Origin: a virus
IMG/VR virus record: IMGVR_UViG_3300027730_000074
Coordinates: 1 to 36,303 of that record
Reading direction: 5' to 3' (one strand)
Length of the DNA stretch: 36,303 nt
The notes under the pieces are model-generated. The model did no database searches. It was not told where the DNA came from and saw only the letters and a list, made by a program, of their open reading frames with translations. Every line of letters begins with the position of its first letter. Position 1 is the stretch's first letter. Both the position numbers and the translations under genes were made by a program. Positions 1 through 36,303 of the stretch are shown here, in pieces.

Positions 1-60
1 CCATGCTATATAGGGGCCATGATGCTGTAAATAAAATTTTTGGGAAATTTTTGAAATTGA

Positions 61-214
61 TTTTTAACCACCCCCTTTTTTCAAAAAATTTTTTTCCAGA
101 TTTTTTCGGTTTAAATTTTTAACCCCTATTTTTCAAAAAATTTTTTTCCAGATTTTTTCGGTTTAAATTTTTAACCCCCTATTTTTCAAAAAATTTTTTT
201 CCAGATTTTTTTTG
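61..214. repeat. Three tandem AT-rich repeats of about 52 bp
   Basis: Three near-identical copies begin at about 61, 116 and 168 (periods 55 and 52). Each reads T5-AACC(C), a short C/T stretch, TTTTCAAAAAATTTTTTT, CCAGATTTTTT and then CGGTTTAAA. The third copy lacks the CGGTTTAAA end and runs directly into the promoter-like motif at 215. The A6T7 block in each copy is self-complementary and would bend DNA. No coding potential is visible. It could be a replication or recombination element, a regulatory leader, or a simple expansion; the sequence does not decide. Confidence 0.85.
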
Positions 215-224
215 GATATTTATA
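215..224 (+). promoter_or_regulatory. ATATTTATA motif (putative phage promoter), short-gap class
   Basis: GATATTTATA lies 4 nt before the ATG at 229. The same motif on the coding strand precedes many transcription units here. If transcription starts about 5 nt after the motif, as at T4 late promoters, this mRNA would be leaderless. Confidence 0.5.
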
Positions 225-228
225 TAAC

Positions 229-753
229 ATGAAGATTGGTAAGATATATGATAGTGTATTAAGGGAGGTAGGTTCAGATGTATATGAGCTTATAAAGACT
301 GAGTATTCCAAATCTAGGTTAATAATGTCTAAGGATAATAAAATAGACTTTAGGTCTACACCAATAGGTAATCAAGAGGTTGGATTTAAGCCTAGGGGTT
401 TATGGTATGGTATAGGGTCATCATGGATTGATTGGGTTAGGAGTGAGATGCCAGCATGGGAATCGGAAAATGTATTTAAGATTGGCATAAATGAATCTAG
501 TATTAAGATTATTAGGGGTTATGATGAATTGGTTGAATTTGACAAGGAATATGGTGTACCTTTTAACTTTGGTTATAAGAAATATACAAATATAGATTGG
601 GGTAAAGTTGCTAATGATTATGGTGGGATTGAGATTGTGCCATATATTTATGAAGCTAGAAGGAAGATTGACTGGTATTATGGTTGGGATGTTGCGAGTG
701 GTTGTATATGGGGAAATGGGGTTATAAATAAAATAGAGAGATTAAATAAATAA
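229..753 (+). CDS. Hypothetical phage protein with Trp-rich conserved blocks
   Basis: The product is 174 aa and not confidently assigned. Visible blocks are KPRGLWYGIGSSWIDW at about 54-69 and WDVASGCIWG near 153-162, both rich in Trp and Gly. They recall families of small phage proteins with an ADP-ribosyltransferase-like look, but I cannot show catalytic residues and do not claim that activity. The N-terminus, MKIGKIYDSVLREV, carries an LxE tripeptide like the putative capsid-targeting tags on neighbouring proteins. The ATG sits 4 nt after GATATTTATA and 1 nt separates it from the next gene, so the two are probably co-transcribed. Confidence 0.8.
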   Translation: MKIGKIYDSVLREVGSDVYELIKTEYSKSRLIMSKDNKIDFRSTPIGNQEVGFKPRGLWYGIGSSWIDWVRSEMPAWESENVFKIGINESSIKIIRGYDELVEFDKEYGVPFNFGYKKYTNIDWGKVANDYGGIEIVPYIYEARRKIDWYYGWDVASGCIWGNGVINKIERLNK

Positions 754-754
754 T

Positions 755-1081
755 ATGAAAGAATATATAAAAGGTTTATTAAGGGAGTCTATTGACAAGT
801 TTGATGAGTTTGCAAAGACGAGAGAGAAGGGTGCTAGCAAGATTGCGGATACTGCGAAGGAAAAGGGTGGTTATTCATTATTAACATGGCATCACTTCAA
901 GGTTAAGTTACCATATTACAAGAAGGCTGGTGAGGGCAAGTTTGATTTGGGGTCTGCGAAGAAGGAGTTTATGGAGACGTATAAGAAGATTAATATGGAT
1001 ATGGGTCAGATTGAGTTTCAGAGGGAGATGGGTCGTCTTGAGGTATTGGGTGAATTAATAATAAAGAATGTAAAGAAATAA
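755..1081 (+). CDS. Small phage protein with N-terminal LRES tag
   Basis: This is a 108-aa basic, helical protein. It starts MKEYIKGLLRES, a short amphipathic helix ending in an LxE tripeptide followed by Ser, which resembles T4-type capsid-targeting sequences. The remainder contains a YSLLTWHHFKVKLPYY block (about 41-56) and an IEFQREMGRLEVLGEL block near the C-terminus, both reminiscent of small conserved proteins of large phages with unknown role. It follows the upstream gene by 1 nt and is followed directly by a terminator. The internal or packaged virion role is inferred from the tag only. Confidence 0.8.
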   Translation: MKEYIKGLLRESIDKFDEFAKTREKGASKIADTAKEKGGYSLLTWHHFKVKLPYYKKAGEGKFDLGSAKKEFMETYKKINMDMGQIEFQREMGRLEVLGELIIKNVKK

Positions 1082-1111
1082 AAAAAGCCTAGTATTATCT
1101 AGGTTTTTTTG
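1081..1111 (+). terminator. Rho-independent terminator
   Basis: The CCTAG/CTAGG stem with TATTAT loop is flanked by A6 and T7, directly after the stop at 1081. The A and T flanks extend the stem. Confidence 0.75.
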
Positions 1112-1202
1112 TTTATTGTTATTAATAGGTGTTTAGTTTATATCTTTATAAATAGCGTATAGAAAAAACTAGAATAAAAAATTTTTTACGATATAATTTT
1201 CG

Positions 1203-1212
1203 TATATTTATT
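1203..1212 (+). promoter_or_regulatory. ATATTTATT motif, short-gap class
   Basis: TATATTTATT lies 3 nt before the ATG at 1216 and downstream of a terminator. It is a one-base variant of the recurring motif. Confidence 0.45.
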
Positions 1213-1215
1213 GGT

Positions 1216-1689
1216 ATGGGAAGATATAACTATACTAAGAGTTTAGAGAATTTAACACATTGGGCTAACAAGGAGGGTTATTCCATAAATTTTGACCATG
1301 ATAGTATATCTTATATAAATTGGGCGGATGGCACATTAAATTGGCCGAAGGAGATTATGATTGAGTCCAAATATACTACAGAGATAAAGGTTTACATATT
1401 ATTGCATGAGCTGGGACACCATCAGTTAAGGAAGGATTGGAATATATTTGAGAGGGAGATGCCAATATTGGCTCATGCTGAAAAGGTTCATTTTTACAAG
1501 AACGTATCCAAGTATAAGCGAAGGATTGATTATATTGTTTCCAGCTTAGAGGAGGAGTTCAAAGCGTGGGATGAAGGGTATAAATTGGGGATTTTACTTG
1601 GGGTAAGGATAAATGAAAAGAAGTGGCATGATATAAGGAGCAAGTGTTTATTTGCGTATATGAAGTATTATTCTGAGAAAAAAAGATAG
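1216..1689 (+). CDS. Zincin-like metallopeptidase (HELGHH)
   Basis: The product is 157 aa. Residues 64-69 read HELGHH, the HExxH zinc-binding and catalytic motif, in a hydrophobic helix context (YILLHELGHH). A downstream acidic helix, SSLEEEFKAWDEG, supplies a plausible third zinc ligand (Glu), as in gluzincin-type small peptidases. No signal peptide is seen, so it acts in the cytoplasm or virion. The length fits the compact phage peptidase families. The gene has its own motif 3 nt before the ATG. Substrate is unknown; prohead maturation, host takeover or virion processing are possible. Confidence 0.8.
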   Translation: MGRYNYTKSLENLTHWANKEGYSINFDHDSISYINWADGTLNWPKEIMIESKYTTEIKVYILLHELGHHQLRKDWNIFEREMPILAHAEKVHFYKNVSKYKRRIDYIVSSLEEEFKAWDEGYKLGILLGVRINEKKWHDIRSKCLFAYMKYYSEKKR

Positions 1690-1697
1690 GAAAAATA

Positions 1698-1729
1698 TTT
1701 GGAGAATTGGAAAAGTTTTTATACCTTTG
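1698..1729 (+). promoter_or_regulatory. Bacteroidota-type promoter
   Basis: TTTG (1698-1701), 20 nt, TACCTTTG (1722-1729). This matches the Bacteroidota primary-sigma consensus (-33 TTTG, -7 TAnnTTTG), 23 nt before the ATG at 1753. Confidence 0.75.
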
Positions 1730-1752
1730 TGTAAAACATTAAATCATATAGC

Positions 1753-3135
1753 ATGACAAAGTTATTAACTGAACCAAGGGTTATCAAAGAAATCAAGGAA
1801 GTCAAGCCCAAGAAGAGGGTAAAGAAAAAGGCAGATGGTGAGAAGAGTGTTTGTACAAGTCATAAGGTATTGTATGAATCCAGCAACAATGAGGTAAATG
1901 AATTATTTAGGGTTTACAAGGAGAACCGATTAAAGGCTAGGGTGAAGTTTTTCAACAAAGGCAGGGGTTATTTTTCGTTTAGGCGGCTTGTATTATTTGA
2001 ATTTGATAATGGTGATTTTGAGGTGTGTAGTTTTACTACTTCTTTTGGGATTAGCACGACCAATAAAATATATAGTTCTCAGAAGAAGGATGCCAGCATT
2101 ATATATGTGAAAAATAAATTTTGGGTTAACCAGAACAAGAATTTTCAGCCATTAACATTTGGCAATCTAACTATTTTCATCAATAACCATGAGAACATCT
2201 ATGTTTATGGTGAAAATGATGGCAATATAAAAAAGTCAAAGATTTATGATTATTTTTACAATCGTTTTCATTGGTTCAAGACCGTTCATGAGAGCAAGGT
2301 TTCACGTAGTTTAACATTCAACAAGGTTGTTGAGGATGAGTTATTCAAGTTAAAGGACATGACACGGCAAGTGCTTGGGGTTCATCACAAGTTGGGCATG
2401 ATGATTGCTGAGAGCAAGACATTTAAACAAATGGTATCTGAGTCTGGCAAAGGGGTAAAGCATTGGAAGGAGCTTATGAAGTCATTGGATGGGGTGGACC
2501 TTTTGACTGATGAGATGATTAATTCACCTTATTTTTATGATACGTGTAAAATGGCTAGGACTCTTGGAAGGAAGGTTAATTGCAAATGGGGATTAAAGAG
2601 ATTAAAGGAGGAGCATGATACATGGGCCAAGGAGATTACTAGGATTATCTTGGAATGTGAGTTGGAGTATGATTTGAATATACGTCCTATTTACAAGGCT
2701 TTTGCTGAGTATTCTGGGTTCAACTTATTATCTACCAACAAAGATATGTTGGCTGAAGGTATGATTCAGAATCATTGTGTTGGTACGTATATCAACAAGG
2801 TTGAGAAGGGGCAGTGTGCTATATATCATGTTGACGGTTATACATTGGAATTATCTCATGTAACTGAGAGTTTTCAGGTAAAGGAGAGTTATGAGGGTGG
2901 AATTCCAACGTATAGGAATGTTGAGAAGAAGGTATTAAAGAATGTTCAGTTTAGGGGAAAATATAATGCTGAAGCACCTAAAGAGTTAAATGATAGGGTA
3001 AATAAGATGTTGATAGATTTTATGATTAGCAAAGAGATGGAACTGGCTGAAGAGAGTGATAAATTCTATTTGATTAAATATAATAACAACGTTGTTCAAG
3101 TGAATGCGGTTGAGGAGCTTGACAATATATTTTGA
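1753..3135 (+). CDS. PcfJ-like domain protein
   Basis: The product is 460 aa. The N-terminal 30 residues are highly basic (KKRVKKKADGEK). The C-terminal third carries the PcfJ signature: MIQNHCVGTY from about residue 337 (His-Cys at 341-342), then GQCAIYHVDGYTLEL, and later NVQFRGKYN and PKELN. PcfJ-like proteins occur on conjugative plasmids and in many phages, and their biochemical role is not established. It is transcribed from a host-type promoter, unlike the virion-type genes before it, so it is probably expressed earlier. It ends at a terminator shared with the convergent gene. Confidence 0.8.
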   Translation: MTKLLTEPRVIKEIKEVKPKKRVKKKADGEKSVCTSHKVLYESSNNEVNELFRVYKENRLKARVKFFNKGRGYFSFRRLVLFEFDNGDFEVCSFTTSFGISTTNKIYSSQKKDASIIYVKNKFWVNQNKNFQPLTFGNLTIFINNHENIYVYGENDGNIKKSKIYDYFYNRFHWFKTVHESKVSRSLTFNKVVEDELFKLKDMTRQVLGVHHKLGMMIAESKTFKQMVSESGKGVKHWKELMKSLDGVDLLTDEMINSPYFYDTCKMARTLGRKVNCKWGLKRLKEEHDTWAKEITRIILECELEYDLNIRPIYKAFAEYSGFNLLSTNKDMLAEGMIQNHCVGTYINKVEKGQCAIYHVDGYTLELSHVTESFQVKESYEGGIPTYRNVEKKVLKNVQFRGKYNAEAPKELNDRVNKMLIDFMISKEMELAEESDKFYLIKYNNNVVQVNAVEELDNIF

Positions 3136-3144
3136 GGGTTTTAA

Positions 3145-3175
3145 AATAAAAGGGGTGTAAATCACCCCTTTTTTT
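3145..3175. terminator. Bidirectional terminator between convergent genes
   Basis: AGGGGTG (3151-3157) pairs with CACCCCT (3163-3169), with A-rich and T-rich flanks, so it can work on both strands. The stop codon of the minus-strand gene lies in the right arm. Confidence 0.8.
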
Positions 3176-3929
3176 GTCTTGCTAATGCAGCTGCTCTTCT
3201 ATCCATTGCTGCTTGTTGTCTTTTTTCAAATTCGGCAGCTTTTTCTGGGTCTATTGAGAGTGTTTGTTTTTGTTGTGGTTCTTCACCAGTTTCCAAGTAT
3301 TTGAACCATTCATCATCTCTAAGTCTTCTACCTAATTTTGTTTCTAGGTCTTTTTTAAGTTTATGTTGCGCTTGTTTGTCGGTCATTTTTTCTTTTGATA
3401 TTTGGGCGGACTTTTCATCACCATAACCAGCATCACCATAAAAGTCTAGGATTTCATATTTAAAGATTATTAGTGCTTTATTGGCAGCATCTTCAGCTGG
3501 GCTTGCTCCAACGCTAAACTTATCATTTGGAAGTCTTTTACCAGCTTTTACGAAGCAATATCTAGCTATATTTTGAAATGAATTACATGTACCCACATCG
3601 CTAGGTCTAAAAGGAGTGTCTAGTTGTTGCATATCAGCGCTGGCTCTGATGTGTTTTGTTTTTATTTGGCCATCGTGTCTAAATTCTACTTGATAGAAAC
3701 CTTCTCCATCATCTGGCAGCATAAAGTATTTATCATCACCAGTGTTTTGTTTATATTCAGTAGCTACGCTAGCTGCTTTTGCCATTCTATACCTAATTTT
3801 ATTTATGTCTAGTTTATAGGATGGTTTATTAAGACTTGAGTATGCGCCAGCTGCTTTAAGTTCTTCTTTGTCGCTATATGGCAAATATTTTATAGCTTCG
3901 TGTAACCTTTTTCTAATAAAGTCTTTCAT
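3162..3929 (-). CDS. Hypothetical tagged phage protein
   Basis: The product is 255 aa with no recognised enzymatic motif. It starts MKDFIRKRLHEA, a basic amphipathic helix ending LxE-Ala, the best T4-like cleavage context among the tags in this window. The central part has two Cys (TCNSF and ARYCF). The C-terminal 60 residues are charged and probably coiled (EKAAEFEKRQQAAMDRRAAALARQ). The start overlaps the stop of the upstream nucleotidyltransferase gene by 4 nt, so the two are translationally coupled. A virion-internal role is inferred from the tag. Confidence 0.75.
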   Translation of the reverse strand: MKDFIRKRLHEAIKYLPYSDKEELKAAGAYSSLNKPSYKLDINKIRYRMAKAASVATEYKQNTGDDKYFMLPDDGEGFYQVEFRHDGQIKTKHIRASADMQQLDTPFRPSDVGTCNSFQNIARYCFVKAGKRLPNDKFSVGASPAEDAANKALIIFKYEILDFYGDAGYGDEKSAQISKEKMTDKQAQHKLKKDLETKLGRRLRDDEWFKYLETGEEPQQKQTLSIDPEKAAEFEKRQQAAMDRRAAALARQKKG

Positions 3930-4996
3930 AGTTTTACGTCTTTTTCATCTACTTTAATTAGGTTGCTTATTCTTTTGCTATATGTTTGTAGGTTATTAAG
4001 AGTTACGAACAAATTCTTTCTATCGGCTGATATATTTTTCACATAATATGTTTTAGGGTCATTTTTAAATTGGACTTTGGAGTTTTTACCTATTCTATAT
4101 TTTGCTATTATTTGTTCTTCTTTACTAGATATATTTTCGTTTACATTTTCAACTACTGACATAAGGTTATCATATGATTTGGCTTTATAGCTATCTAAGA
4201 TATCCATGAATGGTGTTCTTCTAAGTACTTTAAACACTAGGTTTTCGTAACTATATTCACCACCGCTTTCCAAGCCAGCTTTTCTCATATTTTTTATTTT
4301 GTTTTTAAGTTTTGTAACTTTATCAACAACGGTTTGATATTTTTTATCTTGATAATCTTGACGAATATCTTTAAGGTAGTGAATATATTTTTCGGCACCG
4401 TCTTTGATTGCTTTTTTATCCACATCAAATTTTTCACGTTTTGGTTTTTTAACCCATTTATCACGTAGAACTGAATAAACGGCATTGGCAAGCAGTTCAT
4501 GATTTACGTCTTGAACGTAGAGTTCAACTGGGTAATCAAAGACTGTTATATCGTGTTCTTGGTTCCATATTGATTTCTGTGCATAGAAAAAATCATATAC
4601 TAATTTTTGGTCGGCATCAAATTGTTTAAAATCTAGAACTATATGAAGGTCAATATCTGAGAACTTTGACCAATTATAGTTTGCTAAGCTACCAGTAAAA
4701 ATAATATCTTTGATTTTTATACCTTTTGGAAGTTCTATATCTCTCATAAAGTTTTTGGCGATATCAACTAGATTTGTTCTAACTTTTGGGTTAAGTTTAT
4801 CATCTTGCCAAATATCTTTATTAAGAGAATCTTTAATTTTAAAGCTATTTAGAACGTCTTTTGGTATTTTTATTTCTTTTGAGATGTTATCATCTATGGT
4901 TGAAGCCAAAGCATCTATCTCATCCAATTGTTGTATTGGGTGGATAATTTGTTGATTTTCAACTAATAATGATTTATTTGCTCTAAAAAATTTCAT
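3926..4996 (-). CDS. Pol-beta-superfamily nucleotidyltransferase
   Basis: The product is 356 aa. The nucleotidyltransferase signature is clear: GS at 102-103 followed by SDIDLHIVLD with Asp114 and Asp116 as metal ligands. A third acidic strand probably lies in ITVFDYPVELYVQD. The N-terminus MKFFRANKSLLVEN contains an LxE tripeptide, so this enzyme may be packaged and delivered. The last 60 residues look like a small beta-barrel (VQFKNDPKTYYVKNISADR). The substrate (RNA, protein or small molecule) is not evident. An ATATTTATA motif on this strand lies 18 nt upstream, and the gene is divergent from the glycosyltransferase. Confidence 0.85.
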   Translation of the reverse strand: MKFFRANKSLLVENQQIIHPIQQLDEIDALASTIDDNISKEIKIPKDVLNSFKIKDSLNKDIWQDDKLNPKVRTNLVDIAKNFMRDIELPKGIKIKDIIFTGSLANYNWSKFSDIDLHIVLDFKQFDADQKLVYDFFYAQKSIWNQEHDITVFDYPVELYVQDVNHELLANAVYSVLRDKWVKKPKREKFDVDKKAIKDGAEKYIHYLKDIRQDYQDKKYQTVVDKVTKLKNKIKNMRKAGLESGGEYSYENLVFKVLRRTPFMDILDSYKAKSYDNLMSVVENVNENISSKEEQIIAKYRIGKNSKVQFKNDPKTYYVKNISADRKNLFVTLNNLQTYSKRISNLIKVDEKDVKL

Positions 4997-5014
4997 TTGT
5001 GTGTAAGTTTTCTC

Positions 5015-5024
5015 TATAAATATT
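5015..5024 (-). promoter_or_regulatory. ATATTTATA motif, long-gap class
   Basis: Read on the minus strand the sequence is AATATTTATA, 18 nt before the ATG at 4996. Confidence 0.5.
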
Positions 5025-5090
5025 TTTGAAAAGCAAATTGTTCAATATTTAAAAATATTAATTTCTTAACACAATTGATTAGTTGAGCTT

Positions 5091-5099
5091 CTATTTATA
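5091..5099 (+). promoter_or_regulatory. TATTTATA motif, short-gap class
   Basis: CTATTTATA ends 3 nt before the ATG at 5103. It faces away from the copy at 5015-5024, forming a divergent pair. Confidence 0.45.
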
Positions 5100-5102
5100 T
5101 TC

Positions 5103-5795
5103 ATGGAATTATCTATTATCATACCTTGTAAAAATGAAGAGAAATATATCGGTAATTTATTAACCTCTATACTTCGCCAAGAATTACCAATTTCATATGA
5201 AATAATTATTGCTGATGCAAACTCTACTGATAAAACCTTGATGGTTGTTGAGGAATATAAAAACTTTTTACCTATAAGAGTTATCAAAGGAGGTTTACCA
5301 AGCATTGGGAGAAACAATGGTGTCATGGAAGCCTCTGGTGATATTTTTCTTTTTTTGGATTCTGATTGCTATTTTAACGACAAAAATATTATATTTGAAG
5401 CGGTTAAATCAATTAACTCTGGCAATGATTTAGTTGGGGTTTTATTGGATAGTGATAGTAATTTAAGAGTAAAGTTGTTATATTACCTGACCAATATTAT
5501 TGTTTTGTTATCTAAATTAGACAAACCTTTTGTTGTTGGTGGATTCTTGATGATTAGAAAAGATACCTTTCAAAATATTGGTGGTTTTGACGAAGATTTG
5601 ATGCACTGTGAAGATTATTTTTTGAGTAAAAATGTAAAACCTAGCAAATTTAAGTTATTAAAAAGAAGGGTTTATTTTGATGATAGACGTTTTAAAAAAG
5701 TTGGAATCAACAGTTTTGTCTTTTATTTCATAAAAAATTTAATCAATAAAAATAATAAAGAATACTTTAAAAAAGACATTGGCTATTGGTCATGA
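5103..5795 (+). CDS. Family 2 glycosyltransferase
   Basis: The product is 230 aa with a GT-A fold signature. It begins with the beta-strand LSIIIPCKNEE, followed by DANSTDKT, a GRNNGV segment, and the DxD-type metal/nucleotide-sugar motif LDSDC (Asp86, Asp88). GGFDEDLMHCEDYFL is the usual GT2 acceptor-side acidic motif. There is no clear transmembrane segment apart from a hydrophobic stretch near LLYYLTNIIVLL. The stop overlaps the next gene (ATGA), so the two work together. Possible roles are modification of host surface glycans or of phage DNA; the lipid A-like partner favours the surface, by inference. Confidence 0.9.
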   Translation: MELSIIIPCKNEEKYIGNLLTSILRQELPISYEIIIADANSTDKTLMVVEEYKNFLPIRVIKGGLPSIGRNNGVMEASGDIFLFLDSDCYFNDKNIIFEAVKSINSGNDLVGVLLDSDSNLRVKLLYYLTNIIVLLSKLDKPFVVGGFLMIRKDTFQNIGGFDEDLMHCEDYFLSKNVKPSKFKLLKRRVYFDDRRFKKVGINSFVFYFIKNLINKNNKEYFKKDIGYWS

Positions 5796-6514
5796 AATAC
5801 AAAACAATAATCATATCAGACATACATTTGGGTTCTCAATATTCTAGGGCAAATGACGTTGTTGATTTTTTAAAAAATAATAAGTGCGAAAAATTAATTT
5901 TGAATGGTGATATAGTTGATGGATGGGCTCTGAATATGGGTTCATCATGGAATGAACAACACATGAAATGTGCTAGAAAGTTATTAAAGATATCGCAAGA
6001 CACAGAAGTTGTTTGGGTGATGGGTAATCATGATGATTTTTTAAATGAAATTATTCCTTTTAATATTGGCAATGTTTTTATAAAAAAAGACTTAGAACAT
6101 ATTGGTGTTGATGGCAAAAGATATTTGGTTATACATGGTGATATATTTGACGTTTTTATAAGCGATATGAAATGGTTAGCTAAATTAGGTAGTATTGGGT
6201 ATGATTTATGTTTATGGTTAAACAAATGGTATAACAAGTACCGTGAACGAAGGGGTTTGAAGTATTTTTCTTTGTCTAAAGTAATAAAAGACAGCGTTAA
6301 ACAAGCGACAAAATATGTTGGTGATTTTGAAAATCATATGGTTTCATACGCAAAACAAAACGGATATGATGGTGTAATATGTGGTCACATTCACAAGTCA
6401 GAAATTAGTGTTATTGATGGTATTTCTTACATGAATTCTGGCGATTGGGTGGAATCAAAAACAGCTTTGGTTGAGAAGTATAATGGTGAATGGTCTATAA
6501 TTAATCACCATTAA
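5792..6514 (+). CDS. LpxH-like metallophosphoesterase
   Basis: The product is 240 aa. All five calcineurin-like blocks are present: DIHLGS (Asp10, His12), NGDIVDG, MGNHDD, VIHGDIFD and GHIHKS. The order and spacing fit UDP-2,3-diacylglucosamine pyrophosphatase (LpxH)-like enzymes and their relatives. I chose the ATG at 5792 because it overlaps the glycosyltransferase stop as ATGA; an in-frame TTG lies 6 nt upstream. Coupling to a GT2 suggests a two-step change of a nucleotide-sugar or lipid-linked sugar. The exact substrate is not shown by the sequence. Confidence 0.88.
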   Translation: MKYKTIIISDIHLGSQYSRANDVVDFLKNNKCEKLILNGDIVDGWALNMGSSWNEQHMKCARKLLKISQDTEVVWVMGNHDDFLNEIIPFNIGNVFIKKDLEHIGVDGKRYLVIHGDIFDVFISDMKWLAKLGSIGYDLCLWLNKWYNKYRERRGLKYFSLSKVIKDSVKQATKYVGDFENHMVSYAKQNGYDGVICGHIHKSEISVIDGISYMNSGDWVESKTALVEKYNGEWSIINHH

Positions 6515-6515
6515 A

Positions 6516-6547
6516 TTTGGAGATGTTATTTTTATTTTGTACCTTTG
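6516..6547 (+). promoter_or_regulatory. Bacteroidota-type promoter
   Basis: TTTG (6516-6519), 20 nt, TACCTTTG (6540-6547), 17 nt before the ATG at 6565. Confidence 0.75.
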
Positions 6548-6564
6548 CCATAAAGTAAAAATAA

Positions 6565-6954
6565 ATGGCAACTATTTTAGACAAAGACATAACTAGGGAA
6601 ACCACGGTAAAGGTTGATGACCGTGAGATTCAGATTACATTAACTGAAAGGCAGACCATATTCATGAAGTTAAAGGGATTGAAGACTGGTGGTTTGGAGG
6701 TTGGTATAGTGGATTTATTCAATCAATTAAAGGGTGGTGATGTAAAATCTGAACCAGTTAAGGAGGTTGAGCAGAGCAGGTACAAAGGAGGTGTTGATTT
6801 GTCTAGTTACAAGGGTGACGATAGATTTTTAATATCTTTGCATGATATAAGGAGTTATGTATTGGTTAAGGATATAGATTTTGATGTCAAGATTAAATTT
6901 GAAAGGATTTTGGTTGATTTGATTAATGAACGAAAACAAAGAAATAAAGTATGA
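6565..6954 (+). CDS. Hypothetical protein
   Basis: The product is 129 aa and soluble, and I do not recognise it. It is rich in beta-strand and charged residues, with an ERQTIFMKLKGL segment near 28-39 and a YKGGVDLSSYKGDDRFL segment near 74-90. It has a strong host-type promoter, so it is probably an early or middle gene. Its last codon overlaps the next start (GTATGA), indicating translational coupling. Confidence 0.75.
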   Translation: MATILDKDITRETTVKVDDREIQITLTERQTIFMKLKGLKTGGLEVGIVDLFNQLKGGDVKSEPVKEVEQSRYKGGVDLSSYKGDDRFLISLHDIRSYVLVKDIDFDVKIKFERILVDLINERKQRNKV

Positions 6955-7289
6955 TAGAAAATTCAACACTTAGAGTTGGTGGTAATAGCATCATGGTTAT
7001 GTTTGGAAAAACACTGGCAAACATTGGAAAAACTTTTTTGACTAAGGGTGAAGATATTATTACCAAAAACAAGACCAAAATGGTGACGAATCCTACTGCT
7101 AAATTATTCAATCCATTTACGTTGGTTATTAGTTTTACTGTTGACACCAATCAAAAGTACCAGATTGTAATACAAGGTGATTACAAGGAAAAGTACAAAG
7201 ACAGCGAAGATGGGGTGATAAATTTGACTGACGAAGAAATGTTTAGAATCATAAACGTTTCAGTTGGTAGTTGGTACAAGAAAGAGTAA
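6951..7289 (+). CDS. Hypothetical protein coupled to the preceding gene
   Basis: The product is 112 aa with no known domain. It has a basic N-terminal half and a LFNPFTLVISFTVDTNQKY strand-rich centre, and it ends VSVGSWYKKE. The start overlaps the stop of the upstream gene by 4 nt. It converges on the minus-strand nuclease pair with only 2 nt between the stop codons, and no hairpin terminator is visible there. Confidence 0.7.
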   Translation: MIENSTLRVGGNSIMVMFGKTLANIGKTFLTKGEDIITKNKTKMVTNPTAKLFNPFTLVISFTVDTNQKYQIVIQGDYKEKYKDSEDGVINLTDEEMFRIINVSVGSWYKKE

Positions 7290-7291
7290 GA

Positions 7292-7885
7292 TTACTGTTT
7301 ATTCTTTGGCGGTCTTTTATTAATTTTTTTCTTAACCTTTGGTTTTGAGCGTTTTCTTTTTTTCTTGAATTTTTTGACTTCAAAAATTCTAGTTGTTGTA
7401 TTTTTTAACTTTATATTGTAAGGTTCTTCAGCTAGTATTGATATGTCTAGACCCCATTGATGATTTGACCTTTCTTTGTGGATTTCAAATGATTCAAGAA
7501 TATGAAGTTCAACTTGTTGTTGGGTCCATTTATTGACTTTCATAAGTTGTGCGTAGACTTGTTTATGTTTGCCTATGGCTATTGCTCTACCTATGTGTTT
7601 AACTTGGTGGCATGTTGGGCATAGTGAAATAAGGCCGACCAGTTTTTGTATTTTATTTTCGTCATCGTATTCCCATATTTCGTGACATTCTACATTATGG
7701 TTATATCCTTGTTTTTTTCCAGTATCACCGCAAATTTCGCATTTATTGTTTGCTTGTTCATATGATATAAAACGGATTTTATCCCAATCTTTTTTTGTTA
7801 CTGTTGTTCTAACGTTACTATAATGGCACGTTTTTGGGACTAGTTCTATTAAAAGTTTTGGTTTTTTACTATACTTTGTAGACAT
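7292..7885 (-). CDS. HNH endonuclease-like protein
   Basis: The product is 197 aa. Zinc ligands are CEIC (Cys49, Cys52) and CPTC (Cys89, Cys92). Between them is the HNH-type ECHEIWEYD segment with His68, and HQVKH follows the second knuckle. The C-terminal 35 residues are almost all Lys/Arg, suitable for DNA binding. It could be a free-standing homing endonuclease or a phage restriction or packaging nuclease. It overlaps the upstream PD-(D/E)XK gene by 17 nt, so they form one unit. Confidence 0.82.
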   Translation of the reverse strand: MSTKYSKKPKLLIELVPKTCHYSNVRTTVTKKDWDKIRFISYEQANNKCEICGDTGKKQGYNHNVECHEIWEYDDENKIQKLVGLISLCPTCHQVKHIGRAIAIGKHKQVYAQLMKVNKWTQQQVELHILESFEIHKERSNHQWGLDISILAEEPYNIKLKNTTTRIFEVKKFKKKRKRSKPKVKKKINKRPPKNKQ

Positions 7886-8321
7886 TAAAAAAATGTTTAA
7901 AATCTTTTCGGTTAATTAAATAACCTTTTGTTTCGCTATTTACATCACCAGCATCTATAAATATTTGAAAGTTATTTTGAGAGATAAGGGTTTTTAGTTT
8001 TTCACTTTTAATGAACCATAGTTCTTTAAGGTAGATAAAATATGTTACAAACCAATCTGACTGTGTGACACTTATTCCAGAAGGGTGGTTTCTGCATTCA
8101 AATTCGACAAAAATATTTCCAGTATCAAATAATGGCGCACATTTAAAATCTGTCTTTATTTCGTAGCTAATTTCTTTATTATTTTTATGCATTATCAAAT
8201 CATACTTATTGTCGTCATTTGACGACACAAAGGTTAAACCTTTTTTCTCCAGAAATGTTTTGATTTCTATTTCACCAGTTTTAGATAGGTGTAAGTCTTT
8301 TTTAAAATTAAAGTTTGCCAT
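7869..8321 (-). CDS. PD-(D/E)XK nuclease-like protein
   Basis: The product is 150 aa. An N-terminal helix with Glu (GEIEIKTFLEKKG) is followed by KYDLIM (Asp41) and YEIKTD (Glu54-x-Lys56), the D...ExK active-site arrangement. Next comes GNIFVEFECRNHPSGI, typical of small phage resolvase or repair-type nucleases. A Bacteroidota-like -7 element (TATATTTG, minus strand 8333-8326) lies just upstream. It probably acts on branched or foreign DNA together with the overlapping HNH protein, by inference. Confidence 0.78.
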   Translation of the reverse strand: MANFNFKKDLHLSKTGEIEIKTFLEKKGLTFVSSNDDNKYDLIMHKNNKEISYEIKTDFKCAPLFDTGNIFVEFECRNHPSGISVTQSDWFVTYFIYLKELWFIKSEKLKTLISQNNFQIFIDAGDVNSETKGYLINRKDFKHFFNVYKV

Positions 8322-8356
8322 AAAACAAATATACTGGTTTTTTTTTAAAAAATAAA

Positions 8357-8366
8357 GATATTTATA
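8357..8366 (+). promoter_or_regulatory. ATATTTATA motif, long-gap class
   Basis: GATATTTATA, 11 nt before the ATG at 8378. Confidence 0.5.
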
Positions 8367-8377
8367 GTTAAAAAGAT

Positions 8378-8833
8378 ATGAGAATAAGAATTACTGAAAG
8401 TCAACTAGAAAGGATTAAATCTAGATTAACTGAGGGCTCATCAGACAAATACAACAAAGATGTAACCATCAAATTTAACGCATACGGTGGTGTAAAGTTT
8501 AATGGTATGGAAATCAACGATATATCACGTATTACAGCTCGTTTATTTTATACCATAGAAATTGAAGCAAGAAGTTGGGGTATAAAAGACATATCATTAT
8601 ACAGTATTGAAGGTCCAGAGGAATTGGAGACTGAAATTGAATTTTACCTAGATGACAACAACACAAAAATTCAACCAATTACTTTTAAGATAGATTGGGA
8701 TAACGTTGAATTAGAAACAGAACGTGGTTCTGGTATTATTTCAATTGACAATGATGTTGAAGTCGATTTAGCCAATGATAATCAAGGTAATTTGGTCGTT
8801 AAAACAGTTACAGTAATTGTTCACACTTTATAA
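8378..8833 (+). CDS. Tagged hypothetical protein (RITESQLERIKSRLTEG)
   Basis: The product is 151 aa. The N-terminus MRIRITESQLERIKSRLTEG is a short helix ending LTE-Gly, closely related in pattern to the N-termini at 10743 and 15150. The rest is an acidic, beta-rich domain (EFYLDDNNTKIQPITFKIDW, ISIDNDVEVDL). No enzyme motif is seen. If the tag is a capsid-targeting peptide, the mature protein would begin at about residue 20. The late-type motif upstream agrees with a virion role. Confidence 0.8.
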   Translation: MRIRITESQLERIKSRLTEGSSDKYNKDVTIKFNAYGGVKFNGMEINDISRITARLFYTIEIEARSWGIKDISLYSIEGPEELETEIEFYLDDNNTKIQPITFKIDWDNVELETERGSGIISIDNDVEVDLANDNQGNLVVKTVTVIVHTL

Positions 8834-8843
8834 TCCAAAAAAT

Positions 8844-8875
8844 TTGATAAATTAAAAAAAAATTCATACCTTTGC
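8844..8875 (+). promoter_or_regulatory. Bacteroidota-type promoter
   Basis: TTTG (8844-8847), 20 nt, TACCTTTG (8868-8875), 13 nt before the ATG at 8889. Confidence 0.78.
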
Positions 8876-8888
8876 AAAAAAAACAGGT

Positions 8889-9473
8889 ATGAAAAAATAT
8901 TTCAGTTTAATTAGTTTAGTTTTACTGTTAGGGTTGGTTTCTTGTGAAAAAGAACTTTTACCTAGTGAGGAATATCCATTTAAAGAACCACAATTTGACA
9001 GTATTACTGGTTTGAGTATGTGGGGTAAATTTTTGGTTGTTGATGGTGTTATGTATGTTGACAACAAAGAAACTGGAGAAAGAAAGGTTTACAGGCATTT
9101 TGTGAATGGGAAAGATTCATCAAGTTTAAGGTGGGGTGGTCCTATGTTTGACATTGAAACCATCATAAAAAATTACACAACATATTCTTTTTACAAACCA
9201 ATAAATTTTCCAGGATACGGTGATTTTATTCTAAATGGAGATTCAACCAAGCAGTATGCTGTTTATCATGTTGGTTTTTATCACACTATAATTGAAGACC
9301 CAGTATATGGTCAATCATTGATGGGTGGTTCTGCTAGACCTTTTAGTGGTCAAACAATAAGTGAGGAAGACAGTTTGGTTGCTCTTCAGATACAGGAGGT
9401 GGAGGGTAGTATTGATGGGTATAATTGCCGTTATTGGACACAACTTACTTTGAAGAAAATTGAGTCGTGGTAA
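8889..9473 (+). CDS. Phage-encoded lipoprotein
   Basis: The product is 194 aa. It has a classic lipoprotein signal: MKKYF, a hydrophobic core SLISLVLLLGLV, and lipobox LVSC with Cys19 as the lipidation site. The mature protein is acidic at its start (CEKELLPSEEYP), a feature associated in Bacteroidota with transport onward to the outer membrane or surface. No known enzyme domain is evident, and the rest is aromatic-rich and probably beta-structured. It has a strong host-type promoter and is followed at once by a convergent gene. A role in superinfection exclusion or host-surface alteration is plausible but inferred. Confidence 0.88.
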   Translation: MKKYFSLISLVLLLGLVSCEKELLPSEEYPFKEPQFDSITGLSMWGKFLVVDGVMYVDNKETGERKVYRHFVNGKDSSSLRWGGPMFDIETIIKNYTTYSFYKPINFPGYGDFILNGDSTKQYAVYHVGFYHTIIEDPVYGQSLMGGSARPFSGQTISEEDSLVALQIQEVEGSIDGYNCRYWTQLTLKKIESW

Positions 9474-9722
9474 TTAGGGTTTAAACGGCAAGAATTCATC
9501 CAATATTGGTACAAGTACTGTGTCTTCGTAGTTAAAAACAATTTTTAGTGATTCTAGTAGTTTATATTTTAGTGATTGGGAATTATTTTCGCCAAGTATG
9601 AAAACACTACCATCGTCTAAAATCATCGCACGTCTAAATCTCATATTGTGCTTTATTCTGGACACTGGATAATTTGATTCTAAAAATTTTTTAATTAGCT
9701 TTTTATCTATATTAGTACTCAT
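9474..9722 (-). CDS. Small hypothetical protein
   Basis: The product is 82 aa, starting MSTNIDKKLIKKFLESNYP. I chose the ATG at 9722 because the ATATTTATG motif ends 3 nt before it; an upstream in-frame start at 9767 would add 15 residues and run through the motif. The N-terminal (L/I)xxxLxSxYP pattern recurs in the protein encoded at 10058-10309, so the two may be distant paralogues. No function is recognised. Confidence 0.65.
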   Translation of the reverse strand: MSTNIDKKLIKKFLESNYPVSRIKHNMRFRRAMILDDGSVFILGENNSQSLKYKLLESLKIVFNYEDTVLVPILDEFLPFKP

Positions 9723-9725
9723 ATT

Positions 9726-9735
9726 CATAAATATT
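9726..9735 (-). promoter_or_regulatory. ATATTTATG motif, short-gap class
   Basis: The minus-strand AATATTTATG ends 3 nt before the ATG at 9722. Confidence 0.4.
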
Positions 9736-9746
9736 CGATTAATTAC

Positions 9747-10061
9747 ATGAAAAAATTTGACAATCATGTTTATATGTTAATTTGTGAAGTAACTTTGAAG
9801 CTTTACAAAGAAACAAATTGCATGTCGCATTCAAGTTATTGTAGGTTAATGTCGGCTTCTTTAAAAGACGGTGTATTATCCAAAAAAGAGATTAAACACA
9901 TTTCTATTATTTCTGATGTCTTAGGGAATGTTTTTTCTTTTAGTGACGAAGAATGTGGTGAATATATTTCAGCATACTTTTTTCTAGAAAAATATGAGAA
10001 GTTTGAAGAGCCTGTCAGATTGGTTCAAGAGTTTTTTCCAAACTGTGGAGAGGTTATTTAA
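9747..10061 (+). CDS. Small hypothetical protein
   Basis: The product is 104 aa and largely helical, with scattered Cys (CEVT, NCMSH, YCRLM, EECGEY, NCGEV). No domain is recognised. It starts divergently from the minus-strand gene at 9722 with a 24-nt gap, and its stop overlaps the convergent gene ending at 10058. I see no clear promoter of its own. Confidence 0.6.
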   Translation: MKKFDNHVYMLICEVTLKLYKETNCMSHSSYCRLMSASLKDGVLSKKEIKHISIISDVLGNVFSFSDEECGEYISAYFFLEKYEKFEEPVRLVQEFFPNCGEVI

Positions 10062-10309
10062 TAGATTGATTTCACCTTTATTTCACCTTTTTGATACCTT
10101 TTTCTTTTGTTTTCCAAGAATCCTTCAACAGTTGCTTTTATTATTGCATCACTCATCGCTGGATAAAATATTATATTTATTGCGTCTATGACAGTTGTAA
10201 GGGCTCTTTTATTGCTTCTTACGTTGCCACAAACGTACAAATAAATAACCAAATGTTCATTAGGGTATTCACTATCTAAATATTTCCAAATAATTTCTGA
10301 ATCAGACAT
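10058..10309 (-). CDS. Small hypothetical protein, possible paralogue of the 9474-9722 product
   Basis: The product is 83 aa, starting MSDSEIIWKYLDSEYPNEHL. The N-terminal pattern resembles that of the 82-aa protein encoded at 9474-9722. The centre carries FYPAMSDAIIKATVEGFLE, and the C-terminus is basic. No known function. It is divergent from the thioredoxin gene. Confidence 0.6.
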   Translation of the reverse strand: MSDSEIIWKYLDSEYPNEHLVIYLYVCGNVRSNKRALTTVIDAINIIFYPAMSDAIIKATVEGFLENKRKRYQKGEIKVKSIY

Positions 10310-10331
10310 TGATTATTACAAAATTGTTTTG

Positions 10332-10341
10332 TATATTTATA
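10332..10341 (+). promoter_or_regulatory. ATATTTATA motif, long-gap class
   Basis: TATATTTATA, 28 nt before the thioredoxin ATG. Its sequence also contains TATAAATA on the opposite strand, facing the divergent gene. Confidence 0.45.
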
Positions 10342-10369
10342 ACTATAACAAAAAATAAAAATTAAGTAA

Positions 10370-10693
10370 ATGGCATTAGAAGTAACAGACAACACATTAG
10401 AAAGTGTTTTAAACGAAAAAGAAGTAACCGTATTAGATTTTTGGGCACCATGGTGCGGTCCATGTAGGTTGTTAGGCCCAGTAATTGATGAAATATCTAA
10501 TAAATTCAAAGACAACGAAAAAATCAACATTGTTAAAGTTAATGTTGATGAGAATTCTGAGGCCGCTGTTAAATATGGTATTAGGGGTATTCCAACGGTA
10601 ATCTTTATCAAAAACGGTGAAATTGTTGAGAGGTTTAGCGGTTTTAAACCAAAGAACGAGATTGAAGATAAGATAAACAATATCTTATTATAA
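10370..10693 (+). CDS. trxA: Thioredoxin
   Basis: The product is 107 aa, the normal length for thioredoxin. The active site is FWAPWCGPCR with Cys29 and Cys32 and the conserved Trp before it. The cis-proline segment GIRGIPTVIFIKNGE is intact. It is a cytoplasmic disulfide reductase. In phages it can serve ribonucleotide reductase or the DNA polymerase as a processivity factor; neither partner is in the window. A perfect terminator follows the stop. Confidence 0.95.
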   Translation: MALEVTDNTLESVLNEKEVTVLDFWAPWCGPCRLLGPVIDEISNKFKDNEKINIVKVNVDENSEAAVKYGIRGIPTVIFIKNGEIVERFSGFKPKNEIEDKINNILL

Positions 10694-10697
10694 TCAA

Positions 10698-10719
10698 GGG
10701 CTCATATGAGCCCTTTTTT
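10698..10719 (+). terminator. Rho-independent terminator
   Basis: The 16-nt perfect palindrome GGGCTCATATGAGCCC is followed by T6, directly after trxA. Confidence 0.85.
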
Positions 10720-10729
10720 ATTGTGAATA

Positions 10730-10739
10730 GATATTTATT
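10730..10739 (+). promoter_or_regulatory. ATATTTATT motif, short-gap class
   Basis: GATATTTATT ends 3 nt before the ATG at 10743 and starts 11 nt after the trxA terminator. Confidence 0.5.
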
Positions 10740-10742
10740 ATT

Positions 10743-11081
10743 ATGAAAAAGAAAATTATAATAACAGAGGGACAGTTTAATCGTTTAAAACAAAATTTGA
10801 ATGAAAGCGCCCATTCAAGCATGGTTAAGAGGATGAAAGAAGAGTTAGACATGAATTATGAAGCGGTTCAAAAATTTGTTCGTGAGGGTGGTGAGTATTA
10901 CGAAACACCAATGATTGAGGTTAAGGCTGATGGTGAGGTTATTTCTCCCAAATCATTGTATGAATATATGAAATATAAATACAATATGGGTGAAGAGTTT
11001 ACAAAACAAGTTATTAAAGATTGGGTTTTTGGGAACATTACAAATAGTTATCAATTAACAAAAAATGTGACTATGAATTAG
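10743..11081 (+). CDS. Tagged hypothetical protein (IIITEGQFNRLKQNLNES)
   Basis: The product is 112 aa. The N-terminus MKKKIIITEGQFNRLKQNLNES matches in pattern the tags at 8378 and 15150 and ends LNE-Ser, a T4-like prohead protease context. The remainder is a mixed, acidic domain (DMNYEAVQKFVREGGEYY) with no enzyme motif. It is the first of three closely spaced genes (4 nt and 1 nt gaps) in one transcription unit starting from the motif 3 nt upstream. Confidence 0.8.
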   Translation: MKKKIIITEGQFNRLKQNLNESAHSSMVKRMKEELDMNYEAVQKFVREGGEYYETPMIEVKADGEVISPKSLYEYMKYKYNMGEEFTKQVIKDWVFGNITNSYQLTKNVTMN

Positions 11082-11085
11082 AGTT

Positions 11086-11406
11086 ATGGATTTAAAAGTT
11101 AAAATAAGGCAAGTTCTTAATGAACAATATGGTGGGTTTAAGAGTGATTTAGAACATGAATACGAGATTAAACTTACTGAAAACCTTATGACCAAATCCA
11201 TTAAAAAAAGAAAAGTTTGGGCTACATATAATCAAATTATTTTAGAGCTTAAACATTCAATAAAGAATATGTTAAAAGTTAAAGAAATACAATACAAGTT
11301 AACTGAAGAAAATAGTACAAATGATTCAATTATTGAAAGCATGGAAGACTTGAAAACATTTACACCAGAGTTAGAAAGGTTATATTACAAGATAAAAAAT
11401 TTTTAG
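11086..11406 (+). CDS. Tagged small protein
   Basis: The product is 106 aa and helical. It starts MDLKVKIRQVLNEQ, a basic amphipathic helix with an LxE site. The remainder is Lys-rich with likely coiled coil (ELKHSIKNMLKVKEIQYKL). No known domain. It sits between another tagged protein and the heptosyltransferase-like gene, with 1 nt to the next start. Confidence 0.75.
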   Translation: MDLKVKIRQVLNEQYGGFKSDLEHEYEIKLTENLMTKSIKKRKVWATYNQIILELKHSIKNMLKVKEIQYKLTEENSTNDSIIESMEDLKTFTPELERLYYKIKNF

Positions 11407-11407
11407 A

Positions 11408-12433
11408 GTGAATCATTTTAAGGTTAGTTATGTTACTACTTTACCAAAAGAAGGAAACGCACCTAGAGTTACTATTTTTGGGGATGAACTTAAAAAATAC
11501 AAAGTATGTTTTTATGAACTTAATCGTGGGTTGGTAACTTCTGGTTTTTGTGAAACAAATCAAACAATAATCGGAAAAACAAAACAATGGTTTACTGAGT
11601 GGATAATCATAATCGAAGATGAGAATGGTGTTCCAGCATTTCATGAGTATTTTAATCCAAAAGGTAAAAAGGTTTTTATTAAAATGGATTCGTATGCTTT
11701 AGGTGATAATATTGCTTGGATGCCATATGTTGAAGAATTTAGGAAAAAACATGAATGTACTGTTATTTGTTCCACTTTTTATAATAATTTGTTTATTGAT
11801 TCATATCCAGAAATAATATTTGCAAAACCAAATACACAAATTGATAATGTTTATGTGCAGTATTACATTGGTGCCAGCGATGATGATAACCCATATTATT
11901 CTCCAGTTAAATTTAGCAAAGTTCCGTTACAAATAGTCGCTACTGATATATTGGGGTTGGATAGGCATGAAATAAGACCAGATTTGAGTATATTATGTAA
12001 ACATTTACATCCAAAGATAGATGGGGATTATGTTACTTTATCTGAATATGGTAGTTCAGATATCAAAAAATGGAAAGCAGAAGATGGTTGGCAAAAGGTG
12101 GTTGATTATTTAACTTCTACAGGTATTAAAGTTTTGGTTATTTCAAAAGAACCAACAAACTTAAAAAATGTTATTGATGCGACTGGTGATGTACCTTTGG
12201 AAAATAGGGTATTAGACATTTATCACGCAAAGGCACATTTGGGGGTTAGTTCTGGGTTAAGTTGGTTGGCATGGGCAGTTGGTACACACGTAGTTATGAT
12301 TAGTGATTTTACACCTAAATGGCATGAATTTCAGACAAATATAAGCAGATTTTGTGCTAGTGATTTAGATAGCATAAATTATTCGGTTGATACTCAGACA
12401 AAAATAGAAGATGTTATTCAAAAGTTTGGTTAA
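11408..12433 (+). CDS. Autotransporter O-heptosyltransferase-like glycosyltransferase (GT9 type)
   Basis: The product is 341 aa. The central and C-terminal segments match the bacterial autotransporter heptosyltransferase (BAHT/TibC-type, GT9-like) pattern: YALGDNIAWMPYVEEF, CTVICSTFYNNLF, PLQIVATDILGL, EIRPDL, and then LGVSSGLSWLAWAVG followed by VVMISDF. These enzymes transfer heptose to protein Ser residues. The start is GTG at 11408, 1 nt after the upstream stop. In a phage it could glycosylate a virion protein or a host surface protein; the acceptor is unknown. No transmembrane segment, so it is cytoplasmic. Confidence 0.85.
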   Translation: MNHFKVSYVTTLPKEGNAPRVTIFGDELKKYKVCFYELNRGLVTSGFCETNQTIIGKTKQWFTEWIIIIEDENGVPAFHEYFNPKGKKVFIKMDSYALGDNIAWMPYVEEFRKKHECTVICSTFYNNLFIDSYPEIIFAKPNTQIDNVYVQYYIGASDDDNPYYSPVKFSKVPLQIVATDILGLDRHEIRPDLSILCKHLHPKIDGDYVTLSEYGSSDIKKWKAEDGWQKVVDYLTSTGIKVLVISKEPTNLKNVIDATGDVPLENRVLDIYHAKAHLGVSSGLSWLAWAVGTHVVMISDFTPKWHEFQTNISRFCASDLDSINYSVDTQTKIEDVIQKFG

Positions 12434-12446
12434 TTGGGACTTTGAA

Positions 12447-12456
12447 GATATTTATA
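12447..12456 (+). promoter_or_regulatory. ATATTTATA motif, long-gap class
   Basis: GATATTTATA, 32 nt before the ATG at 12489. Confidence 0.5.
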
Positions 12457-12488
12457 GTTAAATAACAATTCTATTTTAAAATACGCTT

Positions 12489-12830
12489 ATGAGGGATTTT
12501 AATTTGTTATTATCACCCATAAAAGGTAAAAAGTCTACACTAGATAAAGCGTACCAACAGCATGTGGTTAATATCATAAAAACATTGAGTGACGAGGAGG
12601 AAGCTAGGTGGGAAATTTATAGTGTTATATTTCAACAGCTTATGAATTATGACCAAACTGATACCATAAAAGAGATAAAGTACAGATTAACAGATGGTGA
12701 GAATCCTAATGTTGTTTTTCTTGATGTTTTAGAAAGAGATTCTGATAATTTTGACAGTTTGACTTGGTTTTTGAAGCGTAGGATTGAGGAATATTTGGAT
12801 GAAGATTTGATGAAAAGATTTCTTCCATAG
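12489..12830 (+). CDS. Hypothetical protein
   Basis: The product is 113 aa, acidic and helical. It contains DKAYQQHVVNIIKTLSDEEE and WFLKRRIEEYLDEDL segments. It has no recognised domain and no (L/I)xE tag at the very start. It is a single gene between an ATATTTATA motif and a host-type promoter for the next gene. Confidence 0.7.
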   Translation: MRDFNLLLSPIKGKKSTLDKAYQQHVVNIIKTLSDEEEARWEIYSVIFQQLMNYDQTDTIKEIKYRLTDGENPNVVFLDVLERDSDNFDSLTWFLKRRIEEYLDEDLMKRFLP

Positions 12831-12831
12831 T

Positions 12832-12863
12832 CTTGTCTTGTTTAAATTATTTTAGTATCATTG
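12832..12863 (+). promoter_or_regulatory. Bacteroidota-type promoter, one mismatch
   Basis: CTTG (12832-12835), 20 nt, TATCATTG (12856-12863, one mismatch to TAnnTTTG), 13 nt before the ATG at 12877. Confidence 0.5.
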
Positions 12864-12876
12864 TTTAAAATATGTT

Positions 12877-14289
12877 ATGAAAGAAGCAACAGTAACAGAT
12901 AGGTTAACTTTTTTGGCTGAACAGTTTGATGTTTTTGAAAACATTGGTTCTGAAACCACTAATTTAATGTTAAAAAATCTTTTAGATTTAGGGTTTCAAG
13001 GGGTTCCAATTTTAACAAATACTGGAGAACTTATTGCTATTGATTCTACGAAATTTAATGAAAAGGGTAGAAAGCTAAAAAAGATTAGTGTTATTTCAAA
13101 TGTTTTTGCGGATATGGTTATGGCTGACCCAACAGAAAACAAGATGTATTTGCAGTGGATGTTAAACACTTTCGCCAGATACATAAAGGCTGGTAGTGAG
13201 AAGGATATTGCACAAGCTTCTAGATTTGTTACTGAAGATTTACCTCAAGCTAACACTTATCTAGTTATGTTTGAAGACAACAAGCGTAAAAAGAAGTTTA
13301 AAGAGTTGTGTTCTGTTAGCTATAGTCTTAAACACATAAACGACCCTACTAATATCAATCAGTATAAGTCATTGGCTCAATTGTTTGATGCTGTAGACCC
13401 ATTTATTGAAAGGGAACCTAGTGCTGTAGAAAGAACAATAAATAAATTTGTTGAATCTGGCCAAGCTGAAATACCAGTAAAAGATAGGAAATTTACATTG
13501 TTTATTCCAAAGACAACTGCGGCAAATGTTATATTTGATAAATTTGCTAACTGGTGTACTGCAAAAGAAGGTAATGGAATGTTTAAAAACTACACTCAAA
13601 ACTATAAAAAACCTAACGGCAAAAACTCAGATATTTATATCATAATAAACAATAAATTCTTCTCAAAAGAATCGGATGAATTGTTTCAAATACACTTTGA
13701 AACGGGTCAATTGAAGGACAGAAGAAACGCTCAGAACGTTGGAATTTATGAAAATGTTTTAGTGGAAAGTGAAGGCTTGAGCAATTTCTTTTACGAAGAA
13801 TTAATGGGAATGGCAAAAGAATACAAAAAAGGGTTAGATACAAACAAATATTTAGATTTTCTAATAAAGTTTGGGTTTGCTGAAAGTTTATTTGAAATGT
13901 ATGACGAGAACGTACCAACAATAAAAATCATGAAAAGAGAAGTACCAAAACTACCTGATATGAGCAAATTTAAAACGTTAGACCAGCTTATTATAACTGG
14001 CGCTGGCTTGGTTGATTTGCATCCATCTGTGGGTGATTTAACAAATCTTGAGATGTTGGTATTGACGGATAACAAGATAAAAAAATTACCTAGTGAGATT
14101 GGGAAACTTAAAAACCTTGTTTTTTTAAACCTGACTGGAAATCGAATTACTGAAATACCGTCTGAAATTTCTTATTTAGACAAAAGCAATGGTGGTTCGT
14201 TACACAGACTAGGCGTAAGAGAGCAAGACATAGGGGCTGAAAATTACAGTAAATTAAAAAGTTTGTTACCGCAAACTTTAATAAACTAA
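12877..14289 (+). CDS. Leucine-rich-repeat phage protein
   Basis: The product is 470 aa. The N-terminal 340 residues hold conserved-looking aromatic segments (NKMYLQWMLNTFARYIK, FANWCTAKEGNGMF, ELFQIHFETGQLKDRR) but no enzyme motif I can name. Residues about 358-440 contain leucine-rich repeats, including LTNLEMLVLTDNKIKKLPSEI and LKNLVFLNLTGNRITEIPSEI, with a 23-residue period typical of protein-binding LRRs. A terminator follows. The LRR arm is probably for binding a host or virion partner; this is inference. Confidence 0.8.
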   Translation: MKEATVTDRLTFLAEQFDVFENIGSETTNLMLKNLLDLGFQGVPILTNTGELIAIDSTKFNEKGRKLKKISVISNVFADMVMADPTENKMYLQWMLNTFARYIKAGSEKDIAQASRFVTEDLPQANTYLVMFEDNKRKKKFKELCSVSYSLKHINDPTNINQYKSLAQLFDAVDPFIEREPSAVERTINKFVESGQAEIPVKDRKFTLFIPKTTAANVIFDKFANWCTAKEGNGMFKNYTQNYKKPNGKNSDIYIIINNKFFSKESDELFQIHFETGQLKDRRNAQNVGIYENVLVESEGLSNFFYEELMGMAKEYKKGLDTNKYLDFLIKFGFAESLFEMYDENVPTIKIMKREVPKLPDMSKFKTLDQLIITGAGLVDLHPSVGDLTNLEMLVLTDNKIKKLPSEIGKLKNLVFLNLTGNRITEIPSEISYLDKSNGGSLHRLGVREQDIGAENYSKLKSLLPQTLIN

Positions 14290-14293
14290 ATTA

Positions 14294-14320
14294 AGCCCCA
14301 GAAAATTTCTGGGGTTTTTT
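14294..14320 (+). terminator. Rho-independent terminator
   Basis: CCCCAGAAAATTTCTGGGG stem followed by T6, 5 nt after the LRR gene stop. Confidence 0.85.
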
Positions 14321-14351
14321 ATTTAATAACGAATTTTAAAAACAAAAAAAA

Positions 14352-14861
14352 ATGAAATGGAAAAGAAATGATGAGGTAATAAAAATACCTATTGTGGATT
14401 ACTTAAGCGAGCTTTTTGACAAAGAGCTTGAGAAAGGTTACACTTTAAAAGTATCGATTGGGACTGACTCTCAAAAGGCTAGCAAAGGAGCTTATAAGTT
14501 TGCAACAGTTATACTTATAAGAATGTTTGAAGATTTAGGCGGTGGAGTTACTGTTGGTCGTGGTGGTATGGTGATTTCTTCAACTTATTACAATGATTTT
14601 AAAGCTAAGAACAAAGAATTGGTAAATGAAAGAATGGTATTTGAAGTTAGCAAATCAATTGAGGTTGCTTATGCGATAGCTCCTTTATTGGACTTATATG
14701 AAATTCCATTAGAGGTTCACGCTGATATAAATCCAAACCCAAGTTATGAGTCTAATAAAGCTTTACAACAAGCCGTTGGTTATATATTAGGTATGGGTTA
14801 TAACTTTAAAGTTAAACCAGATGCGTATGCAGCTTCAAATGCAGCCGACAATAAATGTTAA
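14352..14861 (+). CDS. YkuK/DUF458-family RNase H-like protein
   Basis: The product is 169 aa. VSIGTDSQ near 38-45 matches the first acidic strand of the YkuK (DUF458) RNase H-like fold. HADINPNPSYESNK near 124-137 gives the second acidic motif, and KPDAYAASNAADNK at the C-terminus is the family's hallmark ending. The length fits the family. The members' biochemical role is poorly known; a nuclease is predicted from the fold. It lies between a terminator and a host-type promoter, so it is transcribed from a promoter that I cannot identify clearly. Confidence 0.82.
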   Translation: MKWKRNDEVIKIPIVDYLSELFDKELEKGYTLKVSIGTDSQKASKGAYKFATVILIRMFEDLGGGVTVGRGGMVISSTYYNDFKAKNKELVNERMVFEVSKSIEVAYAIAPLLDLYEIPLEVHADINPNPSYESNKALQQAVGYILGMGYNFKVKPDAYAASNAADNKC

Positions 14862-14894
14862 CTTGTAATTTATTAAAAAAAAGTAGTATGTTTG
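14862..14894 (+). promoter_or_regulatory. Bacteroidota-type promoter
   Basis: CTTG (14862-14865), 21 nt, TATGTTTG (14887-14894), 14 nt before the ATG at 14909. It argues against using the ATG at 14888, which lies inside the -7 element. Confidence 0.6.
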
Positions 14895-14908
14895 TAAAAA
14901 ATTTAAAA

Positions 14909-15034
14909 ATGAACAGGTACGCTCTTAAAAATAGTATTGGTGAGACAATATCTTACACAATGGCTAATTCACTTATTGAAGCTCAAGAATATTTTACCGA
15001 GGTAAAAAAACTTAGTCTAAATCAATTGGTTTAA
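14909..15034 (+). CDS. Very small hypothetical protein
   Basis: The product is 41 aa, MNRYALKNSIGETISY... to ...LSLNQLV. It has its own host-type promoter and a well-formed reading frame. The ATG at 14888 in the same frame would add 7 residues but lies in the promoter. The sequence looks like a short beta-hairpin followed by a helix (ANSLIEAQEYFTEVKKLS), as in small phage regulators. Function is unknown. Confidence 0.6.
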   Translation: MNRYALKNSIGETISYTMANSLIEAQEYFTEVKKLSLNQLV

Positions 15035-15106
15035 ATATTTACTATAGTAGAGGTTAGCCAAGCTTAAAAGATTTTTAAGTTATTGGTATCTTTTTACCAA
15101 AGTTAA
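15035..15106. other. Intergenic stretch with two small hairpins
   Basis: CTTAAAAGATTTTTAAG and TTGGTATCTTTTTACCAA can each fold into a short stem. Neither is followed by a clear T-run on the plus strand. They may be leader structure or weak terminators. Confidence 0.35.
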
Positions 15107-15116
15107 CATATTTATT
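15107..15116 (+). promoter_or_regulatory. ATATTTATT motif, long-gap class
   Basis: CATATTTATT, 33 nt before the ATG at 15150. Confidence 0.4.
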
Positions 15117-15149
15117 AGTAAGAATAAGATTTTATAAAACCTTAAGCAA

Positions 15150-15362
15150 ATGTCAAAAGTAACAAAAAAAACAGTAAGAATCAAAGAAAGTGAATTAGTT
15201 GATTTAATTGACAATATCGTTAATGAAGCCGTTACAGTTAAAAAACAAGAGTGGATTAGCGAACAAGCTAAAAAACAGATAGATAAAACGACTGTATTAG
15301 AAAGCAAAATCGCTAAGTTAGAGTCCGCTGTTAAGTCTTTAACTGAAAGCAAAAAGAAGTAA
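15150..15362 (+). CDS. Tagged small coiled-coil protein
   Basis: The product is 70 aa. MSKVTKKTVRIKESELVDLI and the following DNIVNEAV form a tag-like segment containing IKE and VNE-Ala. The pattern (I/V)xI(T/K)E(S/G)(Q/E)(L/F) is shared with the N-termini at 8378 and 10743. The C-terminal half is a coiled coil (TVLESKIAKLESAVKSLTESK). It may be an internal head or scaffold-associated peptide. A terminator follows. Confidence 0.72.
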   Translation: MSKVTKKTVRIKESELVDLIDNIVNEAVTVKKQEWISEQAKKQIDKTTVLESKIAKLESAVKSLTESKKK

Positions 15363-15383
15363 TTATACTGCCAAAAATATTAA

Positions 15384-15421
15384 TGGCTAGGCATCTTTTC
15401 AGAATGTCTAGCTATTTTTTT
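15384..15421 (+). terminator. Rho-independent terminator
   Basis: TGGCTAGGCAT (15384-15394) pairs with ATGTCTAGCTA (15404-15414) with one G-T pair, followed by a run of T. Confidence 0.8.
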
Positions 15422-15446
15422 GTATTTACTTGTCGCAAATTTATTC

Positions 15447-15454
15447 TATTTTTG
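15447..15454 (+). promoter_or_regulatory. Bacteroidota-type -7 element
   Basis: TATTTTTG lies 6 nt before the ATG at 15461. No well-spaced -33 TTG is visible; candidates lie at 14 and 24 nt. The leader would be very short. Confidence 0.45.
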
Positions 15455-15460
15455 TGACAT

Positions 15461-16150
15461 ATGGAAAAATTAATAGAAAAATTAGAAAGAGAATCGATTC
15501 CTTTGACATCTAGTGTTGAGAAGGATGAATTTATTTCTGCAAGTGAAAAATCGTTTGATTGTTTATTTGACGGTACTTCTAAATTTTATCCATGGAAATT
15601 TCCAACTAAAATACCCGAAAAGTTTAAAATAGGTGTTATTGTTGGTAGTAGTGGTAGTGGTAAAACTACGATGTTAAAACATTTTGGTATCGAAGAAAAA
15701 CCCATTTGGGGCTTAAATAAGGCTGTTATATCACATTTTGATTCTCCAGATGATGGAATCAACAGACTTAGTTCAGTAGGTTTTAATTCTATACCTTCAT
15801 GGTATAAACCATATTCTGTTTTATCAAACGGTGAAAAATTCAGGGCTGATTTAGCTCGTAAAATTAAATCAAACGCTGTTATTGATGAATATACTAGTGT
15901 TGTTGATAGAAACGTGGCTAAAGCGGCCAGTGTAGCATTATCTCGTTATATAAAGACGAATGACATTGAGAACGTTGTTTTATCAACATGCCATTACGAT
16001 ATTTTAAATTGGATAGAACCAGATTGGGTGCTTAACACAGACACTGGTGAATTGCTTAACGGTTTTTTTTTGTCCGAAAACCAATCATTATCAAAATATA
16101 TCGCACAAACTATGATACTTGGCGAATGTTTAAAGACCATCACTATTTAG
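15461..16150 (+). CDS. ABC-type ATPase half of a frameshifted ATPase-GNAT gene
   Basis: The product is 229 aa. Walker A is GSSGSGKT (62-69), the ABC signature-like loop is LSNGE (121-125), Walker B is AVIDE (139-143), and the switch histidine is in STCHYD. The reading frame ends soon after a T9 run (16063-16071). In the -1 frame, open from 16060, the sequence continues RFFFVRKPIIIKIYRTNYDT into the GNAT gene. Phage proteins that join exactly these two domains are familiar to me. The last 27 or so residues of this frame (from the T-run onward) are therefore probably out-of-frame sequence. It may be a soluble ATPase regulating the acetyltransferase. Confidence 0.82.
   Translation: MEKLIEKLERESIPLTSSVEKDEFISASEKSFDCLFDGTSKFYPWKFPTKIPEKFKIGVIVGSSGSGKTTMLKHFGIEEKPIWGLNKAVISHFDSPDDGINRLSSVGFNSIPSWYKPYSVLSNGEKFRADLARKIKSNAVIDEYTSVVDRNVAKAASVALSRYIKTNDIENVVLSTCHYDILNWIEPDWVLNTDTGELLNGFFLSENQSLSKYIAQTMILGECLKTITI
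16063..16071 (+). other. T9 homopolymer, candidate -1 frameshift or slippage site
   Basis: GG followed by nine T links the ATPase frame to the GNAT frame if one T is re-read or inserted. The -1 frame has a TAA at 16057-16059, so the switch must occur at the T-run or just after. It could be a programmed frameshift, a real inactivating deletion, or a homopolymer undercall. Confidence 0.6.
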
Positions 16151-16548
16151 ATGGGAATATAAATAAAGCATCCAGATGCTATATTGGTGTTTGGGAAGAC
16201 CAAGTGGTTGCTTTTGGAGCTACGCTTACATTACCTAATGGAAATATAAAAAATGGTTGGCGAGGACACAGAACAGTTGTCTTGCCTGACTATCAAGGAA
16301 TGGGTATTGGTGTTAGATTTTCTGACGCTATTGGTCAGATACATGTAGACCAAGGCCATAGATATTTTTCTAGAACTGCCCATCCAAGAATGGGGTTATA
16401 CCGTTCAAGGTCTAAATTATGGAGACCAACCAGCAAGAACCGAGTTTTACGCACTGATATTAATCATTTAAACATATTTAAAAACCACTACACGGATAAT
16501 AAAAGAATATGTTTTTCACACGAGTATATTGGTTATGTGAGAATATGA
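16126..16548 (+). CDS. GNAT acetyltransferase half of the ATPase-GNAT gene
   Basis: The product is 140 aa from the first ATG in frame. The acetyl-CoA-binding motif A is VVLPDYQGMGIG (QGMGIG at 57-62), after the strand VAFGATLTLP. HHYLDG at the start and RGHRTVV are typical of the phage and bacterial ATPase-fused GNAT group. The true start may be upstream: the frame is open back to 16060 and the joined product would be about 360 aa. It overlaps the ATPase frame by 25 nt. The acetylation target is unknown. Confidence 0.78.
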   Translation: MFKDHHYLDGNINKASRCYIGVWEDQVVAFGATLTLPNGNIKNGWRGHRTVVLPDYQGMGIGVRFSDAIGQIHVDQGHRYFSRTAHPRMGLYRSRSKLWRPTSKNRVLRTDINHLNIFKNHYTDNKRICFSHEYIGYVRI

Positions 16549-16553
16549 TTTAA

Positions 16554-16646
16554 ACGCTCAATAATGTTTTCATCATATTTAATCACTATGCCGATAATAA
16601 ACGTTTATGTGGTAGTTTTGAGTTTATAGGTGAGGTTAAAGTTTAA
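16554..16646 (+). pseudogene. Relic copy of the GNAT C-terminal tail
   Basis: Right after the GNAT stop, a third frame with no start codon encodes FNHYADNKRLCGSFEFIGEV and ends KV-stop at 16646. This parallels the real tail FKNHYTDNKRICFSHEYIGY. It looks like a divergent duplicate of the last 23 codons, or the original tail displaced by recombination. It overlaps the end of the convergent gene by 4 nt. Confidence 0.6.
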
Positions 16647-17983
16647 AAACTGTTTAATTTTTCATTTAACAATTTTTTAATGAGAACTTTAGTTTCATTA
16701 ATTTCTTCATAAGGTATGATACTAACAACCCAATCTAAATTACCTATTTTACCTCTTTTAATTTCTTTAAATGTTGGGTTTTGTGATTTTATATTGCTTA
16801 ACCTATTATCTAAATTACCAGAATCGTCAAACAATAAAGAAATTTTATATATTTTAACATTACCAGTTTTATACGATATTCTGTAGTTATTCATATCAAC
16901 ATTAATAGAGTTAATATCAATATAAACATTTTTGGTTTCTGAATTTAATTTATTTCTTAAATCATTGATATCAGTACCACTTATTTTTTGTGTTGTTTGA
17001 TTAGTTATATTTGACGTGTTTTTATTATCAGAAGCAACAAAAAAGCTTTGTCTATATGTTATAACTTTACCATTTAAATTAAACGAAATATCAATTGGTT
17101 TACCAACTTGTTTAGCACCACCACCATAATAATTTTCTAATCTATCAATCAAACCAGTTATTTGGTTATCGTGTCTTTCAGCATATCTTGAACCTATTGA
17201 ACCTCTGGTTGTAAAATGATTATATGCAATTCCATCTTGTGATTGTATAATATCACAAGATGCTTTGGTTATTATTTTATCACCTTGTATGTATGTTTTT
17301 ACTTCTATATTAGAGACATCAGGTGTATTACCGTTTTGAATTTGATTGGTTAATTCATCTTCTATTCTTTTTTCAAAATCATCTTGTAATCTATTTGAAC
17401 CTAAAGCACCATGAACTAAATCTAAATCTGGATTTGATATTGGTTGTGAAGCTTCAAAATTTACTTTAGATAATACTTTTTGGGTTTGTGTTTGTGTTTG
17501 TGTTGTTGGTGTTAAATTCATACCCTTGCTTACGTTAGGACTTCCCATTAAACCTAACCCTAAAGCAGCAGCAGCTATTGATTTTTTTATATTTTCATTA
17601 GTTTTTTCTTTTCCATTCTCCCATTTTTTCTTAGCTTCTTTTTCCATTTTTTCTATTCTATCATAGTAATCTGGAAATTCAGTAACGTGGTCCATTGCTA
17701 TTTCAGTCGCTTTCTCTTTGTCATTGGTATGTTCTTTTTCAATCTCAATACCTTTTTTAATTTGAGATTCAATTTTTTCAACTGATACGTTAAATTTTTT
17801 TGCTATGTCTTTAATAGACAACTTATCAGCTTTACCACCTTTGATTGAATTATTTTTTTCCACAGATTCATTAGCATTTGCGTAAAGAGCAGCTAAATAT
17901 TTATCTACCGAACCTTTGGTACAACCAACTTTGGCTCCAGTATCTTTTTTGTACACGCAATTTCCTTTAACTTTATAAGGCAT
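16643..17983 (-). CDS. Large virion-type protein with N-terminal KKDTGxKVGCTKG domain
   Basis: The product is 446 aa. Its N-terminus, MPYKVKGNCVYKKDTGAKVG followed by CTKGSVDKYLAALYAN, is a motif I associate with tail- or head-associated proteins of large environmental phages. Residues about 50-125 (EIEKEHTNDKEKATEIAMDH and FPDYYDRIEKME) look like the DUF5661-type helical domain. A hydrophobic stretch, SIAAAALGLGLMG, and a TQTQTQTQ repeat follow. The C-terminal half is beta-rich. It ends VLIKKLLNEKLNSF, a C-terminal version of the LxE tag. The role is structural or injected, by inference. Confidence 0.78.
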   Translation of the reverse strand: MPYKVKGNCVYKKDTGAKVGCTKGSVDKYLAALYANANESVEKNNSIKGGKADKLSIKDIAKKFNVSVEKIESQIKKGIEIEKEHTNDKEKATEIAMDHVTEFPDYYDRIEKMEKEAKKKWENGKEKTNENIKKSIAAAALGLGLMGSPNVSKGMNLTPTTQTQTQTQKVLSKVNFEASQPISNPDLDLVHGALGSNRLQDDFEKRIEDELTNQIQNGNTPDVSNIEVKTYIQGDKIITKASCDIIQSQDGIAYNHFTTRGSIGSRYAERHDNQITGLIDRLENYYGGGAKQVGKPIDISFNLNGKVITYRQSFFVASDNKNTSNITNQTTQKISGTDINDLRNKLNSETKNVYIDINSINVDMNNYRISYKTGNVKIYKISLLFDDSGNLDNRLSNIKSQNPTFKEIKRGKIGNLDWVVSIIPYEEINETKVLIKKLLNEKLNSF

Positions 17984-17999
17984 TTTATTAAAATTTTAA

Positions 18000-18857
18000 T
18001 TATGATTTACTTAAATTAAATCTGGTTGTTATTGTTTTTACAGTTGGTATTAGAATTTCTGATATAATATTAACTATTTCTATCGCACTAAAAACAATAC
18101 CTATTAATGGTTCTTTTTTACCAAAACCAATAAACCAGTTTAAAATTTCATCAACCCCTAAGTTAGATGCCGCATCAGATATTAATTCTTTTAAACTATT
18201 AAAAATATTAACAATACTAGTAATGTTTGTAATTTGATTTTCTAATTGCTCTATTGCTAAATTTAATAACTTATCCAACCAATTTTTTTTACACCATATT
18301 AACATTACTGTTAATCCAAGCATTGTTACAAAACCAACCCAACCTTTTGAATTTAAAAATTTATTACCATATTCTAATATTTTATCTAAAAAAATTGTTA
18401 ATTTGTCAGTAAACCCTTTAATTTTAAAACCTAATTTAGTTAAAATATTATTAATTAATTTTTTAATCTCAACTATTGTTTCATTAAGATTTTTTTTAAC
18501 ATTTTCAATAGCTTCTTCCATTAATTTTGGGTCTAATAAAATATTTTTAAATAATATAGCCAATTCTTTTGTGTCTTTAATTGTTTTAATAAGTTGTAAA
18601 GATTTTTCTTTACCTTTTTGAACAACACTACCTAAATAACTATTGATAGAATCAATCATATTTTCAACTATAATTTGTTGTTCGATAACTGTTTGTTTAT
18701 AAGAAAATAAATTATTTTCAAATAAAGATTTATCAACACCTAAAATAGTAGTAACATAATAATCATCTTCTATAAGCAATAAAGAATGTTCTGACAATAA
18801 TTTTTTTTTATTATGTAAGTATAATTCTTCTCTTAAAATTTGTTTTGTACTATACAT
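18000..18857 (-). CDS. Tagged helical membrane-associated protein
   Basis: The product is 285 aa from the ATG at 18857, which overlaps the upstream stop (ATGTATAG); an in-frame ATG at 18881 would add 8 residues. The N-terminus MYSTKQILREELYL has the LRE tag. The protein is Leu/Ile/Lys-rich and helical, with a strong hydrophobic segment WVGFVTMLGLTVMLIW and further hydrophobic stretches (FSAIEIVNIISEILI). It could be an ejected membrane-interacting protein or a tape-measure-like internal protein. No enzyme motif. It sits between the GNAT-peptidase gene and the KKDTG-domain gene in one operon. Confidence 0.7.
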   Translation of the reverse strand: MYSTKQILREELYLHNKKKLLSEHSLLLIEDDYYVTTILGVDKSLFENNLFSYKQTVIEQQIIVENMIDSINSYLGSVVQKGKEKSLQLIKTIKDTKELAILFKNILLDPKLMEEAIENVKKNLNETIVEIKKLINNILTKLGFKIKGFTDKLTIFLDKILEYGNKFLNSKGWVGFVTMLGLTVMLIWCKKNWLDKLLNLAIEQLENQITNITSIVNIFNSLKELISDAASNLGVDEILNWFIGFGKKEPLIGIVFSAIEIVNIISEILIPTVKTITTRFNLSKS

Positions 18858-19581
18858 AAATCTCTGGGTGTAGTCTACCATATTTTCTAATTATGATACC
18901 AGCAACAGCATTTGCTTCGTTTTCAATTGGGCTCCCATCTTCACCATCTATAACAGCGTCTTTAAGTTTTCCATCTAAATTCTGTTTATGATGTACCAAT
19001 TCATGTGCTATAGAACGACACACATCGATTATTGCTCTGTCTTTGACATAAACTACAAGAAAACCAGTTGAATTGTAATACGCAGTTGTTTTTAAATCTG
19101 GAGTTCTCTCAAAAGCTAGTTTAACTTGTACACCATCATTTATCCCTAAAAACTCATTAGCAAAGTTTGTAAAGTCAGCTACTATTCTAATAGCTGACTC
19201 TTCTTTTGTCATAAGAGCTTCTCTAAGAAGTTTTTTTATAATTGGTTTCATGTTTTCATTTAATTTAGGGTATCTTATCATTGAATCCATGAATTCAAAG
19301 TTTTTGTATATGCCTTTATTATGTTTAAAACCGAAACGTTTATAAAATTGAATAAGTCTGTTTTTATTTCCACCAAAATCAGAAGAAGGTGTTAGTGTCA
19401 CTATTTGTTTATTTCTGTCAGCATAATTAACTATTGCTTGCATAATTTTAGTACCCACACCACCTTGTCTAGCTTCTGGTTTTAAAACTATTCTACTAAT
19501 TTTTAAACTGGTTCTATTTTCATAAATATCCAATCCGTCTAGATAATCACTGTAAAGTTTTTTAATTTCATCTTCAATCAT
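18850..19581 (-). CDS. GNAT acetyltransferase - LRE linker - zinc metallopeptidase fusion
   Basis: The product is 243 aa from the ATG at 19581; a TTG start at 19596 is unlikely because it would lie in the promoter-like motif. Residues 1-105 form a GNAT domain with the CoA loop ARQGGVGTKI (about 37-46) and FYKRFGF. Residues 111-122, MKPIIKKLLREA, are a tag-like helix with LRE-Ala. Residues 125-243 form a peptidase domain with AHELVHHKQ (His193, Glu194, His197) and IENEANAVAG as the likely third-ligand helix. Cleavage after LRE would release the peptidase from the acetyltransferase. Confidence 0.8.
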   Translation of the reverse strand: MIEDEIKKLYSDYLDGLDIYENRTSLKISRIVLKPEARQGGVGTKIMQAIVNYADRNKQIVTLTPSSDFGGNKNRLIQFYKRFGFKHNKGIYKNFEFMDSMIRYPKLNENMKPIIKKLLREALMTKEESAIRIVADFTNFANEFLGINDGVQVKLAFERTPDLKTTAYYNSTGFLVVYVKDRAIIDVCRSIAHELVHHKQNLDGKLKDAVIDGEDGSPIENEANAVAGIIIRKYGRLHPEIYV

Positions 19582-19584
19582 AAT

Positions 19585-19594
19585 TATAAATATC
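19585..19594 (-). promoter_or_regulatory. ATATTTATA motif, short-gap class
   Basis: The minus-strand GATATTTATA ends 3 nt before the ATG at 19581 and directly follows the clpC terminator. Confidence 0.5.
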
Positions 19595-19619
19595 AAAAAG
19601 GCCCCAAAAAGGGGCCTTT
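19595..19619 (-). terminator. Rho-independent terminator after the ClpC-like gene
   Basis: GGCCCC-AAAAA-GGGGCC with a T5 run in the minus-strand direction. It separates clpC from the next unit. Confidence 0.85.
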
Positions 19620-19624
19620 ATTAT

Positions 19625-21829
19625 TTATTTAGATTTAGATTTACTACCCTTTATTATTATGGCTTCTTTTTCTTTAATAAAATCTATACTAATTGTTTCA
19701 CCTTCTTTTATGTTTCCATTTAAAATTTCATCAGCAACAGCATCTTCCACATAATGTTGAATGGCTCTGGCTAATGGTCTAGCACCATAAGCTTCATCAT
19801 ATCCTTGTTTAGCCAAGTATTCAACCGCTTCTTTGCTTATTTTTAATTTGAAGTTCATTTCATTCAAACGTTTTTCTAAGCTTTCAACTTCAAGATATAT
19901 GATTTTATGTATATCTTCTTCTGTTAGTCCTCTGAATATTATAGCCTCATCAATACGATTTAAGAATTCTGGTCTGAACTTCTTTTTTAAAGCCTTTTCA
20001 ATTATCTCACGTGCTTTGTTTTCTTCATTAACAATAGTCGCAGCCGTTTCAAACCCTAAGCTCTTTCCAAAAGAATTAACTTCTTTAACACCAATATTTG
20101 ATGTCATGATAATAAGAGCGTTTTTAAAGTTTACTTTACGACCTAAACCATCAGTTAGTTGACCTTCATCTAATAATTGAAGTAACAGGTTGAAAACGTC
20201 TTCATGTGCTTTTTCTATTTCATCAAATAAGATTACGCAGTGTGGTTTTCTTCTTACTTTTTCAGTTAGTTGACCACCTTGTTCGTAGCCAACGTAACCT
20301 GGAGGCGCACCAACCATTCTGGATACTGAGTGTTTTTCCATATATTCAGACATATCCATTCTTACAAGCGCATCAACATCACCATAAACATGTTCAGCCA
20401 ATAATTTAGCTAATAAAGTTTTACCTACCCCGCTTGAACCAAGGAACATGAAAGAACCAACTGGTTTATTTTTATTTTTGATACCGATACGATTACGCTT
20501 TATAGCTTTTACGACTTTAGTAACGGCAGCATCTTGTCCTATAACTTTACCAGTAAGTTCTTTATCCAAGTTCATTAGTCTTTTGCTTTCCTGTGTTGAT
20601 ATTTTTGTCAAAGGTATACCAGTCATCATTGAAACCACTTCAGAGATTAGTTCTACACCAACCACAGTTGTTTTTTTCTCTAGAGTTGCATTCCAATCAT
20701 CCATAGCCGATTGAAGTTGCTCTAGAATTTTTCTTTCTTCATCTCTAAGTTTGGCAGCTTCTTCGTACTTTTGTTTTAAAACCACCTCTTTTTTCTTTTC
20801 TAAGATTTGGCTTTTCTTGATTTCTAATTCTTTAATTTTTTCTGGTTTTTCCAACACAACATTTGTTGTTGCACCAGCTTCATCCAAAACATCAATTGCT
20901 TTATCTGGCATCGACCTATCCATGATATATCTAGCTGATAATTTAACACATTCGTCAATTGCTTCTTCAGTATAAGTTACTTTATGGTGTTTTTCATACT
21001 TTTCTTTGATATTCATTAGAATTGTTTTGGTTTCTTCTAATGTTGGCTCTTCTACCAATACTTGTTGAAAACGTCTTGTAAGTGCTCCATCTTTTTCAAT
21101 ATTCTCACGATATTCATCCAATGTTGTGGCACCAATGATTTGTATTTCTCCACGAGCCAAGGCTGGTTTAAATATATTTGAAGCATCTAATGAGCCAGAA
21201 GCGTTTCCAGCTCCAACAATCGTATGTAGTTCATCAATAAAAAGAACTATGTCTGGGTTTGCTTTGCACTCTTCCAAAACAGCTTTCATTCTTTCCTCAA
21301 ATTGGCCACGATATTTTGTACCAGCAACAATTGATGCTAAATCTAACGTGAATATTCTTTTGTTTATTAGTGTTCTAGGTGCGTCACCATCTTTAATAAG
21401 TTGGGCCAGACCTTCAACAATTGATGTGTTGTGTGATAAAATTCCATTTGTGAAATAACGTCTGTTGGAATTTTCATTTAATTGAAAATCATACATAATT
21501 TCTTTATAACCCAAATTGTTTACTTCTAAAACCTCAGATTCTACTAAATTGCCATTATTATCAGATACCATAACGAACGAACCTATTTTTAGGTCTTTAA
21601 CAAATATTTCAGTTAAACCAACTGCTTCAAAAGTAGTTTCATCATATTCAGTAACAAATACAATATGATTATCAGCACATTTAAGTTCTTTTCCATCAGC
21701 TAATTTTAAATGGTATACTTCATAAAGAATTGTTTCATGTAATTTATCAATTTTTTTAAAACCAGTATCAGTAAGAATACTAAAATTATTAATATTCCAC
21801 GTTTTTGTAAATTTTTTTAATGTTTCCAT
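19625..21829 (-). CDS. clpC: C-terminal part of ClpC-like AAA+ unfoldase, preceded by C-intein
   Basis: The product is 734 aa. Residues 1-134 are a C-intein; residues 135-734 are ClpC from inside D1 onward. D1 begins TSIVEGLAQ, the second half of a Walker A, with Walker B VLFIDE (about 195-200) and arginine-finger region TRRF. A short M-domain-like stretch is seen (QKYEEAAKLRDEERKILEQL). D2 has Walker A GSSGVGKT (464-471), Walker B VILFDE (532-537) and RPEFLNRID. The LGF tripeptide at about 591-593 sits where ClpC carries its ClpP-docking loop. It forms hexamers that unfold proteins for ClpP. Without splicing D1 lacks its P-loop. Confidence 0.92.
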   Translation of the reverse strand: METLKKFTKTWNINNFSILTDTGFKKIDKLHETILYEVYHLKLADGKELKCADNHIVFVTEYDETTFEAVGLTEIFVKDLKIGSFVMVSDNNGNLVESEVLEVNNLGYKEIMYDFQLNENSNRRYFTNGILSHNTSIVEGLAQLIKDGDAPRTLINKRIFTLDLASIVAGTKYRGQFEERMKAVLEECKANPDIVLFIDELHTIVGAGNASGSLDASNIFKPALARGEIQIIGATTLDEYRENIEKDGALTRRFQQVLVEEPTLEETKTILMNIKEKYEKHHKVTYTEEAIDECVKLSARYIMDRSMPDKAIDVLDEAGATTNVVLEKPEKIKELEIKKSQILEKKKEVVLKQKYEEAAKLRDEERKILEQLQSAMDDWNATLEKKTTVVGVELISEVVSMMTGIPLTKISTQESKRLMNLDKELTGKVIGQDAAVTKVVKAIKRNRIGIKNKNKPVGSFMFLGSSGVGKTLLAKLLAEHVYGDVDALVRMDMSEYMEKHSVSRMVGAPPGYVGYEQGGQLTEKVRRKPHCVILFDEIEKAHEDVFNLLLQLLDEGQLTDGLGRKVNFKNALIIMTSNIGVKEVNSFGKSLGFETAATIVNEENKAREIIEKALKKKFRPEFLNRIDEAIIFRGLTEEDIHKIIYLEVESLEKRLNEMNFKLKISKEAVEYLAKQGYDEAYGARPLARAIQHYVEDAVADEILNGNIKEGETISIDFIKEKEAIIIKGSKSKSK
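21428..21829 (-). other. C-intein of a naturally split intein
   Basis: 134 residues (METLKKF... to ...TNGILSHN). Block B is ELKCADNH, with the conserved His but Ala in place of the usual Thr. Block F is IMYDFQLNENSNRRY, followed by block G NGILSHN ending in the catalytic His-Asn. The next residue is Thr, the +1 nucleophile. No homing endonuclease domain is present. Confidence 0.9.
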
Positions 21830-21849
21830 TGTTATTATTGTTATTATTG
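21830..21849 (-). repeat. AACAATAAT repeat spacer at the intein break
   Basis: The 20-nt gap between the two intein halves is made of AACAATAAT-type repeats that also run into the upstream stop codon. In the upstream frame it contains several TAA stops. The downstream ATG is in the -1 frame relative to the upstream gene. Confidence 0.8.
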
Positions 21850-22644
21850 TTATTTGTTATTTAAAAATTCATTTAAACTAATTTTAATAACTTCACCAGT
21901 TATATCGTTTCTAATAACTATATTAGTATCAGAACAAATACACTTACCCACTCCAGGTTCACCAATCAAAACAGGGTTGTTTTTTTTCCTTCTGGATAAT
22001 ATTTGTGAAACTCTTTTAATTTGAACAGAACGGCCAGTTACTGGGTCTATTTCGCCTTTTTCAACAGCTTTAGATACATCTCTACAGAAGTTATCTAAAA
22101 CTGGTGTTTTACTTTTGTTGTCACTTTGCTTTGATTTCTTTTTAAATGATTCACTTTCATCATTAATATTTTCGTTTTCGTATACACTGTTGGTTTCATC
22201 TTTCATATTTTTTATAACATTTTTAAAATTATCGTATGTAACATCATAAAATTCGTTTAACATTTCACTTATATTGTTCTTTTTAGCTAAAATGGCCAAC
22301 ATGATGTGTATTGTATCAATCATATTGTCATTTAATTTTTCACATTCTTCGTCCAAAGACTTTATTAAAGCTTTTGTTTCATCTGAAAACGGAACAGTTT
22401 TTTTATGGTAAACAACAACTCTTGGGGTTATATCACTTCTTTTGAGATGGTCTGACAATCTATCATATAGTTCTGAAGTATTGACTTTTAACGCTTTAAG
22501 TACCTTAACACATTCATTATCATTATCCATCAAGATAGAAAGAACCAAATACTCTGGCCTAACTTTTGAATCATTAAACGATTTCGCCTCTTTAATAGAC
22601 TCGTTAATTATAATTTTAACTTTTGGGTATACTTCTCTGTTCAT
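21850..22644 (-). CDS. clpC: N-terminal part of ClpC-like AAA+ unfoldase, followed by N-intein
   Basis: The product is 264 aa. Residues 1-70 or so form a Clp N-terminal domain ([13 protein letters not shown], repeated in weaker form near [14 protein letters not shown]). After an acidic linker comes the start of D1: [40 protein letters not shown] and [12 protein letters not shown] (ending at 234). Residues 235-264 are the N-intein. The joined extein would be 234 + 600 = 834 aa, close to bacterial ClpC at about 810. A strong host-type promoter drives the pair, which are separated by 20 nt. Confidence 0.9.
21853..21942 (-). other. N-intein of a naturally split intein
   Basis: 30 residues: [16 protein letters not shown] then [14 protein letters not shown]. 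Cys1 is the splicing nucleophile and block A is clear. The very short N-piece is the atypical split position seen in some viral inteins such as the AceL terminase intein. Block B and later blocks are in the downstream gene. Confidence 0.9.
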
Positions 22645-22660
22645 CTTCTTAGGCTTTTAG

Positions 22661-22692
22661 CAAAGGTACTAAATTATTTTTATTTTTACAAC
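22661..22692 (-). promoter_or_regulatory. Bacteroidota-type promoter for clpC
   Basis: Minus strand: GTTG (22692-22689), 20 nt, TACCTTTG (22668-22661), 16 nt before the ATG at 22644. Confidence 0.78.
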
Positions 22693-22693
22693 A

Positions 22694-22725
22694 CTTGACT
22701 CTATTAATAAATATTAGTATTTTTG
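22694..22725 (+). promoter_or_regulatory. Bacteroidota-type promoter, divergent from clpC
   Basis: CTTG (22694-22697), 20 nt, TATTTTTG (22718-22725), 15 nt before the ATG at 22741. The -33 elements of the divergent promoters are adjacent. Confidence 0.7.
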
Positions 22726-22740
22726 CTCAAAATGTAAACA

Positions 22741-22965
22741 ATGACAGCTCCAAAATTTGGAAAGGTCGAACTCCTTATAAAGTCTGACCAAAAAAATTCC
22801 ATGTCAAATGTAAAATTAACATTTAATGATTGTGGTTTGATGATTACTGGTGATTACATTATCGTAATAATAGATGAACGTGATGAAATAAACGGAACAT
22901 TAACTAGCACTGGTAAAATATTTCCACTAAAAGATGTTGAGGCTTACAAAACACATGCACAATAA
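22741..22965 (+). CDS. Small hypothetical protein
   Basis: The product is 74 aa and beta-rich. Segments include VELLIKSDQKNSMSNVKLTF, DYIIVIIDERDEINGTL and KIFPLKDVEAYKTHAQ. It has no known domain. It is first in a run of plus-strand genes that leads to thymidylate synthase, driven by the divergent host-type promoter. Confidence 0.75.
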   Translation: MTAPKFGKVELLIKSDQKNSMSNVKLTFNDCGLMITGDYIIVIIDERDEINGTLTSTGKIFPLKDVEAYKTHAQ

Positions 22966-22988
22966 CAAATAAAATAAAATAAAACAAA

Positions 22989-23441
22989 ATGATTCTTAAA
23001 AGACAAGAAAAAAACGGAAAAATTAAAGCAATGTATTCATCATCAACCATTTGTGGTTCAGTTTATGATACTGCTACTAAAGATTTAACAGTTGTTTTTA
23101 ACAATGGTGGGCAATATAAGTACCCAAATGTTGAGGCGACTGATTATATGAGGTTAGAAACGTCTGACAGTAATGGAACTGCTTTTAGCACCCATATAAA
23201 AAATAAATACACTGCTTTTGAAAAACTTGATAAATTGTCTGACGCTGCTTTATCTATGATTATAAAAGAAGTTGATGAATTAAAAACAGCTGAAAAAACA
23301 GTAAGTATTGAGGATACAACCAAGTTAATGATGGAATCAATTATAAATGTTTTAAGTAGTTATATTAGTTCTGGAAATGTCAATGATGATTTAGTTAGTA
23401 TATTACAGACTAAAATAAGTGATTATCAAAAATTAAAGTAA
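22989..23441 (+). CDS. KTSC-domain protein
   Basis: The product is 150 aa. Residues about 17-65 match the KTSC domain: SSTICGSVYDTATKDLTVVF, then GGQYKYPNVEATDY, and SNGTAFSTHIKNKY. The domain is named for a Lys-tRNA synthetase association and is also common as a small stand-alone phage protein; its biochemical role is unclear. The C-terminal half is helical. It lies 23 nt after the previous stop, in the same direction. Confidence 0.85.
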   Translation: MILKRQEKNGKIKAMYSSSTICGSVYDTATKDLTVVFNNGGQYKYPNVEATDYMRLETSDSNGTAFSTHIKNKYTAFEKLDKLSDAALSMIIKEVDELKTAEKTVSIEDTTKLMMESIINVLSSYISSGNVNDDLVSILQTKISDYQKLK

Positions 23442-23458
23442 AACCTTAATTTTTAAAT

Positions 23459-23782
23459 ATGAATAACGTTATTGATGAGGTCTATAAAAAATACACCGAC
23501 AAGTATATTGGATATGAAGATGTTCCAATAAAAGAACTTTTTATTCATGAAATTAAAACCAATCGAGAGTTCTCTGAAAAGTGGGGGTTAAAGATTGAAG
23601 AAAGAGAATTGAGTTTGGAAGAGAGGTACCATCTATGGTTTAATAATAATTATGAAACAGGTATGGAAAGATACTTTCACTCAAACAATATTCCAAACTT
23701 TGATAACCAATATTATACACCAACACCAACCAAACTAATAACAATAACATACAAAGATACAAAAATAGAAAATTATGAATAA
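23459..23782 (+). CDS. Hypothetical protein
   Basis: The product is 107 aa, acidic and aromatic-rich. It has a KYIGYEDVPIKELFIHEIKT segment and an EKWGLKIEERELSLEERYHL segment. Part of it (FIHEIKTNREFSEKWG) resembles the FIHKIKTDDEFAKKWG stretch of the thymidylate synthase insertion encoded downstream, which suggests a shared origin. Its stop overlaps the next start (ATGAATAA). Confidence 0.7.
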   Translation: MNNVIDEVYKKYTDKYIGYEDVPIKELFIHEIKTNREFSEKWGLKIEERELSLEERYHLWFNNNYETGMERYFHSNNIPNFDNQYYTPTPTKLITITYKDTKIENYE

Positions 23783-23930
23783 CGAAACAAAAATAAAACT
23801 ACAACAGGAACTAATTGACCTGTATGAACAGCAAATCATGGACTTAACAATGATGTCTAAGATTGAATTGGGTGATGATGTAATTACAGAAATTAAACGA
23901 TTAAAAGGATTGATAAATGAATCACAATAA
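23775..23930 (+). CDS. Very small helical protein
   Basis: The product is 51 aa, MNNETKIKLQQELIDLYEQQ and onward, entirely helical with coiled-coil pattern (VITEIKRLKGLINESQ). It overlaps the genes on both sides (8 nt with the previous, 14 nt with the next), the usual packing in this cluster. Function is unknown. Confidence 0.6.
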   Translation: MNNETKIKLQQELIDLYEQQIMDLTMMSKIELGDDVITEIKRLKGLINESQ

Positions 23931-24309
23931 AGTAAACGAAGCTGGATATAATGAAGCAACTAAATTTGGACCTTCAGAAAATAATCCACTGAAAAATATA
24001 CACATACAACAAGTAGACTTCAGCAATCCAAATGCTGATAAAATCAATACAGGAACTACAAATAAACTGTCATTCAAAGCAAAAGCACAAGAGTTAGTTG
24101 ATAAAATGTATTTCTCAAGAAGATACAAAGAAGGTGAGGATTATGTACCTCACCAAGCATTGGCTCATGCTAAGCAGTGTGCTTATATAGCAGTTGAGGA
24201 AATACTATCTATGAGTATAATGAATGAGTATGGGTTAGAATTTACCAAACAATATTGGGAAAAGATAAGAAGAGAATTAATAATATTAATAGGAACAGAT
24301 GGAAAATAG
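23917..24309 (+). CDS. Hypothetical conserved phage protein
   Basis: The product is 130 aa. The C-terminal part has HAKQCAYIAVEEIL and EFTKQYWEKIRREL, a pair of helices I associate with small early proteins of Bacteroidota phages. The N-terminus contains KVNEAG, a weak VxE tag-like site, but the surroundings are not helical. It overlaps the next gene by 11 nt. No enzymatic function is assigned. Confidence 0.72.
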   Translation: MNHNKVNEAGYNEATKFGPSENNPLKNIHIQQVDFSNPNADKINTGTTNKLSFKAKAQELVDKMYFSRRYKEGEDYVPHQALAHAKQCAYIAVEEILSMSIMNEYGLEFTKQYWEKIRRELIILIGTDGK

Positions 24310-24721
24310 AAAAACAGCAATGCAAGAATTATTTGATAATCTAGAATCAATTGATATAACTGTACCAATTGGAGTTAAAAAAATATTCCTTGAAAAAGAG
24401 AAAGAACAGATAGCAGATGCTTTCTACTCAGGTTATGAGGATAGAGATTTATTTCAACACGGACATGATTACTACGATAAAATGTATGAACGTAACGGTT
24501 GGCGAGGAATTCTGTATCTAGGAGAAGTTGATGATGTAAAGATATACTACGATAGTTATCATCCTGAGATGACTTTAACGGTAGAATTAAATGATGATAA
24601 AACGGAAATGGTTTATATCATTAGTCCTTATGATGATATTGCAGTATTTGATGGGATTAGAAAAAATATAATTGTATCTGAAAAACCGATTACATTAGAA
24701 AAAATAATTACAAATGATTGA
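24299..24721 (+). CDS. Hypothetical phage protein
   Basis: The product is 140 aa and acidic. An N-terminal helix, EKEKEQIADAFYSGYEDRDL, followed by HDYYDKMYE, resembles a motif seen in small proteins of Bacteroidota phages. The second half, about 70-140, is beta-rich (VKIYYDSYHPEMTLTVEL). It overlaps both neighbours by about 8-11 nt, so expression is coupled. The role is unknown. Confidence 0.72.
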   Translation: MENRKTAMQELFDNLESIDITVPIGVKKIFLEKEKEQIADAFYSGYEDRDLFQHGHDYYDKMYERNGWRGILYLGEVDDVKIYYDSYHPEMTLTVELNDDKTEMVYIISPYDDIAVFDGIRKNIIVSEKPITLEKIITND

Positions 24722-24917
24722 CAAAAAATACGATTTAAAAGGTGAAGAGTTTATCAAACCTATATCACCAACTTATTCAATTCCAATTTATGAAAATGGT
24801 ATTAAAACCGAATGGTCTGTTGATGGTATTGTAGGCGATGAAAAATATTTTAAATTATTAGCATTAGGTAATGGTAAAGATTTACCTGATATGATTAATA
24901 CAAACACAAAGAAATAA
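24714..24917 (+). CDS. Small hypothetical protein
   Basis: The product is 67 aa, MIDKKYDLKGEEFIKPISPT and onward, with no known domain. It overlaps the preceding gene by 8 nt and is followed by a 2-nt gap to the next gene. Confidence 0.6.
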   Translation: MIDKKYDLKGEEFIKPISPTYSIPIYENGIKTEWSVDGIVGDEKYFKLLALGNGKDLPDMINTNTKK

Positions 24918-24919
24918 TA

Positions 24920-25135
24920 ATGGATAACATAGATAAACTAATACAAGAAGGTGAAGCTCATCTTAAACATTATGAAGAAACAAAAGAATCTTTGTTGTCT
25001 GACCCCGATATACCAGCTAAGATAAAAGAAATTCACATCGGTCTTGGAGAAGCTTTGAGTCCAATACTAAAATTATTATACGAACAAAAAGAAAATAATA
25101 AATTGAAAAATGTCAAAAATGAACAACCTAGATAA
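24920..25135 (+). CDS. Small hypothetical protein before thyA
   Basis: The product is 71 aa, helical and acidic in the first half (DKLIQEGEAHLKHYEETKES) and basic at the end. Its 3' end overlaps the thymidylate synthase start by 17 or 26 nt, which indicates coupled translation. No domain is recognised. Confidence 0.62.
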   Translation: MDNIDKLIQEGEAHLKHYEETKESLLSDPDIPAKIKEIHIGLGEALSPILKLLYEQKENNKLKNVKNEQPR

Positions 25136-26204
25136 ACAATATTTAGCACTCTGTCAAGACATTCTTGATAATGGAACCAAAAAACAAACAAGAAATGGTG
25201 AGACCATATCTGTATTCGGTAGACAGATAAGACATTCTATGAAAGATGGCTTTCCACTTCTTACCACCAAAAAAATGGCGTTTAAAACAATGGTAACTGA
25301 GTTACTTTGGTTTCTACGTGGTGATACTAATATTAAATTCCTTGTTGATAATGGTTGTCATATTTGGGATGGTGATGCGTATAAGAACTATTTGAAAGTG
25401 GAAGGAAAAAAGTTCCATGAAAGTACCAAAGAACTTCGCAAATGGGCTACAGTAGAAGGTCCGTTTGGACCTGGTGGTCTTCTTAAAAAAGAAGAATTCA
25501 TCCACAAAATAAAAACAGATGATGAGTTTGCTAAGAAGTGGGGTGAACTCGGAAAGGTATATGGGCATCAATGGAGAAGTTGGGGCGAAAGAAGGCACGA
25601 TTCAATTGATAACGAGTACTTTATTGGTATAGACCAAATTGCAAACCTAATTAACAAGTTAAAAACCAATCCTGATGATAGAAGAATGATTGTCACAGCA
25701 TGGAACCCATCAGAAGTTGATGATTGCGTTTTACCACCTTGCCATTATGGATTTCAAGTTTATACAAGAGAGTTGAGTGAAAGTGAAAGATTTATTTGGT
25801 ATGGAGATAAAATAGGTTCACATATGCATCATGACCATATTGAACAGGAAATGAATGAAAATAATGTTCCAACCAGAGCAATCTCTTTAATGTTTAATAT
25901 GAGGTCAACTGATGTGGGGTTGGGGTTAGGGTTTAATTTAGCTTCTTACGGACTATTATTATTAATGATTGCTAAACAAGTAAATATGGTTCCAGATGAA
26001 CTTATCTATACTGGAGGAGATGTTCATTTATATAGTAATCACATAGAACCAATAAAAATACAATTAGGTAGAGAACCATTCGAGTTACCGACAGTTAAAT
26101 TATCTGATAAAATTGTAAGTGATATTTCAGAATATACACTGGATGATATTATTTTAGAAATTTACCAATACCACCATGCTATAAAAATGCCATTATCTAA
26201 CTAA
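25110..26204 (+). CDS. thyA: Thymidylate synthase with two insertions
   Basis: The product is 364 aa, against about 264 aa in E. coli. It makes dTMP from dUMP and methylene-tetrahydrofolate. Conserved pieces are FGRQIRHSM, the GVYGHQWR-equivalent GKVYGHQWRSWG, DDRRMIVTAWNP, the catalytic cysteine in LPPCHYGFQVY, RSTDVGLGLGFN (Gly where Pro is usual) and GDVHLYSNH. A long insertion precedes GKVYGHQWR, and another of about 35 residues follows QVYTREL (SESERFIWYGDKIG onward). The start may be the ATG at 25110 or at 25119. It supplies dTTP for phage DNA. Confidence 0.95.
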   Translation: MSKMNNLDKQYLALCQDILDNGTKKQTRNGETISVFGRQIRHSMKDGFPLLTTKKMAFKTMVTELLWFLRGDTNIKFLVDNGCHIWDGDAYKNYLKVEGKKFHESTKELRKWATVEGPFGPGGLLKKEEFIHKIKTDDEFAKKWGELGKVYGHQWRSWGERRHDSIDNEYFIGIDQIANLINKLKTNPDDRRMIVTAWNPSEVDDCVLPPCHYGFQVYTRELSESERFIWYGDKIGSHMHHDHIEQEMNENNVPTRAISLMFNMRSTDVGLGLGFNLASYGLLLLMIAKQVNMVPDELIYTGGDVHLYSNHIEPIKIQLGREPFELPTVKLSDKIVSDISEYTLDDIILEIYQYHHAIKMPLSN

Positions 26205-26220
26205 CTTTTATAAATTCGTA

Positions 26221-26230
26221 TATATTTATC
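26221..26230 (+). promoter_or_regulatory. ATATTTATC motif, long-gap class
   Basis: TATATTTATC, 35 nt before the ATG at 26266 and after the thyA stop. Confidence 0.4.
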
Positions 26231-26265
26231 TTAAAGAACAATAAAATAAAGTATAAAATAATATT

Positions 26266-26517
26266 ATGAAAAATATAAACTTAGGGTTAAAAGTTAGAAT
26301 AGCTTTATTAGAACAAGCCGAAAGTCTTAGATATTCACAAATAGTAGCTAATAACATCAGAGATGAGGCACTGGGCAAATCAGAAGAAGAAATTATCGAA
26401 TTAATTTATGACTATGTTTTTAATGACAAATTAACAGGTCAAAAAAACGAAAATAGAACTAATAATATAGTTTATGGCGATGAAGATTTCATTTCCGATG
26501 TTTTATGGGTATTATAA
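26266..26517 (+). CDS. Small tagged-type hypothetical protein
   Basis: The product is 83 aa. It starts MKNINLGLKVRIALLEQAES, a helix with an LxE site like the putative packaging tags. The rest is acidic and helical (SEEEIIELIYDYVFNDKL). It lies 3 nt before the next gene. Function is unknown. Confidence 0.65.
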   Translation: MKNINLGLKVRIALLEQAESLRYSQIVANNIRDEALGKSEEEIIELIYDYVFNDKLTGQKNENRTNNIVYGDEDFISDVLWVL

Positions 26518-26520
26518 ATT

Positions 26521-26709
26521 ATGGAAAAAGTATTAATTAGGCTCCCTAATGATTCCTATTTTGAGGAGATGCCAATTTTTTTATCAAGATTTAAAGTTGA
26601 AAAAGAATTTGAAGATGAAATTTTTGGTTGGTATGACAATACCTACATAAGTATTAAAAAAACTAATGAAATAAGTTATATGTCGAATTTGATGGGGTTG
26701 AAAATATAA
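26521..26709 (+). CDS. Small hypothetical protein
   Basis: The product is 62 aa, acidic with several aromatic residues (FEDEIFGWYDNTYISIKK). No domain is recognised. It is co-transcribed with the gene before it and followed by a terminator. Confidence 0.6.
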   Translation: MEKVLIRLPNDSYFEEMPIFLSRFKVEKEFEDEIFGWYDNTYISIKKTNEISYMSNLMGLKI

Positions 26710-26747
26710 AAATAATATTCATAAAATAAGTTCATTAAGATAATAAT

Positions 26748-26774
26748 AAAAGCACCAAGATAGGTGCTTTTTTT
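26748..26774 (+). terminator. Rho-independent terminator
   Basis: AGCACC (26751-26756) and GGTGCT (26763-26768) with a T7 run. It precedes the head-module promoter motif. Confidence 0.85.
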
Positions 26775-26783
26775 GTTTTTACT

Positions 26784-26793
26784 GATATTTATA
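26784..26793 (+). promoter_or_regulatory. ATATTTATA motif, long-gap class
   Basis: GATATTTATA, 16 nt before the ATG at 26810 and 9 nt after a terminator. Confidence 0.55.
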
Positions 26794-26809
26794 AGAAAAT
26801 ATTTTAAAG

Positions 26810-27055
26810 ATGCCAAAGTTTAATCATATATATTCAATAATAGTACCTGCTCAAAGTCCTATATTTTCAGCTCACACGTATAGTGAAGTGTATGGAGGGT
26901 CAGCTGGTTGTTCAGCTATAATAAACGGTACCAGTATTAATGTTGACGCTGGTTCGACAGTGTCTATTTTAATTAGAAGTATAAGTGGTGGTACTGGTTG
27001 TTTCTTACTAGGTGATAATAATGATGTTTACCAAGGAAGTACAGATGTTAGGTAA
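26810..27055 (+). CDS. Small putative virion protein, Gly/Ser-rich
   Basis: The product is 81 aa and predicted all-beta. It has a YGGSAGCSAIINGTSINVDA block and ISGGTGCFLLGDNNDVYQGS, with two Cys. This pattern recalls small structural proteins of marine T4-like phages, perhaps capsid or neck decoration. The evidence is family likeness and location at the start of the head module. Confidence 0.7.
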   Translation: MPKFNHIYSIIVPAQSPIFSAHTYSEVYGGSAGCSAIINGTSINVDAGSTVSILIRSISGGTGCFLLGDNNDVYQGSTDVR

Positions 27056-27071
27056 TTTTAATCTTTAGTAA

Positions 27072-27081
27072 TATATTTATA
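27072..27081 (+). promoter_or_regulatory. ATATTTATA motif, long-gap class
   Basis: TATATTTATA, 15 nt before the ATG at 27097. Confidence 0.55.
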
Positions 27082-27096
27082 TAAAAACAATAAAAA

Positions 27097-28233
27097 ATGT
27101 TAAACAACTTTAAAATATTAAAAGTTAAAAATATAACTGAAACAAGTTTTACCATTGATGCTATTGTAGAAGGCGAAAGAGTATCAGTTGAATTTAAAAG
27201 AAGTGATTTGATTGAAGAACCGTTGGCATATGATGAACCATGGGTATATTCTTTTGAGTCAATTAATTCACCAGATGGTAATGTTTATTCAATTAATGCA
27301 ACTTATTTTGGTAACCCAAGAACTAATTTAGAATTTGATGAAGTTGATACTGATAGTTTAGAACAAATAAATAAAATTAATGAAAACATATTTCCTATGA
27401 AAAAAGCTATAATTAGCCCAGTTGGTCTTAAAGGTAATGAAATCAACGAAAGAATGAAACAATTGATGGGAATTCAATCAATTAATGAAAACAAATCTAA
27501 CATTGTTGTTGAATTAACCAAGATAGGACCTGATGGTAATGCTTATGCTATCATAAGAGAAAACCATGAATGGTACATTAAAAAAGCTAGTAAAACCAAA
27601 AATTTGGTAGCAGAAGACTTTAAGTATATTGGTGGTTTGCAAAACAAAAAACAAGAAGCTTATCCATCATATGCAAAAGCTATAAAACATTTGAATCTTA
27701 AATTCAGAAGTCTAGCTGAAGCATACAACTATGATGGTGAAATTAATGTATTTTTGAATGATAATTTATTGTCAGAAATGGCTATGGCTGCTGGGTTTTC
27801 TGAAATGAAAGGTAATGGATTTACTGGTGAAGGAAACTTAGAAGGTAACAAACCAATGGATGAAATGTATATGGAGGAAGTTGAAATGACCGAGGCTGAA
27901 ATGGCCATTGATGAAATGATTGCTAAAGAAGAACTTAAAGGCAGTCAGAAAAAACTTGACGTAGCTGAACCAAAAGGTGAACTAACAGCTGCTGATTTTA
28001 AAAAATTAAGAGCTGGTAAAAAAGGTATGGAAGAAGGTGAAGAAATGACGGCAAAAGAAAAGAAATTTGCTGCTTTGGCTGAACCTAAAAACAAAATTAC
28101 TTACGCTGATAAAATAGCTGGTGCTAAAAAAGGTGATGTGAAAGAATCTAAGCTTTCAATTCTTAGTGCTTTAAAAGATTTTGATTCAATAATTGACAGT
28201 ATTGCTGAAGGTGAAGTAAAAAAAAAAGTCTAA
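27097..28233 (+). CDS. Head-module structural protein, first frame of a -1 frameshift gene
   Basis: The product is 378 aa as read. The N-terminal part (1-100) is beta-rich. Residues about 235-350 are charged, low-complexity and helical (AEMAIDEMIAKEELKG, KKLRAGKKG, EPKNKITYADKIAGAKKG), as in phage scaffold/core-like proteins. It ends SIAEGEVKKKV at a stop right after an A10 run. In the -1 frame the protein continues without a break as VKKKSLKINLDEETKYKL into the next frame. The joined product would be 926 aa. It is probably a head-associated structural protein; I cannot give a T4 equivalent. Confidence 0.8.
   Translation: MLNNFKILKVKNITETSFTIDAIVEGERVSVEFKRSDLIEEPLAYDEPWVYSFESINSPDGNVYSINATYFGNPRTNLEFDEVDTDSLEQINKINENIFPMKKAIISPVGLKGNEINERMKQLMGIQSINENKSNIVVELTKIGPDGNAYAIIRENHEWYIKKASKTKNLVAEDFKYIGGLQNKKQEAYPSYAKAIKHLNLKFRSLAEAYNYDGEINVFLNDNLLSEMAMAAGFSEMKGNGFTGEGNLEGNKPMDEMYMEEVEMTEAEMAIDEMIAKEELKGSQKKLDVAEPKGELTAADFKKLRAGKKGMEEGEEMTAKEKKFAALAEPKNKITYADKIAGAKKGDVKESKLSILSALKDFDSIIDSIAEGEVKKKV
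28218..28227 (+). other. A10 run, candidate -1 ribosomal or transcriptional slippage site
   Basis: Ten A (in-frame GTA AAA AAA AAA GTC TAA) precede the stop of the first frame. The -1 frame has TGA at 28212-28214 just before the run and is then open to 29876. The switch must happen on the A-run, an A AAA AAA type slip like that of dnaX. A homopolymer undercall is the main alternative. Confidence 0.7.
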
Positions 28234-28319
28234 AAATTAATTTAGACGAAGAAACAAAATATAAGTTAAAAATAGCAGCTCCTAGCGAGCCAGCTGTTGA
28301 GACTCCAATTGAAGAACCT

Positions 28320-29876
28320 ATGGCTGAGCCAACTGCTGAAGAACCAGCAGCGCCAGTTGATGACATAGCGCCTGCTGACGCATCATTAGAAGCCCCAGCA
28401 ACAGATGATAAACCATTTGATGACGAGCCATTTGATGCTGGTGTTGAGGCCGATGAAGAAACGGACCCAAAGAAATTTATCCAACAACTAACTGGTAAGT
28501 TAGGACAATCCCTTAGAAAATATAACGAAGAGCAAGGTCAACCAGATTTCGAATTAGAGAAATTTGCGATTAATTCATTATTGTCAGCCACTCACACAGG
28601 TGAAATGGACGCTGAAGACCAAAAAGATATCATAAGCAAAGTTAAAAAATCAGGTGTTGGTGACGAAGAAGCACCAGCAGACACTGAGGCTCCGTCAGAG
28701 GAAGCACCAGCTGAAGAACCATCTAGTGATTTAGATTTTGGCGGTGAAGAAGAAATCGAAGAGAACATGTTTATTGACAATCCTAAAAAATTAAGCATAT
28801 TTGCACCAGAAGGTAGTAAAGAGGCCGAATATCAAAATACACACAATCCTATACAAAAAGAGTCAAATAACTACATGTTTTGGCAAAATCTTAAAACCAT
28901 TCATCACGCTGCTGGTGAATTATTAAAAATGAATTACGATGAAGTTGACGCTTTATTGTCAGATGGTCATGGATGGGCTTTGGACCATATAGCCACATCT
29001 GCTGATGATGTTGAAGAAGTTTATCATTTCATCGAAGGTAGATTAAATGATTACCATGTAGATTCTGATGACCAATATGAAATGGAAGATGAATGGTCAG
29101 CTCCAATGGAATTGCATAAAGAAATGATGGTTTCTGATGATTTAAAATACCATATTGAAAATGAAATTCCTTTGAACGAAACAATATATAGAGTCGGTTC
29201 AGAAAAATATTTTAATTTGATTAAAGAAGTTAAGTCTTTATATTCAAAAGGGCTTATTAAACTTAATGAAAATGATGCATTTATTGTTAATGAATTTGAT
29301 AATCAATATATCATGCTTGAAGGTAAAAAGGTTAAGATGAACTTTATCTATGAAGAAGCTGAAACAGAAGAAATAAATGAAGCTGAAAATGTAAAAGTTG
29401 GTGACAAATTATATCATAAAAACTCTGATTCTACTTTAGAAGTAATTGATGTTACACCAAAAACAATCAGTATGAAAGTTACAAAAACATCTGATAAAAC
29501 ACCTTCATATGTTAAAGTAGGTGATACATCAAAAACTGGTCCAGCTGCTATAGGTAAAACTTACGAACTTATTAATGAAGCTGAGTATAAGGGTAAAAAA
29601 GTTCAATTAGGTAAACCTAAAAGAGGCGGTTCAAAGAAATTCTATGTTTATGTAAGAGACCCTCAATCTGGTAACATTAAAAAAGTATCATTTGGTGCTA
29701 AGTCTGGTGGTGGTAACTTGGCTGTTAAGTTAAGAGACCCTAAAGCTAGAAAAGCATTTTCAGATAGACATAACTGTCCTTCAAAGACAGACAGAACTAG
29801 CCCAGGGTATTGGGCTTGCCGTTTGCCAAGATACGCTAAATCATTAGGTTTAGCAGGTGGTGGTACATGGTGGTAA
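28320..29876 (+). CDS. Head-module structural protein, second (-1) frame
   Basis: The product is 518 aa from the first ATG, but the frame is open from 28215 and probably is read as a continuation of the previous gene. The start is acidic and Pro/Ala-rich, a likely linker (EEPAAPVDDIAPADASLE). Next is a helical domain around DPKKFIQQLTGKLGQSLRKY. A central Asp/Glu-rich part follows. The C-terminus has a basic domain with conserved look: KPKRGGSKKFYVYVRDPQSG, RHNCPSKTDRTSPGYWACRL and PRYAKSLGLAGGG. This ending occurs on structural proteins of large environmental phages. There is no start-like signal before 28320. Confidence 0.8.
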   Translation: MAEPTAEEPAAPVDDIAPADASLEAPATDDKPFDDEPFDAGVEADEETDPKKFIQQLTGKLGQSLRKYNEEQGQPDFELEKFAINSLLSATHTGEMDAEDQKDIISKVKKSGVGDEEAPADTEAPSEEAPAEEPSSDLDFGGEEEIEENMFIDNPKKLSIFAPEGSKEAEYQNTHNPIQKESNNYMFWQNLKTIHHAAGELLKMNYDEVDALLSDGHGWALDHIATSADDVEEVYHFIEGRLNDYHVDSDDQYEMEDEWSAPMELHKEMMVSDDLKYHIENEIPLNETIYRVGSEKYFNLIKEVKSLYSKGLIKLNENDAFIVNEFDNQYIMLEGKKVKMNFIYEEAETEEINEAENVKVGDKLYHKNSDSTLEVIDVTPKTISMKVTKTSDKTPSYVKVGDTSKTGPAAIGKTYELINEAEYKGKKVQLGKPKRGGSKKFYVYVRDPQSGNIKKVSFGAKSGGGNLAVKLRDPKARKAFSDRHNCPSKTDRTSPGYWACRLPRYAKSLGLAGGGTWW

Positions 29877-29889
29877 TAAATAATTAACT

Positions 29890-30342
29890 ATGAGTAGAAT
29901 AACAAAACAAAAACAGCATTTAATTGAGCGTAAAAATAAACAGCTTTTGGGCGAACCAGAAATGGAATGTCCAGAAGCGACTCAAGATTTGGAATTAAAC
30001 ACCAAAAATAGAGACGCAGCAATAAATGAACCTCATATTCAATATGGGCCATTAAATGTTGATGAGCCAGCTGATTTCTGGGAAAAGATAGCTGACCATT
30101 GGGACACTAGTGTTGAAGCCGCTATGCAATCTAAATGTGGTAACTGCGTTGCATTTGATATATCACCAAGAATGGATGATTGTATGCCAGGTCCTGTATC
30201 TGATGACGATGGTAGGCTAGGATATTGTTGGATGCATCATTTTAAATGCCATTCAGCTAGAAGTTGTAGAACATGGGCCAAGGGTGGTCCTATTGAAGAA
30301 GATTCAATCTCCTATAAATGGCAAGAAAAAAATAAAAAGTAA
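29890..30342 (+). CDS. Cys-rich conserved virion-type protein
   Basis: The product is 150 aa. The C-terminal half has six Cys in KCGNCVAFDISPRMDDC, GYCWMHHFKCH and RSCRTW, together with His residues. They could bind zinc or an iron-sulfur cluster, or form disulfides in the mature particle. The pattern is familiar from T4-like marine phages, with no assigned function. It lies 13 nt after the large structural gene and is followed within 1 nt by the next gene. Confidence 0.8.
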   Translation: MSRITKQKQHLIERKNKQLLGEPEMECPEATQDLELNTKNRDAAINEPHIQYGPLNVDEPADFWEKIADHWDTSVEAAMQSKCGNCVAFDISPRMDDCMPGPVSDDDGRLGYCWMHHFKCHSARSCRTWAKGGPIEEDSISYKWQEKNKK

Positions 30343-30343
30343 C

Positions 30344-32044
30344 ATGAAACCATATACAGAACAAAAAAGTGGAAACATAATTAGAAGGACATTTTCGCAT
30401 CTTGTTGAAAGTGAAGAACTGGTATGGCATCGTGATAGTGAAGATAGAATAGTTATTCCTTTAAACGAAAACGATTGGATGGTTCAATTTGATAATGAAT
30501 TACCTAAAAAGTTAAATGTTAATGAAGAGTTTTTCATACCAAAAAATACATTTCATAGAGTTATCAAAGGTTCTGTAGATTTGATGGTTGAAATCATAGA
30601 AACCAAATTTGAAGATGATGAATTAGTTGTTTATGAGGCTATTGAAGAGGGTAAAAAGAAAAAAGGTAAAAAGGATGCTTGTTATCATAAAGTAAGGGCT
30701 AGATATGACGTATGGCCATCAGCTTATGGGTCAGGTTCCTTGGTTCAATGTCGTAAAGTCGGTGCTGCTAATTGGGGAAATAAAACTAATGAAAATAAAG
30801 AAGAATTTCAAAATAAAGCTTTAGAAAAGATAAATAAAGTCGGTGGTTTTAATAATTTACCAGATATAGATAAATTGGCTTTACTTGGCGGAACAAATGA
30901 TGATAAGCTTAAAAAATTAAATTTAGGTAAAATTTTTAAACAAAATGGTGGTACTTTTGGTAAATTGGAAATAAAAGTTAAAGTAAAAAGTGTTAATGAA
31001 CAACCGATTAACCATAAATTTAGTAAAGAATTTGCTGGTGAAGAGGGTTATTTATTTCCTTATATTAATTATACTGATGATAATGAGCCATATGTTACTG
31101 TTAGATTTGATAAGTTTGTTAGTAATTTAAATAGCTTTGGTGGTGGAAATTATGAAGAAAGACCAATAATGTTAGACAATATTTATCCAATTGATTATGA
31201 TGAAATAAAAAGTGAATTTGTTAAATATCAAAATAAAATAGATTTTGAAAGAGATGAATTTAAAAAATCATTTGATGATTTGGAAAATATTGAAGAAAAA
31301 TGGTCTGAAAAATACAAAAGAAGCATAGATTGTAATAATCCAAAAGGATTTAGCCAAAGAGCTCATTGTCAAGGTAGAAAAAAAAGAAATGAATCCATAG
31401 AAGACAGAGAAAAATATTCAAAAGAAATGATTAAAAAAGCGCATGATGCAATTACCAGAAGAAAAGGTAAAAACTATGCGCCAGATGTTCATGAACTACA
31501 AGCTTGGATTGACAATTATTTAAAAATAAACAATATTGAATTAGACGAAGTCAAAAAAACTGACTTTTCAAAAGAAAAAGAACAGGGTCTTCATGGTTGG
31601 TTTTCTAGAAAAGGTGGTGAAGGAAAATCTCAAGGATGGGTTGATTGCAACACATGCAGAAAAGACACTAAGACTGGTAGGAAAAAATGCAAATCTTGCG
31701 GTAGAAAAGATGGTGAAGAAAGAGCTAAGTATCCAGCTTGTAGACCAACTCCATCTGCTTGTGGGACACCTAAAAAGGGTGAAAGCTGGGGTAAAAAAAG
31801 CAACGAAAGCTTGTCAATGTTAGAAAATTTAAGTATCTTTGAACCTAAAAACTATATTAAAAATATTTTAAGAGAATCATTTAATCAAGAAGACACTATG
31901 AGTGAACCAATGACACAACCAGCACCAGTAAAACCTAAAGAGGTTCCAAGTGAGCCGTTTACTGAACCTGTTAAACCAAGTAGAAAAAATAAACCTTTTT
32001 TACCAATGCCTAACGTACAACCAGACCCAAAAGCTGAAAATTAA
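30344..32044 (+). CDS. Multi-domain tagged virion-type protein
   Basis: The product is 566 aa from the ATG at 30344, 1 nt after the preceding stop; an in-frame ATG at 30284 lies inside the previous gene. The N-terminus has a tag-like IIRRTFSHLVES. A cupin-like segment, VNEEFFIPKNTFHRVIKGS, follows. Next is a YHKVRARYDVWPSAYGSG block with LVQCRKVGAANWG. The C-terminal half has SIDCNNPKGFSQRAHCQGRK and a zinc-finger-like DUF5872-type part: GLHGWFSRKGGEGKSQGW, CNTCRKDTKTGRKKCKSCG and KYPACRPTPSACG. Near the end is KNILRES, another LxE site. A structural or packaged function is inferred. Confidence 0.78.
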   Translation: MKPYTEQKSGNIIRRTFSHLVESEELVWHRDSEDRIVIPLNENDWMVQFDNELPKKLNVNEEFFIPKNTFHRVIKGSVDLMVEIIETKFEDDELVVYEAIEEGKKKKGKKDACYHKVRARYDVWPSAYGSGSLVQCRKVGAANWGNKTNENKEEFQNKALEKINKVGGFNNLPDIDKLALLGGTNDDKLKKLNLGKIFKQNGGTFGKLEIKVKVKSVNEQPINHKFSKEFAGEEGYLFPYINYTDDNEPYVTVRFDKFVSNLNSFGGGNYEERPIMLDNIYPIDYDEIKSEFVKYQNKIDFERDEFKKSFDDLENIEEKWSEKYKRSIDCNNPKGFSQRAHCQGRKKRNESIEDREKYSKEMIKKAHDAITRRKGKNYAPDVHELQAWIDNYLKINNIELDEVKKTDFSKEKEQGLHGWFSRKGGEGKSQGWVDCNTCRKDTKTGRKKCKSCGRKDGEERAKYPACRPTPSACGTPKKGESWGKKSNESLSMLENLSIFEPKNYIKNILRESFNQEDTMSEPMTQPAPVKPKEVPSEPFTEPVKPSRKNKPFLPMPNVQPDPKAEN

Positions 32045-32457
32045 TGGCAGATTTGTATCTCATATACGTTAATATGGTTGGCAAGGATTATCAAGGTAAT
32101 TACTTGTTTGAGTTTATATTTTCGGACACAACCAGAAATATTGATGGGGAAGAATGGGACACATTTCCAGCTTCTGGAAGACCACAGGCGCCACACGACT
32201 ATTTCATTAAAAAAGTTGGGCGTTTGGAATCAGAGCTAAAATTGGATGTTGTTCAAAATAGTGATACATTTGCTGTTTGGGATGCTGTTGATGGGGTTAT
32301 TGGATTAGCTTGGGAAAATATAAACGCTTATGATTCATACCCAGATAAAAGACTTTGTTTTAAATTTGGCGAGAAAATAAAAGAAGTCGAAGAAAAATTA
32401 TATGAAAAAGACCTAATATTAAAATATAATCAAAAATATCATGGAGAAACAAAATAG
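32044..32457 (+). CDS. Hypothetical head-module protein
   Basis: The product is 137 aa and acidic. Segments are YLIYVNMVGKDYQGNYLFEF, WDTFPASGRPQAPHDYFIKK and AWDAVDGVIGLAWENINAYD-like stretches. The ATG overlaps the previous stop (TTAATGG; A of TAA is the A of ATG), and the 3' end overlaps the next start by 17 nt. No domain is assigned. Confidence 0.75.
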   Translation: MADLYLIYVNMVGKDYQGNYLFEFIFSDTTRNIDGEEWDTFPASGRPQAPHDYFIKKVGRLESELKLDVVQNSDTFAVWDAVDGVIGLAWENINAYDSYPDKRLCFKFGEKIKEVEEKLYEKDLILKYNQKYHGETK

Positions 32458-33343
32458 AGTAAACGAAGCTGATACGCCAACAATCATGGTACCAAAATCA
32501 GAATTAAAACAAACATTGTCCGATTTAAAAGGGCAAAAAGTAAATATAGTTCCAATTGACAAGAAAATAATGGAAACTGATGGTGTTATTGAACCACAAG
32601 ACCAAGCAACTATTAAGTATTTGTCAAATGTTAAAGATGCTGAAACAGGTGAGATATCACAACCATTTTCAATTGGCGACAAAACATATCAAATGGTTAG
32701 AGCATTAACCCCAGATAACAATGTTATTATGGGTGTTTATTGTTTTGATGATATGGACGATAGAGGAAACAACATTATTCACGATATGCAATATTTTGAA
32801 GAGAATATTGCAAACCCAATGAAGGAAGCCGTAGAAATGTCAAATGAGGTAAAAAAACAAGATTCAACTTTAGGTTTGGGTGAATACAGACATTATATTG
32901 TTAACGAAAAGACTGGTAAGTTCAGAAAATTTAAAACAATAGAGGAGTTGGCTAAGGCGACTATGAATGAAGAAGAAAGATACATGAGTATTAGAGAATT
33001 TAAAAAATATTTTGAAGGTAAAGTTTTTGGTCCCAAAAAACACATGGTTTCTGAAGTGACACCAACTGGTGAAGAGAGTGACGAAGAAATGAATGTAAAA
33101 GCAAAAAAACTTATGGACCTTATTAAAAAAAGAATTCCTTCAAATATCGTAGACACTATTAAAACACCAGTTGCTAAAAGAGAAGTTATTGCGGCATTTG
33201 CTGAAATGATTGGAGTTCCTAGAAATGGGTTGTCACAGTTAATTAGTGGGTTAAAAGACATGTCAAAAGCTAATACACAACAGCCAGTAACTGAGAGCAA
33301 AGTAAAAAGAATTATCAAAGTAAAAGATATTAACAATGAGTAA
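32441..33343 (+). CDS. Putative head/core protein
   Basis: The product is 300 aa. The start MEKQNRVNEADTP has a VNE-Ala site resembling the tags. The middle is beta-rich, with an YQMVRALTPDNNVIMGVYCF segment and DDMDDRGNNIIHDMQYFEEN. The C-terminal third is helical and basic, with GEESDEEMNVKAKKLMDLIK as an acidic entry and QQPVTESKVKRIIKVKD at the end. It overlaps the next gene by 8 nt. The position before TerL suggests a virion or assembly role. No T4 homologue is recognised. Confidence 0.72.
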   Translation: MEKQNRVNEADTPTIMVPKSELKQTLSDLKGQKVNIVPIDKKIMETDGVIEPQDQATIKYLSNVKDAETGEISQPFSIGDKTYQMVRALTPDNNVIMGVYCFDDMDDRGNNIIHDMQYFEENIANPMKEAVEMSNEVKKQDSTLGLGEYRHYIVNEKTGKFRKFKTIEELAKATMNEEERYMSIREFKKYFEGKVFGPKKHMVSEVTPTGEESDEEMNVKAKKLMDLIKKRIPSNIVDTIKTPVAKREVIAAFAEMIGVPRNGLSQLISGLKDMSKANTQQPVTESKVKRIIKVKDINNE

Positions 33344-34607
33344 CTACAGAAAAATAGTTGAGAACGCACTTAAAAGTAACAGCAAACCTAAAACGTTAAA
33401 TGAAAGCGTTTTATATCCAGAAGGTTTGACTGAGAGAATGCATCCAAAACTTGAAGAGGATTTGATGATGAGAAAACATTCTTTGGGTAAACATCCTATT
33501 TTCCCAGAAGGTGACGAATCAATGTTTGAAGAAAAAATAATGGGAGAACGTTTTAAAGAAGTTGCCAATCGTTATAAGAGAGCTCACGATGTTGATGTAA
33601 TAAATAAGGCTGATGTAATGAACGAAATGTTGCCTATGGTTTATGAAACTATGGGTATTGAAGCGAAGCACAAAAAAGCTTTGGAAGAATTGGCTGAGAA
33701 AATGATACGTGAAGAATTTGATATGAGTGAAGATGTTGTTGAAATACACGCTGAATTAACCTCAGAAATAAACATGGTTGGAACCAAAAAGAATCCAAAG
33801 CCTATGGCTGTTGAAGTTGAATTTGCGAACCATGATGAAATGGTTGGCGCAAATGAAGAAGTTTATAAACGTAGGTTTATGAATGCAATGATACAAGGCG
33901 CTGCTAAAAAAACAAATCACATGTACCATATGGTTGATGATGAATTGACTGACTTGGACCCACGTTTACCAAACAAATATTCTAAAATGATGTCAGCAGC
34001 TGACTATATGTATTACATAATGCCAGCTATGGAAAACGGTGTTAACGGTGGTGTTGTTAGAGTTCAATTTCCAACACAATCTAACCCTAAAGCTGTTATT
34101 TATGCACAAGCAATGGTATTCCCAGTGCTTATCCATGAACTAGTTAAAGGTGTTATGGAGCTCATATCAGCACATGGTTTGCCAAAAGATAAAAGAATTG
34201 GTGAATATGTTATAAATAAAGCAGATTTCTTGGCTGCTGAACCATGGGATATGAGACTTGGGCCAGCATTATGGGGTCGTTTCACTTCAATGATTGACTC
34301 AGACGATTTTCATTTAAAACACCAAATTTATTGTGATTTGGCTTCTTTGCCAGTTAGAGAATTTAACCCCAAAATGCGTGAAATTATGGCTGGAACAAAG
34401 GAAGGAAAAAACATAGTAGAAACCATTGTTAAAGAAATAAAAGCTTCTATGCAAGAAGACGAGTTCAATGAAGCAATGGACAAATTGGATAAAACAAATG
34501 AACCACAAACTGAAGAAAAATCAAGTTATAGATTTGATGAATTGTTTGGTGATGATATTGAATCGAATGATACCAAAGAAGGTTATGATTTTGATGAGTT
34601 ATTCTAA
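33336..34607 (+). CDS. Large head-module protein with FDELF tail
   Basis: The product is 423 aa. The N-terminus has YRKIVENALKSNSKPKTLNE followed by SVLYPEG, a tag-like LNE-Ser site. The middle is helical with Met-rich segments (ADVMNEMLPMVYETMG, ADYMYYIMPAMENGVNGGVV). A degenerate HELVKG occurs but lacks the second His of HExxH. The extreme C-terminus repeats a short peptide: YRFDELFGDD and YDFDELF. A terminator follows. A structural or assembly factor is likely; the true equivalent is unknown. Confidence 0.75.
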   Translation: MSNYRKIVENALKSNSKPKTLNESVLYPEGLTERMHPKLEEDLMMRKHSLGKHPIFPEGDESMFEEKIMGERFKEVANRYKRAHDVDVINKADVMNEMLPMVYETMGIEAKHKKALEELAEKMIREEFDMSEDVVEIHAELTSEINMVGTKKNPKPMAVEVEFANHDEMVGANEEVYKRRFMNAMIQGAAKKTNHMYHMVDDELTDLDPRLPNKYSKMMSAADYMYYIMPAMENGVNGGVVRVQFPTQSNPKAVIYAQAMVFPVLIHELVKGVMELISAHGLPKDKRIGEYVINKADFLAAEPWDMRLGPALWGRFTSMIDSDDFHLKHQIYCDLASLPVREFNPKMREIMAGTKEGKNIVETIVKEIKASMQEDEFNEAMDKLDKTNEPQTEEKSSYRFDELFGDDIESNDTKEGYDFDELF

Positions 34608-34609
34608 AT

Positions 34610-34632
34610 AAAGGCCCATTCTGGGCCTTTAT
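34610..34632 (+). terminator. Rho-independent terminator
   Basis: AAAGGCCCA-TTC-TGGGCCTTT, a perfect 9-bp stem. It separates the head genes from TerL. Confidence 0.85.
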
Positions 34633-34642
34633 TCTTTATTGG

Positions 34643-34652
34643 CATATTTATA
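34643..34652 (+). promoter_or_regulatory. ATATTTATA motif, long-gap class
   Basis: CATATTTATA, 11 nt before the TerL ATG and 12 nt after the terminator. Confidence 0.5.
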
Positions 34653-34663
34653 GATAAAATAAT

Positions 34664-36303
34664 ATGCTAAGTAGAGAAGAAATCTTTAAGGAATATGCAA
34701 AGTGTTTAACTAGTCCAATATACGCTATTGAGACTTATTTGGAGACATTTGATAAAACCCAAGAAGGTTTTGTACCATTTAAGTTATTTCCCAGACAAAA
34801 AGAAATCATACACGCATATCAAAAGCATAGATTTAATTTAGTTACAAAACCAAGACAGGCTGGTGTATCTACCACAACAGCTGCTCATATGTCAATTAAA
34901 GTTAGTTTTGCTGACTCTGAAAATCCAGAAGCGGTTCTAATCATTGCGAACAAACAAGAATTGGCGTTTGAATTTTTGGCTAAAATTAAAGATTTTGTTT
35001 CACAATTACCAAGATGGGTTTGGGGAGCTGAATACTATGGTAATCAAAAAAATGAAGAAAAGTCAATATTCCTTACTGACTCTAAAAAAGAAATAAAACT
35101 ACCTAATGGTAGCCGTGTAAAAGCGGTGGCAACATCTAAAGATGCTTTGCGTGGTTTTACACCAACTTATTTAATTATGGATGAAGCAGCATATATTGAT
35201 AATGGTGCTGAGGTATTTGGTGCTGCTCTCACAGCACTTGGTACTGGTGGTCATTGTATATTAATTAGTACACCAAGAGGTATGGATGCTTTATATTACA
35301 AAACATACGACCAAGCTAGAAAAAAGGAAAACAATTTCAATATCATTGAAATGAAATGGTATGAAGACTTGCGCTATAATAAAGATTTACGTTGGACTAA
35401 AGATGAGGTAACAGAACACGAGGTTGAATTTACCTTCGATTCTTACCAAAAAAGAATTTCAGAAGGTTGGAAACCAACATCTTCATGGTATGAAGAAATG
35501 TGTCGTGGTATGAACAATGACGCTAAGATGATTGCTCAAGAATTGGATGTTTCTTTTATTGGTTCTGGTGGAAACGTTATTGATGAACAGTATATCGAAT
35601 ATCAAAATAATTTTAACGTAAAGGAACCGTTGTATACAGCTGGGCCAGATGGTGACATTTGGATTTGGGCGGAACCTCAAGAAGGACATCAGTACATTTT
35701 AGCTTCCGATGTATCTAGAGGTGATGGTGAAGACTCATCTACAATGGTTATATTAGATTTTACAACAATGGAACAAGTGGTTGAATATCAAGGCAAAATT
35801 CAACCAGATTTATTAGCACAAATAATTGAGGAATACGGAGATTTATATAAGGCTTATACAGTTGTTGATGCAACTGGTGGTATGGGTGTTTCTACTATTC
35901 TTAAATTATTAGAGTTTGGTTATAAAAGATTACATTATGATAATCAAAATGGAAAAATTTTGTCAAGTAGGCAAAGAGAGTTAAATAGTTTTAACAAAGA
36001 TAATAAAATACCAGGATTTCATGCAACATCAGTTCGTTTACCAATGGTATCTAATTTGGAATTTAAAATTAGAACAGACGCTGTTAAAATTCGTTCAGTT
36101 AGAATGACGTCTGAAATGAAAACGTTTATTTATAAAAACGGTAGACCAGACCATATGGATGGTTATCATGATGATTTGCTAATGGCTATGGCTATGTGTT
36201 TATGGGTTATTGAACATTCTTTTAAAAATCTAGAAAGATTAGAAAAACAAAATAAAGCGATGTTGAGTAGTTGGGTTGTTGGTTCACCAGCAACAAAGGA
36301 AGA
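34664..36303 (+). CDS. Terminase large subunit (TerL), partial
   Basis: 546 codons are visible and the frame is open at the window's edge, so the 3' end is missing. The ATPase domain has Walker A-like TKPRQAGVST (about 61-70), Walker B YLIMDEAAY (about 169-177) and a coupling motif in ISTPRG. The nuclease domain has LASDVSRGDGEDSS, then VVDATGGMG, and GYHDDLLMAMAM, matching the three-acid RNase H-type site of T4 gp17. It packages DNA into the prohead by ATP hydrolysis and cuts concatemers. No intein interrupts it, although terminases of this kind often carry one. Confidence 0.95.
   Translation, partial: MLSREEIFKEYAKCLTSPIYAIETYLETFDKTQEGFVPFKLFPRQKEIIHAYQKHRFNLVTKPRQAGVSTTTAAHMSIKVSFADSENPEAVLIIANKQELAFEFLAKIKDFVSQLPRWVWGAEYYGNQKNEEKSIFLTDSKKEIKLPNGSRVKAVATSKDALRGFTPTYLIMDEAAYIDNGAEVFGAALTALGTGGHCILISTPRGMDALYYKTYDQARKKENNFNIIEMKWYEDLRYNKDLRWTKDEVTEHEVEFTFDSYQKRISEGWKPTSSWYEEMCRGMNNDAKMIAQELDVSFIGSGGNVIDEQYIEYQNNFNVKEPLYTAGPDGDIWIWAEPQEGHQYILASDVSRGDGEDSSTMVILDFTTMEQVVEYQGKIQPDLLAQIIEEYGDLYKAYTVVDATGGMGVSTILKLLEFGYKRLHYDNQNGKILSSRQRELNSFNKDNKIPGFHATSVRLPMVSNLEFKIRTDAVKIRSVRMTSEMKTFIYKNGRPDHMDGYHDDLLMAMAMCLWVIEHSFKNLERLEKQNKAMLSSWVVGSPATKE

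What the first reader, a model, noticed from the sequence alone, without database searches (positions are those of the whole stretch)
21425..21945. Naturally split intein inside the D1 Walker A motif of a phage ClpC-like unfoldase
Two adjacent minus-strand genes encode the halves of one ClpC. The first ends GEPGVGK followed by a 30-residue N-intein starting CICSDTN. The second begins with a 134-residue C-intein ending NGILSHN, followed by TSIVEGLAQ. Removing these pieces rebuilds the expected GEPGVGKTSIVEGLAQ. The split point, very early in the intein, is the atypical type described for some viral inteins such as AceL terminase. I do not know of one reported in ClpC. The ATPase cannot use D1 until trans-splicing occurs, so splicing would control its activity. 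The block B Thr appears to be Ala.
Basis: partly seen in the sequence, partly recalled or inferred. Interest (0 to 1): 0.95.

Follow-up and report, generated by a model that had tools for sequence, protein, structure and literature searches.

The report
Split intein in phage ClpC P-loop
A phage carries its protein-unfolding motor ClpC as two separate genes whose products must be stitched together by a two-part self-splicing protein (a split intein) sitting exactly in the ATP-binding loop; it belongs to a widespread branch of a known kind of split intein, some relatives of which cut the same motor into three pieces.

Summary
Minus-strand ORFs 22644..21850 and 21829..19625 encode ClpC up to GEPGVGK plus a 30-aa IntN, and a 134-aa IntC plus TSIVEGLAQ and the rest. 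The joined exteins give an 834-aa ClpC, 90.5% identical to an uninterrupted 832-aa phage ClpC (L212). It is a class 1, atypically split (S2, AceL/Cat-like) intein with conserved catalytic residues; the block-B Ala is family-wide, not decay. Eight other viral contigs carry a D1-site relative, all split early. About 60 further relatives sit at the same GK^T/S position of ClpC D2, TerL, DnaB-like and other P-loops, often with an endonuclease gene between the halves. Two D1 relatives keep that gene, two keep a remnant; in the window only 20 nt remain.

Beyond the finding: some relatives have split inteins in both P-loops, so ClpC is in three pieces (three complete, two cut by contig ends). And all nine D1 inteins have IntN Asp13 with IntC Lys26, a pairing absent from the other 61, which mostly have Lys with Asp. 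This may be a charge swap preventing D1/D2 mispairing (inferred). Splicing and any regulatory role are untested. New variant of a known kind.

The parts
21853..22644 (-). ORF1 coding region: ClpC N-terminal domain and start of D1 up to GEPGVGK, fused to IntN (264 aa)
   Evidence: Clp_N PF02861; phrog_4871 positions 5-232
21853..21942 (-). IntN, 30 aa, [30 protein letters not shown]; Cys1; Asp13 at 21904-21906
21943..21963 (-). D1 Walker A half-site GEPGVGK (N-extein side of the junction)
21850..21852 (-). stop codon TAA of ORF1
21830..21849 (-). 20-nt spacer CAATAATAACAATAATAACA; no homing-endonuclease remnant, no Shine-Dalgarno
19625..21829 (-). ORF2: IntC fused to the rest of ClpC (D1 from Thr, linker, intact D2 with GSSGVGKTLLAK, D2-small), 734 aa
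21428..21829 (-). IntC, 134 aa, METLKK...NGILSHN; block B ADNH, Asp114, His133-Asn134; Lys26 at 21752-21754
21425..21427 (-). Thr +1: the Walker A Thr, expected second nucleophile

Best explanation
This is a class 1, atypically (S2) split intein that interrupts phage ClpC between Lys and Thr of the D1 Walker A motif. ORF1 and ORF2 are translated separately; IntN (30 aa) docks into the near-complete IntC horseshoe (134 aa); Cys1, the Walker A Thr (+1) and Asn134 carry out ordinary trans-splicing; the product is an 834-aa ClpC with a restored GEPGVGKT P-loop plus two released intein pieces. It descends from a P-loop-targeting family of mobile split inteins whose halves are often separated by a homing-endonuclease gene. 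In this phage that gene is absent and a 20-nt spacer remains, so the element can no longer home by itself but its host gene still needs it to splice. Shown by sequence: architecture, empty-site allele, catalytic residues, split relatives, endonuclease decay in relatives, purifying selection on IntC. Inferred: that it splices, that an endonuclease was once present here, and that D1-type charges (IntN Asp13, IntC Lys26/Lys29) keep it from pairing with D2-type split inteins.
For: ORFs and exact junctions. Uninterrupted orthologue L212, 832 aa, 90.5% identical over 832 aligned residues, both P-loops intact; further intein-free alleles L045, L048, L049, L068. In 49 aligned IntCs A52, D53, H55, D114, H133, N134 are invariant. 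AlphaFold2 IntC model pLDDT 91.7; best Foldseek hits are inteins and HINT domains, including atypically split Cat (6dsl) and VidaL (6vgv); sequence match to CatC E 3.4e-7. Eight further D1-site contigs split at the same place (L018, L021, L030, L032, L137, L138, L148, L187); D1 inteins form one clade, 93/99. Endonuclease ORFs of 487-488 aa between the D1 halves in L137 and L148; remnants of its C-terminus in L021 (E 3e-26) and L138 (E 8e-14). IntC dN/dS 0.07-0.24 in eleven pairs, window against L013 0.16. No second ClpC in the 97-kb contig.
Against: No splicing has been observed; sequence cannot prove it. ORF2 has no Shine-Dalgarno sequence (but few genes sampled in this window have one). The Pfam intein score is below its curated cut-off, as expected for a fragment. 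IntN is short and evolves fast (dN/dS against L018 about 0.5 from 30 codons), so selection on it is not demonstrated.
Confidence: 0.9

Rival explanations
1. Dead relic: the intein no longer splices and the two ORFs are the broken remains of ClpC.
For: The endonuclease is gone; no functional data.
Against: All catalytic residues conserved; IntC under purifying selection; both extein halves open and together 90.5% identical to an intact ClpC; no second ClpC copy found in the 97-kb contig.
Confidence: 0.05
2. The halves work without splicing: ORF2 alone keeps an intact D2 and might act as a single-ring unfoldase, ORF1 as a free N-domain protein.
For: The D2 P-loop in ORF2 is intact.
Against: Catalytic residues conserved across 49 IntCs; relatives cut in both D1 and D2 leave no piece with a complete P-loop.
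Confidence: 0.03
3. Assembly or sequencing frameshift in an ordinary contiguous intein.
For: A contiguous D2 relative exists (L020).
Against: Identical sequence in a 97-kb contig; the spacer has several stops and a frame change; eight other D1 contigs are split with different spacers.
Confidence: 0.01
4. Trans-splicing is a regulatory switch of ClpC activity during infection rather than a tolerated parasite (an add-on to the best explanation, not exclusive of it).
For: P-loop insertion means no D1 ATPase before splicing (sequence). Loss of the endonuclease with retention of the intein would fit domestication.
Against: Intein-free close orthologue exists; near-identical D1 inteins in diverged hosts (L021/L138 intein dS 0.14, extein dS 1.42) point to mobility; no evidence of conditional splicing.
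Confidence: 0.1

Closest known systems
AceL-TerL / GOS-TerL atypically split inteins and consensus Cat (PDB 6dsl)
   Same: Short IntN (25-37 aa known, 30 here), long IntC, split after the first helix (S2; PMC13014065), Cys1 (AceL, Cat), HINT fold; CatC is the closest solved sequence.
   Different: Those are in TerL with Cys+1 (PMC11766414); this one sits at GK^T of ClpC with Thr+1 and is only distantly similar (23% identity in the Foldseek alignment).
Fractured genes with split inteins and a free-standing homing endonuclease (Dassa et al. 2009, from memory; AceL NrdHF, PMC7891396)
   Same: Most ClpC-D2 relatives and two D1 relatives have an endonuclease-like ORF between the halves.
   Different: In the window that ORF is absent; the split site is S2, not the canonical endonuclease insertion point.
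P-loop TerL1-a inteins of mycobacteriophages (PMC5050341)
   Same: Insertion between the invariant Lys and Thr of Walker A.
   Different: Terminase host; 'split intein' does not occur in that paper.
Contiguous Ackermannviridae TerL inteins (e.g. Vibrio phage VAP7)
   Same: Closest relatives in named phages, up to 42% identity over IntC, same GK^T site and ADxH block B.
   Different: One open frame, cis-splicing, in TerL.
Class 3-like contiguous inteins at the same ClpC D1 site (L043, L044, L062, L063, L090)
   Same: Same insertion point GK^T in phage ClpC.
   Different: Unrelated element: starts with Ala, Cys in block F, about 365 aa, contiguous.

Membership tests
Class 1 intein (HINT) | Cys/Ser at position 1 | tested here: met
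   Cys1 at 21942..21940
Class 1 intein (HINT) | Block B T-x-x-H | tested here: inconclusive
   His55 invariant; Thr is Ala in all 49 aligned sequences
Class 1 intein (HINT) | C-terminal His-Asn and Cys/Ser/Thr +1 | tested here: met
   SHN|T
Class 1 intein (HINT) | HINT fold | tested here: met
   AlphaFold2 pLDDT 91.7; Foldseek hits to inteins and hedgehog HINT
Class 1 intein (HINT) | Protein splicing activity | not testable with these tools
   needs expression
Atypical S2 split intein (AceL/Cat type) | Two genes, IntN of 15-37 aa, split after the first helix | tested here: met
   IntN 30 aa on a separate ORF; definition from PMC13014065; helix end placed by alignment, not by structure of IntN
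Fractured gene with endonuclease (Dassa type) | Endonuclease ORF between the halves | tested here: not met
   20-nt spacer in the window; present in relatives L137, L148 and most D2 loci
Class 3 intein | No Cys1, internal block F Cys | tested here: not met
   Cys1 present; no Cys in the block F region
ClpC (Hsp100) | Clp_N domain, two AAA domains, D2-small | tested here: met
   PF02861, PF00004/PF17871, PF07724, PF10431; phrog_4871
ClpC (Hsp100) | ClpP-binding [LIV]GF loop | tested here: inconclusive
   FGKSLGFE present in ORF2; position judged from memory, binding not tested

The most novel reading that the evidence does not exclude
Sibling split inteins in the two P-loops of one ClpC have become mutually orthogonal by swapping a charge pair: D1 inteins carry IntN Asp13 with IntC Lys26/Lys29, D2 inteins IntN Lys13 with IntC Asp26. 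Without it, the middle piece of three-piece ClpCs (IntC-D1, extein, IntN-D2) would be wired like a protein-cyclisation construct and could close on itself, or the outer pieces could join and skip the middle. The window would be a two-piece member that still wears the D1 charges.
Probability: 0.4. Interest if true: 0.8.

Novelty: new variant of a known kind. Interest (0 to 1): 0.62.

Why it matters
It adds ClpC to the hosts of atypically split inteins (no such report was found in the open-access library) and yields tens of new natural short-IntN pairs, useful as protein-ligation tools. Genes cut in three by two sibling split inteins pose a sharp question, how mispairing is avoided, for which the sequences offer a specific testable answer (one charge pair). 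The series endonuclease present, remnant, absent shows mobile split inteins losing their mobility gene while the split persists.

Tried and rejected
Frameshift or readthrough joining the ORFs: stops in frame and no slippery heptamer seen by eye. Class 3 assignment: rejected, Cys1 present. Block-B Ala as decay: rejected, invariant in 49 sequences. D2-to-D1 jump as proven direction: the tree favours it, but holding the D2 core as one clade is not rejected (AU p 0.29; window with D2 core p 0.25). Endonuclease family: no useful PDB match; PHROG 22677 of unknown function, weakly phrog_3339 homing endonuclease. IntN alone against PDB: no hit. Dassa et al. 2009 is not held. Contact between IntN13 and IntC26 could not be measured (no coordinates available). 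L006 cannot be counted as an independent virus (identical DNA). One call used coordinates spanning both ORFs and failed.

Full report
What is there. On the minus strand, ORF1 (22644..21850, 264 aa) is a ClpC N-domain and the start of D1, ending GEPGVGK, then 30 residues CICSDTN...NNK. ORF2 (21829..19625, 734 aa) starts with 134 residues METLKK...NGILSHN, then TSIVEGLAQ and the rest of ClpC with an intact D2 P-loop. Between them lie a stop codon and 20 nt, CAATAATAACAATAATAACA; the two ORFs are in different frames. Few of the genes sampled in the window show a Shine-Dalgarno sequence, so its absence before ORF2 is not unusual here. The same 8402 bases occur without a difference in a 97-kb viral contig (L006), in which no second ClpC was found.

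The empty site. A scan with the N-half found L212, an uninterrupted 832-aa ClpC, 90.5% identical to the joined 834-aa extein over 832 aligned residues, reading GEPGVGK|TAIVEGLAQ across the site. Four other intein-free ClpCs (L045, L048, L049, L068) are 77-78% identical and read GEPGVGK|TSIVEGLAQ. Removing the two pieces therefore gives what uninterrupted relatives have.

What the insert is. IntC matches Pfam Intein_splicing from profile position 27 to its end, the consensus atypical split intein CatC (E 3.4e-7) and, as a profile, gp41-1, VidaL and CatC. Its AlphaFold2 model (pLDDT 91.7) matches inteins and HINT domains. In 49 aligned sequences A52, D53, H55, D114, H133, N134 are invariant, so the Ala in block B is a family trait. 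IntN length and position agree with the S2 split site after the first helix, known from AceL-TerL and GOS-TerL (PMC13014065). Cys1 and Thr+1 make it class 1. IntC is under purifying selection (dN/dS 0.07-0.24 in eleven pairs).

The family. Viral scans and one scan of genomes gave 70 distinct IntN+IntC sets. Nearly all lie between Lys and Thr/Ser of a Walker A motif: ClpC D1, ClpC D2, terminase, DnaB-like helicases, clamp-loader-like ATPases and others; host names other than ClpC and the annotated terminases rest on motif reading. By spacer length, 40 have a gap over 600 nt, 23 a shorter one and 7 are contiguous. The nearest named phages are Ackermannviridae with contiguous TerL inteins. The ClpC D1 P-loop is a hotspot: five other contigs carry an unrelated contiguous, class 3-like intein at the same residue, and two a third type, split at G^TGKT.

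The D1 clade. Nine D1-site loci (window/L006, L018, L021, L030, L032, L137, L138, L148, L187) form one clade (93/99) among the ClpC D2 inteins; the direction D2 to D1 is favoured but not established. L137 and L148 keep an endonuclease ORF of 487-488 aa between the D1 halves; L021 and L138 keep only its C-terminal remnant; the window keeps nothing recognisable. L021 and L138 inteins are nearly identical (dS 0.14) in ClpCs that have diverged far more (dS 1.42), a sign of transfer.

Three-piece ClpC. In L018, L021, L032, L137 and L138 the ORF that starts with the D1 IntC runs into a second intein start at the D2 P-loop. In L018, L021 and L137 the D2 IntC and the end of ClpC follow as a further ORF, so three genes make one ClpC; L032 and L138 are cut by contig ends. 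In L018, L021 and L137 the D1 and D2 IntCs are 58-67% identical but the IntNs only 32-44%.

Charge swap. All nine D1 inteins have IntN13 Asp and IntC26 Lys (and Lys29). Of the 61 others, 54 have a basic IntN13, with an acidic (42) or neutral (12) residue at IntC26; none has the D1 combination, and one TerL intein (L190) has Asn13 with Lys26. Because the D1 inteins are one clade, this may be a single event; it is a correlation, and the two residues were not shown to touch. In a published panel, cross-reaction was seen mainly among atypically split inteins (PMC7090010), so a need for insulation is plausible. The window's IntN is D1-like while the middle of its IntC is closest to one D2 group (L007, L013 and others), suggesting recombination between D1 and D2 elements with the start of IntC kept D1-type.

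Reading. Best supported: a working atypical split intein that restores the D1 P-loop by trans-splicing, from a mobile endonuclease-associated family, and here without an endonuclease. Unproven: splicing itself, any regulatory role, and the charge-swap insulation.

Noticed in passing
L018, L021, L137 (L032 and L138 cut by contig ends): ClpC with split inteins in both D1 and D2 P-loops, i.e. encoded in three pieces.
   Followed up: yes
L043, L044, L062, L063, L090: Unrelated contiguous class 3-like intein (starts AQPL, Cys in block F, ends THN) at the same ClpC D1 GK^T site.
   Followed up: partly
L065, L066: A third split intein type inserted earlier in the D1 P-loop (GEPG|C...SHN|TGKT) with an endonuclease-like ORF between the halves.
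   Followed up: partly
L020:3851-4369: Contiguous, presumably cis-splicing D2 member of the family in a single ClpC ORF.
   Followed up: partly
window 25110-26204: Thymidylate synthase of 364 aa with about 90 residues more than the Pfam model; not intein-like by eye.
   Followed up: partly
window 18850-19596: Predicted GNAT acetyltransferase domain fused to a C-terminal part with a metalloprotease-like HELVHHKQ motif.
   Followed up: no
L163:4501-4842: A relative whose IntC frame contains a stop codon; possibly a broken copy or an assembly error.
   Followed up: no

Follow-up and report, generated by a model that had tools for sequence, protein, structure and literature searches.

A metagenomic virus genome carries a structural-module gene that appears in two pieces, joined at a run of ten adenines by a shift to the -1 frame. 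The question raised by this locus is whether the junction is a site of programmed recoding, by the RNA polymerase or by the ribosome, or one gene from which a single base is missing. The window, i.e. the whole stretch of DNA that was analysed, is a complete IMG/VR virus record of 36,303 bases; features are on its plus strand unless stated otherwise.

Reading frames at the junction

The first frame, ORF A (27097–28233, 378 aa), corresponds to the predicted short product. Its codons at the junction read ...GGT GAA GTA AAA AAA AAA GTC TAA, giving ...GEVKKKV-stop, with the run at 28218–28227 and the TAA stop one codon past it at 28231–28233. The -1 frame is shut by a TGA (28212–28214) just upstream of the run and is then open up to the TAA at 29874–29876. 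Its first ATG is at 28320, with neither GTG nor TTG upstream of that position. In this frame ORF B (28227–29876) supplies the second half of the predicted long product, 549 aa after the junction. The letters, read directly, bear out the sequence-only reading on both frames: the first ends VKKKV-stop at a run of exactly ten adenines, and the second, closed before the run, stays open at length with no start before 28320. The 926-residue fusion that it predicted (...EGEVKKK-SLKINLDEE...) is arithmetically correct (377+549 residues), but the start is less sure, as in homologues the protein starts at the position that corresponds to 27397. The same ten adenines recur in another IMG/VR contig of this virus, a 97-kb sequence that was assembled separately and has one mismatch over 9,554 nt.

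Conservation of the run among relatives

Viral contigs were searched with ORF B from its ATG and then with profiles built on the conserved cores of the two halves. No query contained the junction, so that ascertainment was independent of the A-run. Both cores were present at 173 loci, 96 of them distinct, and the distinct relatives formed 74 clusters at 90 % core identity. The second core was in the -1 frame relative to the first in 95 of the 96 distinct loci, and a short open-frame overlap with 9–12 adenines was found in 94 of these 95. By cluster, the run was A10 in 63, A9 in seven and A11, A12 and A7 in one each, with one further cluster fused at A11; thus 72 of the 74 clusters were split with A9–A12. 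As in the window, the stop lay one codon past the run in 41 of the 73 split clusters. A further search with gut relatives detected a rumen/gut clade with the same arrangement, and the relatives as a whole came from lakes, seas, rumen and gut.

The tree of relatives has deep branches, and parsimony on its 88 sequences requires 16 or more changes of run state. The run is therefore able to change, yet it stays at nine or more adenines. Run length was identical in all 20 pairs of near-identical but non-identical sequences. The kinship of the sequences makes formal P values too small.

Selection acts on the nucleotides rather than on the lysines that they encode. Outside the site, 471 kb of the same loci contained 25 A-runs of nine or more, corresponding to about 0.002 expected per 40-nt overlap. 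Lysine codons in these genes are 78 % AAA and 22 % AAG, but none of 21 Lys-Lys-Lys triplets elsewhere in the two ORFs was all-AAA (9.8 expected), while the junction triplet was all-AAA in 72 of 74 clusters. In A10 loci with the common codon phase, the residue before the lysines varied (Leu, Val, Gly, Ser, Ile, Pro or Arg) with its codon always ending in A, and AAG was found at none of the three junction lysine codons. The invariant A before the lysines, the lack of AAG and the avoidance of all-AAA triplets elsewhere together indicate that the nucleotide run is selected, in line with a need for a homopolymer. At the sequence level, conservation extends to the gene arrangement, the run and the open frames, and the run is conserved at the junction although such runs are avoided elsewhere in these ORFs.

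In 94 of 96 distinct loci, and again in the rumen/gut clade, A9–A12 occurs with the two halves in this -1 relation, which strongly supports the programmed -1 shift that had been proposed for the window. Of the two outcomes foreseen for related phages, a conserved A10 or a contiguous A11, it was the conserved A10 that was found. Judged from these comparisons, the junction is a conserved programmed -1 recoding site and not a sequencing slip.

A small number of loci were exceptional. Two relatives are contiguous single genes with a run one A longer than usual, namely L244 (A11) and L263 (A10, in a clade that mostly has A9). L245 has only A7, in the context TCA AAA AAA GCC TAA. L252 and L253, which are nearly the same virus from two metagenomes, lack an A-run; there the first frame closes with TTA AAT TTC TGA and the -1 frame runs on into the second core, so that A_AAT_TTC, a canonical ribosomal site, lies directly 5′ of the TGA (locus position about 4996–5012). 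The first frame also ends without an A-run in L264 and L266. The shifts in L245 and in L252/L253 look ribosomal, and in the L252/L253 lineage a ribosomal site has apparently taken the place of the A-tract at this junction. These fused, A7 and A_AAT_TTC exceptions indicate that the fusion is what is conserved, and that at least one lineage seems to reach it via the ribosome.

Polymerase slippage and the alternatives

At the A9–A12 sites, programmed -1 recoding by RNA-polymerase slippage is considered likelier than ribosomal frameshifting, with a probability of roughly 65 %. According to this model, faithful A10 transcripts would be translated in the first frame up to the stop at VKKKV, yielding the short protein. 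In some transcripts one A would be added as the host RNA polymerase slips on the A-tract, and the resulting A11 transcript would join the first frame to the long -1 frame, producing a fusion of ~826–926 residues (...VKKK-SLKINLDEE...). The N-terminal domain would be common to both products and only the long product would carry the KYKLK-linker, the helical core and the variable C-terminal domains. We infer that both products are made in some ratio, that the polymerase rather than the ribosome does most of the work at A9–A12 and that the protein has a role in virion assembly.

Slippage is favoured because the maintained run exceeds a heptamer by two to five bases, because the best Escherichia coli heptamer, A_AAA_AAG, is absent from A10 members and because the run, with 9–12 adenines, is found in all three codon phases, which would suit a phase-independent process. 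Tracts of nine A or T cause slippage by bacterial RNA polymerase (PMC1088944, PMC5009743), and dnaX with A10 in nine species has been ascribed to slippage (PMC3711429). No match to an RNA polymerase beta subunit was found in eight related contigs, and sigma-70 region 2 matches were found in the six related contigs tested, one of them below the curated cut-off. The host polymerase with a phage sigma factor is therefore the likely enzyme.

The main alternative, which we regard as less likely for the A9–A12 sites, is -1 ribosomal frameshifting on A_AAA_AAA within the run, with tRNA-Lys re-pairing one base back on a transcript that the polymerase has copied faithfully. This heptamer is present in every split A-run, including that of the window, and the shift is in the same direction as at the -1 ribosomal sites A_AAA_AAG, A_AAA_AAA and A_AAT_TTC. 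One lineage retains only A7, as A_AAA_AAA_G, and another has A_AAT_TTC directly before the TGA. In addition, although all three codon phases are seen, most runs finish at a codon boundary, and such a phase preference is not required by slippage. Against this, A_AAA_AAG was found in no A10 locus of the common phase, and 9–12 adenines are kept where seven would suffice. In vitro, sliding of E. coli ribosomes is robust on A11 and weak on A9 or A10 (PMC4363877). Internal Shine-Dalgarno sequences, which are not a universal requirement, were little enriched (10 of 74 versus 23 of 222 control stretches) and none was clear.

RNA structure, which exists downstream of the run and could favour a ribosomal shift, was evaluated by anchoring on the K-[YF]-x-L-K codons, where a stem-loop starts, using synonymous-codon shuffles and arm swapping. 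Folding energy downstream of the run, in the -1 frame, was below the expectation from synonymous codon choice, with a mean z of -2.96 versus synonymous shuffles for 52 clusters in which KYKLK ends 26–52 nt past the run, and of -4.66 for 18 clusters in which it ends about 95–177 nt past it. Windows further downstream of the stem-loop gave little or no folding signal. Watson–Crick stems of at least seven pairs were found in 22 of 73 clusters (3.75 expected). The 31 stems of at least six pairs had 30 different 5′ arms, and a locus's own arms paired better than arms swapped between loci in 200 of 200 shuffles. On this evidence the arms of the KYKLK stem-loop covary. No pairs were returned by RNAalifold on MAFFT alignments A6 and A7, because the arms cannot be aligned by sequence, and Rfam contained no family for the stem-loop. 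In the window the stem-loop spans the codons after KYKLK (28264–28304) and is weak (z -2.45, dinucleotide shuffles), while in many relatives it is strong. Covarying examples were also seen at L007, L105, L156 and L254; the rumen/gut clade has the stem-loop in part, with a 16-bp stem in L254.

An ordinary role as frameshift stimulator is improbable for this stem-loop, because its distance from the run varies from 26 to 177 nt, compared with ~5–9 nt for the usual stimulator, and because unshifted ribosomes mostly stop before reaching it. It may instead protect the mRNA past the early stop, pause shifted ribosomes between domains or bind a regulator. In the search, which covered stem-loops, no conserved stimulator was found ~5–9 nt past the run. 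The window does have a 7-bp hairpin directly 3′ of the run (GUCUAAA-AAUUAA-UUUAGAC, 28228–28247; z -6.5), and short perfect hairpins of different sequence are found at this position in L088, L092, L105 and L129. Other relatives are without one, so a hairpin adjoining the run is not general, which weakens the ribosomal alternative further. Two other functions for hairpins were considered and rejected: a general, classical frameshift stimulator, as the distance tracks the KYKLK codons and not the run, and a bypassed (hopped) segment, as the -1 frame is open through the hairpin in split clusters.

Polymerase slippage was also weighed against readings in which no recoding takes place. Phase variation, in which replication slippage would alter the length of the run so that part of the population is fused and part is not, is very unlikely. 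Two genetically fused relatives are one A away from the usual state, and the changes of run state counted by parsimony on the tree are in its favour, but nearly all genomes are in the same -1 state where a contingency locus should be mixed, and run length never differs within the near-identical pairs. Equally improbable is the production of two separate proteins, with ORF B started on its own or translationally coupled at the 0-frame stop. That stop does adjoin the start of the open -1 frame, and some members have an ATG 9–15 codons in. However, no start codon is conserved, the first ATG being 9–128 codons in, and the methionine of DGMSTGLF is isoleucine in L009 and L161; moreover, coupling requires neither A10 nor an open overlap, and fused members exist. 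A single A lost in assembly or sequencing, with a true gene of one open frame through 11 adenines, had been held to explain the window equally well, and homopolymers are indeed error-prone and two relatives are contiguous, but this reading is excluded by the conservation of A9–A12 in the -1 relation, has a negligible probability given that 95 of 96 distinct contigs, drawn from many metagenomes, share the -1 arrangement, and does not fit the identical run in the second contig of the window virus.

The gene product, its setting and its significance

The conserved core of the first half (profile A3) is encoded at 27397–27774 and that of the second half (profile A4) at 28389–28658. In AlphaFold2 models, which are partly disordered (pLDDT 71 and 68), the first half has a small folded core, after which the sequence is acidic and poorly ordered, and the second has a helical core with variable C-terminal domains. 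The C-terminal domain of the window protein (29574–29822) matches phrog_7595, which has no assigned function and occurs in other proteins of Flavobacterium, Methylophilales and Pelagibacter phages. There was no Pfam match, no PHROG match with a function and no relative in the PDB by sequence or fold, and the best structural matches were two uncharacterised metagenomic phage proteins of about the size of the first half. Neither core was found in a collection of cultured phages, where only the C-terminal domain and a middle motif were detected. Ahead of the first core, residues 1–100 of the window ORF (27097–27396) form an accessory domain. This domain of ~90 residues is N-terminal in the window, and in relatives (L108:2089–2340, L147:5566–5820) it lies close to where the second half ends or farther downstream, a distribution that suggests domain shuffling within the module. 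In L112 the second-half protein contains, past residue ~210, an insertion that resembles an intein or a homing endonuclease (CVPENTSKALTRDGWKDVNQLNLGDEIMTYN...).

Terminase, portal, head protease and gp23 all follow the gene on one strand in related contigs. Portal and gp23 were present in 10 of 10 related contigs and the protease in the one annotated; in the window, a T4-type terminase large subunit is encoded at its end (34664–36301). These head-module genes indicate a T4-like myovirus, for which Far-T4-like is a candidate label. The earlier description of the product as a head-module protein is supported in part, for the position of its gene upstream of and on the same strand as the T4-type head genes and not for the protein itself; the role in virion assembly is proposed from position.

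Two other features of the window were observed. A ClpA/B-type ATPase on the minus strand (19625–22644) is broken in its Walker A motif (GEPGVGK | TSIVEG) by an apparent split intein, with an N-part of 30 aa and a C-part of about 135 aa ending HN; the two halves are separate ORFs with a 20-nt gap, and the interruption resembles those of atypically split inteins. Many small ORFs (8378, 10743, 755, 3162 and others) share an N-terminal motif such as IxxxLTESxLxRIxxRL or LLRES, which may be a tag for head targeting and cleavage, by analogy with T4 internal proteins.

The conserved recoding events known from tailed phages are mostly ribosomal frameshifts in tail and capsid genes. One case in long-tailed phages, the ribosomally shifted tail assembly chaperone G/GT, similarly involves a phage structural-module gene with a short and a C-terminally extended product made by a -1 shift. 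Unlike G/GT, the gene described here is upstream of terminase and not beside the tape measure; no homology was found between them, and the protein had no Pfam or PHROG tail match. According to a review, T4 is without G/GT (PMC5009743). The over-long run, the unused A_AAA_AAG and the lack of an adjoining conserved stimulator or a clear internal Shine-Dalgarno set the locus apart from known -1 ribosomal sites, with which it shares the heptamer in all split members and A_AAT_TTC in one lineage. With the bacterial slippage systems (Thermus dnaX with A9, dnaX of other species with A10, Shigella spa13/mxiE and IS elements) it shares A9–A12 at a junction of overlapping frames, a run kept against the usual counter-selection, and, as predicted here, a short and a fused product; it differs in that the gene belongs to the structural module of uncultured T4-like phages and to a protein family with no named relatives, and in that slippage is here predicted from sequence. 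In Campylobacter phage CPt10, a poly-A frameshift in a methyltransferase gene, for which slippage was suggested (PMC2853527), was a single case described as a mutation, compared with dozens of lineages here. No report of this recoding site was found in the literature searched. The locus is a well-supported new example of something already known, -1 recoding programmed by an A-tract, and it has an additional RNA structure.

Several consequences follow for the annotation and study of these phages. Annotation pipelines will split this protein in two, and the closest viral models are about the size of the first half. The A_AAT_TTC lineage and the two relatives fused by one more A allow slippage, a ribosomal shift and plain fusion to be compared as natural routes to one product, and the overlapping KYKLK stem-loop is an unexplained conserved RNA element. 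A broader proposal, for which we consider the chances to be about even, is that in an uncultured T4-like clade ranging from aquatic habitats to rumen and gut, host polymerase slippage on a maintained A9–A12 run determines the balance between two forms of a virion-module protein, that one lineage has swapped to a ribosomal site, and that the covarying stem-loop over the second frame is a second layer, probably acting on something other than the shift. If true, this would put the mechanism to a new use: polymerase slippage at a conserved site within a core-module gene, in a T4-like clade that is uncultured and widespread.
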